Source of the DNA: Clostridia bacterium
Lineage (GTDB): Bacteria; Bacillota; DTU086
DNA length: 40,462 nucleotides
NCBI GenBank assembly: GCA_012523575.1
Contig: JAAYIF010000029.1
Location: 1 to 40,462 of the forward strand
Direction: 5' to 3'
Numbering within the stretch: the first letter of the stretch is position 1; each line of letters starts with the position of its first letter. The translations under genes were made by a program, and so were the position numbers. Shown here piece by piece: positions 1 through 40,462 of this stretch. The notes under the pieces were generated by a model, which saw only the letters and a program-made list of their open reading frames with translations, was not told the origin of the DNA and ran no database searches.

Positions 1-85
1 GTTCCTGATCCTGTGCCATTGCAGGCATTGTGATGCAGTACAGGATGAAAGCCATCAGGAGAATTTGAGATACTTTTTTCTTCAA
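1..85 (-). CDS. 5' end of a secreted protein (partial, runs off the window)
   Basis: Reading leftwards, a GGAGGAG ribosome-binding site (93-99) lies seven bases before a TTG start at 85. The first 28 residues form a textbook Sec signal peptide: KKK at residues 2-4, a hydrophobic core, and a likely cleavage after the AMA motif near residue 24. The rest is outside the window, so no function can be given. It follows the tandem hairpins at 285-427 and so probably starts a separate transcript in the element. Similar signal peptides occur on the other exported proteins of this region. Confidence 0.7.
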   Translation of the reverse strand, partial: MKKKVSQILLMAFILYCITMPAMAQDQE

Positions 86-284
86 GTACAAACTCCTCCG
101 ATAAATTTTTTTTGTTATCTTACCATAATTTACCGCTCAAGAAAATCTTCAAAACTTTGCTCATCTTTCCTCCGTTAAAGATAGTGCCTGTTAATTTGCG
201 ATTAACCCCTCCCTTGCATTTTTATGAAGACTTCTGCCTGAAAGAACCGAAGTTCGGGCAGAAGATCGCTTCCCCATAGAATTG

Positions 285-310
285 AAAAAGGCTAGGGCAC
301 AACCCTAGCC
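285..310 (-). terminator. Intrinsic terminator, distal copy
   Basis: An 8-bp perfect stem (290-297 with 303-310, core GGCTAGGG) and a 5-base loop are followed on the minus strand by a run of five T (289-285). It is the last of three hairpins downstream of the CpaF-like gene and shares its stem sequence with the hairpin at 356-373. Confidence 0.8.
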
Positions 311-342
311 CGACGGGAGGGGAAGATTTTATAACAGGCACC

Positions 343-373
343 AAAAAATAAAAAAGGCTAGGACACCCTAGCC
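343..373 (-). terminator. Intrinsic terminator, middle copy
   Basis: A 7-bp stem (356-362 with 367-373, core GGCTAGG) and a 4-base loop are followed on the minus strand by a T-rich tract (355-343). It probably ends the transcript of the CpaF-like gene. Confidence 0.85.
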
Positions 374-399
374 TGAAAATGAAAGGAGGAGATGAAACC

Positions 400-427
400 A
401 AAAGTGGGTACGCGCGTACCCACTTTT
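400..427. terminator. Perfect 28-bp palindrome, terminator-like
   Basis: Positions 400-427 form an uninterrupted inverted repeat centred between 413 and 414, with the GC-rich core GTGGGTACGC and its complement. Seven T follow on the plus strand, four on the minus strand. It lies 50 bases beyond the CpaF-like stop and is the first of three hairpins. With no loop bases, it could equally be a protein-binding palindrome. Confidence 0.6.
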
Positions 428-477
428 TTTGACGACTCAAATTTAAGGTTTTTGGGGCATAGTTTGGCTTATGGTCA

Positions 478-1683
478 TTATACCACGTCAAAGCTTATTA
501 TCGGTCTGTAACCTTCTCCGGGCACCACTTCCACAACGGACATCAGCGTTCTCTTTCTATCTTCGGTCATAGTCTCTTTATCAAGAAAGATTACGAAGTC
601 AAACATAGACGCTATCTGTTCGTCCAAGAAGTCTTGAGGAAGCTGCACCCCGCCGTCCAAAAACATTCCGAACAAACGGGTTCTCAAATCGTGTATGTCC
701 CCTGCATGGCCGGTCGTCCAGAACCCTCCACTGCAAGATGAAGCCATCTGCGATGCTGCTATGATTTCTTTTGAACGAAGTTCTCCAACGATTGCCCGGT
801 CAGGGTTGTTCCTGTTCATTGTTTTACACAACTGCGTCATGTCCACGATTGTTTTATCCCCGAAACTTACTTCAACCAAATTTATGCAATTGGGCAAGTG
901 GGGTAAATACAGCTCAAAGCTGGTCTCAGCGATGAAAACCCTGTCAATCGGGTTAATGTGCAGAGCTAAAGCTCTCATGAGTGTCGTTTTCCCTGAATCC
1001 GTTCGTCCGAAGATGCCCAAATTAGCCCGCCCTTTTACCATGAGGTCTTTCAGCATATCAGCTGCGAACTGCGGAAGCATTTCGTTCTCCACCAGCTTTT
1101 CTATGGGCATTGGAGGTCTTGTTGTCGGAGACTTTCTTATGGTCGCTGCAACTCCAAGGGGGCTTGCTTTGTAACCCATACAGGCAATACGGCTACCGTC
1201 CTTGAGCCATGCGTCAACTAAAGGAGTGTTTTCTGTAAAAGGTCTGCCTGCGTCCTCGCATATTTTCTGGCAGTACCTCAGGACTTCCTCATTGCTCCTA
1301 AAGTATTGCTTCTTTGCTGGATGTCTCATCCCACCTTTTGCGTAAAACACTTTTGGACCGTCCTTTGAAGGGTTTATAAATACTTCTGTTACATCTTTGT
1401 TTTCCGGAGTAAAGAACTCCTGAAGCGGCCCGTATCCTGTTGACTGTCCAACTATTTCCTGTAATACTTCTTTCTTTTCTTCTGGGGTTAAGTCTTCCCT
1501 TATCATTACCGCCTGACGAGCAAGGGCTTCAATCTGCTCTTTTGATTTTTCATCCGCAAGTTTATTTTCGGAAAAAAGCTCCGGATGTTCTCTTGCAAGC
1601 TGAACGGCTATTTCGTCTACTATCCTATCTCTTTCCCTTTTAGCTTCTTCAAGCCAGTCTCCGTCTTTGAATTCCAAACCCAT
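478..1683 (-). CDS. CpaF/TadA/VirB11-family secretion ATPase
   Basis: This is a hexameric ATPase of the type that powers Tad pili and type IV secretion from the inner membrane face. The 401 residues hold an N-terminal helical region and a CpaF-like entry (STGYGPLQEF, 81-90), a P-loop GRTDSGKTT (226-234), a Walker B-type segment RAIVGEL (296-302) and the histidine box TTGHA (323-327). The P-loop has R and D where the family usually has small residues (G-T-G), but the GK[ST] core is intact. The start is ATG with AAGGGGGA about ten bases upstream. It lies 17 bp after a secreted stalk-domain gene, with which it probably forms an operon, and is followed by three hairpins. Its likely partners are the TadE-like protein and the coupling ATPase. 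Whether it serves a Tad pilus or a T4SS is not settled by sequence. Confidence 0.88.
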   Translation of the reverse strand: MGLEFKDGDWLEEAKRERDRIVDEIAVQLAREHPELFSENKLADEKSKEQIEALARQAVMIREDLTPEEKKEVLQEIVGQSTGYGPLQEFFTPENKDVTEVFINPSKDGPKVFYAKGGMRHPAKKQYFRSNEEVLRYCQKICEDAGRPFTENTPLVDAWLKDGSRIACMGYKASPLGVAATIRKSPTTRPPMPIEKLVENEMLPQFAADMLKDLMVKGRANLGIFGRTDSGKTTLMRALALHINPIDRVFIAETSFELYLPHLPNCINLVEVSFGDKTIVDMTQLCKTMNRNNPDRAIVGELRSKEIIAASQMASSCSGGFWTTGHAGDIHDLRTRLFGMFLDGGVQLPQDFLDEQIASMFDFVIFLDKETMTEDRKRTLMSVVEVVPGEGYRPIISFDVV

Positions 1684-1700
1684 TCAGCACCAGTCCCCCT

Positions 1701-2168
1701 TCAATCCTCAAGGTCAAGACAGAGAATACATATCCTTACTTCCTGACTGTCGGGAAGCCAGCGGAAAGTCATATCCAGTGCTCTGTAGAACTCACGAATT
1801 GGTACGCACATCCTTCCGTCTTTGATTTCAAAGTCCATGTTCCAAGTTTGCCCTTTGTCGCTTAAAGTGTCTCTAAGAACATCTATCGCAACATTGTGAG
1901 AACCCCTTGTAAAAGACATAACCTTTTTGTCAGCATCCCATCTTACTGTTATTTCGCCGGTTGCCAGCACATCCTTTATCGGTATATACATCTTTCCGCT
2001 GCTGAAATAAGGTTGAACATCCGAAAATTCTACCTTTTTACCGCTTGCATATACCTTGAGTGCTACTGAAGGATCAGAAGCATACGCTGAAGCATGAAGC
2101 AGCCCTATAAACACAAGCAGTAAAGAAAAGACAAGTAAATATTTAACTTTCCTAGACACTAAACTCAT
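1701..2168 (-). CDS. Secreted copper amine oxidase-type stalk-domain protein
   Basis: About 155 residues. An N-terminal signal peptide (about 1-30, ending ASAYA) is followed by one pair of repeats of the copper amine oxidase N-terminal (stalk) family. Each repeat shows the sequence 'G-(R/K)-M-x-(I/V)-P-I-(K/R)' and then a strand with 'RW'. In clostridial surface proteins this domain is a spacer or wall-associated module, not an enzyme. There is no catalytic amine oxidase domain. An ATG at 2168 is preferred over the GTG at 2171 because it sits better behind AAGGAG. It lies directly upstream of the CpaF-like ATPase in the same transcript, so it may be a surface part of the apparatus. Confidence 0.78.
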   Translation of the reverse strand: MSLVSRKVKYLLVFSLLLVFIGLLHASAYASDPSVALKVYASGKKVEFSDVQPYFSSGKMYIPIKDVLATGEITVRWDADKKVMSFTRGSHNVAIDVLRDTLSDKGQTWNMDFEIKDGRMCVPIREFYRALDMTFRWLPDSQEVRICILCLDLED

Positions 2169-2262
2169 CACTCTCCTTTATTTGTTTTTTGTTTTTTAAA
2201 TTTAAAAAGGTTTAATGCAAAAAATTAAAATGCTCTGAACACCCCCTTTTTTTTCTTTACTT

Positions 2263-2301
2263 AAAAAAGGCCCGCCTACCCTGTTTTTCGGATAGACGGG
2301 C
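2263..2301 (-). terminator. Intrinsic terminator
   Basis: A 12-bp stem with a few wobble pairs (2270-2281 with 2290-2301, core GCCCG) is followed on the minus strand by six T. It is the second of two terminators that close the MazEF cassette and insulate the downstream gene. Confidence 0.85.
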
Positions 2302-2336
2302 AACCGCCTGGGTTTTGTTGTGTAAGTTTTTTCATC

Positions 2337-2370
2337 AAAAAAAGCCCGAGTTAATGTCATCATCTCGAGC
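2337..2370 (-). terminator. Intrinsic terminator of mazEF
   Basis: A 7-bp stem (2344-2350 with 2364-2370) with a 13-base loop is followed on the minus strand by T7. It lies 24 bp after the mazF stop. Confidence 0.85.
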
Positions 2371-2393
2371 TTAATTCACCCTTTATTGTTGCT

Positions 2394-2747
2394 TTAAAAA
2401 TCAAGAAGAACATATATTTTAAATAAAACTTGCTCAATAACCCCTGACGGTGCTTTGCATACAAATTGAGCAGACCTTGCAACCCAGTCCACATTTTTAA
2501 TCTGATCAGCCAGTACAACTCCCGATATACCCAGACCTTTTGGCAGTTTAACTTCAAAAGGATAACCTTTAACCTTGGAGGTTATAGGACACGCCAATGC
2601 AAGCCCTGTTTTCCTATTGTATGCTTTTGGAGAAATGATAATTGCCGGACGTGAGCCTGCTTGTTCATGTCCCGCTTGAGGGCTGAACTGCATCCACACA
2701 ATATCTCCTTTATCGGGTACATATCGTCTACTTGACAGAGTCACCAT
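2394..2747 (-). CDS. mazF: MazF-family mRNA interferase toxin
   Basis: A 117-residue protein of PemK/MazF type, an endoribonuclease that cuts mRNA at short sequences and is held inactive by its antitoxin. Family marks are the opening 'PDKGDIVWMQFSPQAGHEQ', the following 'SRPAIIISP', and 'ACPITSKVKGYPFEV' in the middle, ending with a strand around 'DQIKNVDW'. The conserved catalytic Arg (SRPA) and the Thr/Ser (PITS) are present, so it looks active. The ATG lies inside the end of the antitoxin gene (7-bp overlap), giving translational coupling. Two terminators follow. Cassettes of this kind stabilise mobile elements, which fits the island. Confidence 0.93.
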   Translation of the reverse strand: MVTLSSRRYVPDKGDIVWMQFSPQAGHEQAGSRPAIIISPKAYNRKTGLALACPITSKVKGYPFEVKLPKGLGISGVVLADQIKNVDWVARSAQFVCKAPSGVIEQVLFKIYVLLDF

Positions 2748-2974
2748 ACTTCACGCCCCACAGGCCCCTCAACCACTATTTCTTCGTGCAGATTTTCGGG
2801 TGTGATTTGAGATAAGAGCGTTTCCAGATCGCACTCCGCAGGACGTATAACGATTGCACCATCTTCAATATAAAATTTAACCGACATCCCTTCTTTAAGC
2901 CCTATCTCTTTAGCCATTGAGTTGGGAATCCTTACCCCCAAGCTATTGCCCCATTTTTGCACCTTTGATTTCAT
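2741..2974 (-). CDS. mazE: MazE-family antitoxin
   Basis: A 77-residue protein with an AbrB/MazE-type swapped-hairpin DNA-binding N-terminus: 'KWGNSLGVRIPNSMAKEIGLKEG' spans residues 7-29, shown here only by its key parts KWGNSLGVRIP and EIGL. The acidic C-terminal tail (ITPENLHEE) ending in 'GREVW' is the usual MazF-binding segment. The start is ATG after AAAAGGAG. It is transcribed from a consensus promoter at 3012-3040 that overlaps palindromes, consistent with autoregulation by the MazE-MazF complex. The gene sits between the coupling ATPase and the stalk-domain gene and has its own transcription unit. Confidence 0.93.
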   Translation of the reverse strand: MKSKVQKWGNSLGVRIPNSMAKEIGLKEGMSVKFYIEDGAIVIRPAECDLETLLSQITPENLHEEIVVEGPVGREVW

Positions 2975-3000
2975 AAAAAAAACTCCTTTTTAATCCGAAT

Positions 3001-3040
3001 TGTATATACATAGTATATACATTAACGAACATAAAGTCAA
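3001..3040 (-). promoter_or_regulatory. mazEF promoter and palindromic operator
   Basis: On the minus strand a -35 TTGACT (3040-3035) and a -10 TATACT (3017-3012) are separated by 17 bp, close to the sigma-A consensus. Two self-complementary boxes, TGTATATACA (3001-3010) and GTATATAC (3013-3020), cover the -10 and the start region. Such boxes are typical targets of AbrB-fold antitoxins. Promoter is seen; operator role is inferred. Confidence 0.8.
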
Positions 3041-3092
3041 ACCACTTCTTTTCCTGATAGGCAATACTTTTAAAGTGCTTCCCTGCAAAAAT

Positions 3093-3132
3093 AAAAAAGC
3101 CCGACAAGCATTTAACTGCTGTCAGGCTTTTT
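3093..3132 (-). terminator. Intrinsic terminator of the coupling-ATPase operon
   Basis: A long stem (3094-3110 with 3117-3132, core AGCCCGACA) followed on the minus strand by T6. The hairpin overlaps the last codons of the VirD4-like gene. Confidence 0.85.
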
Positions 3133-4768
3133 GGACCTTCTTCACAAGGGAAGATAGAGAAGGTATAGAAGGTTTTGCACTCGTTTGGTTTTGTTTGAAG
3201 TAAGGAATTGCTTTTAAAATAACGGGTGGAAGGTTGTGAGCCAGCACGATTATCCTGTCTTTCTCCAGCCTTCTCAATTCGTCTGCGGACAAAAGGTTCG
3301 TGCTTTCTTCTTCATAGCTTGCCCGTCCCGCAATCTTTTGGAAGAATTCGTTGCTCTCTCCCGTAAGCCCCGAATAGAATATCTTTGTTTTCAGGTTGTT
3401 TATTATGTCCGTTTGTTCTTCAGGGCTGTATTCCCTTGCAAGCTGCTCTATGCCCTGCATACAAACATTAAGACTGATTTTCCTCGACCTCAATGTTGCT
3501 GCCATTTGTGCAAAACCCGGGATTTTCCCGATGTTCGGGAATTCGTCAAGGAAGAAGAAAACCGGCAAACCGGGTTCCATCACTAAATGCTCCATGATCT
3601 GCCAGTACAAAGTAGCTGAAAACGGCTTCATCAACTGGGATTTGTGTTCGGGTATTTGAATGAAGAAAACGGTCGGCTCTTTCCTTAAATCACTGGGAGA
3701 AAAACCTTCGTCCTGCACTACCCCTGCTATGTCGTCACGGGTAAAGAGCTTCAGCGAAGACACCGCAACGGTCCTTATGCTTCCTGCGGTTTCAGGGGAC
3801 TGAAGGGATTGCCCGTAAGCCAGGTATGTTTCCATAACCTTTACGCTTCCCTGCATCGCTAACTCTTTTCTCTTATCTTCGTCCATAGTGGAAATGTATT
3901 TATACGCCTTTACCATTGACGGCACTCTGTTTTCCTTCTTTGCCAGCTCCCGTTCCAAAAGGAGCATTGATTCCCACAGGGGTTGAGCGAAGGACACCCA
4001 CTGATCCGTTTGCCCGCCTTCGCTGTACCCGTTCTTTAAAGTAATTGAAGCCAGTTCCGATACTTCTGTTTCGTCTTTGCAGTTTGCCAGAGGGTTGTAT
4101 ACGCCTGAGTTTTTTCTTCCGGGAGCCAGTGCTACAACCTTCCAGCCCCTTTCCCTCAGCCTGTCCCCCGTTATCTGTTCCAGTTCGCCTTTTGGGTCGG
4201 TTACCACCGCTGATACCCCTTCGGGCAGGGTTAAAAGGTTTGGAATGAAGAACGAGCTGGTTTTACCGCATCCCGTGGGTCCGATGACGGCTATGTGTTC
4301 ACAGGAAGCACGGAGGGAAAGCCTTACGGGTTTGTTTGCTATGCCTTCCGAATACCCGAGGAAAACCCCGTCATCGCCCATCAACGGCTTCAAGGTCTGC
4401 TCCGTCCCCCACCTTGCAGTGCCCTGTTTCCCCAAGTGTCTTTTTCTTATCATCCTCTGCTCTATATATGAATAAGTTTTTTCCTTGAAGCGATTGTAAA
4501 AGTATATGCCCAAAGCAAGAAAAATCGCCAGAATTGATAAGGTTAAAATTAGTGAAACCGTTTCTGCTGTCGTCATTGGGACATCGGAAAAACGGTTTTT
4601 TATGAACTCCGCTTCCGCATCAGCCCAGTTTAAACCCCGATAGGTCGTCAGGGTTAAAAAGAAAGCGTGAATTCTCACTGCTAGAAAAATAACTATAATA
4701 CTTCCAAAGAAGGGTATCAGGAAAGCAGGGTTTATCTCTGAACCTTCTTTCTTTTCCATATATATCAT
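3122..4768 (-). CDS. TraG/VirD4-family type IV secretion coupling ATPase
   Basis: A 548-residue inner-membrane ATPase that in conjugation brings substrate to the secretion channel. Two N-terminal membrane helices (about 16-38 and 68-91) precede the P-loop GPTGCGKT (163-170), the family motif TDPKGEL (190-196) and the Walker B strand VFFFLDE (403-409). After it comes the VirD4-typical stretch ATLRSRKISLNVCMQGIEQL (424-443). The length and order match a full VirD4/TraG protein. The first ATG (4768) overlaps the stop of the GGDEF gene by one base; a second in-frame ATG three codons later (4759) is an alternative, as the AAGGAG lies very close to the first. The overlap means coupled expression with the GGDEF protein. 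No relaxase is seen nearby, so the substrate is unknown. Confidence 0.9.
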   Translation of the reverse strand: MIYMEKKEGSEINPAFLIPFFGSIIVIFLAVRIHAFFLTLTTYRGLNWADAEAEFIKNRFSDVPMTTAETVSLILTLSILAIFLALGIYFYNRFKEKTYSYIEQRMIRKRHLGKQGTARWGTEQTLKPLMGDDGVFLGYSEGIANKPVRLSLRASCEHIAVIGPTGCGKTSSFFIPNLLTLPEGVSAVVTDPKGELEQITGDRLRERGWKVVALAPGRKNSGVYNPLANCKDETEVSELASITLKNGYSEGGQTDQWVSFAQPLWESMLLLERELAKKENRVPSMVKAYKYISTMDEDKRKELAMQGSVKVMETYLAYGQSLQSPETAGSIRTVAVSSLKLFTRDDIAGVVQDEGFSPSDLRKEPTVFFIQIPEHKSQLMKPFSATLYWQIMEHLVMEPGLPVFFFLDEFPNIGKIPGFAQMAATLRSRKISLNVCMQGIEQLAREYSPEEQTDIINNLKTKIFYSGLTGESNEFFQKIAGRASYEEESTNLLSADELRRLEKDRIIVLAHNLPPVILKAIPYFKQNQTSAKPSIPSLSSLVKKVQKA

Positions 4769-7440
4769 CAGCTCCTTAAAACGATGTAGGGGCAGGTCTC
4801 TATTTTCCCCTTGTGGTAGGGCACTCCTTTTTTGTTCAGGTCATACTCCAGAAGTGCCGAGGACGTTTCCAAATTATTTGAAATAACGGCAGCGTATGGT
4901 ACGTGGTTCTCCAGCCACAAGGTCGCTTCATCAGGATCGTTAAAAGCATCAAACAGTATTCCTCTAACTTCAGGTAGTTTTTTGAAGCCCACAGCCATAA
5001 TCCTTATGCCCCTTTTGCTGTCCAAAAGGTTTGCCACCACTTCATCCAGAACCTTCATCCCCTTTTGGGGTTTGTTCCTGTCAATACCAACTGTTGGTAG
5101 TAAAAATGCTTCCAAGGCGTATTCTTTTATTTTAGGATCAGAGGAAAATACGACGCATACCTCCCTGCAGTGCGGGAGTTTTCTCTTTCTCCAAGCATCA
5201 ACATTTTCTCCCGTGAAGGTTTCTCCGACCGCCCAAAGAAAGATGTTTGCCTGCTCCGCAACAGCTTTGTATGCTAAAGATTTTTCTTCGTATTTTGCGT
5301 AAAACACAACGGTGTCGGAGAACCTCAACGCTCTTCCCAAAGAACCAAAATTGCTTTCGTTTATCAAAGATACGGTTTCCCTTTCGTCCTGGTAAAACTT
5401 CCTTATGAGGCAGGCCAATTCTTCCGCATCTCTGTGCGATGTAGGAGAGGAAACGCCAATGAGATAAGCAGATTTTGTCCTTACTTCCTCTGCCTTTGTT
5501 GCTTCTTGTTCCTCTCTGAACAGCTTGAGAGACGGAATTTTTGAAGGAAGTTTTATCTCAACCGAAGTGAGCTTATTTATCAGGCTTTCTCCTATCCTAG
5601 CAGGAACAAGCAGTTTTCTTTTTTCCGGGGGCTGCTTCTTTTCTAAAGGCAAGGGAGGAACAATGGTCTTGTCCTCCTGTTTTATCTCATCTTTTTGGGT
5701 TTTCTCTGTTTTTCCCGCCTCTTTTTCGTACCCGTTCACGATGTAAGAAAGTATGTTTTTACTTTCTTCAGCTAAAGGTCCAAGGGTGTATACCCATTCC
5801 CCCTGATCCTCTACGACTTCCTCTTTTGTTTCCTTTTTAACTTCTTCCTTTATTTCCTCTTTAGCTTCTTCTTTTACTTCCTCTCTAATTACCTCTCTGG
5901 CTTCTTCTTTAACTGCTTCTTGAGCTTTCTCCTTTGCTTCTTTTTCCGCTTCCTTTGCCTTTTCCTCTATTTCTCTGCTGAACTGGACAACCTTGTTCCT
6001 GCCCGTCTTTTTGGCTTCGTAAAGTGCTAGGTCAGCTTTGTTGATAAGGTCTGTAACATTATCCGCATCTTTCTTAAACACCGCTATGCCTGCGGAAAAG
6101 GTTGTCTTTATCCTTCGACCCCTGTCACGGCTTATGTTTCGCCCTCTGTCTAAAATAGTCCTTTGCCTTTCCCAGTTCTGCCTGAGCCGCTCTACAACAG
6201 GAAGGATGTCCAGATTATTTTTAAAGATAATTACGAACTCTTCCCCGCCGTACCGGAATACAAGGTCCGTTTCCCTTACATTATTTTTCAGGAAGGATGC
6301 AAACTGTTTCAAAACCATGTCTCCAGCTTCGTGCCCATACCTATCATTCACGGACTTAAAGTGATCAATGTCGAGTATTGCTAGAGAAAAGTCTGTTTTC
6401 TTTTCTGCAAGGATTGTCAGATATTCGTCTAAAAAAAGCCTGTTGTAGGCGTTTGTGAGCCGGTCTGTCGCTGCTTTGTCCCACAAGTTTCGCAGGCGTT
6501 GGGCTGTTATTTTCAGCTTCCTTATGTTCTCTCTGCTCAGCAAAGGTATAACTTCGTCTGCCCCGTAGGAGTAGAATCTGCTTCCTTCTTCCATGTCGGC
6601 TTCTACCACAGCAAAGACAGCGCACTCAAAGGCTGCCCGCCTGCGTAGCATTTGCAGGAGCATAGGGGTCTTTTTATTTTTTGAAGAAAAAATTAAGACT
6701 TCAGGCTGAAAGTCCAAAAGAGCTTCTTCAAGAGTATCCCCTTCTTGAAACCGCCTGCAGAAGTCCCCCGATATGCCGTATATGTAATCGTAACAGGGTC
6801 TGGCGTCCTGTTCTTCGATGCTGAAGGCTTCCTCTGCTTCGTTTTTCCCTGCTTCTTCCTTCCCTGTCGGTTCAGCTTCTACCGGTTTATCTTCTGCTTT
6901 TTCCGCTTCAGTCTCTTTCTCCTGTTTGTGCCTGCTTTCAGTTTTATACTGTTCCTGTTCAGACGGGGCTGGAGGTTCATCTTCATATTCTTCTTCCATC
7001 TGTTGATCTACCCGTATAGGTCTCATTATTGCAGGCTCTATCCCTACCAATGAAACTGCGTAGCTGTACGGAGAAGGTTCGTCTATCATTTGCACTAGTA
7101 GAGGAAGGGAAATTGGGTTAGTCAATATGTCATAAATACCTAGCTTTATTATCTCCGAAATAAAGTTTCTGTTTGGTTCAGGGTTGTAGTCGATGTAAAC
7201 CACCCTTACATCGCAGGACCGCACATCCTTAATAACGGAAAGCAAATCTACTGATCCCACGAGGGCTGAAGATATTACCGCAACGTCAGGCAGGTTTTTG
7301 TCAGCCCGTTCAAGCAAGTTTTTGACTGCTTCCCTGTAATACGCTTTACCGCAAATATCATACCTTTCCGTTTCTTCTATGTACTCATCTACTTCCAAAA
7401 TATTGGTGGCTAAAAGCAAGCTCAGTCTTTTCTTCTTCAA
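4768..7440 (-). CDS. Multidomain receiver-like / GGDEF diguanylate cyclase protein
   Basis: An 890-residue cytoplasmic protein. Residues 1-120 look like a CpaE/receiver-type alpha-beta domain, 148-207 form an acidic Glu/Lys linker, and 215-320 form a second receiver-like fold. A GGDEF domain (about 325-490) follows: the metal-site Asp in LAILDIDHFK, the NDRYGH motif, GGEEF at 398-402, and an RETD inhibitory I-site at 389-392. A second charged linker with K-E-E repeats covers about 490-545, and 640-890 is a second, unrecognised alpha-beta region. The intact GGEEF and RxxD predict c-di-GMP synthesis with product inhibition. The TTG start overlaps the stop of the TadE-like gene, and the stop overlaps the coupling-ATPase start, so all three are coupled. 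Neither receiver-like domain was checked for a phospho-acceptor Asp, and the C-terminal function is unknown. Confidence 0.85.
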   Translation of the reverse strand: MKKKRLSLLLATNILEVDEYIEETERYDICGKAYYREAVKNLLERADKNLPDVAVISSALVGSVDLLSVIKDVRSCDVRVVYIDYNPEPNRNFISEIIKLGIYDILTNPISLPLLVQMIDEPSPYSYAVSLVGIEPAIMRPIRVDQQMEEEYEDEPPAPSEQEQYKTESRHKQEKETEAEKAEDKPVEAEPTGKEEAGKNEAEEAFSIEEQDARPCYDYIYGISGDFCRRFQEGDTLEEALLDFQPEVLIFSSKNKKTPMLLQMLRRRAAFECAVFAVVEADMEEGSRFYSYGADEVIPLLSRENIRKLKITAQRLRNLWDKAATDRLTNAYNRLFLDEYLTILAEKKTDFSLAILDIDHFKSVNDRYGHEAGDMVLKQFASFLKNNVRETDLVFRYGGEEFVIIFKNNLDILPVVERLRQNWERQRTILDRGRNISRDRGRRIKTTFSAGIAVFKKDADNVTDLINKADLALYEAKKTGRNKVVQFSREIEEKAKEAEKEAKEKAQEAVKEEAREVIREEVKEEAKEEIKEEVKKETKEEVVEDQGEWVYTLGPLAEESKNILSYIVNGYEKEAGKTEKTQKDEIKQEDKTIVPPLPLEKKQPPEKRKLLVPARIGESLINKLTSVEIKLPSKIPSLKLFREEQEATKAEEVRTKSAYLIGVSSPTSHRDAEELACLIRKFYQDERETVSLINESNFGSLGRALRFSDTVVFYAKYEEKSLAYKAVAEQANIFLWAVGETFTGENVDAWRKRKLPHCREVCVVFSSDPKIKEYALEAFLLPTVGIDRNKPQKGMKVLDEVVANLLDSKRGIRIMAVGFKKLPEVRGILFDAFNDPDEATLWLENHVPYAAVISNNLETSSALLEYDLNKKGVPYHKGKIETCPYIVLRS

Positions 7441-7901
7441 ATATCCTCTCCCCTTCTTCCTTGCCCTATGGAGTAATACTGCATGGGGATTGTTACGGTA
7501 TATTCCCCGACTAAAGGAACTTTAAGCACTGCAATAGGTGCCCTTATTTCCGCAGCAAAACCGTCAGCCGGGGCTGTTTCCCCGAAAACGCTGTCCCCTT
7601 CTTCAATTGCACGGAAGGATACCAGCTTGTATTCTCCAAAGTCAAGCTCATCCATTGCTGCTGTAAAGAAGGTTTTACCTAAACTTTCGTTCCGTTTATA
7701 CTGACCTTGAGACATCAGCATGACCGCTTCACTTGAAAAGTCAACGGCTTCACGGAAGAAACCGTACTTGGCATTAGCCTGCTTTACCGTTCCGTAGCCT
7801 AACCCGAGAATAAACGCCAGCATTGATATAAAAGCAACTAGGTATCCTACAAGGATAATGTCAGCTATAAAGCCACGCTCGTCTTTTATCAGTTTCCGCA
7901 T
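7437..7901 (-). CDS. TadE-like pilin-type membrane protein
   Basis: A protein of about 154 residues with a short basic start (MRKLIKDERG) followed by a hydrophobic helix (about residues 11-33). The 'DERGF' before the helix resembles the prepilin/TadE processing region. The remaining 120 residues are predicted to be outside and to be rich in beta strands. TadE proteins are minor pseudopilins of Tad/Flp export systems. An ATG at 7901 is preferred over a TTG at 7910 because it gives the usual family N-terminus. It ends in a 4-bp overlap with the GGDEF gene. The family call rests on N-terminal architecture and context. Confidence 0.65.
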   Translation of the reverse strand: MRKLIKDERGFIADIILVGYLVAFISMLAFILGLGYGTVKQANAKYGFFREAVDFSSEAVMLMSQGQYKRNESLGKTFFTAAMDELDFGEYKLVSFRAIEEGDSVFGETAPADGFAAEIRAPIAVLKVPLVGEYTVTIPMQYYSIGQGRRGEDI

Positions 7902-7944
7902 GAAACCCAAAATGCTCTCTCACTCCCTTCAATCAAAACCCCTG

Positions 7945-8202
7945 CTATGAGGATGAAGAAGATGTCTGCTTCGTTTTGCTTTTCCCTTTAACGGAGTTTA
8001 TCCATGCCCAAACAGCCTTTTCAGAAACAGCAGGCAGAGAAAACAAACCCTCCTCAATCATGCGGACATTTTTCAGCGAGGAAACGAACTGGGCACATAC
8101 TGCCGGATCGTTCGGGAGCTTTACTATCACCTGTTCTCCCTGCCGGTTTACAAAAAATCCCGCCAGAATGCCCCCGATTTTAATCGTCGGGATGCCCCTC
8201 AA
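7945..8202 (-). CDS. Small unknown protein, start uncertain
   Basis: An 85-residue frame with 'GKSKTKQT' and a run of six serines at the C-terminus. No domain is recognised. It overlaps the end of the zinc-ribbon gene by 23 bp. The only usual start in frame is a TTG at 8202, which sits inside the perfect palindrome at 8195-8214 and lacks a ribosome-binding site. A GAGGGG lies at the right distance before an in-frame ATT, an unusual start. A -1/+1 frameshift from the upstream gene is another possibility. Coding is supported by the tight position between genes of the same strand and lack of overlapping alternatives. Confidence 0.5.
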   Translation of the reverse strand: MRGIPTIKIGGILAGFFVNRQGEQVIVKLPNDPAVCAQFVSSLKNVRMIEEGLFSLPAVSEKAVWAWINSVKGKSKTKQTSSSSS

Positions 8203-8881
8203 TTAATTGAGGGGAGGATGTCACTTCAGGGTATATCCAAGGGAAAACACCTTGAGGAAATCTGTCCGAATAAGGACTGCCTTTGAGCTTCGGGCGTTTC
8301 GTTACCACATATCTTGCGTCCCAGCTGTCAAACTTGCCGAGAATATCCCAAAGGTAGGACACCGCTTCGCGCACCTGCGCCTGCTTCGGCCGTACGACGT
8401 TTAACACATACTTCGCAAATCTCTGATCGGATATTTCCAAAAGCAGGTTTTCCGCAGCAGCTTCTTTTCCAAGGACATGGAGCACAATCCTGCAGCCGGT
8501 TAACGCTCCAAAGCAGGACGCAAGCTGCGGAGAAACCAAACCGAATTGGATCTCTTCTTCAAAAGACATATCCCTGCAGTAGACCCTCAAAAGGACGGTG
8601 CCCGACTCCAGCCCCTGTACGAAAACTTTTGATCTCTTTTTCTGTTTTTCCCCAAAGTCAAAGGACGGTTTTTCTCCTTTCCGTACCAGCCTTGCGCTGA
8701 ACTCGCTCCCCTTCTTTGATTTGAAGCCGTCTATTACGCCCGTTTTGCCTTCCGTGAAAAGCATTTCTATGTCCCGTTCGGAAAGGGTTTTCCCTGCTAT
8801 TTCAATATAGACGGTGAAGCACTCGCACCAGTATTTTTTGTCATCGTTTTGTACCTGCTTGCCACACCTAGAACACTCCAA
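8180..8881 (-). CDS. Zinc-ribbon protein of unknown function
   Basis: A 233-residue protein beginning with 'CSRCGKQ' and then 'WCECF', a CxxC...CxC arrangement that suggests a zinc ribbon. No other domain is recognised. The start is TTG with GGGGGTG six bases upstream. The stop lies inside the next gene's frame and just after a perfect 20-bp palindrome. It sits in the element upstream of the TadE-like gene and may be a regulator or assembly factor, but that is only context. Confidence 0.7.
   Translation of the reverse strand: MECSRCGKQVQNDDKKYWCECFTVYIEIAGKTLSERDIEMLFTEGKTGVIDGFKSKKGSEFSARLVRKGEKPSFDFGEKQKKRSKVFVQGLESGTVLLRVYCRDMSFEEEIQFGLVSPQLASCFGALTGCRIVLHVLGKEAAAENLLLEISDQRFAKYVLNVVRPKQAQVREAVSYLWDILGKFDSWDARYVVTKRPKLKGSPYSDRFPQGVFPWIYPEVTSSPQLIEGHPDD
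8195..8214. repeat. Perfect 20-bp palindrome across a gene junction
   Basis: CCCCTCAATTAATTGAGGGG is its own reverse complement. It covers the end of the zinc-ribbon gene and the only TTG start of the next gene, so in mRNA it could hide that start or stall ribosomes. Confidence 0.85.
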
Positions 8882-8897
8882 AAATTACACCCCCATA

Positions 8898-8933
8898 AAA
8901 AATAAAGCCCCGTTTTTTATAGTTTAGGGGCTT
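8898..8933 (-). terminator. Intrinsic terminator
   Basis: A 7-bp stem (8905-8911 with 8927-8933, AAGCCCC) is followed on the minus strand by a T-rich tract. It lies after the ribbon-helix-helix gene and overlaps the end of the 17-codon frame at 8917-8970. Confidence 0.75.
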
Positions 8934-8970
8934 CTTCGCCGTTTTCAGTTCCTTCCTCAAATTCAATCAT
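8917..8970 (-). CDS. Possible 17-residue micro-ORF
   Basis: An ATG with GGGAGGGG about seven bases upstream overlaps the stop of the ribbon-helix-helix gene (ATGA). The product, of 17 residues, is very acidic (EFEEGTENGEE). Its end enters the terminator at 8898-8933, so ribosomes on it might influence termination. It may also be chance. Confidence 0.3.
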   Translation of the reverse strand: MIEFEEGTENGEEAPKL

Positions 8971-9164
8971 CCCTGCACCCCTCCCAAAATAAGCTCTAAA
9001 CGGCAGTTGCCTTCCTGTTCAGCTTGTCTTATCACTTCCAGACGTTCTTTGATCATCATCCTTGCCAGCGTTGATTTAGAAATTCCCATCGCCTTTGCAT
9101 ACCTGATTAAATCGTTCATATCTTTTTCATCCATTCTAACGTTAATTTTTTGTGTTTTATCCAT
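8967..9164 (-). CDS. Ribbon-helix-helix (CopG-like) regulator
   Basis: A 65-residue protein with the order strand (KINVRMDEKD), helix (MNDLIRYAKAMG), turn, helix (SKSTLARMMIKERLEVI) of Arc/MetJ-type DNA-binding proteins. It has no toxin partner directly downstream. The ATG is preceded by GGGAGGG six bases away. It is probably a local repressor or copy/transfer regulator of the element; its target is unknown. A terminator follows at 8898-8933. Confidence 0.75.
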   Translation of the reverse strand: MDKTQKINVRMDEKDMNDLIRYAKAMGISKSTLARMMIKERLEVIRQAEQEGNCRLELILGGVQG

Positions 9165-9243
9165 GAAGTAACCCTCCCAAATACTTAAAAATTTGGTATT
9201 AGTGCTTGTTTGCGGGCAATAGAAGGCGTTTCCCCTCTTTTCT

Positions 9244-9273
9244 TAAAAAAATGGGAAGGTTTTTAACCTTCCC
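9244..9273 (-). terminator. Intrinsic terminator, second copy
   Basis: A 9-bp perfect stem (9253-9261 with 9265-9273, GGGAAGGTT) with a 3-base loop is followed on the minus strand by T7. It lies downstream of the CARDB-like gene and its first terminator. Confidence 0.8.
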
Positions 9274-9454
9274 CGTGATGACGGCTTCTTTCTGTTCTTG
9301 ACACCCAGTTCCAGCTTGTGCCCAACAATGTTTAAATGGTTAGCAGAGGTATAAAAAAAACCCGTTTGACCCGAAAAGGATATTGTATCACAATAAAGGT
9401 GCTAACCCTTTTTCATAAATCACCCCCTTTTTTTTCAGATAGATAAGGTAGCTA

Positions 9455-9493
9455 TAAAAAAGGGCAGAGGATTTTTTATTTCCTCTGCCCTTT
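9455..9493 (-). terminator. Intrinsic terminator of the CARDB-like gene
   Basis: A 13-bp perfect stem (9459-9471 with 9481-9493, core AGGGCAGAGG) followed on the minus strand by T6. It lies 32 bp after the stop at 9525. Confidence 0.9.
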
Positions 9494-9524
9494 GTTGTAT
9501 ATAAGGAGGGACACATAATCCTCA

Positions 9525-11099
9525 TTAACTTCCTCCCCCGTAGAAGCCTACTGCCGTCCCGTTTACCAGAAGTTTGACGGTTACAGATTTGTTCAACGTT
9601 TTTGAATAATCTTCCCAGTCAACACAACCGCCTTTGCAGTGCCCGTCTTTATCCCTCCTTGCACATGGGTCCCATCTGCCTTTCCTGTACTCCCACAACA
9701 TTTTGTAGTGAACCGTCACGGGGTAATAGGTCGGTCCGGCTACCATTCGCTTTTGAGTAAGAATGTATACATTAGCACCATTGATGCTCCAGTCCTCAAG
9801 GAAGCTGGCTTCCGCTTTGTTGCTTTCATCGTCAACACTCATACTCAAGGTCACAGTGCCTTGAGGTTCAAGGGGCTGTCCAAATGTGAAATTCGGGTGA
9901 CGCTTCGGATATTCTATTTTAGCTTCAAGGAGCTTCCATTCTTTCAATTTGTAGCACCGCCATCCGGGTTCAGGCGGTGGTGGAGCTGTGAAGTACGCTG
10001 TTATGGTATCTCCATATTTAGCTGTATTGGTTTCACGCTCTACAGAGGGCTGATATTTCCCCCAAACGTCTTTGCCTTCAGGACTCTTGGCTTTCAGTAT
10101 TAAAGTGCCCTCACCTATTACTGCATCCCCTTCTTCCTCTCCTGCTGGCGGTACGGTTACTTCCATTTCGTTGTTGCTCATATCAATATCGGTATCGGGT
10201 TCAACGGGTACTATCTTTGCTACGATGACGGATTCAGTACCGTCAACGCCTGTGAAGCTGAAAGTATATTCCTTTGTTTCACCGGGATTAAAGGTAACTA
10301 TTTTGCCGTTTACTTCGGGTATAGGATTGTTGTTGTGGGTGAGTTCCAGCTTTGCTTTGACCGGTTTGTCGTAGGTGTCCTTTAGCCCGAATACCACTAC
10401 GCCTACGTAGGTTTCGCCTGGTTCGGTCTGCTCTGTGCCCGGATCGAGGTCTGCTACATAGAGGTCAGGTGCTGCTTTGGGTATGCCGTACCAGCGAAGG
10501 ATGCCTGTCATGAAGTAACGCCAGCCCTGTTCGTAGCCGGAAAATTTTTCTTCGTCAAGCCCAAAAAGGGCACGGTTTTTTGGGCTTGTAAGGTCAGCAG
10601 CACAACTCTGGGGATCGTCCTGCAGGTATATGTCCCACGTTACTTCTGCCTTCCCTTTCTGGGAATTGACCAGCTGCGCTTTCGCTCCGTAGATGGAGGC
10701 TAGATATTCGTGATAGACATTATTAAAAAGATACCACGACATTGGAGAATCAAGGGGCAGACCGTTAAAATCGTAAATCCTTCCCCCAGCTTCAGTGTAG
10801 TTCTGCTCGGTTACCGGCCTCACAACTTCCACCCTCGTCACTGCGTACTGCTCAAGAAACTTTGAAGGAATCTGATACTCATACGAAGGGTTCTTCCTCT
10901 GCCCCGGCTTGTCCTCAGATGGAGGCTTTCCGTCAGTGTCTATCCACTTATTGCCCTTCCAAACATCAAAATACGGAACAATCACTTCCTGATAGATAAG
11001 CTTTTCTCCCCCGCTGTTTTCGTCAGCAGCATACAGGGGAAAGGGCACTAGAGAAACCAGAAACGACAAGAGGACAATCAAGCTTATCTTCCTCTTCAA
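9525..11099 (-). CDS. Large secreted protein with a CARDB-like domain
   Basis: A 524-residue protein with a signal peptide (about 1-25, ending LYAAD). Residues about 210-318 look like a CARDB (cell-adhesion) domain, with 'PDLYVADLDPG', a T/K-rich middle and 'DMSNNEMEVTVP' at its end. The rest is beta-rich, with C-terminal cysteines near CARRDKDGHCKGGC. No enzyme domain is recognised. The start is TTG with AAGGGGGG upstream. It lies upstream of a strong terminator and downstream of a second stalk-domain gene. Context suggests a surface or appendage protein of the element, perhaps for cell contact. Confidence 0.72.
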   Translation of the reverse strand: MKRKISLIVLLSFLVSLVPFPLYAADENSGGEKLIYQEVIVPYFDVWKGNKWIDTDGKPPSEDKPGQRKNPSYEYQIPSKFLEQYAVTRVEVVRPVTEQNYTEAGGRIYDFNGLPLDSPMSWYLFNNVYHEYLASIYGAKAQLVNSQKGKAEVTWDIYLQDDPQSCAADLTSPKNRALFGLDEEKFSGYEQGWRYFMTGILRWYGIPKAAPDLYVADLDPGTEQTEPGETYVGVVVFGLKDTYDKPVKAKLELTHNNNPIPEVNGKIVTFNPGETKEYTFSFTGVDGTESVIVAKIVPVEPDTDIDMSNNEMEVTVPPAGEEEGDAVIGEGTLILKAKSPEGKDVWGKYQPSVERETNTAKYGDTITAYFTAPPPPEPGWRCYKLKEWKLLEAKIEYPKRHPNFTFGQPLEPQGTVTLSMSVDDESNKAEASFLEDWSINGANVYILTQKRMVAGPTYYPVTVHYKMLWEYRKGRWDPCARRDKDGHCKGGCVDWEDYSKTLNKSVTVKLLVNGTAVGFYGGGS

Positions 11100-11208
11100 A
11101 GAAAATACCCCCCTTATTTGCGTCTATTTTGCCCTGTATTGAAAGAAAAAGTACAGGGTAATATTTTAAACCCTGCACTTCTAACGCGCTCAGAAGCCGA
11201 ATATGAGG

Positions 11209-12222
11209 CTACTTCCCTGCGTAGAGAGGGTTGTCTACGATTATGAGGGTGTTCTCCGCTCCCTCAAGAATGAGCTGCTTTATCTCAGTAAAGTCTTTGA
11301 AACCGTTTTTGCCCCCTCTGAGAAGGTTGCCGTTTTTATCGCTTGCAGTGAAGCTTAAAGGAACGTCGCTGTAGGTTTCCTTACCGTTTATGACAAAAAG
11401 CGGATCAGAGTGGTACCTTATTACGTCTCCTTCTTCCACCAGGTAGTGGTGAGGACCCGGCAACCTGTCCACGGACGATACGGTGATGTTAATTTTATCT
11501 TTGTAAAATTTTACGCCGTAAACAGTAGTCCATCTGTCAATCTTTATCCCTTCAGCCGGAAATCCGCCTTCGGATATCTTTATAACATTCTTACCTTCAA
11601 GCTCCTCTTTCCACCTGGGAGTAATATAGCTGTAATCACTGGGGTTAAAAGTTTCACCAGCAGCAGGCGGCTGCTGCTCCTTCACGTACTCCAGCACGCT
11701 AGAATAATCAGGCTTCTCTTCTCCCTTGGGCCAGCACACTACCACTTTGTTCTGCGGATCCCACGCTACTTCGTACCCTAAAGCTTCCGCCACAAACCTC
11801 GCAGGTAAGTAGGTCCTTCCGCTCTTCAGTACAGGTGCTACGTCCATAGTTTTGGATACCCCGTTGCTCTTTATAACCTTCGACCCAACAGACAGCTCAA
11901 CCACAGGTAGCCCGGGTTCCTTAAAAGTAACTTTTGGGGAATTCCAAAAGATATATTTATTGGTTACCCCTAAAGCATTACCCAAGTACCTGATCGGCAC
12001 GAAGGTCCTTCCGTTTTGGATGAATGGGGTAGCGTCCATCTTTATCCCCGGAGTTTCACCGTTGATGAAGTATTCCTGCACTCCGATTACAAAGACTACG
12101 CTTTTTACTAGCTTTCCACCCTCGTAAACATCAACCTGCTCTTTGTCCTCTGCTATAACGGGAAACGCTATGCAGGAAAAGACAAGGGCCAATAGAAGCA
12201 ACAGCGATAATCGTTTTTTCAA
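11209..12222 (-). CDS. Secreted protein with copper amine oxidase-type stalk domain
   Basis: A 337-residue protein with a signal peptide (about 1-24) and two stalk repeats at about 45-170: 'GRTFVPIRYLGNALG' and 'GRTYLPARFVAEALGYEVAWD'. The C-terminal half (about 190-337) is not recognised and contains 'EGAENTLIIVDNP'. The start is TTG after GGAGGTG. It is separated by 110 bp from the CARDB-like gene and by 130 bp from the coiled-coil gene. It is the second member of this stalk family in the element. Confidence 0.78.
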   Translation of the reverse strand: MKKRLSLLLLLALVFSCIAFPVIAEDKEQVDVYEGGKLVKSVVFVIGVQEYFINGETPGIKMDATPFIQNGRTFVPIRYLGNALGVTNKYIFWNSPKVTFKEPGLPVVELSVGSKVIKSNGVSKTMDVAPVLKSGRTYLPARFVAEALGYEVAWDPQNKVVVCWPKGEEKPDYSSVLEYVKEQQPPAAGETFNPSDYSYITPRWKEELEGKNVIKISEGGFPAEGIKIDRWTTVYGVKFYKDKINITVSSVDRLPGPHHYLVEEGDVIRYHSDPLFVINGKETYSDVPLSFTASDKNGNLLRGGKNGFKDFTEIKQLILEGAENTLIIVDNPLYAGK

Positions 12223-12351
12223 AATGTGTTTACACCTCCATCTTGTTTTTTTGTAATTATTTAATTCACCCCTTCAGATTTGTGAATATATTTTATTAAT
12301 TTTATCAAAATTACCAACTCACTTTTGTTAGGAGGATTTTTAGAGCTCTTA

Positions 12352-13098
12352 CTACTGCTTTTCTCTTTTTTCTCTTACAGCTAAACAGACACTAGTCAAT
12401 AGTGATATTCCAACAAGGCTAACCCAAATACCGGTAACAATACTTCGTTTTGCATATGCTTCTTGGGTAAACTGTTCCTTGGCTTTTTCTTGTGCCCACT
12501 CAGGCAGCTTGTTAATTTGTTCGTTTAACTTTTTGACGCGTTGATTTGCATCTCGCCATGCATCACACTCTTTAACCAACTCTGAGGGCATTTTTGACCT
12601 AACAATCTGCGTTATTTCAAATTCTTTCGCTGGCTTATTGCCCCATTCTTCGATTTCCTGCAAAGCTCTTAAAAAAGGGTCATCTTCAGCTGTTTCTTTT
12701 GCGGTATCATAATACAATGGTTCAAGTTCAGCCCTCAATTGTTTTTCAATACGAAGATATTGGGTATGTCCTTCACTATGTTTTTTCTTTTCTTCTTCTG
12801 CCTCTGCTAATTTTGCTTCTAGATCCTGCTTTTTCTTTTTACCTTCTGGACTCTTCAAAATTAAACTAGCTTCTCTGGCAATAACGTCTTCGTTTAAATG
12901 TGGATACGCTTCACCGCTGTATTCTTTTCCATCAAGCCAGCCATATAAAACAATCCAATTTTGACCAGTCCAGCGATCGCGTAAGTGAACGTTTTTTAGA
13001 TTTTCGTCAGTCTGAATTGGCCCTTTTTCCCATCTAAAATGCCAAGCAACTAGTAATAGTAACCCTAAAACAACAGGTAGCAACCAAACTCGCTTCAA
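12352..13098 (-). CDS. Membrane protein with extracytoplasmic coiled coil
   Basis: About 248 residues with a membrane helix at each end (about 4-18 and 220-242) and a long charged middle rich in E, K and Q that should form a coiled coil (about 85-145) outside the cell. No family is recognised. A TTG at 13098 is chosen, not the one at 13116, because GGTGAT lies six bases before it, giving the typical start MKRVWLLP. It is the first gene of the element seen from the right and could tether a surface structure to the membrane. Confidence 0.65.
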   Translation of the reverse strand: MKRVWLLPVVLGLLLLVAWHFRWEKGPIQTDENLKNVHLRDRWTGQNWIVLYGWLDGKEYSGEAYPHLNEDVIAREASLILKSPEGKKKKQDLEAKLAEAEEEKKKHSEGHTQYLRIEKQLRAELEPLYYDTAKETAEDDPFLRALQEIEEWGNKPAKEFEITQIVRSKMPSELVKECDAWRDANQRVKKLNEQINKLPEWAQEKAKEQFTQEAYAKRSIVTGIWVSLVGISLLTSVCLAVREKREKQ

Positions 13099-13342
13099 TA
13101 ATGTATCACCGCGCAAAAAATTTCTAAAAGGATAAGCCTAAAAAGAAATTCAAATTGATTTTTCGGTGCAATTTTTTGACCAATCCTTTGCGACATATTA
13201 TATAATTGAATTATTATTAGTAGCAAAAATATTTACTCACAGAAAAATTTCGTAAAAAACATTATTACAATTTTTGTTTTGTAAAAGAAATTTCTTTACT
13301 TTCTAATTATTTCCTTTCATCTATTACCATAAATTTAGAATT

Positions 13343-13377
13343 TTCAAAAAAATAAAAAAGCCCGTGAACGGGCTTTT
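13343..13377 (-). terminator. Terminator-like hairpin without a visible gene
   Basis: A 10-bp stem (13356-13365 with 13368-13377, core AGCCCGT) with A-rich and T-rich flanks; on the minus strand it is followed by T-rich sequence. No upstream gene is seen on either strand, so it may end a transcript of the right-hand region. Confidence 0.6.
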
Positions 13378-13731
13378 GCCTGAACGTTCCCAACAGCATT
13401 TTAATTTTAATATGCACTTTTTTCAGCTTTTTAACTATCATTTAAAAGGTATTTTACTTTTTTAGGCAAATTTATTTTAATTTGTGCAACACCTATCTCC
13501 CAAATTGCTCATTTTGATAACTTTCTTTATCCTTTTTTGTCGCCTGCTTTTAAATAACAAAACATAAAATGTAAGAGCGCGACAAAAGGAAGAAGGAATT
13601 ACTGTCAAATATGTAGAAAGGGGATATGTTAAACAAAAGCATACATTGCAAAACGAAGAAAGGAGGAAAAAACGCCAATCAATTAGCTGCCTTTGAACTA
13701 TTGAAGTAAAATAAGTTTTTAATACAATTTA

Positions 13732-13758
13732 TAATGCAATTACAGTTAAATTGCATTA
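13732..13758. repeat. 10-bp perfect inverted repeat with 7-bp spacer
   Basis: TAATGCAATT (13732-13741) and AATTGCATTA (13749-13758) are exact complements. The size and spacing suit a dimeric protein site near the recombination site; unproven. Confidence 0.6.
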
Positions 13759-13826
13759 AAAAGATTAAATTAAGTGGAATTTTGTGTAAGCAAAAAGGAC
13801 CGCAAACCATTGATAAATCTAATTAC

Positions 13827-13842
13827 TTTAAACTAGTTTAAA
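13827..13842. repeat. 16-bp perfect palindrome beside the tRNA fragment
   Basis: TTTAAACTAGTTTAAA is its own reverse complement and ends 22 bp before the tRNA fragment. It may be a recombinase or excisionase site, or an operator. Confidence 0.55.
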
Positions 13843-13863
13843 CAAGGTGGCAAGCAAACTATA

Positions 13864-13923
13864 GGACTTAAAATCCCGGGTCCTCCTTAGGACGTGCCGG
13901 TTCAAATCCGGCCTCGGGCACCA
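13864..13923 (+). pseudogene. 3' fragment of tRNA-Leu(UAA): attachment-site scar
   Basis: From 13864 the sequence reads as half the anticodon stem, a loop with anticodon TAA (13869-13871), a long variable arm (GTCCT...AGGAC), the T arm (GCCGG-TTCAAAT-CCGGC), the acceptor strand CTCGGGC and ACCA. The 5' half is missing: upstream bases do not pair with the acceptor strand and contain no D arm. The class II variable arm and anticodon identify leucine. It is the side of a tRNA left behind when an element integrates with crossover in the anticodon region. An intact tRNA is expected left of the window. Confidence 0.85.
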
Positions 13924-13942
13924 AAGCTTTCCTAGGTAGAAA

Positions 13943-13968
13943 GCCACCCTTAGAGGTGGCATATTTTA
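13943..13968 (+). terminator. Terminator of the former tRNA-Leu
   Basis: A 6-bp stem (13943-13948 with 13955-13960, GCCACC) with a 6-base loop followed by an AT-rich tract. It lies 20 bp after the tRNA CCA, the usual place for the gene's own terminator. Confidence 0.7.
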
Positions 13969-13993
13969 TATTTATACATGGGGGGCACTACAT

Positions 13994-14398
13994 ATGTTGA
14001 TTTCCCTTCTGTTAGTTACTTTTTTAATCTCCCTTTTGGTTTCATTTATTACTGCCAGGATTTTTAACCAACCTTTGAAAAGCATACTGGAACGAATTAT
14101 CCCCGAGGCCATCAGCGCAGCCTGGTTAAAATATCTTCACTTTGCCATTTATGTGCTGGGCATTTCAAACGGTGTTAAAATTTGGGAACTGGAAAAGTAT
14201 ATCTCCCCCCAAGTATTAGGAGAAGAGGGGGCCGAAATTATTTTAAGTTTAAATCCCAACAGATGGGCCCTTGAAATTTACAGAACCGTTATAGGAACTT
14301 TGAGCGGAATAGCAGTTATGCTTTTGGTTTTCTTTATTTTCGCTTTGGTTGCCTATGTTATAATCAGGATTTTCGAAGGTAAAAAACAAGGCGGTTAA
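13994..14398 (+). CDS. Small membrane protein, unknown
   Basis: A 134-residue protein with about three hydrophobic segments: 1-20, 42-60 and a strong one near 100-128. An amphipathic stretch lies between. No family is recognised. The ATG follows GGGGGG at a good distance. Its stop codon is inside the stem of the terminator at 14391-14416, so it ends its own transcript. Confidence 0.7.
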   Translation: MLISLLLVTFLISLLVSFITARIFNQPLKSILERIIPEAISAAWLKYLHFAIYVLGISNGVKIWELEKYISPQVLGEEGAEIILSLNPNRWALEIYRTVIGTLSGIAVMLLVFFIFALVAYVIIRIFEGKKQGG

Positions 14399-14416
14399 AA
14401 ATACCGCTTTTTTTTC
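14391..14416 (+). terminator. Intrinsic terminator
   Basis: A short stem (14391-14395 GCGGT with 14403-14407 ACCGC) followed by T8. It overlaps the stop codon of the membrane protein gene. Confidence 0.85.
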
Positions 14417-14474
14417 TTTCTGCATTGGGCACATTAATTTTAAACGGGCTTTAGAAAATTACGGAGGCAAATCA

Positions 14475-15491
14475 ATGCAAAACTTCATTCCCCAAAGGGT
14501 TTATATAGAACCTGCGGCTTTAGAATACCCTTTGGGTAAACATTTATATGAATATTTTAAATCCCAAGGAATACCAACTAAATACACAACTTCCCATAAT
14601 CGCGTCGTTGGAATCCCCGGAAAAACTCCCCCTGAAGCATTTAGGGAAGCAAAAAACACCCTGGTCATCGGAATAAGAAAAAGCAAAAAATTTGAAACAT
14701 GCAGGCCCTCTGCCCACTTTCAGCTGCCTTTGGTGACGGGCTGCCCGGGGAAATGTGAATATTGCTACCTTGCAACCAATCTTGGGAGAAAACCATATAT
14801 TCGTGTATATGTCAATGTAGGCGAAATCTTATCCATTGCAAAGGATTATATGGAACAGCGGAAGCCGGAAATAACATTATTTGAAGGAGCCGCCACCAGT
14901 GATCCCCTTCCTGTGGAGGCATATACGGGATCTTTAAAGAAAACCATTGAATTTTTTTCAGATCAGCAGTTTGGCCGCTTTAGATTTGTGACCAAATTCA
15001 CCAACGTGGACAGTCTTCTTCCCGTTGAACATAAAGGAAAAACCCACTTTCGTTTCAGCATCAACCTTCCCGAAATAATAAACACCTTCGAACACGGAAC
15101 TCCAACCCTGGAAGAAAGGTTAAAAGCCGCAGAAAAAGTTTCCCGTGCAGGTTATCCTCTGGGTATTATGATCGCGCCTATTTTCCTCGAAGGAAGCTGG
15201 CAGGACAACTACTTTGAACTGCTCAAAACCGTAAAAAAGTTTATTTCGGATACTCCTTTATCCTTTGAACTCATTACCCACCGGTTTACCAAAAGGGCAA
15301 AATCAACCATTTTAGATATTTTTCCCGGCACACAGCTTTCCATGGATGAAGAAAAGCGCAGATTCAAATATGGACAATTTGGGTATGGTAAATACCTTTA
15401 TCCCAAAGACCTTATAAATGAAGCAAAGGAGTTTTTTATGGAGAACATCAACAGCCTTTTTAAAGACGCAACGGTGGAATATTTTGTTTAA
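14475..15491 (+). CDS. splB: Spore photoproduct lyase
   Basis: A 338-residue radical SAM enzyme that repairs the 5-thyminyl-5,6-dihydrothymine lesion in spore DNA during germination. The iron-sulfur cluster cysteines are C90, C94 and C97 in 'CPGKCEYC', the CX3CX2C spacing used by this family. The length matches the Bacillus enzyme (342). Where the Bacillus protein has the H-donor cysteine C141 in 'FEASCTSD', this one reads 'FEGAATSD' (Ala at 140). A cysteine at 76 lies in 'KFETCRPSA' instead. GGAGG precedes the ATG by six bases. The stop overlaps the stop of metH on the other strand by four bases. Its presence marks a spore former. Confidence 0.95.
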   Translation: MQNFIPQRVYIEPAALEYPLGKHLYEYFKSQGIPTKYTTSHNRVVGIPGKTPPEAFREAKNTLVIGIRKSKKFETCRPSAHFQLPLVTGCPGKCEYCYLATNLGRKPYIRVYVNVGEILSIAKDYMEQRKPEITLFEGAATSDPLPVEAYTGSLKKTIEFFSDQQFGRFRFVTKFTNVDSLLPVEHKGKTHFRFSINLPEIINTFEHGTPTLEERLKAAEKVSRAGYPLGIMIAPIFLEGSWQDNYFELLKTVKKFISDTPLSFELITHRFTKRAKSTILDIFPGTQLSMDEEKRRFKYGQFGYGKYLYPKDLINEAKEFFMENINSLFKDATVEYFV

Positions 15492-17914
15492 ATTTTTCCC
15501 TCCATAAGCTTACTCACAATATTTACCGCTGCCACGGCATCTTTACCGTACCCGTCCGCCCCAATTTCCCGGGCATACCGCTCAGTTACAGCAGCTCCCC
15601 CCACAATTACTTTAAAGGGTAAATTGTTTTTCTTGATTATATCTATAATCTCCCCCATTCTGGGCATTGTGGTGGTCATTAAGGCACTTAATCCTATGAC
15701 TTCTGCCTTTTCCCTCTGGGCAGCTTCTATTATTGTTTCATTGGGAATATTTTTCCCCAGATCCACCACATTAAAACCGTGATTTTTTAGCATAATGGCA
15801 ACAATATTTTTCCCGATATCGTGTATATCCCCTTTTACCGTTGCCAGCACCACAGTTCCCCTGTATCTTTTTTCAACCCTTTCCAATTCCGGCTTCAAAC
15901 GTTTAAAGGCTTCCTGCATTGCATCCGCAGAAAGCATCAGTTGTGGGAGAAAATATTCTCCCTTCTCATACTTCCTCCCCACTTCTTCAAGGGCAGGTAT
16001 TAAATATTTGTCCAAAATGTCCATTGGATTAATTTTTTCATCTAAGGATTTTTCCACTAAGGAAGTAATATTTTCCCTGTCCCCCCTTATCACGGCTTCC
16101 ATTAAAGGATGCATTTTAGGTTCTTTATCCGAGGGTAGTTCCTTATCTTTTACTTGACTTTCCCCTTTTTTTTCATTTACCGTTTGGGAAAATCGGGCAA
16201 CATAATGTTCTGCATTTTTATCCCTGCCTGCAATCATAGCACCGGCATAAAAGGCATCCAGCATATCCGTATCCAGAGGGTTAATGATGGCGGCATCAAG
16301 ACCCCTCTCTAGGGCAGCCGTTAAAAAGGCCCTGTTTAATACCGAACGCATGGGCAGACCGAATGATATGTTGGACACTCCAAGCACTGTGGGTAAACCC
16401 AAAATTTTTCTAACAAGCTCTATGCTTTCCAAGGTAACCAATGCCGATCTGGGCTCGGCACTTACAGCAAGGGTAAGGCAGTCAATGATCAGATCCTTGG
16501 AAGGTATCCCTAAGTCCTGGGCATACTCTAAAATCCTAGCTGCTGCTTTCAACCTTTCTTCCGCACTTTCCGGTATCCCCCGCTCATCCAAGCATAATCC
16601 TATTACCGCAGCTCCATATCTTTTTACCAGCGGTAGAATTTTTTTCAATGATTCTGTTTCTGCGGTAACGGAATTTACCACCGCTTTTCCATGGTAAGCC
16701 TTTAAGCCTGCTTCAAGGGTACAGGGATTGGAACTGTCAAGAACAAGGGGCGCATTAACTGTGCTCTGCACGGCTTGTACCGCAGCTTTCATTAAAGCGG
16801 GTTCATCCACCCCGGGCACCCCCACGTTAACATCAAGAAGATGAGCACCCGCTTTCTCCTTGGAAATAGCATCGGCTTTTATGACCTTTGTCTTTCCCTC
16901 GCGGATTTCATCGGCCAAATACTTTTTTCCTGTAGGATTTATACGTTCTCCAATTATAACGGGAAAACAATTATGACCTATTTTTTCGGTTCTTGAACGC
17001 CCAGCTGCCCTTAAAGGAAAAAGCCTGGATCTGTGATTGGGTTTTAATCCCTGAAGCTCCCCTGCAATGGCAGCGGTATGTTCAGGAGTACTGCCGCAGC
17101 AGGACCCCACCATGACTGCACCAAGGGAAACAAATTTTTTTGAATAATTAGCCATGCTCTGGGGTGTTTCTTTAAACATAGTCCGCCCGTTGATCAGTTC
17201 CGGCATGCCTGCATTGGGTTCCACAAGAACAGGTAAATTTGTAGCTCTACAGAGGATCTCCACAACTTTCTCCAGCTCCTTAGGGCCCCCTGAACAGTTT
17301 ACTCCCACGGCATGGGCACCCAGGCTTTCTAACACAACGGCAGCGGTCTCTGGATCCGTTCCCGTAAGAGTCCTTTCCCTTTCGGCATAGGTCATGGATG
17401 CTATTACAGAAATATCCCCGGCGTCTTTGGCCGCCAAAAGAGCTGCCCTAATTTCCCCCAAATCGGACATTGTTTCCAGTATAATAGCATCGGCACCAGC
17501 TCTTATTAAAGCTCTGGCCTGCTCATAAAAAATATCATAAGCCTCGTCAAAGGATAAGTCTCCCAGGGGTTCAATAAAAACACCCAGAGGTCCTATGGAA
17601 CCGACAACAAACCCCTTTTCTCCCACAGCTTCCCGAGCCAGCCTAACCCCGGCCGCATTTATATCCTCCAAACGATTAACCAGTCCGTATTCAGCGAGCT
17701 TTATCCTGTTGGCACCAAAGGTATTGGTGGTCACAGCTTTGGCACCGGATTCAAAATAGGCCCTGTGAATCTTTACAACATAATCAGGCTTATTTATATT
17801 CCATATCTCAGGGGGTTCGTTTTCTGAAAGCCCCATCTTCTGCAATTCTGTTCCCATGGCACCGTCAAAAACCAATATATTGCTTTTTATGTAATTAAGG
17901 ATTTCCGTTTTCAA
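15488..17914 (-). CDS. metH: Cobalamin-dependent methionine synthase core (no activation domain)
   Basis: An 808-residue enzyme that moves methyl from methyl-THF via methylcobalamin to homocysteine. Domains in order: homocysteine methyltransferase barrel with zinc cysteines at about 207, 272 and 273 (GVNCSGG, GSCCGS); pterin-binding domain (about 315-575); helical cap and cobalamin-binding domain (about 600-808) with DIHDIG, the lower-axial His near 698. The AdoMet reactivation domain of the 1200-residue E. coli enzyme is absent and is supplied by the overlapping upstream gene. A TTG at 17914 follows AAGGGTGG by eight bases and is preferred over a GTG that lies within that site. The overlap with the reactivation gene (20 bp) means coupled translation. 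Confidence 0.95.
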   Translation of the reverse strand: MKTEILNYIKSNILVFDGAMGTELQKMGLSENEPPEIWNINKPDYVVKIHRAYFESGAKAVTTNTFGANRIKLAEYGLVNRLEDINAAGVRLAREAVGEKGFVVGSIGPLGVFIEPLGDLSFDEAYDIFYEQARALIRAGADAIILETMSDLGEIRAALLAAKDAGDISVIASMTYAERERTLTGTDPETAAVVLESLGAHAVGVNCSGGPKELEKVVEILCRATNLPVLVEPNAGMPELINGRTMFKETPQSMANYSKKFVSLGAVMVGSCCGSTPEHTAAIAGELQGLKPNHRSRLFPLRAAGRSRTEKIGHNCFPVIIGERINPTGKKYLADEIREGKTKVIKADAISKEKAGAHLLDVNVGVPGVDEPALMKAAVQAVQSTVNAPLVLDSSNPCTLEAGLKAYHGKAVVNSVTAETESLKKILPLVKRYGAAVIGLCLDERGIPESAEERLKAAARILEYAQDLGIPSKDLIIDCLTLAVSAEPRSALVTLESIELVRKILGLPTVLGVSNISFGLPMRSVLNRAFLTAALERGLDAAIINPLDTDMLDAFYAGAMIAGRDKNAEHYVARFSQTVNEKKGESQVKDKELPSDKEPKMHPLMEAVIRGDRENITSLVEKSLDEKINPMDILDKYLIPALEEVGRKYEKGEYFLPQLMLSADAMQEAFKRLKPELERVEKRYRGTVVLATVKGDIHDIGKNIVAIMLKNHGFNVVDLGKNIPNETIIEAAQREKAEVIGLSALMTTTMPRMGEIIDIIKKNNLPFKVIVGGAAVTERYAREIGADGYGKDAVAAVNIVSKLMEGKI

Positions 17915-18560
17915 GACTGTTCCCACCCTTCTTTTCCCCTAAAGCCCCTGCGGGTACCCATCCCTTGGCAGCTATTACCGACTTTCTGGGCACCAGCTGA
18001 AAGCTCTCAAGCACCCTAAGGCCTATTTCCTCTTCCGCGTTTAAAAGCCTTGATATGTCAAGGTTCGCTTCAATATCCCACAAACCATATCCCGGGCTAA
18101 CCCTTGAAAGGGTTGAATAACCCTTCACTTTTGCCTGGTTTTTTACTGCATTATCTATCCAATTGGCTGCCTGCTCCACTGCATCGGAACCCACGGCATC
18201 CAGTATAACAGCTTCTGTTGATTTTCCTTCATTAAAAAATTGTTCAATCATTTTGTCAATTTCTTCGCCTATTGTTACAGCCAAAAATGTTATTTTTCTA
18301 CATCTAGACATATACCTGGTTATCTTTTCCCCTTTAAGCTGAAACTTTGTATTCTTAAATAAGACCTTGTCCTCTGATATGTTTTCAACATCAAGGGTAT
18401 GGTACAATCCTTTGGGCTCTATATAAGAAAGGGAATAACTGATGATCCTATGTACCAGTTCTACAAAGAAGGGATCTATTTGTTTATCTCCCTTAATCCC
18501 TAAATACCGAAAAATTTCTGAGGTGTCCAATTGAATGGGGATCTGTCGAAGAAAAAACAT
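17895..18560 (-). CDS. Methionine synthase reactivation-domain protein
   Basis: About 221 residues resembling the vitamin B12-dependent methionine synthase activation domain as a free-standing protein. It would reductively methylate oxidised cob(II)alamin with AdoMet. Features include 'GSDAVEQAAN' and 'SRVSPGYGLWDIEAN', the latter resembling the conserved RxxPGYp motif that binds AdoMet, and 'LVPRKSVIAAKGW' at the end. It lies upstream of metH with a 20-bp overlap. The start is uncertain: ATG at 18560 with a weak site, or GTG at 18569. The split into two genes is common in Firmicutes. Confidence 0.85.
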   Translation of the reverse strand: MFFLRQIPIQLDTSEIFRYLGIKGDKQIDPFFVELVHRIISYSLSYIEPKGLYHTLDVENISEDKVLFKNTKFQLKGEKITRYMSRCRKITFLAVTIGEEIDKMIEQFFNEGKSTEAVILDAVGSDAVEQAANWIDNAVKNQAKVKGYSTLSRVSPGYGLWDIEANLDISRLLNAEEEIGLRVLESFQLVPRKSVIAAKGWVPAGALGEKKGGNSLENGNP

Positions 18561-18606
18561 TGTCAACACACCAAAACAGTCTTATTTTTAATAACAAAAG
18601 CCGCCC

Positions 18607-19299
18607 CTAATCAATAATTTTTACAGGTGCAAAATCCGTATAATCACAAGCCACAAACCTGTATTCAATACCATCAATGTTCCCTTCCACGGCAAAACGG
18701 TGATCTGGCCCGTGCAAATGTCCGTAAACACACCATTTAACCCGGTACTCATTAAAAAGCTTCCTGTATCCTGGATCAAGGACACCGTTGTTAAAGGGCG
18801 GGAAATGCATCATAAAAAGCTTTTCACCATACCCTTCAACCTCTGCTTTTTTTAAAGACATTTCTGCACGCAAGAGCTCGCGATTATATATTTTCTCGTC
18901 TTCAGGTAAATAATTGTTGTTATGGGGTAATAGCCAGCCCCTGCTTCCGCAAACAGCGATCTTCCCAATGGGAACAAAATCATTCTGAATAACAAACATT
19001 CCCTGGGGCAAAGCATTTCTCAATTTGGATATGCCCTTCCACCAATAATCATGATTCCCCCTAATTAAAATCTTTTTCCCGGGAAGCCCGGCAATGAAAT
19101 CTAAATCCAAAAGGGCTTTCTTTAAATCCATTGCCCATGAAATATCACCGCATACAAGGACCCAATCATCATCACTGACATTTCGGCGCCAGTTTTTTTC
19201 AATTTTTTTATGATGGTTTTCCCAGTGAGCACCAAATATATCCATGGGTTTGGGCTCCCCTAGAGATAAATGTAGATCCGCAATGGCAAATACACCCAT
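18607..19299 (-). CDS. Calcineurin-type metallophosphoesterase
   Basis: About 230 residues with the metal-binding motifs of the family: 'DLHLS' at the start, 'GDISW', 'GNHDYWW', a distal histidine in 'MMHFPP' and 'GHLHG' near the C-terminus. The substrate is unknown; it resembles cytosolic bacterial phosphoesterases. An ATG at 19299, behind GCGGGG, gives the usual family start (MGVFAIADLH). A longer frame with ATG at 19347 is possible but has no ribosome-binding site. The gene sits 38 bp upstream of the reactivation gene. Confidence 0.88.
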   Translation of the reverse strand: MGVFAIADLHLSLGEPKPMDIFGAHWENHHKKIEKNWRRNVSDDDWVLVCGDISWAMDLKKALLDLDFIAGLPGKKILIRGNHDYWWKGISKLRNALPQGMFVIQNDFVPIGKIAVCGSRGWLLPHNNNYLPEDEKIYNRELLRAEMSLKKAEVEGYGEKLFMMHFPPFNNGVLDPGYRKLFNEYRVKWCVYGHLHGPDHRFAVEGNIDGIEYRFVACDYTDFAPVKIID

Positions 19300-19393
19300 T
19301 GTAAAAACCCCGCATTTCGTTAAAACTGTTGCCGCAGAAAGCAACATTAATCTATAATATAAAACAAAAGTACAAAAACCGGAGGAAGCTTCG

Positions 19394-19666
19394 ATGGAAT
19401 GTGAAAAAAAAGAAGCTTATCCCACAGAATTCGAATTAAAAATATATAACGAAGTTTTGGAGCAGTTTAAATTGAGTTACAAAGAAAATGCCCATATTTA
19501 CAAATCCTTTGAAGATGCTAGAATCCCTTCAGAAAGGGAAAAGCTGGCTGAAAAAATTAAAGAAATTGAAGTAGGAATAATTTTTTCCATTGACGAAAAA
19601 TATAACCTTTCCTTTGATAAGGTGGCTCAAATATACCTTAAGGTTGATTTCTTTAAAAATAAATAA
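19394..19666 (+). CDS. Small unknown protein
   Basis: A 90-residue, charged, mostly helical protein with no recognised domain. GGAGGAA lies about seven bases before the ATG. Its stop is three bases from the end of the convergent YchF-like gene, with no clear terminator between them. It is divergent from the metallophosphoesterase; the promoters would share the 19300-19393 gap. Confidence 0.75.
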   Translation: MECEKKEAYPTEFELKIYNEVLEQFKLSYKENAHIYKSFEDARIPSEREKLAEKIKEIEVGIIFSIDEKYNLSFDKVAQIYLKVDFFKNK

Positions 19667-19668
19667 AT

Positions 19669-20748
19669 TTATACATTGAATCTAAACTGGATTATATCCC
19701 CATCCTGAACGATATAGTCTTTGCCTTCTAAGCGATATAATCCTCTTTTTCTTGCTTCTTTCTCGGAACCACATGCTTTAAAATCTTCAAAACCCACAAC
19801 TTCGGCCCGGATAAAACCCCGTTCCATATCAGAATGAACTTTTCCCGCAGCTTTTCTAGCATTGGTACCCTCTGTAATAACCCATGCCTTTACTTCATCC
19901 TTACCCACAGTAAAAAACGTTATTAGATCAAGACTGTCGAAAATCGCCCTTGAAATTCTTTCGCTGCCGGGCTGCTCCACACCCATCTCCTTTAAAAACA
20001 TCAATTGGTCCGAAGCATCTAGCTCACTGATCTCCTGCTCAAGCACTGCACACATCTCAATTAATTTATGATCTCTTTCCTTTGCCCACCCATGCACATA
20101 TTCCTTTTCAGGATATCCTTCGCTTAGCTGGTCCTCATCTAAATTAATAACCAATATCATGGGTTTTGAAGTCAAAAAACTTAAATGATGTACCGCTCTT
20201 TTTTCAATTTCCGAGAGGTCAACACTGCTTATGGGAATCTCCTTTTCCAAAGCCTCCCTTAATTTTAAAAGAGCCGAAAGCTCGGCTTCAGTTTCATTGG
20301 TAATGCCCTTTTTTTGACGGGTTTCTTCTATATTGCTGATCCTCGTTTCTATAAGCTGAAGGTCGTTCAATATAAGCTCGGTGCTAATAAAATCAATATC
20401 CCTTTTAATATCTACATCTCCTTCTACATGCCAAACAGCTTCATTTCTAAATCCTCTTACAACATTTATGAGGACATCGGCTTTGCGGATCTCCTCAAAA
20501 AATTTTCTCATCTGCTCCCTGTCCATTTCCCCGGGGTTAAATCCTGGAATATCCATAATTTCCAAAAAAGCATACGTTTTCTTTTCGGGTTTGTAAAGCG
20601 TCCATAAATAATCAAGGCGGCTGTCAGGAACACTGACTGTCCCTATATTAACCTGACCATGACGTGAAGGAACATTCTTTGTTAATAGATTGAATATTGT
20701 AGTTTTTCCCACCGCAGGAAGTCCCATAATGCCACATGTAACCGCCAA
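19669..20748 (-). CDS. YchF-like GTPase/ATPase (Obg family)
   Basis: A 359-residue protein with the G1 loop GLPAVGKTT (9-17), DIPG as G3, and 'NLDE' where G4 is normally NKxD; YchF proteins have such a changed site and favour ATP. The C-terminus has the TGS-type domain ending 'YIVQDGDIIQFRFNV'. The P-loop and several segments differ from the E. coli-type (GLPNVGKST), so this is a divergent subgroup. Typical roles are ribosome-associated and stress-linked. The start is TTG with AAGGAG about 12 bases away. Confidence 0.85.
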   Translation of the reverse strand: MAVTCGIMGLPAVGKTTIFNLLTKNVPSRHGQVNIGTVSVPDSRLDYLWTLYKPEKKTYAFLEIMDIPGFNPGEMDREQMRKFFEEIRKADVLINVVRGFRNEAVWHVEGDVDIKRDIDFISTELILNDLQLIETRISNIEETRQKKGITNETEAELSALLKLREALEKEIPISSVDLSEIEKRAVHHLSFLTSKPMILVINLDEDQLSEGYPEKEYVHGWAKERDHKLIEMCAVLEQEISELDASDQLMFLKEMGVEQPGSERISRAIFDSLDLITFFTVGKDEVKAWVITEGTNARKAAGKVHSDMERGFIRAEVVGFEDFKACGSEKEARKRGLYRLEGKDYIVQDGDIIQFRFNV

Positions 20749-20779
20749 TGTATCTATTCACTCCTTATAATTTTTATAA

Positions 20780-21283
20780 CTAATCCACTACCCAATAATT
20801 ATCGCTTTCGGGTTCAGGTCTTCTTTTACGTTTAACCTCTGTTTTCCACAGTTTAGCAAAAAACAAAGTAACAGCAAAGGCTAAAATAAACCTTCCCAGA
20901 AAAACAATATAGGGATCTGCCCCAATGGCAATAAATAAAATATTATCTTCAAAGATGGAATGAAAAATTGATAGAAATATAATAGTCAAATAAAGATCCC
21001 TTTTTGTAATAAGGCCCTCCCTTGCCGATTGAATAATTAATCCCCCTCCATAAGCTATTCCAAAAAAAAGCCCGGTCAGTAGGGGTAAGGAAGAATATTT
21101 TGACATTTTAAAAATTCGCAGCAAAGGATATAAAATAAAAGATAATTTGTCGTATAATCTCAATTCCTTAATGAATTGAAGCACTATCATTAACGGAATT
21201 ACTATTATCGCAATCTGTATTAAGAAGGACAAAGTCTCATTAAAAACATCATAGATAATATTTAGAATATCCAAGAAGTCCAC
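20780..21283 (-). CDS. Nucleoside-recognition (gate) domain membrane protein, second gene
   Basis: A 167-residue protein with four to five hydrophobic segments. It resembles the halves of the 'nucleoside recognition' (gate) family also found in the sporulation proteins SpmA and SpmB. The C-terminal tail is polar and charged (KRKRRPEPE). The start is GTG or a TTG three codons later. It lies 16 bp after its partner gene, and together they look like one split transporter. The substrate is not known. Confidence 0.7.
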   Translation of the reverse strand: MDFLDILNIIYDVFNETLSFLIQIAIIVIPLMIVLQFIKELRLYDKLSFILYPLLRIFKMSKYSSLPLLTGLFFGIAYGGGLIIQSAREGLITKRDLYLTIIFLSIFHSIFEDNILFIAIGADPYIVFLGRFILAFAVTLFFAKLWKTEVKRKRRPEPESDNYWVVD

Positions 21284-21299
21284 ACCTTTCCCTAAAAAT

Positions 21300-21719
21300 T
21301 TAAAGAACTAAATTTAAAATAAAACCGCTTATTAAGGCTGCCATTAATCTTATAAACAAAATTGGGAGAACTTTAGCACCGGCTTTTTTTGTGATTGCCA
21401 GCTCGATGGGCAAACTGTGAGAAAATAAAAGCATAACCGCAATAATAGTGACCTGCTTGCTGTTTAACGACAGTGCCTCGATGGCTCCCAGTGCGGGGTA
21501 TAGATTTAAAACATTACCAAGAACAAAGGGCAAAGCAGCTTCTCCTGGAAGACCAAAGTAAATCATAAAGGGTTCAAAAATACCGGAAAGCCGATCCAGC
21601 GCATTAATATGCTCTAAAATTACAATAAAAAAATAAACCGGTATCACTGTTTTGGTGAGATCCCAAGTAAGCTGAATACCGCTTTTTATTCCATTTCTCA
21701 AAATAGTCCAAAATGTCAA
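21300..21719 (-). CDS. Nucleoside-recognition (gate) domain membrane protein, first gene
   Basis: A 139-residue integral membrane protein with about four hydrophobic helices and short loops (for example 'HINALDRLSGIFEP', 'LPGEAALPFVLGN', typical of the gate domain family). The TTG start has GGGG about ten bases before it. Together with the next gene it would form a two-subunit gate module. It is possibly linked to sporulation, as in SpmA/SpmB, but this is inference. Confidence 0.7.
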   Translation of the reverse strand: MTFWTILRNGIKSGIQLTWDLTKTVIPVYFFIVILEHINALDRLSGIFEPFMIYFGLPGEAALPFVLGNVLNLYPALGAIEALSLNSKQVTIIAVMLLFSHSLPIELAITKKAGAKVLPILFIRLMAALISGFILNLVL

Positions 21720-21841
21720 TTATACAATCCCCTTCCCTTCCAAAATTAATTATTCTAATGATATGTTAAAAATCCTCCAAGATTCCCTTTCTTTCGGCAC
21801 AACTAACTTATAATTAATTGCTTGCAGGGATTTTATAAATA

Positions 21842-21876
21842 TAAATAAAAATGCCGGCACTATATGCCGACATTTT
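21842..21876 (-). terminator. Terminator of tRNA-Leu(GAG)
   Basis: A 12-bp stem with one wobble (21848-21859 with 21865-21876) and a 5-base loop is followed on the minus strand by T-rich sequence, 13 bp after the tRNA. Confidence 0.8.
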
Positions 21877-21888
21877 ATAAAAATTTAG

Positions 21889-21975
21889 TGGTGCGGTGAG
21901 CGAGAGTCGAACTCGCACGCCCGCCAGGGCACTGCCCCCTCAAGACAGCGCGTCTGCCTGTTCCGCCATCACCGC
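21889..21975 (-). tRNA. tRNA-Leu, anticodon GAG
   Basis: On the minus strand: acceptor GCGGTGA pairs with TCACCGC, followed by discriminator A and encoded CCA. The anticodon stem is CTGTC/GGCAG around the loop TTGAGGG (anticodon GAG). The long variable arm and standard T arm (GTTCGACTC) identify leucine; it reads CUC and CUU. A promoter and terminator bracket it. Confidence 0.95.
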
Positions 21976-21999
21976 ACACTACTTTTATTTGCAAATTGT

Positions 22000-22029
22000 A
22001 TTATAACATACACTGCAATGATTATGCAA
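22000..22029 (-). promoter_or_regulatory. Promoter of tRNA-Leu(GAG)
   Basis: On the minus strand a -35 TTGCAT (22029-22024) and a -10 TATAAT (22005-22000) are separated by 18 bp. The -10 is about 25 bp upstream of the mature tRNA 5' end. Confidence 0.75.
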
Positions 22030-22057
22030 GTTTAATTCATTCTCCCATTTAATATTA

Positions 22058-22969
22058 TTATGATGTTATGTCCTGCATATCCTTCATCACTTTTCCGCTG
22101 CTACTTTGTATTTCACTGACTTCAGACAGTATCATTCCCAAAAATACAAGAGCCGCCCCCAACAAACCCATGGGACCCAATACTTCTCCAAGGAGAAAAT
22201 ATCCGGCCATACCCGCAAAAACCGGCTCCAAAGAAAAAATCACCGCTGTGTGCATTGGAGTAGTATATCTCTGCATGCTGTTCTGAATAAAAAAGGCCAA
22301 TGCGGTGGCGGGAATGGCCGTGGTCAGCAGTCCTATCCAAACATCTTTGGTAAAGCACAGTGGAAGATGGGATTCAAAGGCCAAACCGGCAAGGCCGCTT
22401 ATAACAGCCACAGTACCAATCTGAATCGTAGTGAGCAGAGTGGGATTAATATTTGAAACATAGCGGCCAACAAAAACAATATGAAGGGCAAAACAAAAGG
22501 CGCACATGAGCATAAGAAAATCTCCGGGATTAAAGCTGTAGTTTTCTTTTAAAGAAAGCATTCCCACTCCCACGGCTGCACAAAGGGCTCCCACAGCAGC
22601 TGTTTTTGACGGTAGGGTTCTGTTAATTACCGAGTAAATAAGGGGCACAATAACCACGGACAATCCCGTAATAAAACCTGCATTGGAAACAGTGGTATAC
22701 TGCAGACCTATGGTTTGAAAGGCATAACCGCCAAAAAGAAAAACTCCCAACAATATGCCAGGAAAAAGTATTTTTTTGCTGTTTTCTTTTAAGAGGCCAA
22801 TACAAAAGAAAATCATAAAAATAAAGGCTATGCCAAACCTGAAGGCAAGAAAAGTATAAGGAGCCATGTCGGCAATTGCATTTTTAACGGTTACAAAGGT
22901 AATACCCCAGATAAAAGCTATAATTGTTAAGGACGCATCCGCCTTTATTCTTTTTTTCTTATCGTACAA
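22058..22969 (-). CDS. EamA/DMT-family exporter
   Basis: A 303-residue membrane protein with about ten hydrophobic segments arranged as two repeats, the EamA fold. 'FIWGITFVTVKNAIAD' near the start and 'SLEPVFAGMAGYFLLGE' in the second half are family hallmarks. These proteins move metabolites such as amino acids out of or into the cell; the substrate is unknown. The start is TTG with AGAGGTGA upstream. It lies 25 bp after the amino acid ABC transporter genes and may share their transcript. Confidence 0.88.
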   Translation of the reverse strand: MYDKKKRIKADASLTIIAFIWGITFVTVKNAIADMAPYTFLAFRFGIAFIFMIFFCIGLLKENSKKILFPGILLGVFLFGGYAFQTIGLQYTTVSNAGFITGLSVVIVPLIYSVINRTLPSKTAAVGALCAAVGVGMLSLKENYSFNPGDFLMLMCAFCFALHIVFVGRYVSNINPTLLTTIQIGTVAVISGLAGLAFESHLPLCFTKDVWIGLLTTAIPATALAFFIQNSMQRYTTPMHTAVIFSLEPVFAGMAGYFLLGEVLGPMGLLGAALVFLGMILSEVSEIQSSSGKVMKDMQDITS

Positions 22970-22993
22970 TTTTAATTTTCACCTCTAAACCTG

Positions 22994-23716
22994 CTACAAT
23001 ATTTTGCTTAAAAAAGCTCTGGTTCTTTCATTTTTAGCATTATTAAAAATCTCATCTGGGGTTCCTTCTTCCAGAAAATAGCCGTCATCAATAAATATTA
23101 CCCGATCTCCCACTTCCCGGGCAAATCCCATTTCATGGGTTACCACAACCATGGTCATACCTTCTATGGCAAGGGTTTTCATAACAGTTAACACTTCTCC
23201 CACAACTTCGGGGTCCAAAGCGGAAGTGGGCTCATCAAAGAGCATGACCTTTGGCCTCATTGCCAAAGCCCTGGCAATGGCCACGCGCTGCTGTTGACCC
23301 CCTGAAAGCTGTTCGGGATAGGAATTTCTTTTGTCTGTCAAACCAACTTTTGCCAAAAGCTCCTCGGCAATTTCCATGGCTTCTTTTTTAGACTTTTTTC
23401 TTACCTTCATGGGTGCAAGCATTATGTTTTCCAGCGCCGTGAGATGGGGAAATAAATTAAATCTCTGAAAAACCATCCCCACTTCCTGTCTAATCAAATT
23501 AATATCGGTTTTATCGCCCGTAACAGGTATATTATCAATAATTATTTCCCCGGAGGTGGGCTCTTCCAAGCGGTTTAGACATCTCAAAAAGGTACTTTTC
23601 CCGGAACCGCTGGGGCCAATTATGCACACAACCTCTTGTTCTTTAATGTGGCAGTTGATGCCTTTGAGAACTTCAAGATCTCCGAATTTTTTATACAGAT
23701 CTTTGACCACTATCAC
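22994..23716 (-). CDS. glnQ: Polar amino acid ABC transporter ATPase
   Basis: A 240-residue nucleotide-binding protein that drives uptake by the neighbouring permease. Walker [10 protein letters not shown] is at 34-42, the signature LSGGQQQR at 137-144, Walker B VMLFDEP at 157-163 and the switch His in 'VVTHEMGF'. The length is standard. The start is GTG with AAAGGAG upstream, and it overlaps the permease gene by 26 bp. The order SBP, permease, ATPase matches the HisJ/GlnH type; glutamine is a guess, and other polar amino acids are equally possible. Confidence 0.92.
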
Positions 23717-24377
23717 CGATCTGCAGTCTCCTTTCCACGAAGTTTACTAAAATAGCAATGGTGCTGGTCAGAATAAGATATATCAGTGCTACACTGAACC
23801 AAATCTCTGCCACAAGGGGATATCTCCCCATGATCAAGCGGCCTGTGGTCATAAGCTCTTCAACGGCAATAATTGACACAAGGGAAGAATCCTTTAAAAG
23901 GGCAATGAATTCATTACCTAAAGGCGGTATGCTTACCTTAAAGGCTTGGGGAAGAATAATATAACGCATGGCCTGTCCCCATGTCATGCCCAAAGACCTT
24001 GCAGCTTCCATCTGCCCCTTATCAATGGATTGGATCCCTGCACGGAATATTTCAGCGACATAGGCACCGCTATTTATTCCCAGGGCAATTACACCGGAAA
24101 CAATGGCAACGGGAGTATAATTAAAAATAACGGGTAAGGCATAGTGAATGATAGCTATTTGGACCAGTAAAGGCGTACCCCGAAAAAAATCCACATAAGC
24201 TTTTGCCACTGCTGAAAGAACTTTAATTCCGGAAATTCGCATTAAGCTGGCTATAAGTCCTATGACAATGCCAATGGATATTCCGGCTATGGTTAATTCT
24301 AATGTTAATATAGAAGCTTTAAAAAGTCTTGGGAGTATATCAGCTATAAAATCCCATCGCATATTTTTTTCCTCCAT
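23691..24377 (-). CDS. glnP: Polar amino acid ABC transporter permease
   Basis: A 228-residue permease with about five helices and the EAA-type loop '[24 protein letters not shown]' near residue 140 ([12 protein letters not shown] shown in part). It would form a homodimer around the substrate path. The gene starts at an ATG just after the terminator that separates it from the binding-protein gene, and its end overlaps the ATPase start. The substrate is the same polar amino acid as bound by the neighbouring lipoprotein. Confidence 0.92.
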
Positions 24378-24412
24378 TACAGTTTTGACATTATTGCAAA
24401 AAATAATGGAAA

Positions 24413-24441
24413 GAAAAATGCGTCAGCCTTAGCTTGACGCA
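24413..24441 (-). terminator. Partial terminator between binding protein and permease
   Basis: A 7-bp perfect stem (24419-24425 with 24435-24441, TGCGTCA) followed on the minus strand by T5. A leaky hairpin at this place would give more binding protein than membrane subunits. Confidence 0.8.
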
Positions 24442-24500
24442 CTAATATATTTATTTTTAAAAAACAGTTTATCAAAACCCTTCGCTATATAATTCTTTAT

Positions 24501-25292
24501 TTATTCAAAATACTTTTTATAAAGCTCATCATAGGTGCCGTCTTCCTTAACCTTTGCCAATCCCTCGTTGATTTTATCTAAAAGCTCTTTATTGCCCTTT
24601 TTCACTGCAATGCCATAATATTCCTTTTCAAAATCGTCGGTTACAGTAACAATTCCTGCATCAGGATTATGTTTTATGTAGTTTAATACAACCGGAGCAT
24701 CGGCCACAACGGCATCCACAAGACCATTGGTAAGATTTATCAGAGCATCAGGAGTAAATGGAAATTTCTTTATATCTTCGTCTTTCATCCCTTCAATCTT
24801 TTCAACGGCATAATGACCCGTTGTATTTTGCTGAACCCCTACTTTCTTCCCAACCAAATCCTTAAGACCTTTAATGTTAGATCCTTCTTTGACAGCTATA
24901 ATTTGAGTAGCTTCAAAATAGGGTTCGCTGAAATCAACAATTTCTTTTCTTTCGTCAGTAATGGTCATAGAAGAAATGATGCAGTTGATATCACCTGACT
25001 CCAGGGCAGGGAACAAACCGTCCCAATCAACGTGCTTAACACTAACCTCAAGACCAACTGCTTCTCCAATAGCTTTGATTAAATCGACATCAAAACCTTC
25101 AAGCTCGCCGGTTTCCTCATTCTTATACTCCATGGGAGCATAAGCAGCGTCAGTACCGGCTTTAATAACCAGTTTTTCCGCTTCTCCGGCGTCTGGGGCT
25201 TCCCCTGCTTCATCTCCTCCACCGCAACCGGTAAGTGCAAAGATAAGGCCGAAAACTAATAAACCCACCAACAACAACCTAAACCTTTTCAA
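24501..25292 (-). CDS. Polar amino acid ABC transporter binding lipoprotein
   Basis: A 263-residue lipoprotein with a lipobox 'LTGC' (Cys at 23), a Gly-rich tether and two solute-binding lobes of the family 3 type. Key marks are 'GTDAAYAPMEYKN', 'GFDVDLIKAIGEAVG' and 'AVVADAPVVLNYIKHNP'. It would catch a polar amino acid outside the membrane and deliver it to the permease. The start is ATG behind AAAGGAGGGTG. The ligand cannot be told by eye. Confidence 0.93.
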   Translation of the reverse strand: MKRFRLLLVGLLVFGLIFALTGCGGGDEAGEAPDAGEAEKLVIKAGTDAAYAPMEYKNEETGELEGFDVDLIKAIGEAVGLEVSVKHVDWDGLFPALESGDINCIISSMTITDERKEIVDFSEPYFEATQIIAVKEGSNIKGLKDLVGKKVGVQQNTTGHYAVEKIEGMKDEDIKKFPFTPDALINLTNGLVDAVVADAPVVLNYIKHNPDAGIVTVTDDFEKEYYGIAVKKGNKELLDKINEGLAKVKEDGTYDELYKKYFE

Positions 25293-25398
25293 TGAGCACC
25301 CTCCTTTGTACTACTAATAAAAAAAAAATACACTAAGGGTAATAATTCTTAAAAATTTTGCTCTTTCCTGCTTAAAGTTGTATAAAATAAAAAAAAGA

Positions 25399-26268
25399 TC
25401 ATTCTATTTCAGGAATCAATTTTTCTGCTGTTTTTCCTGTACCATAATTCCCTATTTTTCCGGAAAAAGCAAATACCATAGAAGTAAGGCCTATGGGATT
25501 ATCTATATTGTCCACGGTAGTTACCGGTTTTGCTTTATACTTATCTAAATAGGAAAATTTTGCCTCTTCATATTCCCCAATTACCACTTTGCTTCCCAGA
25601 GATAAATAGTATTCCAGCAAAGGCAAGTTAAAGGAATCCACCACTGCATTTCTTTCCTTCTCATCACCTTCAATAAAAACTATCCCCTCAACTTTCTGCC
25701 CCAATCCTTCACCTTTTATTTTTATAAATCCGCTGTTTACCAGCTCATGCAAAAATTCCTTATTTTTACCCTCTGCCAATGCTTCTCCCAGCATTTTTGC
25801 CGTTGCGGTTCTTATATCATTGTCCTTTGCTTCTTGATATTCATCGGTATATTTTGCTAAAAGCTTTTTTAGGTCAGGAACTGAATTCCAATCTATAATG
25901 ATGACATTGACAACATCGGCTCCCGCCGTTATGAGGGCTTTCTCCACCTTTTCCGCCAAACCCTGGGAATTGGTTTCAATAACGGCAATTCTAACCCCGT
26001 TAAGCCTGCCGCTAACAACTAACGGAAATACCTGTTCGCTGTATCTTCTGTATTCTTCTGCCCTATATTCCAGCGCATTAAGTTCTTCCTGGATAAGTTT
26101 ATTCTGTTCCCTTAAAGTATCAAATTCCTGTTCAAGTCTTGCAACTACCTCTTTTTGCTGTTCTACCAAAACTTCATTGCCCACAAGATTACTCCCTATA
26201 AAAACTCCAATGGCAAGGGCACAAAATATGGCCACCAGGGAAGCAATATGGTACTTTAAATCAATCAC
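25399..26268 (-). CDS. MctB-like (DUF3186) envelope protein
   Basis: A protein of about 289 residues of the family first described as the mycobacterial copper-transport outer-membrane protein MctB. A membrane helix at the N-terminus ('DLKYHIASLVAIFCALAIG') is followed by a coiled coil (about 35-70) and a domain with small repeats. In Firmicutes its role is unknown, as there is no outer membrane. A GTG at 26268 is chosen, since AAAGGTGG lies nine bases before it and the family starts 'VDLKYH'. It may be co-expressed with the upstream binding protein gene (28-bp gap). Confidence 0.75.
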   Translation of the reverse strand: MIDLKYHIASLVAIFCALAIGVFIGSNLVGNEVLVEQQKEVVARLEQEFDTLREQNKLIQEELNALEYRAEEYRRYSEQVFPLVVSGRLNGVRIAVIETNSQGLAEKVEKALITAGADVVNVIIIDWNSVPDLKKLLAKYTDEYQEAKDNDIRTATAKMLGEALAEGKNKEFLHELVNSGFIKIKGEGLGQKVEGIVFIEGDEKERNAVVDSFNLPLLEYYLSLGSKVVIGEYEEAKFSYLDKYKAKPVTTVDNIDNPIGLTSMVFAFSGKIGNYGTGKTAEKLIPEIE

Positions 26269-26296
26269 CCCAAACAACCACCTTTAGCTGATAAAT

Positions 26297-27760
26297 TCAA
26301 CGGGTATCTTTTTTCGTTTTTAAAAAATCAATTAATCCCGTTTCCTGGTCCACAGCAAATTTGACCCATTTATGGACGCAGTAATAATCATATCTCTGGC
26401 CTATGGGTATTAAAATCTCATTTTCTTTTCCCTCAGCATCGGAACTATCCTTATCCCCTTCATTTTTTAATTCCTGCCCTTTAAAATCTTCAGCTGTGGA
26501 GGTTAGCTTAAGGATAAAAAAGTTAGCCAGACTTTTTGCTTCCGAATCAGTGGAAAACTTTCTCAAGGCAACTTCCATACCCAAAGCTTCCAGCTGTTTT
26601 TTAATGCTTTCCCCTATGGTGCGCTGTACATCACCCTCCGAAAAGCCCAAAACCACTTCTAGGGACTTTTTATCATTACCTGAATCTGTGTCGTCTCCAA
26701 GTCTATCCAGCACTTTCTTTGCTGCCCGGGCATCTCCCTTACCCAGACCCTCTAATGGCTTAATGGCGCCATCAGCATCTTTTTCAATTTTTTCTGCATC
26801 CAGGGCTTTTACAACTGCATCTCTGGCTTCCCACCGGTCAAAGGGTTTTTTATCCAAATTAAACCCCAAATAATATTTAGTTCCGGTTAAAAATTTCTCT
26901 GTATAATCCTTTAATTCGGGATATTCTTTAATTACCTCTAGATAATTTTTACCATCCAGGATAATTGCATCCAAATCGTAGGCTATAAAATCGTGAACTG
27001 CAATGGATAAATCATTATACAGTCTAAATTCTAACCTTTCTAAATTTGATGTCTTTTTATGATAATTGGGATTAGAGGCTAATACTAAAAACTGCCCATC
27101 TATCCATTCAACGAACCTATAGGGTCCTGTTCCCACAACAGGTACAACGGGACTGAAATAACCCCCCGGTCTTCCATAGTCAGGATAGTTTTCAATGGTT
27201 TTTTTATGGACAATGGAAAACACGGGCAGTGACAAAACTTCGTGAAAATTAAAACTGGGGCTGGAAAAATAAATGGACAAGGTATCATTATCCTCTATAA
27301 CAATATTTTCCCTCAAGCCTGAGAAATCAATCCCATATGATTGATTCTGTTCCCTAAAATAACCGGCGGCACGTTTTAATGAGAATTCAACATCTTCAGC
27401 GGTTAAGGGTGCACCGTTATGAAACTTAACCCCCTTTTTAAGATGAACGGTTAACTTTTTTCCGTCTTCAGAATAAGTCCATCTTTCGGCCAATCCGTCG
27501 ATTATTTTGCCGTTTTCTTTTTCAAAAAGAGTATCATATATACATTTAGTAAGCAAAATTTCACTTTCAGTTTTAGCCCTGTGGGGATCAAGGGTAGCCG
27601 GCGGAGGATACAAGTTTGATCTAAAGGTTATGACGTTAGTTTTTTTATGAACAACGGGCGCACTATTTTCCGTGCCTGTTCCCCTACCACATCCGGTTAC
27701 GGAAATTATAAGCGAAAAAATTAATACCAGGCAAACAAGTTTATCCCTAATAGCCCTCAA
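26297..27760 (-). CDS. Oligopeptide-type (family 5) binding lipoprotein, orphan
   Basis: A 487-residue lipoprotein with a lipobox around C24 and the family-5 opening 'YPPPATLDPHRAKTESEILL'. It continues with 'LTAEDVEFSLKRAAG' and 'FNLDKKPFDRWEARDAVVKALD', which are solute-binding protein family 5 marks. Such proteins bind peptides or nickel chelates; the ligand is unknown. The C-terminal part contains an unusual charged loop (GQELKNEGDKDSSDAEGKENE). No matching permease or ATPase is in the window, so it may work with one encoded elsewhere or act as a sensor. The start is TTG with GGGGGAAG upstream. Confidence 0.85.
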   Translation of the reverse strand: MRAIRDKLVCLVLIFSLIISVTGCGRGTGTENSAPVVHKKTNVITFRSNLYPPPATLDPHRAKTESEILLTKCIYDTLFEKENGKIIDGLAERWTYSEDGKKLTVHLKKGVKFHNGAPLTAEDVEFSLKRAAGYFREQNQSYGIDFSGLRENIVIEDNDTLSIYFSSPSFNFHEVLSLPVFSIVHKKTIENYPDYGRPGGYFSPVVPVVGTGPYRFVEWIDGQFLVLASNPNYHKKTSNLERLEFRLYNDLSIAVHDFIAYDLDAIILDGKNYLEVIKEYPELKDYTEKFLTGTKYYLGFNLDKKPFDRWEARDAVVKALDAEKIEKDADGAIKPLEGLGKGDARAAKKVLDRLGDDTDSGNDKKSLEVVLGFSEGDVQRTIGESIKKQLEALGMEVALRKFSTDSEAKSLANFFILKLTSTAEDFKGQELKNEGDKDSSDAEGKENEILIPIGQRYDYYCVHKWVKFAVDQETGLIDFLKTKKDTR

Positions 27761-27784
27761 GTTGCTTCCCCCAGTCCTTTAACG

Positions 27785-28822
27785 CTATAACATTCTCTTT
27801 AGTCTTGGATTATTGGTAATCCCGGGAATCCTACCCCGTTTTGTAAGGGGCTTCCCTTCCACTTCCTTGATGTCCATGGTCATATCAATGGGCTGAGCTC
27901 CTGAAATATAACTTCCCACCCCGAAAGCATCTGCTCCTGCCTCTTTTAAAATCCTTATTTTCTCCGGATTTAGGCCGCCCGAAACAAAAATTTTAACATG
28001 GGAAAAACCAGCAACTTCGAGTCTATGCCTAATCTCCTTCACCAAATCCGGAGTTACTCCTCCCCGCTCGCTGGGTGTGTCCAATCTAATTCCGTAAAGC
28101 CTGTCCTGCAAAGCTTCCGCAACCCTTAAGGCCTCTTCCGCTTCATCTTTAAAGGTATCCACTAAAATCAGCCGGGGAGCCTCCTCCGGCATTAATTGAT
28201 CATAGGCCATAGCACCTTTAACCGTATCACCCACTATTAAAAAAAACGCATGGGGAACGGTCCCGGCGGGTTCCATCCCCGCAATTTTGGCTCCTAAAAT
28301 GCAGCTTGCACCATCGGCACCGCCAATGATTGCACTTCTTTCCATCACCGGTGCCACAGCGGGATGAACATGCCTTGCCCCGAAGCAGTAAACAGGCTTA
28401 TCCCCGGCCGCTTCCTTTACCTCAAAAGCTGCGGTGGCCCAGCCGCTGGAATTTGCCAGAATACCCAGAATTGCCGTTTCATATATACCGAAATTGTCAT
28501 AGGGGCCTACTATTCTCATTACAATTTCTTTCTCCTCAAACTTTGAACCTTCGGGCAGTGCCCAAACCTCGACTTCTTGATCTTCAAGGAGGTTTAAAAC
28601 TTCATCAAGGCCGCAGAAAATGCCGCTCTTCCTTGGAAAAATTTCCGCTGCTACATGGGTTTTGTCAAGTCCAAGTCCCACAAGGGCCTGCCTTGTCCGA
28701 ATAAAATAAATATCAGTGGTTGCCCCGGATAAAATTTCTTCGTGTTTCGCCGAAAAAAACTTCCTTTTCCCCGGGTCGAGTTTTTTAACATCCTCCTGAG
28801 TCCTAAGCTGCTTAACCTCCAA
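27785..28822 (-). CDS. Nicotinate phosphoribosyltransferase
   Basis: An enzyme of about 345 residues that makes nicotinate mononucleotide from nicotinate and PRPP in NAD salvage. Family marks include 'RHVHPAVAPVMERSAIIGG', 'GTVPHAFFLIVGD', 'DTPSERGGVTP' and a C-terminal phosphate site 'DAFGVGSYISG'. It is the shorter (about 345-residue) type. A TTG at 28822, preceded by AAAGGGTGG, is chosen over the longer frame from 28897, which would add a duplicated MIDIKKFI sequence. It overlaps the transglycosylase gene by 11 bp. Confidence 0.9.
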   Translation of the reverse strand: MEVKQLRTQEDVKKLDPGKRKFFSAKHEEILSGATTDIYFIRTRQALVGLGLDKTHVAAEIFPRKSGIFCGLDEVLNLLEDQEVEVWALPEGSKFEEKEIVMRIVGPYDNFGIYETAILGILANSSGWATAAFEVKEAAGDKPVYCFGARHVHPAVAPVMERSAIIGGADGASCILGAKIAGMEPAGTVPHAFFLIVGDTVKGAMAYDQLMPEEAPRLILVDTFKDEAEEALRVAEALQDRLYGIRLDTPSERGGVTPDLVKEIRHRLEVAGFSHVKIFVSGGLNPEKIRILKEAGADAFGVGSYISGAQPIDMTMDIKEVEGKPLTKRGRIPGITNNPRLKRML

Positions 28823-29432
28823 TGAGAACCACCCTTTCTCTTTCCTCATTATAAATTTTTTTATATCTATCATAATAAATTTTTTTATATCTATCATAAA
28901 TTTTAAGTACCTTTTTTACAAAATCCCTGGTTTCAGAAAAGGGTATATCTTCAAGGGAATCAATATTTCCATCCCACTGACCTGTCCTAAGCCATTCCCT
29001 GACATTGCCCCTTCCTCCGTTATAAGAAGCAAGGACCAGAGCAAGATTGCCTTTAAATTCACTGTGCAAATTGGAAAGATACCAACATCCAAGCATAATA
29101 TTATATTCCGGTTCAAAAAGTTTCTCTTTACTGTAGCCCACATTTAAATTTTTGGCAACCCAAAGGGCGGTTTCAGGCATAATCTGCATCAGCCCCAGTG
29201 CCCCCTGCTGGGACTCCGCATAGGGATTAAATCTGCTTTCCACTTTAATAACAGACACAACAAGGAAGGGGTCCAAATCAAACTGTTTTGAATATCTGTA
29301 AATTATATCCCTGTATGGAAATGGATAAAGAAACTTCAAAAAAAAATTAACATTAACAAACAAAAAGATCAAAATTAGAGAAATTGTGATAATTAAAAAA
29401 AAGCGTTTAAAAGCAGTAAACCTTATTATCAT
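28812..29432 (-). CDS. Membrane-anchored lytic transglycosylase (SLT type)
   Basis: A 206-residue protein with an N-terminal membrane anchor (about 8-30) and a soluble lytic transglycosylase domain that cuts peptidoglycan. The catalytic Glu lies in 'VIKVESRFNPYAES' and is followed by 'GALGLMQIMPETA' and 'ALVLASYNGG'. The length fits MltE/SleB-like short lytic enzymes. The ATG follows GGAGC. The C-terminus contains a duplicated 'YDRYKKIY' that is caused by the 24-bp tandem repeat in the DNA. The stop overlaps the next gene's TTG. Confidence 0.9.
   Translation of the reverse strand: MIIRFTAFKRFFLIITISLILIFLFVNVNFFLKFLYPFPYRDIIYRYSKQFDLDPFLVVSVIKVESRFNPYAESQQGALGLMQIMPETALWVAKNLNVGYSKEKLFEPEYNIMLGCWYLSNLHSEFKGNLALVLASYNGGRGNVREWLRTGQWDGNIDSLEDIPFSETRDFVKKVLKIYDRYKKIYYDRYKKIYNEERERVVLIGG
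28851..28898. repeat. Perfect 24-bp tandem duplication
   Basis: Positions 28851-28874 and 28875-28898 are identical. The unit is eight codons, so it keeps both overlapping frames open: it repeats YDRYKKIY at the end of the transglycosylase. It also repeats MIDIKKFI in the frame before nicotinate phosphoribosyltransferase. It looks like recent slippage. Confidence 0.95.
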
Positions 29433-29498
29433 ATCTTAAGCTCCAATACTCTTATAATTGCTATTTTAATATTATGTAATCATTGAGTTATCCATAAC

Positions 29499-30101
29499 CT
29501 AACATAACTTTGACATTAATTCCTGCCATAAAACCGTTACTTGCTCCTTAGTTTTTTCCCTATCTCCTGAATTATATATTACCTTATCAGCCCATAAAAC
29601 CTTCTGTTCCGAAGAAAGCTGCGATTCTATCCTTTTTTGGGCTTCTTCCTCCGTAAGTTTATCACGTTTCATAAGCCTTTCTATCTGCTTTTCCTTGTCC
29701 GCATATACAACCCAAACTTCGTCCACCAGATCCTGCATTTTCATTTCGAACAGAAGAGCCGCCTCCACAACCACCACGGATACACCGGATTTTTCATAAC
29801 CTTTGAGTATTTCCCTAACCCCTTCACGAATACGAGGATGGGTAATTCTATTCAAAACCTTTAGCTTCTCATGATCGTTAAAAACAATTTTCCCCAATTT
29901 TTTTCTGTCTATCTTCCCGCTACCGGTTAATATTTCTTTCCCAAAGTATTCAATAATCTCTTTATATGCAGGCCGGTACGGCTCCATAATGCGGTGGCCC
30001 ACCTTATCAACATCCAAAACCACAGCTCCCAATTCAGACAGGATTCTTGAAACCAGGCTTTTCCCGGAAGCTATCCCCCCTGTTAAGCCTATCACATACA
30101 A
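29499..30101 (-). CDS. coaE: Dephospho-CoA kinase
   Basis: A 200-residue kinase for the last step of coenzyme A synthesis. The P-loop 'GLTGGIASGKS' spans 5-15, and the LID region and 'DVDKVGH' follow. A TTG at 30101 is chosen because GAGGTGG lies five bases before it; the longer frame from 30152 would start inside mutM. It is ten bp downstream of mutM in a polA-mutM-coaE order that is typical of Firmicutes. Confidence 0.93.
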   Translation of the reverse strand: MYVIGLTGGIASGKSLVSRILSELGAVVLDVDKVGHRIMEPYRPAYKEIIEYFGKEILTGSGKIDRKKLGKIVFNDHEKLKVLNRITHPRIREGVREILKGYEKSGVSVVVVEAALLFEMKMQDLVDEVWVVYADKEKQIERLMKRDKLTEEEAQKRIESQLSSEQKVLWADKVIYNSGDREKTKEQVTVLWQELMSKLC

Positions 30102-30111
30102 AAGATCCACC

Positions 30112-30942
30112 TCATTTCTGACAGTGTGGGCAGAAATGGGCTGTGCGGCCACCCACTTTAGTGCATATTATCTCGGAACCACATCGGCAGCATTTTTCTC
30201 CTTTTCTGCCATATACCTTAAGCAGATTCTGATAATTGCCCTTGTTTCCCTTACCGTCAACATAATCCTTTATGGAAGTACCCCGCTGTTCAATTGCTTC
30301 ATTCAAAACCTTTACCATACCATTATAAACAGCACGAACTTCCTCAATGGTAAGGGTGTTGGAAGTCCTTTCGGGGTGAATTCCGGCATAAAAAAGTATC
30401 TCATCGGAATAAATATTTCCTATGCCGCAGATAAAGCTTTGATCCATAAGAAGTTGTTTAACTTTTCCCCGCCTCGATTTAAAAAAATTAAAAAACGTAT
30501 CCTCATTTACCTCAGGAGAAAAGGGTTCGCACCCCAATTTTGAAATTTCCCTGGTGTTTTCAATTTCTGAAGTTTTAACCAGAGTAATTTGGCCAAATTT
30601 TCTCGGCTCTCGGAACCTCAACTCCGCCCTGTTGTCCAGTTTAAATACTACATGGGTATGTTTGTCATAGGGATATATATCATTTTTATCTACATACAAA
30701 AGCTGGCCTGTCATTCTAAAACTTATTATCATAGAACTGCTGTTATCCAGTCCTATTAAAAGATATTTTCCCCGTCTTCTTAATTTAAGAATAGTGGCTC
30801 CTTTGACCTGTTCAATAAATTCATTAACAGAAGGGCATTTAATTATACCGCGGTAAAAAACTTCCACATCTTCTATCCTTCTGCCCAGAATTTTAGGCTC
30901 TAAGGTTCTTTTTATGGTTTCAACCTCCGGCAGTTCTGGCAT
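30112..30942 (-). CDS. mutM: Formamidopyrimidine-DNA glycosylase (Fpg/MutM)
   Basis: A 276-residue base-excision enzyme for oxidised purines. The mature N-terminus is 'PELPEVE', with Pro2 as the catalytic nucleophile. The C-terminal zinc finger uses C251, C254, C271 and C274 ('CCRCG' and 'CPHC'). An ATG at 30942 behind GGGGAG is chosen, not the upstream frame, because the enzyme must start with Met-Pro. It lies between polA and coaE. Confidence 0.96.
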   Translation of the reverse strand: MPELPEVETIKRTLEPKILGRRIEDVEVFYRGIIKCPSVNEFIEQVKGATILKLRRRGKYLLIGLDNSSSMIISFRMTGQLLYVDKNDIYPYDKHTHVVFKLDNRAELRFREPRKFGQITLVKTSEIENTREISKLGCEPFSPEVNEDTFFNFFKSRRGKVKQLLMDQSFICGIGNIYSDEILFYAGIHPERTSNTLTIEEVRAVYNGMVKVLNEAIEQRGTSIKDYVDGKGNKGNYQNLLKVYGRKGEKCCRCGSEIICTKVGGRTAHFCPHCQK

Positions 30943-30970
30943 AAATAACTCCCCTTGCTTCAATTACAAA

Positions 30971-33610
30971 CTACAAGTTGCAGGGCTCCATATCATACCA
31001 GTTATCCCCATATTTTACATCTACCACCAGGGGGACGCTGAGCTTGTACGCTCCTTCCATTTCTTTTTTAATCAATTGAGCTGTCTCATGCAGTTCTTCT
31101 TTGGGAACTTCAAAAATAAGCTCATCATGAACCTGCAGCACCATTTCTCCTTTTAACCCCTTTTTCTCTATTTCCTCATCTAATCTAAGCATGGCAATTT
31201 TGATTATATCCGCGGCACTGCCCTGTATGGGGGTATTGATTGCGGTACGCTCCCCAAACCCCCTAACATTTCTGTTTTTACTGAATAATTCGGGAATATA
31301 ACGCCTCCTGTTAAGGAGAGTGGTAACGTATCCCTTTTCTTTAGCTTCCATAACAATTTTTTTCATATATGCCTTAACCCCTGGATACCTCTGAAAATAC
31401 TTTTCAATATAGCTTTTGGCCTCCTGCCGTGAAATATCCAGATCCCTGGCCAGGCCAAAATCGCTAATGCCGTAAATTATTCCAAAGTTAACCGCCTTAG
31501 CCATGCGCCTCAAATTGCTGTCAACATCTTTTATGTCTACTCCGAAAACCTCGGAAGCAGTTCTGGCGTGAATATCCTCGCCGTTAATAAAAGCTGTTCT
31601 TAAGTTTTCGTCCCCTGAAAGATGGGCCATAACCCTTAGCTCAATCTGAGAATAATCGGCTGCTAGGATAAACCAACCTTTATTTTTGGGGATAAATAGC
31701 TTTCTAATTTTTCTGCCCATTTCAAGCCTTACAGGAATATTCTGCAGATTGGGCTCCGAACTGCTCAGCCTTCCGGTAGCAGTAATGGTCTGGTTAAAAG
31801 TTGTATGGACCCTTCCGGTCTTTTCGTCCACCAATTTGTCCAGTCCGTCCAAATAGGTTGACTTTAGCTTCATCAGATGTCTGTAGTGTAATATTTTTTT
31901 TGCAATTTCGTGATGTTCACTGAGCTCTTCCAGAACATCGGCATCCGTTGAATAGCCTGTTTTGGTACGCTTGATTACGGGCAGTTTCAATTTTTCAAAG
32001 AGGATATACCCCAGCTGTTTAGGTGAGTTAATGTTAAATTCTTCCCCTGTCAGTTCATAAATTTCTGCAGATAATCCTTCAATTTCTTCAGCAAATTCCC
32101 GGGACATTTCCTTTAATTTTTCCCTATCCAGGGCCACACCGGATATCTCCATTTTGGCAAGGATGCGAGCCAGGGGCAGCTCCAAATCATAATAAAGGCT
32201 TTCCATCTGTGCTATCTTCAGCCTGTTAACAAGTTCTTCCTTGAGCTCTAACAATATTCCCGCATAATAAGCCGCCTTCAAACCGGGGTTCCCCGGTTCA
32301 ACTACTGTAATATCCAGATATTCCAGGGCTAAAGTCTGCAAATCATACCCCGAAGCAGAAGGATTAAGAAGATATGCCGCAATCATAATATCATCAGGTA
32401 CTAAATTTATCTCTATCCCCTTCACCATTAAAACGGCAATGGTTTTTTTGCTGTCGTAGAGAGTGATCTCTAAATCCCGGTTTACAAACAGGGGTTGTAG
32501 AGTTTTTAGTACTTTCTCTTCATGCAAGTTATCACTGTCCGTAAAATTTAATGCGTAGGACTTTCCCTCCACTGAGAGCCCAATGCCTTTTATCCTTGTT
32601 TGAAAATGGGAAGTGCCTTCAAAAATAAAATGCATTGAAGCTTTTCCGCTTTCCAGCACCTTTTCAACAATCTGGGCCAATTTTTGAACGGTGGTTATTT
32701 CTTCTACGCTATCCAGCCCGGCTTCATTTTTACTTATATCTTCCCCTTTCATTTCTTCAAGAACTTCCTTGGTAAGCTTGCGGAAATCCAGCTCATCAAA
32801 AATTTTTAGAAGCCTGTCATAATCAGGATCAGTATATCTACACTCGAGAATATCCATATCCAGTTCAAGATCAATACGTATCTCAGCCAGCATTCTACTT
32901 AAAAGGAGCTGTTCTTGATGCTGCTGAATTTTTTCTGCATGTTTTTTGGAAAGATTATTTAGATTTTTTAAAAGGTTGTTAATGCTGTCATATTCACCGA
33001 TAAGTTTCAATGCCGTTTTTTCTCCTATTCCGGGCACTCCGGGAATATTATCCGAAGCATCACCCATTAAGGCCTTAACATCCACAAGCTGTTCCGGATT
33101 TAAATTGTATTTTTCTTTTACCCTTTCAAGGTCAAAGGTCTCCATCTGGGATATTCCCCTACGGGTAAGCATCACGGTGGTTTTAGGGGAAACAAGCTGC
33201 AGTGCATCGCTGTCACCGGTTACAATCATGACTTGTAAACCCTTTTCTTCAGCCTTTTTAGCCAGAGTCCCCAATATGTCATCTGCTTCATAGCCTTCTT
33301 GTTCAACAATTTTTATGTTTAACGCTTCTAAAATATCTTTAACTAAAATAAACTGATGTCTGAGTTCTTCGGGCATTGGTTTTCTTTGAGCTTTATATTC
33401 TTCAAATTCATCGTGGCGAAAAGTTTTTCCTTTGTCAAAAGCAACAGCAATATAATCAGGTTTTTCTTCTTTCAAAAGCTTAAAAAGCATATTCGTAAAC
33501 CCCAAAACTGCATTGGTAAATACACCGCGCCTGTTGCTCAACAAAGGCAGGGCGTGAAAAGCTCTATGCACAAGGCTATTGCCATCCAAAAGCATTACTC
33601 GGTCACCCAT
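30971..33610 (-). CDS. polA: DNA polymerase I
   Basis: An 879-residue repair polymerase. The N-terminal part (about 1-290) is the 5'-3' exonuclease ('LLDGNSLVHRAFHA', 'GYEADDILGT', 'GVPGIGEKTA'). The middle is a degenerate 3'-5' exonuclease domain: 'MHFIFEGTS' lacks the first catalytic Asp. The polymerase has motif A 'DYSQIELR' near 651, motif B 'KAVNFGIIYG' near 703 and motif C 'VHDELIFE' near 827. The ATG at 33610 follows AGGAGG; the longer frame from 33637 is upstream of this site. It heads the polA-mutM-coaE run. Confidence 0.96.
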   Translation of the reverse strand: MGDRVMLLDGNSLVHRAFHALPLLSNRRGVFTNAVLGFTNMLFKLLKEEKPDYIAVAFDKGKTFRHDEFEEYKAQRKPMPEELRHQFILVKDILEALNIKIVEQEGYEADDILGTLAKKAEEKGLQVMIVTGDSDALQLVSPKTTVMLTRRGISQMETFDLERVKEKYNLNPEQLVDVKALMGDASDNIPGVPGIGEKTALKLIGEYDSINNLLKNLNNLSKKHAEKIQQHQEQLLLSRMLAEIRIDLELDMDILECRYTDPDYDRLLKIFDELDFRKLTKEVLEEMKGEDISKNEAGLDSVEEITTVQKLAQIVEKVLESGKASMHFIFEGTSHFQTRIKGIGLSVEGKSYALNFTDSDNLHEEKVLKTLQPLFVNRDLEITLYDSKKTIAVLMVKGIEINLVPDDIMIAAYLLNPSASGYDLQTLALEYLDITVVEPGNPGLKAAYYAGILLELKEELVNRLKIAQMESLYYDLELPLARILAKMEISGVALDREKLKEMSREFAEEIEGLSAEIYELTGEEFNINSPKQLGYILFEKLKLPVIKRTKTGYSTDADVLEELSEHHEIAKKILHYRHLMKLKSTYLDGLDKLVDEKTGRVHTTFNQTITATGRLSSSEPNLQNIPVRLEMGRKIRKLFIPKNKGWFILAADYSQIELRVMAHLSGDENLRTAFINGEDIHARTASEVFGVDIKDVDSNLRRMAKAVNFGIIYGISDFGLARDLDISRQEAKSYIEKYFQRYPGVKAYMKKIVMEAKEKGYVTTLLNRRRYIPELFSKNRNVRGFGERTAINTPIQGSAADIIKIAMLRLDEEIEKKGLKGEMVLQVHDELIFEVPKEELHETAQLIKKEMEGAYKLSVPLVVDVKYGDNWYDMEPCNL

Positions 33611-33972
33611 TTTTATCCCTCCTGCCAAAAGCAGCAATTTTTTCGATACTTTTGCCGGACCGCAAAAAATCGCAACGTTGCCTTACCCTGAATTAAAAAA
33701 CCGCAGCAGCAATGACGCTTCCAGCATTAATATCTCCTTTAACCGTTTTGTTTTTCAAAAGTTCGGTAACGCCAAAGTTTTTCCCTGCTTATATAAATTT
33801 TTCCCATATAAACAAATAACTTCCCACACCACTGGGATATGGTAGAATTATTAAAATATATCCGCTGAAATTTTTGTTTTTTTATAAACATAGGTACCTT
33901 TATTAGCATAAATTAAATATATTATTAATTAAAGAAAAAGGCATTTAAATTATTTCAAAGAGGTGTGGCAGT
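33611..33972. other. Intergenic region between divergent polA and mgtC
   Basis: Contains no gene. Both divergent promoters must lie here; the sequence is AT-rich with several possible -10 elements but no clean pair, so none is called. No hairpin with a U-tract is seen. Confidence 0.6.
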
Positions 33973-34464
33973 TTGCTCCTTTCCCATAAAGAAATTATAA
34001 TCAGGCTTTTTGTTGCTCTACTGGTGGGAGCCGTTCTGGGCATTGAACGAACCAAAGCAAGAAAACCTGCAGGGGTAAGAACCCATGCCCTGGTATGCAT
34101 AACTTCAACCATGATTTCCATAATATCCGCTTATGGATTTGGAGAATTCGGCGACCATAGAGTAATCTCCATGGATCCAGCCCGTTTAATAGTAGGTATC
34201 ATTACGGGGATAGGATTTTTAGGAGCAGGTATTATCTGGAAGGATACCAGCCGGGGAGATGTCAGGGGATTGACCACCGCTGCAAATATCTGGGCATCAG
34301 CAGCGCTGGGAATTGCCATAGGATTGGGACATTATTTTCTGGTTCTGTGCACTGTTATGGCAATATTCATAGCCCTCCGACTAGGTGTAATACTAGTAAA
34401 TATCGGCCTAATAAAATACGATATGGAGGACAGAAAAAGGGTTCTTGACAGTTCTAGGGATTAA
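33973..34464 (+). CDS. MgtC/SapB-family membrane protein
   Basis: A 163-residue protein with about four hydrophobic helices and the family motifs 'GAVLGIERTKARKPAGVRTHALVCI', 'GIGFLGAGIIW' and 'VRGLTTAANIWASAALG'. Homologues affect magnesium adaptation or F-type ATPase control; in Firmicutes the role is unproven. The start is TTG with GAGGTG seven bases before. It is divergent from polA. Confidence 0.9.
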   Translation: MLLSHKEIIIRLFVALLVGAVLGIERTKARKPAGVRTHALVCITSTMISIISAYGFGEFGDHRVISMDPARLIVGIITGIGFLGAGIIWKDTSRGDVRGLTTAANIWASAALGIAIGLGHYFLVLCTVMAIFIALRLGVILVNIGLIKYDMEDRKRVLDSSRD

Positions 34465-34525
34465 ATTATCCTTTTAGGCTGTCTAATACACAAAAATATG
34501 CCCTACGACCCATTTTCCCATACCG

Positions 34526-34554
34526 TTGACTTCAACTTAGAATTTTGTTATTAT
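34526..34554 (+). promoter_or_regulatory. Promoter of tRNA-Leu(CAA)
   Basis: A -35 TTGACT (34526-34531) and a -10 TATTAT (34549-34554) are separated by 17 bp. The tRNA begins 27 bp downstream. A second TTGACG near 34560 is not paired with a good -10. Confidence 0.85.
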
Positions 34555-34580
34555 TTGTGTTGACGATAGAAGAATAATGT

Positions 34581-34667
<87 letters not shown>

Positions 34668-34682
34668 GTGAAAAAAACTATA

Positions 34683-34736
34683 CCCTGCAAGCCGTTGACA
34701 CTGTTAACTTACAGGCTATGCGGGGTTTTATTTTAA
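34683..34736 (+). terminator. Terminator of tRNA-Leu(CAA)
   Basis: A stem (34683-34693 CCCTGCAAGCC with 34714-34725) is followed by a T-rich tract; an inner GTT...AAC pair extends it. It lies about 15 bp after the tRNA. Confidence 0.75.
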
Positions 34737-34816
34737 ACACAAAATAACACAACCGTAACCCAACCGGAAAAAAGCGGAAATGCTCCCGCTATTTAATCAA
34801 AGGATTTAGCAAAAAC

Positions 34817-35206
34817 CTACATAAATTTTAATATCATAAAGGGAAGATACTTTTCTATAGCTTCTACTGGGTTCGAAATAATATATTCTTTATCTGCAAT
34901 TGCTTTCTCCAATACGCTACGCTCCGTTACAAAGTAAGGCCTTATTATAATACCGAAGGGATGATGTAGCTCTGAAGAGAGTACCCCTTTTTCCACTTCA
35001 GTGATGTCGGTCCCTTCAATATGAAAAGTGTATTCTGCAGCTTTTTCGCCTTTTTCTGTTATTTGAATACCAATCTTGTTTCTTTGTCCCTTAAAAAATT
35101 TTTCAAACAATGCCATAAACTGCGGATACTTCTGGGCAAAGGACTTCACAGCTCGCTTCTTTAAAGGTAGAAGTCCCTCCATAATAAGACGATCAATATC
35201 GTTCAT
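34817..35206 (-). CDS. Small unknown protein
   Basis: About 129 residues with a helical N-terminus (MNDIDRLIMEGLLPLKKRAV) and a beta-rich C-terminus. No domain is recognised; a lipid- or sterol-binding-like fold is a vague possibility. The ATG at 35206 follows AAAGGAGG by six bases; a longer frame to 35272 lacks such a site. It ends 93 bp after the TPP enzyme stop. Confidence 0.7.
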   Translation of the reverse strand: MNDIDRLIMEGLLPLKKRAVKSFAQKYPQFMALFEKFFKGQRNKIGIQITEKGEKAAEYTFHIEGTDITEVEKGVLSSELHHPFGIIIRPYFVTERSVLEKAIADKEYIISNPVEAIEKYLPFMILKFM

Positions 35207-35299
35207 TAGAAACCTCCTTTCAAAATTAGCTAAACATTTAATGCTAAAGTACTGTTGATTCTGCACATACAAAACCCATTACAAGTTTTATATATCCAA

Positions 35300-36967
35300 T
35301 TAAATTGAAATAAATGTGGGTTTAAGATTTTTGGACTTAAAGGTATTAACCGTACCCATTAAACGCGAAAGTTCGGGCGCAGGAACTGCCGCTGTAGGAA
35401 CTTCAATTAAAATTGGTTCATTGGCGTGAATTCCTTCACTTATTAACAGCTCCAATTCCTCGGCTTTTTTTATGACAACGGCTTTTACTCCGACGGCATT
35501 GGCTATCCTTGCAAAATCCACATCTGAAAATGTAATCCCCGTAAGGCTATATCCCTCCAAAAGCTGCTTGTAGCCCTCTAAAGCCCAGGATACATTTTTT
35601 ACGGCAATAATCAAAACGGGTAGTTGATACTGTGCAGCTGTAGCCAGTTCTCCTAAAAGCTGCATCAGTCCTCCGTCACCGCATAGTGCAACTAGGGGCC
35701 TTTGGGGTTGTGCTGTTTTTATTCCTAGGGCTGCGGGAAGGGCAAAACCCATTATGCGCCACATACCAGATAAAATAATGTCCTGATTTGATGCCCGAAA
35801 GTTAGATACAAACCATAAAGTATGGTTCCCGGTATCAACGGTTATCACGGCATTTTTGGGCACAACCTTTTCCAGAGCAAGCATTAGACGGGCGGGATGA
35901 ATGGGATAGCCGTTCTCTGTTTCAAAACTGTTAATAAAGCTTTCCCGCTGTTTATGTGCATTTTTTATTTCTTCTACCCATTTTTCATCGGCCTTCACGG
36001 TTAATTCTTGTTCTATGGCAGGAATAATTTCCTTTAGATCACCCATTACAGCCATATCAATCCTCTTGCCCATACCCAGATGCTGGGCATTAATATCAAT
36101 TTGGATAACCTTTGCAGCAGGTGGCACAAATTTTTCAGGCCACCAGGTTGAACCTGCAATTATTATCAAATCTGCTTCCTGTATAATTTTAAAAGCCATT
36201 TCGTTTCCGGCTTCCCCCAACACACCGATTACGTGGGGATTATATTCGGAAACAGCCCCCTTTGCCACGGAAGTTACAATAATACCCGCTCCAATCCTTT
36301 TTGCAAAGGCAGCTATTTCTTCACCCATTCCTTTAATTCCATATCCTGCAATGATTACAGTTCTTTTTGACCTGCTTATCAGCTCACAGGCTTTCTTTAT
36401 CAAACTGAAATCAACCTTTGGGGTAGATATACTGATTACGGGTCCCGGCAGAATTTGGCCCGTAAACTTCATTTTTTGCAGGTCCACGGGAACTGAAAGA
36501 TGAACGGCTTTCCTTTCAGATAAGGCTTTTTTTACCAAAATCTCTAATATTCTACCCGTTTGTTCCGGAACAGTGAGAGTTGCCGTATAAGCAGAAGCCT
36601 CATTAAATATTGCATTTTGATTGCTGCTTTGATTATATGTGGTAAAAAGTCTCTCCCTGGGAACTTGTCCAGTAATTGCAATTAAAGGAATCCCGTCATT
36701 GGTGGCATCAAATAAACCGTTAAGGAGGTTTATCGAACCAGGGCCTGCGTCAGCAATGCATAGAGCTGGTTTGCCCATAATTTTTCCGTATCCCGAAGAC
36801 ATATAAGCCGCTGCAGCTTCATTTCTAACGCAATAAAATTTCATTTTATTATTGTGTTCTATGGCTTCCAAAAAAGGGAAAACACTGTCTCCCGGAAGGC
36901 CAAAGGCAGTGTCTATTCCCCATTCAATGAGCTGTCTGACTATAAAATCTGCCACAGTAAGCTGCAT
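35300..36967 (-). CDS. TPP-dependent pyruvate oxidase / acetolactate synthase-like enzyme
   Basis: A 555-residue thiamine enzyme of the POX/AHAS family. The activating Glu is at 50 ('YCVRNEAAAAYM'), and the TPP site GDG is near 430 ('CGDGGLMQLLG') with 'AVKN' after it. The length and the order of PYR, central and PP domains fit pyruvate oxidase, acetolactate synthase or a related decarboxylase. Which substrate it uses is not visible. The ATG has GAAGGTGG upstream. It follows the small zinc-ribbon gene by 21 bp. Confidence 0.88.
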   Translation of the reverse strand: MQLTVADFIVRQLIEWGIDTAFGLPGDSVFPFLEAIEHNNKMKFYCVRNEAAAAYMSSGYGKIMGKPALCIADAGPGSINLLNGLFDATNDGIPLIAITGQVPRERLFTTYNQSSNQNAIFNEASAYTATLTVPEQTGRILEILVKKALSERKAVHLSVPVDLQKMKFTGQILPGPVISISTPKVDFSLIKKACELISRSKRTVIIAGYGIKGMGEEIAAFAKRIGAGIIVTSVAKGAVSEYNPHVIGVLGEAGNEMAFKIIQEADLIIIAGSTWWPEKFVPPAAKVIQIDINAQHLGMGKRIDMAVMGDLKEIIPAIEQELTVKADEKWVEEIKNAHKQRESFINSFETENGYPIHPARLMLALEKVVPKNAVITVDTGNHTLWFVSNFRASNQDIILSGMWRIMGFALPAALGIKTAQPQRPLVALCGDGGLMQLLGELATAAQYQLPVLIIAVKNVSWALEGYKQLLEGYSLTGITFSDVDFARIANAVGVKAVVIKKAEELELLISEGIHANEPILIEVPTAAVPAPELSRLMGTVNTFKSKNLKPTFISI

Positions 36968-36988
36968 ATATCCACCTTCTTTTTTTAT

Positions 36989-37195
36989 TTAAAGCATGGC
37001 AAATTCAAAATAAAGCACGGAATGTCCCGGGGAAGCTTCCACCCAGCCGAGAAATTCCCCACATTTTGGACACTCCACGGCTTTTCTGCCCTGGAAATAT
37101 TTTTTGCATACCGGTTTTATATAGCAATACAAAAGAATATGTTTTTTACACCATTTACAGTAAATAAAATGTTTTGTTCTACCCAATCCTTCCAA
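36989..37195 (-). CDS. Small zinc-ribbon protein
   Basis: About 68 residues with paired cysteines, 'CKWCKKH' and 'CPKCGEF', as in a zinc ribbon. The function is unknown. TTG at 37195 follows GGGGGAG by six bases; an ATG at 37210 is an alternative that has almost no spacing to its site. It lies 21 bp upstream of the TPP enzyme and probably in its operon, so it may act on that enzyme or on its regulation. Confidence 0.55.
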   Translation of the reverse strand: MEGLGRTKHFIYCKWCKKHILLYCYIKPVCKKYFQGRKAVECPKCGEFLGWVEASPGHSVLYFEFAML

Positions 37196-37307
37196 ATTTC
37201 TCTCCCCCATTCCCTTATTTTTTTAAATTTGTTTGGGGAAGCATTAACCATCCTACCCATTTGACTATAAATTATTCTCTGAGAAGTACGGAGGTGCTTA
37301 AAAATTT

Positions 37308-37397
37308 TAAAAATAAAAAAGAGTCTGCTCAATCCATAAGCCAACCAATCCGCACACCGGATTTGGGATTGTAAAGGCCTATGCTGTTTGCAGACTC
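37308..37397 (-). terminator. Long nested hairpin terminator or structured RNA
   Basis: Three nested stems: GAGTCTGC (37321-37328 with 37390-37397), CATAAGCC (37335-37342 with 37376-37383, one wobble) and CCAATCCG (37345-37352 with 37358-37366, one bulge). On the minus strand they are followed by T6 and more T-rich sequence. It lies 28 bp after the oxidoreductase stop. The stems alone form a hairpin of about 77 bases, much longer than the other terminators here, so a small RNA is possible. Confidence 0.75.
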
Positions 37398-37424
37398 AAA
37401 GAATTATATATTAAGTAATAAAAA

Positions 37425-39215
37425 TTATTTTTTCACCAGCTTAAGCATTTCCTCACTTCCTACAGAACCCAGTGGCATCGCTGTATTTTTTAGATAGGTG
37501 TTTTCAAGGCATGACCAGTTTTTCGGGGAAATCATTTCCTTTAAGTTTTCAATCCTCCCGGATTTTTTTAGTAAATCATAAATTAACTGCCAGATACAAT
37601 CTTCCTCTCTGTCAATTTCACACCACCCTTCGGCTGAACTGCCTCCGCAAGGGCCGTTGGAAGAATTCTTATTGCACCTTATAACGGGACATAATCCCCC
37701 GGTAATATGAATGGTGCAGTCATCTCCGCAGATAAAGCAGTTCCCGCAGTTAAGACATCTCCGGGCCTCAGCAACTGCCTCCTCTACAGTTAAACCGTAT
37801 TTTTCCTCTCTAAAATCTTCCTTTCGGACTTCCGCTTCCGGCCTTTGGGGAACATGCCGCTCATAATCATAAATAGGAATGCCCTCGGGCACCTGTATTA
37901 CCCGATGCTGTTTTATTCTTCCCTCTTTTAAATTCTTGCCGGAAATATATCTATGAATGGATTCCGCTGCCTCATGACCTGCATTTACCGCTTCAACTAT
38001 GGATTTGGGACCGCTTACAACGTCACCGCAGGCAAAGATTCCCGAACGGCCTGTCTCCAGCGTTATTTCATCCACTCTAATTAATCTACCATTGGATAGT
38101 TCTATTCCTTCCACGGAATTAAGAAAATCCAGGTCTGCTGTCTGTCCCACGGCAATGATAACTGTGTCAGCTTCTATTATCCTTTGGGACCCCTCCACAA
38201 AAACAGGGTTGAATTTTCCATTCTCATCATAAACTGAAGCAGCTTTTAACATTTCCACCCCGACTACTTTGCCCAATTCATTTCCTATAATTCTCTTTGG
38301 CCCCAAACAGTTTAAAACTTTTAATCCCTCTTCCACTGCTGCTTCTATCTCCCAGGGATGAGCGGGCATTTCTTCCCTCTTCTCCAAACAGGCAAGGGTA
38401 ACCCTTTCTGCACCCAATCGGAAAGAAGTCCTGGCAACATCTATGGCAACATTTCCCCCTCCAATTACCAAAACGTTTTCGCCAATAGGAGGGAGATATT
38501 CCGATTTAGCCCTTCTTAAAAAATCAAGTCCCCAGTAAACCCATTCATTTTCTAATCCTTCAAGTTTCAACATTGCACTTTTTTGTGTCCCCGCAGCAAT
38601 AAGTACAGCATCAAAATACATTTCAAGCTCTCGTAGAGTAATGTCTGTGCCAACCTCTGTGTTCACTTTAATCTCTATACCAATATCAAGAATATCGTTG
38701 ATATCCCGTTCCACCACCTTTTCCGGCAACCTGTAAAAGGGTATGGCAGCCCTCAACATTCCCCCCGGCTTATTTTCCTTCTCAAAAACCACAACTCTAT
38801 ATCCCTTTCTCCGCAGGTCGTAAGCTGCAGTTAAGCCCGCCGGGCCGGAACCAATAATCGCTACACTATGGTGAAACAAATCTTCAACAATAGGTTTAGG
38901 GTTATCCTTACGCCTTCCATAATCTGCGGCAGCTCTCTTTAAAGCAGCTATGGATACCGGTTTGTCATGGGTACCGCGGTTGCACTCCGTTTCACACGGA
39001 TGATGGCAAATGCGGCCGCAAATGCCGGGGAAGGGCATTCTTTGACGTATCACTTCCAAGGCTTCTTTAAATTTACCCTGGGCAATTAACGCCACATACG
39101 CTGCAGCGTTAACCCCCGCAGGGCAAGCGCTTCTGCAAGGAGGTTCTCCATCTCTTTTTATAAATAAACTTTCTGAAGGAACATTTTTGTCGTCCAGTTT
39201 ATAGCAGACCGGCAA
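37425..39215 (-). CDS. FAD/Fe-S oxidoreductase fused to a MetV-like (MTHFR C-terminal) domain
   Basis: A 596-residue cytoplasmic protein. The N-terminus is a GltD-type iron-sulfur domain (C27, C31, C66, C70, C74, C78), followed by the FAD site 'GSGPAG' (122-127) and a second NAD(P) site 'VIGGGNVAID'. Near 483-500 there is a ferredoxin-like cysteine cluster (CLNCGNC, FICGDDC). From about 508 to the end it matches the MTHFR C-terminal family: 'CPVIRC', 'NGPCGG' (520-525), 'GWCEID' and 'CIWQLIYDLLKKSGRIE'. That domain binds a cofactor or zinc in the MetV subunit of acetogenic methylene-THF reductases. The start is TTG. The fusion suggests electron transfer from NAD(P)H toward C1 metabolism. Confidence 0.88.
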   Translation of the reverse strand: MPVCYKLDDKNVPSESLFIKRDGEPPCRSACPAGVNAAAYVALIAQGKFKEALEVIRQRMPFPGICGRICHHPCETECNRGTHDKPVSIAALKRAAADYGRRKDNPKPIVEDLFHHSVAIIGSGPAGLTAAYDLRRKGYRVVVFEKENKPGGMLRAAIPFYRLPEKVVERDINDILDIGIEIKVNTEVGTDITLRELEMYFDAVLIAAGTQKSAMLKLEGLENEWVYWGLDFLRRAKSEYLPPIGENVLVIGGGNVAIDVARTSFRLGAERVTLACLEKREEMPAHPWEIEAAVEEGLKVLNCLGPKRIIGNELGKVVGVEMLKAASVYDENGKFNPVFVEGSQRIIEADTVIIAVGQTADLDFLNSVEGIELSNGRLIRVDEITLETGRSGIFACGDVVSGPKSIVEAVNAGHEAAESIHRYISGKNLKEGRIKQHRVIQVPEGIPIYDYERHVPQRPEAEVRKEDFREEKYGLTVEEAVAEARRCLNCGNCFICGDDCTIHITGGLCPVIRCNKNSSNGPCGGSSAEGWCEIDREEDCIWQLIYDLLKKSGRIENLKEMISPKNWSCLENTYLKNTAMPLGSVGSEEMLKLVKK

Positions 39216-39378
39216 TGGAAATTAACCCCCAATCAATAAGTTTTTGTCTGCCTGGATTATAATTTTTCAGTATTGTATCAGAAAAAGGGGTATAATTCTA
39301 TTTGTGTTTAAATTTTATCAAACATAAATAAAAAATATTGCTTCTCCGGCAGTATAAAGGGTTTCTTCTTTTAAACTA

Positions 39379-39387
39379 TGATATAAT
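39379..39387 (+). promoter_or_regulatory. Extended -10 promoter of the small gene at 39454
   Basis: TGATATAAT contains a perfect -10 TATAAT (39382-39387) preceded by the TGn element of an extended -10, which can replace a weak -35. It lies about 65 bp before the gene. Confidence 0.6.
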
Positions 39388-39453
39388 ATACAAGGTTATA
39401 TATGCGAAAGCAAAAATAGGATTTAACAAAAAACAGAATCTAATAGGAAAGGA

Positions 39454-39654
39454 ATGTATAAGTTGGAAGAAAGAAAATTTGTAGTTGCCATGCTCCAGGA
39501 CGAAACTTGGTATTTTTACAAGGAAGGGAACTGGACAGAAGATGTTAATGAAGCTAATTTATTTAACAAGGAAACAGCACTGCCCCTATGTGAAGAATTA
39601 TTTAAATGCAATCCCAATGTAGTGGTTTTCAGCTCCAGGTTGTTTGGTCTATAA
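39454..39654 (+). CDS. Small unknown protein
   Basis: A 66-residue protein with no recognised domain; 'MLQDETWYFYKEGNW' is its most distinctive segment. An AGGAAAGG lies one base before the ATG at 39454 and about ten bases before a TTG at 39463, so the start is uncertain. An extended -10 promoter precedes it. No terminator is seen before the next gene. Confidence 0.6.
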   Translation: MYKLEERKFVVAMLQDETWYFYKEGNWTEDVNEANLFNKETALPLCEELFKCNPNVVVFSSRLFGL

Positions 39655-39746
39655 AGCATCCCATTTTGTTTCATATTCATAATTTGGATTGAATATATTT
39701 ATATGGTAAAATATATCCAATAGCACAAATATTTGGGGAGGCTTCT

Positions 39747-40004
39747 ATGGCTAAGAAGAAAAAAAAGTCCAAACAGAAACAAAATAATGCACATATACCA
39801 CAAAGAGTCCCCTTTTGGGGAATGCTCGTTGCCGCCGTTATGGCACTGCTTATGGTAAATGTGGGTCTTGTTATGTTAGATAATCTTGGGGTTGAAAATG
39901 ATATGATAAGACTCATTGTGGTTATTATTCTGGCAATAGCCGCAGGGCTTTTGGCCCGGCCTCTTACCATAGCACTTCAAAGCCGTTTCAGAGGAGGAGG
40001 ATGA
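39747..40004 (+). CDS. Small two-helix membrane protein
   Basis: An 85-residue protein with a very basic N-terminus (AKKKKKSKQKQ) and two hydrophobic helices (about 25-45 and 53-75). No family is recognised. GGGGAGG lies five bases before the ATG. It is followed by the bidirectional terminator at 40036-40068. Confidence 0.75.
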   Translation: MAKKKKKSKQKQNNAHIPQRVPFWGMLVAAVMALLMVNVGLVMLDNLGVENDMIRLIVVIILAIAAGLLARPLTIALQSRFRGGG

Positions 40005-40035
40005 AGATAGCTATTTCCGTGGGGCAATGTCCCTT

Positions 40036-40068
40036 AAAAAGTCAGCCCGCTTCGTGGGCTGACTTTAT
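40036..40068. terminator. Bidirectional terminator
   Basis: An 8-bp perfect stem (40041-40048 GTCAGCCC with 40056-40063) with a 7-base loop has T-rich tracts on both strands. It lies between two convergent small genes. Confidence 0.9.
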
Positions 40069-40214
40069 TATTTTCCTTTTTTAATATTTTTTCTATTAAT
40101 GTTTTGCTTTTTAACATCAAAATCATCGGGGTTTTTGCCGCTGCTTTCCTGAAACTCATCAGCAATGTATTCTTTTGCCTTTTTTTTAATCTCATCGCGT
40201 ATTTTATCAGCCAA
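40068..40214 (-). CDS. Small charged protein of 48 residues
   Basis: TTG at 40214 with GGGAGGA about nine bases before it gives a 48-residue, strongly charged product (start MADKIRDEIKKKAKEY), probably helical. No family is recognised. Its end meets the bidirectional terminator. It is too short to appear as a standard ORF and rests on the ribosome-binding site, the terminator and the codon run. Confidence 0.55.
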   Translation of the reverse strand: MADKIRDEIKKKAKEYIADEFQESSGKNPDDFDVKKQNINRKNIKKGK

Positions 40215-40383
40215 CCGCTTAAATCCTCCCTTTCTTTTTTAAAAATTATTCCCTAAATTTAAGAAGTAAAAACACCTTGATCTAAGAAGATTATTCCAAT
40301 ATTTTTGAACATAGTGGAGGATTTTGTCACATAAGCTAGAAAAACTAAATTAGTATTTGTCGTCACAGTGGGAGGTAAGTCGG

Positions 40384-40462
40384 ATGTCGGCCTTTTCCAT
40401 TAAAGGAACCAGAAACGGTCTTGTTATATGCATCGAATCCCGTTATGATTTTGAAGAAATAA
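40384..40462 (+). CDS. minC: Probable MinC, N-terminal part (cut by window end)
   Basis: The first 26 residues read MSAFSIKGTRNGLVICIES and then RYDFEEI, the opening of the MinC N-terminal domain ('IKG-T-(K/R)-x-G-L'), a septum-site inhibitor that blocks FtsZ rings at the cell poles. GGGAGG lies about eight bases before the ATG. The window ends inside the gene. The call rests on this short match only; minD and minE would be expected downstream. Confidence 0.65.
   Translation, partial: MSAFSIKGTRNGLVICIESRYDFEEI

Follow-up and report, generated by a model that had tools for sequence, protein, structure and literature searches.

The window, that is, the whole stretch of DNA analyzed here, is the entire contig C21 (40,462 bp) of a MAG of 1.64 Mb that is ~94% complete. 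On its minus strand, three genes overlap, encoding a TadE-like small membrane protein of 157 aa (7437–7910), an 890-aa protein with two receivers, a GGDEF domain, and a C-terminal region in that order (4768–7440), and a VirD4/TraG-type coupling ATPase of 548 aa (3122–4768). The initial annotation had described overlaps of one to four bases, and this was confirmed. The VirD4 start and the GGDEF stop have one base in common (TGATG), with AAGGAG upstream, and the GGDEF start, a TTG codon, has four bases in common with the TadE-like stop (TTGA), with AAGGGGAGAGG upstream; both overlaps are preceded by good, purine-rich ribosome sites. The coupling ATPase was identified by Pfam (PF02534 T4SS-DNA_transf, 4.8e-51) and carries the Walker A motif GPTGCGKT. 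It showed only ~25–31% identity to the VirD4s of 150 relatives and 35.7% to its best plasmid match, and a single-protein VirD4 scan across named genomes gave no match. An orphan VirD4 on a Priestia megaplasmid was rejected as a counterpart, with neither Tad nor GGDEF genes nearby. The TadE-like protein matched no Pfam or NCBIfam model, scored negative with the TadE profile, and had no match on plasmids. Its homologues sit within Tad operons beside CpaF, TadB, TadC, and Flp-like genes in Desulfofundulus, Desulfotruncus, Pelotomaculum, and other hosts.

The remaining genes of the locus lie on the same strand. Upstream of the trio, in order of transcription, are genes for a membrane protein (12352–13116), a conserved Cu_amine_oxidN1 protein (11209–12222; Pfam 1.8e-38), a conserved secreted protein that we call orf524 (9525–11099), a small ribbon-helix-helix-like protein, a protein with a topoisomerase C-terminal repeat (Toprim_Crpt, 8180–8881; Pfam 1.1e-17), which is short and lacks the topoisomerase proper, and an 85-aa open reading frame (7945–8202). 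Downstream of VirD4 follow a mazE–mazF-like pair (2394–2974, named by reading the sequence), a second, secreted Cu_amine_oxidN1-domain protein (1701–2171; Pfam 6.6e-15), and a CpaF/TadA-type ATPase of the VirB11 superfamily (478–1683; 401 aa). The presence of a CpaF/VirB11-type ATPase in the same strand run, noted in the initial annotation, was upheld by Pfam (T2SSE, 1.1e-12) and by a Walker A motif, GRTDSGKTT. As this gene lies ~1.4 kb downstream of VirD4, with the mazEF-like pair and the Cu_amine_oxidN1 gene between, it is not translationally coupled to the trio. Its best NCBIfam model, TIGR03819, scored under the cutoff, its C-terminus is ~45–50 residues short relative to orthologues of 57–75% identity, and no TadB gene comes next after it.

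Homologous loci were found in many anaerobic Bacillota, where a joint T4SS and Tad cluster recurs (G147, G122, G099, G078, G001, G252, G203, G343b, G203b, G330, and others). The order in these relatives is VirB2, PrgI, VirB4, VirB6, and an M23/SLT hydrolase, followed, where the stretch reaches, by CpaB, CpaE, CpaF, TadB, TadC, TadE/TadG, and prepilin peptidase; intact loci place a conjugation-type T4SS core next to a Tad assembly platform on one strand. Clostridia bacterium 41_269 (G001), which is of the same genus as the window, has the full cluster, comprising the T4SS core, mazEF, Cu_amine_oxidN1, orf524, CpaF, two Tad platform genes, a TadE-like gene, a Flp-like gene, CpaB, CpaE, and a protein in the position directly after the hydrolase gene, hereafter the slot. 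Identities between the window and this cluster were 75% for CpaF, 77% for the mazEF pair, 53% for the conserved Cu_amine_oxidN1 protein, 47% for orf524, and 41% for the TadE-like protein, which in 41_269 is a Tad-operon protein; the window genes therefore belong to the composite cluster, in scrambled order. A 69% homologue of the window's membrane protein lies on the VirD4-carrying contig of 41_269. Taken together, the slot protein, the CpaF subfamily, the TadE-like protein, orf524, and Cu_amine_oxidN1 make the window a member of the composite loci. Desulfofundulus australicus (G252) carries the same set as 41_269, with a GGDEF domain in its slot protein. We also note that orf524, which matches no known family, and the Cu_amine_oxidN1 protein, both of them secreted, accompany the cluster in many hosts; homologues of orf524 adjoin CpaF and TadE-like genes in 41_269, Desulfofundulus, Desulfotruncus, Pelotomaculum, and others. 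The TadE–GGDEF–VirD4 arrangement was absent from every relative examined, which rules out the trio as a conserved module. The tight coupling seen in the window is therefore a local arrangement, and perhaps a decayed one.

We then compared the 4768–7440 protein with the occupants of the slot in relatives. Full-length searches with this protein were drowned by ordinary GGDEF proteins, though the best extended matches led to the loci of relatives. Its GGDEF domain (Pfam 3.7e-40) has a GGEEF active site and a RETD I-site, and on these motifs it is predicted to be a diguanylate cyclase. Structure prediction gave two receiver folds for the N-terminal 322 residues (pLDDT mostly >85 where folded), and Foldseek returned PleD as their top match in the PDB; both receivers carry serine at phosphate-site positions in place of aspartate. 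The protein scored 155 bits with the NCBIfam model of the PleD family, against a cutoff of 474. The usual slot occupant is a receiver-fold protein, mostly with a degenerate ParA domain, and in ICEs with a relaxase and VirD4 it is ~380 aa long, with a receiver-like half and a degenerate ParA/MinD half. The GGDEF-family profile matches GGDEF-less slot proteins in the parts that flank the GGDEF on either side, and those of Desulfotruncus and Ammonifex have the window protein's C-terminal region in common. Profile–profile comparison backed the receiver (first) half of a GGDEF-less slot protein at 96%, and PDB sequence searches gave weak ParA/MinD P-loop matches only. Of the CpaE/TadZ-like features, then, the receiver half is present, and the ParA half is weakly seen in GGDEF-less homologues, with a degenerate Walker A motif. 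The C-terminus of the window protein itself was modeled too poorly to use (pLDDT 45), so its ParA origin rests on these relatives. Overall, the 4768–7440 protein would be a CpaE/TadZ-like slot protein with a PleD-like receiver–GGDEF unit inserted between its halves.

To put numbers on this recurrence, VirB4 profiles were searched against 150 relatives (35 positive at E 1e-8) and 399 genomes of the phylum (64 positive at E 1e-60), and 53 loci were read, many of them cut by contig ends. A GGDEF gene lay ≤12 kb downstream in 13 of the 53. CpaF was on the same strand inside a 35-kb stretch in 16 of 53 (simple null P ~4e-12, shared ancestry ignored), and the Tad count rose when the stretch was extended. 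Within 2 kb after M23, a GGDEF gene was present in 10 of ~43 loci (binomial P ~5e-15, shared ancestry ignored); in G203, one of these ten, the GGDEF stands alone in a small gene that follows a CpaE-like one. The nulls were 4.4 GGDEF domains per Mb and, for CpaF, T2SSE counts, and the shared ancestry of the loci makes both P values optimistic. The linkage of the GGDEF slot and of CpaF to these loci is more than chance.

About ten loci, in addition to the window, have a slot protein with an intact GGDEF domain. In the tree, 11 slot GGDEFs fell in one clade (support 0.985) that admits just one outsider, of the REC-GGDEF type; this suggests a single capture of the receiver–GGDEF unit with later losses. 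In 41_269, the slot GGDEF is reduced to a tail covering 39 of 161 positions. The idea that a diguanylate cyclase is a fixed part of the operon, as first proposed, thus does not hold: many homologous clusters do without the domain, and this same-genus copy has lost the greater part of it. A second GGDEF lineage sits immediately upstream of CpaE/TadZ in two MAGs, and in a Pelotomaculum MAG it appears fused to CpaE/TadZ. In the latter (L209, 8757–10820; one MAG contig), the ParA P-loop of the CpaE/TadZ-like part is intact. Conjugative elements of the SXT/R391 family of ICEs carry diguanylate cyclases as cargo genes, and the GGDEF of these loci could likewise be stand-alone c-di-GMP cargo that a mobile element uses to alter the lifestyle of its host, unrelated to the machine. 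Diguanylate cyclases are mentioned in SXT/R391 ICE papers (e.g., PMC2791158). Those are cargo outside any secretion-cluster protein, whereas here the GGDEF lies within a core cluster protein, forms one clade, and occupies the same slot across diverse families, and we consider a cargo origin improbable.

We then asked how complete the window copy is. The initial annotation had pointed to the region left of the window for VirB4, VirB6, relaxase, TadB/TadC, and prepilin peptidase, but the window and its contig begin at the same base, so the assembly has no sequence further left. Searches across the assembly found no VirB4, no TadB, TadC, CpaB, or VirB6 of the cluster kind, and no MobL relaxase; the sole prepilin peptidase sits in another pilus locus, on contig C55. 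No PilZ gene or other c-di-GMP receptor was found near the locus, and the only PilZ gene of the assembly is elsewhere. Of the parts that define a conjugative T4SS, this incomplete MAG shows VirD4 and not VirB4, and of those that define a Tad pilus, it shows CpaF/TadA with its short C-terminus and not TadB/TadC or CpaB. The window copy thus does not have to be a functioning machine. In 41_269, an in-frame TGA breaks VirB4 (L076, 15769–17748) next to the slot protein whose GGDEF is mostly gone; within the window's genus, the machine thus seems to be in decay. IscB-like RRXRR/HNH proteins, recognized by reading the sequence, are encoded near the same cluster (L076, 12119–13609, and L111).

The window locus could accordingly be decayed debris, with a trio that arose by rearrangement and has no function in its host. 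The truncated CpaF with no TadB/TadC behind it, the parts missing from the assembly (VirB4, VirB6, CpaB, MobL), the order scrambled relative to both 41_269 and D. australicus, the uniqueness of the trio, and the decay of the same-genus copy all speak for this. Set against them are the long open frames, in which the Walker and GGEEF/RETD motifs are intact, and the good ribosome sites; in addition, parts may be unassembled in a MAG that is ~94% complete and whose contig ends here. We give debris about an even chance. Either the copy is what remains of such an element or part of it went unassembled; it looks like the former. The window holds a rearranged and probably partial copy of the composite T4SS–Tad locus.

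Whether the intact loci encode one machine is a separate question. In one ICE (G384), a single strand carries relaxase, VirD4, VirB2-like, VirB6-like, PrgI-like, TraE-like, VirB4, hydrolase, and receiver-protein genes and continues with CpaB, MinD-like, CpaF, TadB, TadC, and TadE-like genes, mostly with few-base overlaps, which favors joint expression. As a side observation, one strand of the Exiguobacterium plasmid pEYLC1.2 (L220) encodes a MobP3 relaxase, VirD4, a VirB4-like protein, CpaB, and a T2SS/T4SS-family ATPase; the plasmid is non-mobilizable according to MOB-suite, yet looks like a conjugative T4SS–Tad plasmid. Strict co-inheritance of VirB4 and CpaF was not borne out, since their distances correlate weakly (r 0.26, p 0.01; r 0.89 for VirB4 and M23). 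The T4SS and Tad modules have thus been exchanged, and may be neighbors rather than one machine. They could be separate machines sharing a mobile or hot-spot locus, with the GGDEF controlling the Tad pilus only and the VirD4 adjacency due to chance. Many pili are under c-di-GMP control. Besides the weak co-divergence, the fusion of GGDEF to CpaE and the GGDEF genes directly upstream of CpaE indicate the Tad side, and many ICEs with the same T4SS have no Tad genes in the stretch read. However, the GGDEF slot is right behind the T4SS hydrolase even in the ICE-like locus G078, whose contig shows no Tad genes up to its end, and the G384 run extends, largely overlapping, from relaxase to TadC. We place separate machines slightly short of an even chance. 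The boldest reading is a distinct class of transfer machine in Gram-positive bacteria, with the Tad motor and platform (CpaF, TadB/TadC) integral to the T4SS and c-di-GMP made on the machine by a cyclase built into a TadZ-like hub; we regard it as rather unlikely. A physical union of T4SS and Tad is inferred. Of the single hybrid apparatus first proposed, the joint T4SS–Tad cluster of related Bacillota, the recurrent built-in diguanylate cyclase, and the G384 run stand, while the trio does not recur elsewhere and the window genome lacks most of the parts.

The reading that we favor, with moderate confidence, is a rearranged and probably partial T4SS–Tad locus of Desulfotomaculum-type Bacillota, in which a slot-protein hub with an inserted receiver–GGDEF unit would tie the machine to the sessile state. 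The cytoplasmic slot protein would most likely act as a positioning or assembly hub on the machine; its cyclase would produce c-di-GMP there under RxxD feedback, and the local c-di-GMP could link the building or firing of the pilus or secretion machine to the sessile state. Should intact clusters function as their gene content suggests, c-di-GMP is wired straight into a transfer or adhesion machine. Should they also act as a single machine, conjugation or secretion in Bacillota would have c-di-GMP as an integral control signal, and CpaF would be the VirB11-type motor reportedly missing from Gram-positive T4SSs. Cultured hosts of the cluster exist, such as Desulfofundulus australicus DSM 11792 and Desulfotruncus alcoholivorax DSM 16058, making these ideas testable.

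Finally, we compared the locus with known systems. The initial annotation knew of no described system with this set, which holds in part. Mixtures of T4SS and Tad genes are known: the conjugative plasmids pL15 and pY0017 of Sulfobacillus thermotolerans and the related Kr1 element combine T4SS and T2SS homologues on one backbone (PMC6803676). Like the composite loci, they have relaxase, TraG-type coupling protein, VirB4, and lytic transglycosylase with MinD-like, CpaF/TadA, and TadB/TadC genes in a Bacillota backbone; unlike them, the window lacks most of this set, and GGDEF is not mentioned in the text of that paper. A linear plasmid of Cutibacterium acnes has a tad locus beside VirB4/TcpC-like conjugation genes, but its host is actinobacterial, and the part of the source consulted mentions no diguanylate cyclase (PMC5696575). 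Gram-positive tad operons are known in Desulfotomaculum and Pelotomaculum (PMC3244431). A 2025 review describes VirB11 as universally absent from Gram-positive T4SSs and mentions neither Tad pili nor c-di-GMP (PMC12857230); a Tad motor integral to a Gram-positive T4SS, if true, would contradict this. We found no description of a diguanylate cyclase inside a T4SS–Tad locus in the open-access literature. The composite locus is real and recurrent, and its c-di-GMP part is apparently undescribed. Two proteins offer further parallels. Like PleD of Caulobacter, the top structural match of its N-terminus, the window protein has the order receiver, receiver, GGDEF, but it differs in receivers without the phosphate-site aspartate, long linkers, and an extra C-terminal part. 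Like CpaE/TadZ of Tad pili, the GGDEF-less slot homologues combine receiver-like and ParA/MinD-like halves in the same operon setting, whereas the slot protein has a degenerate P-loop and an inserted GGDEF.
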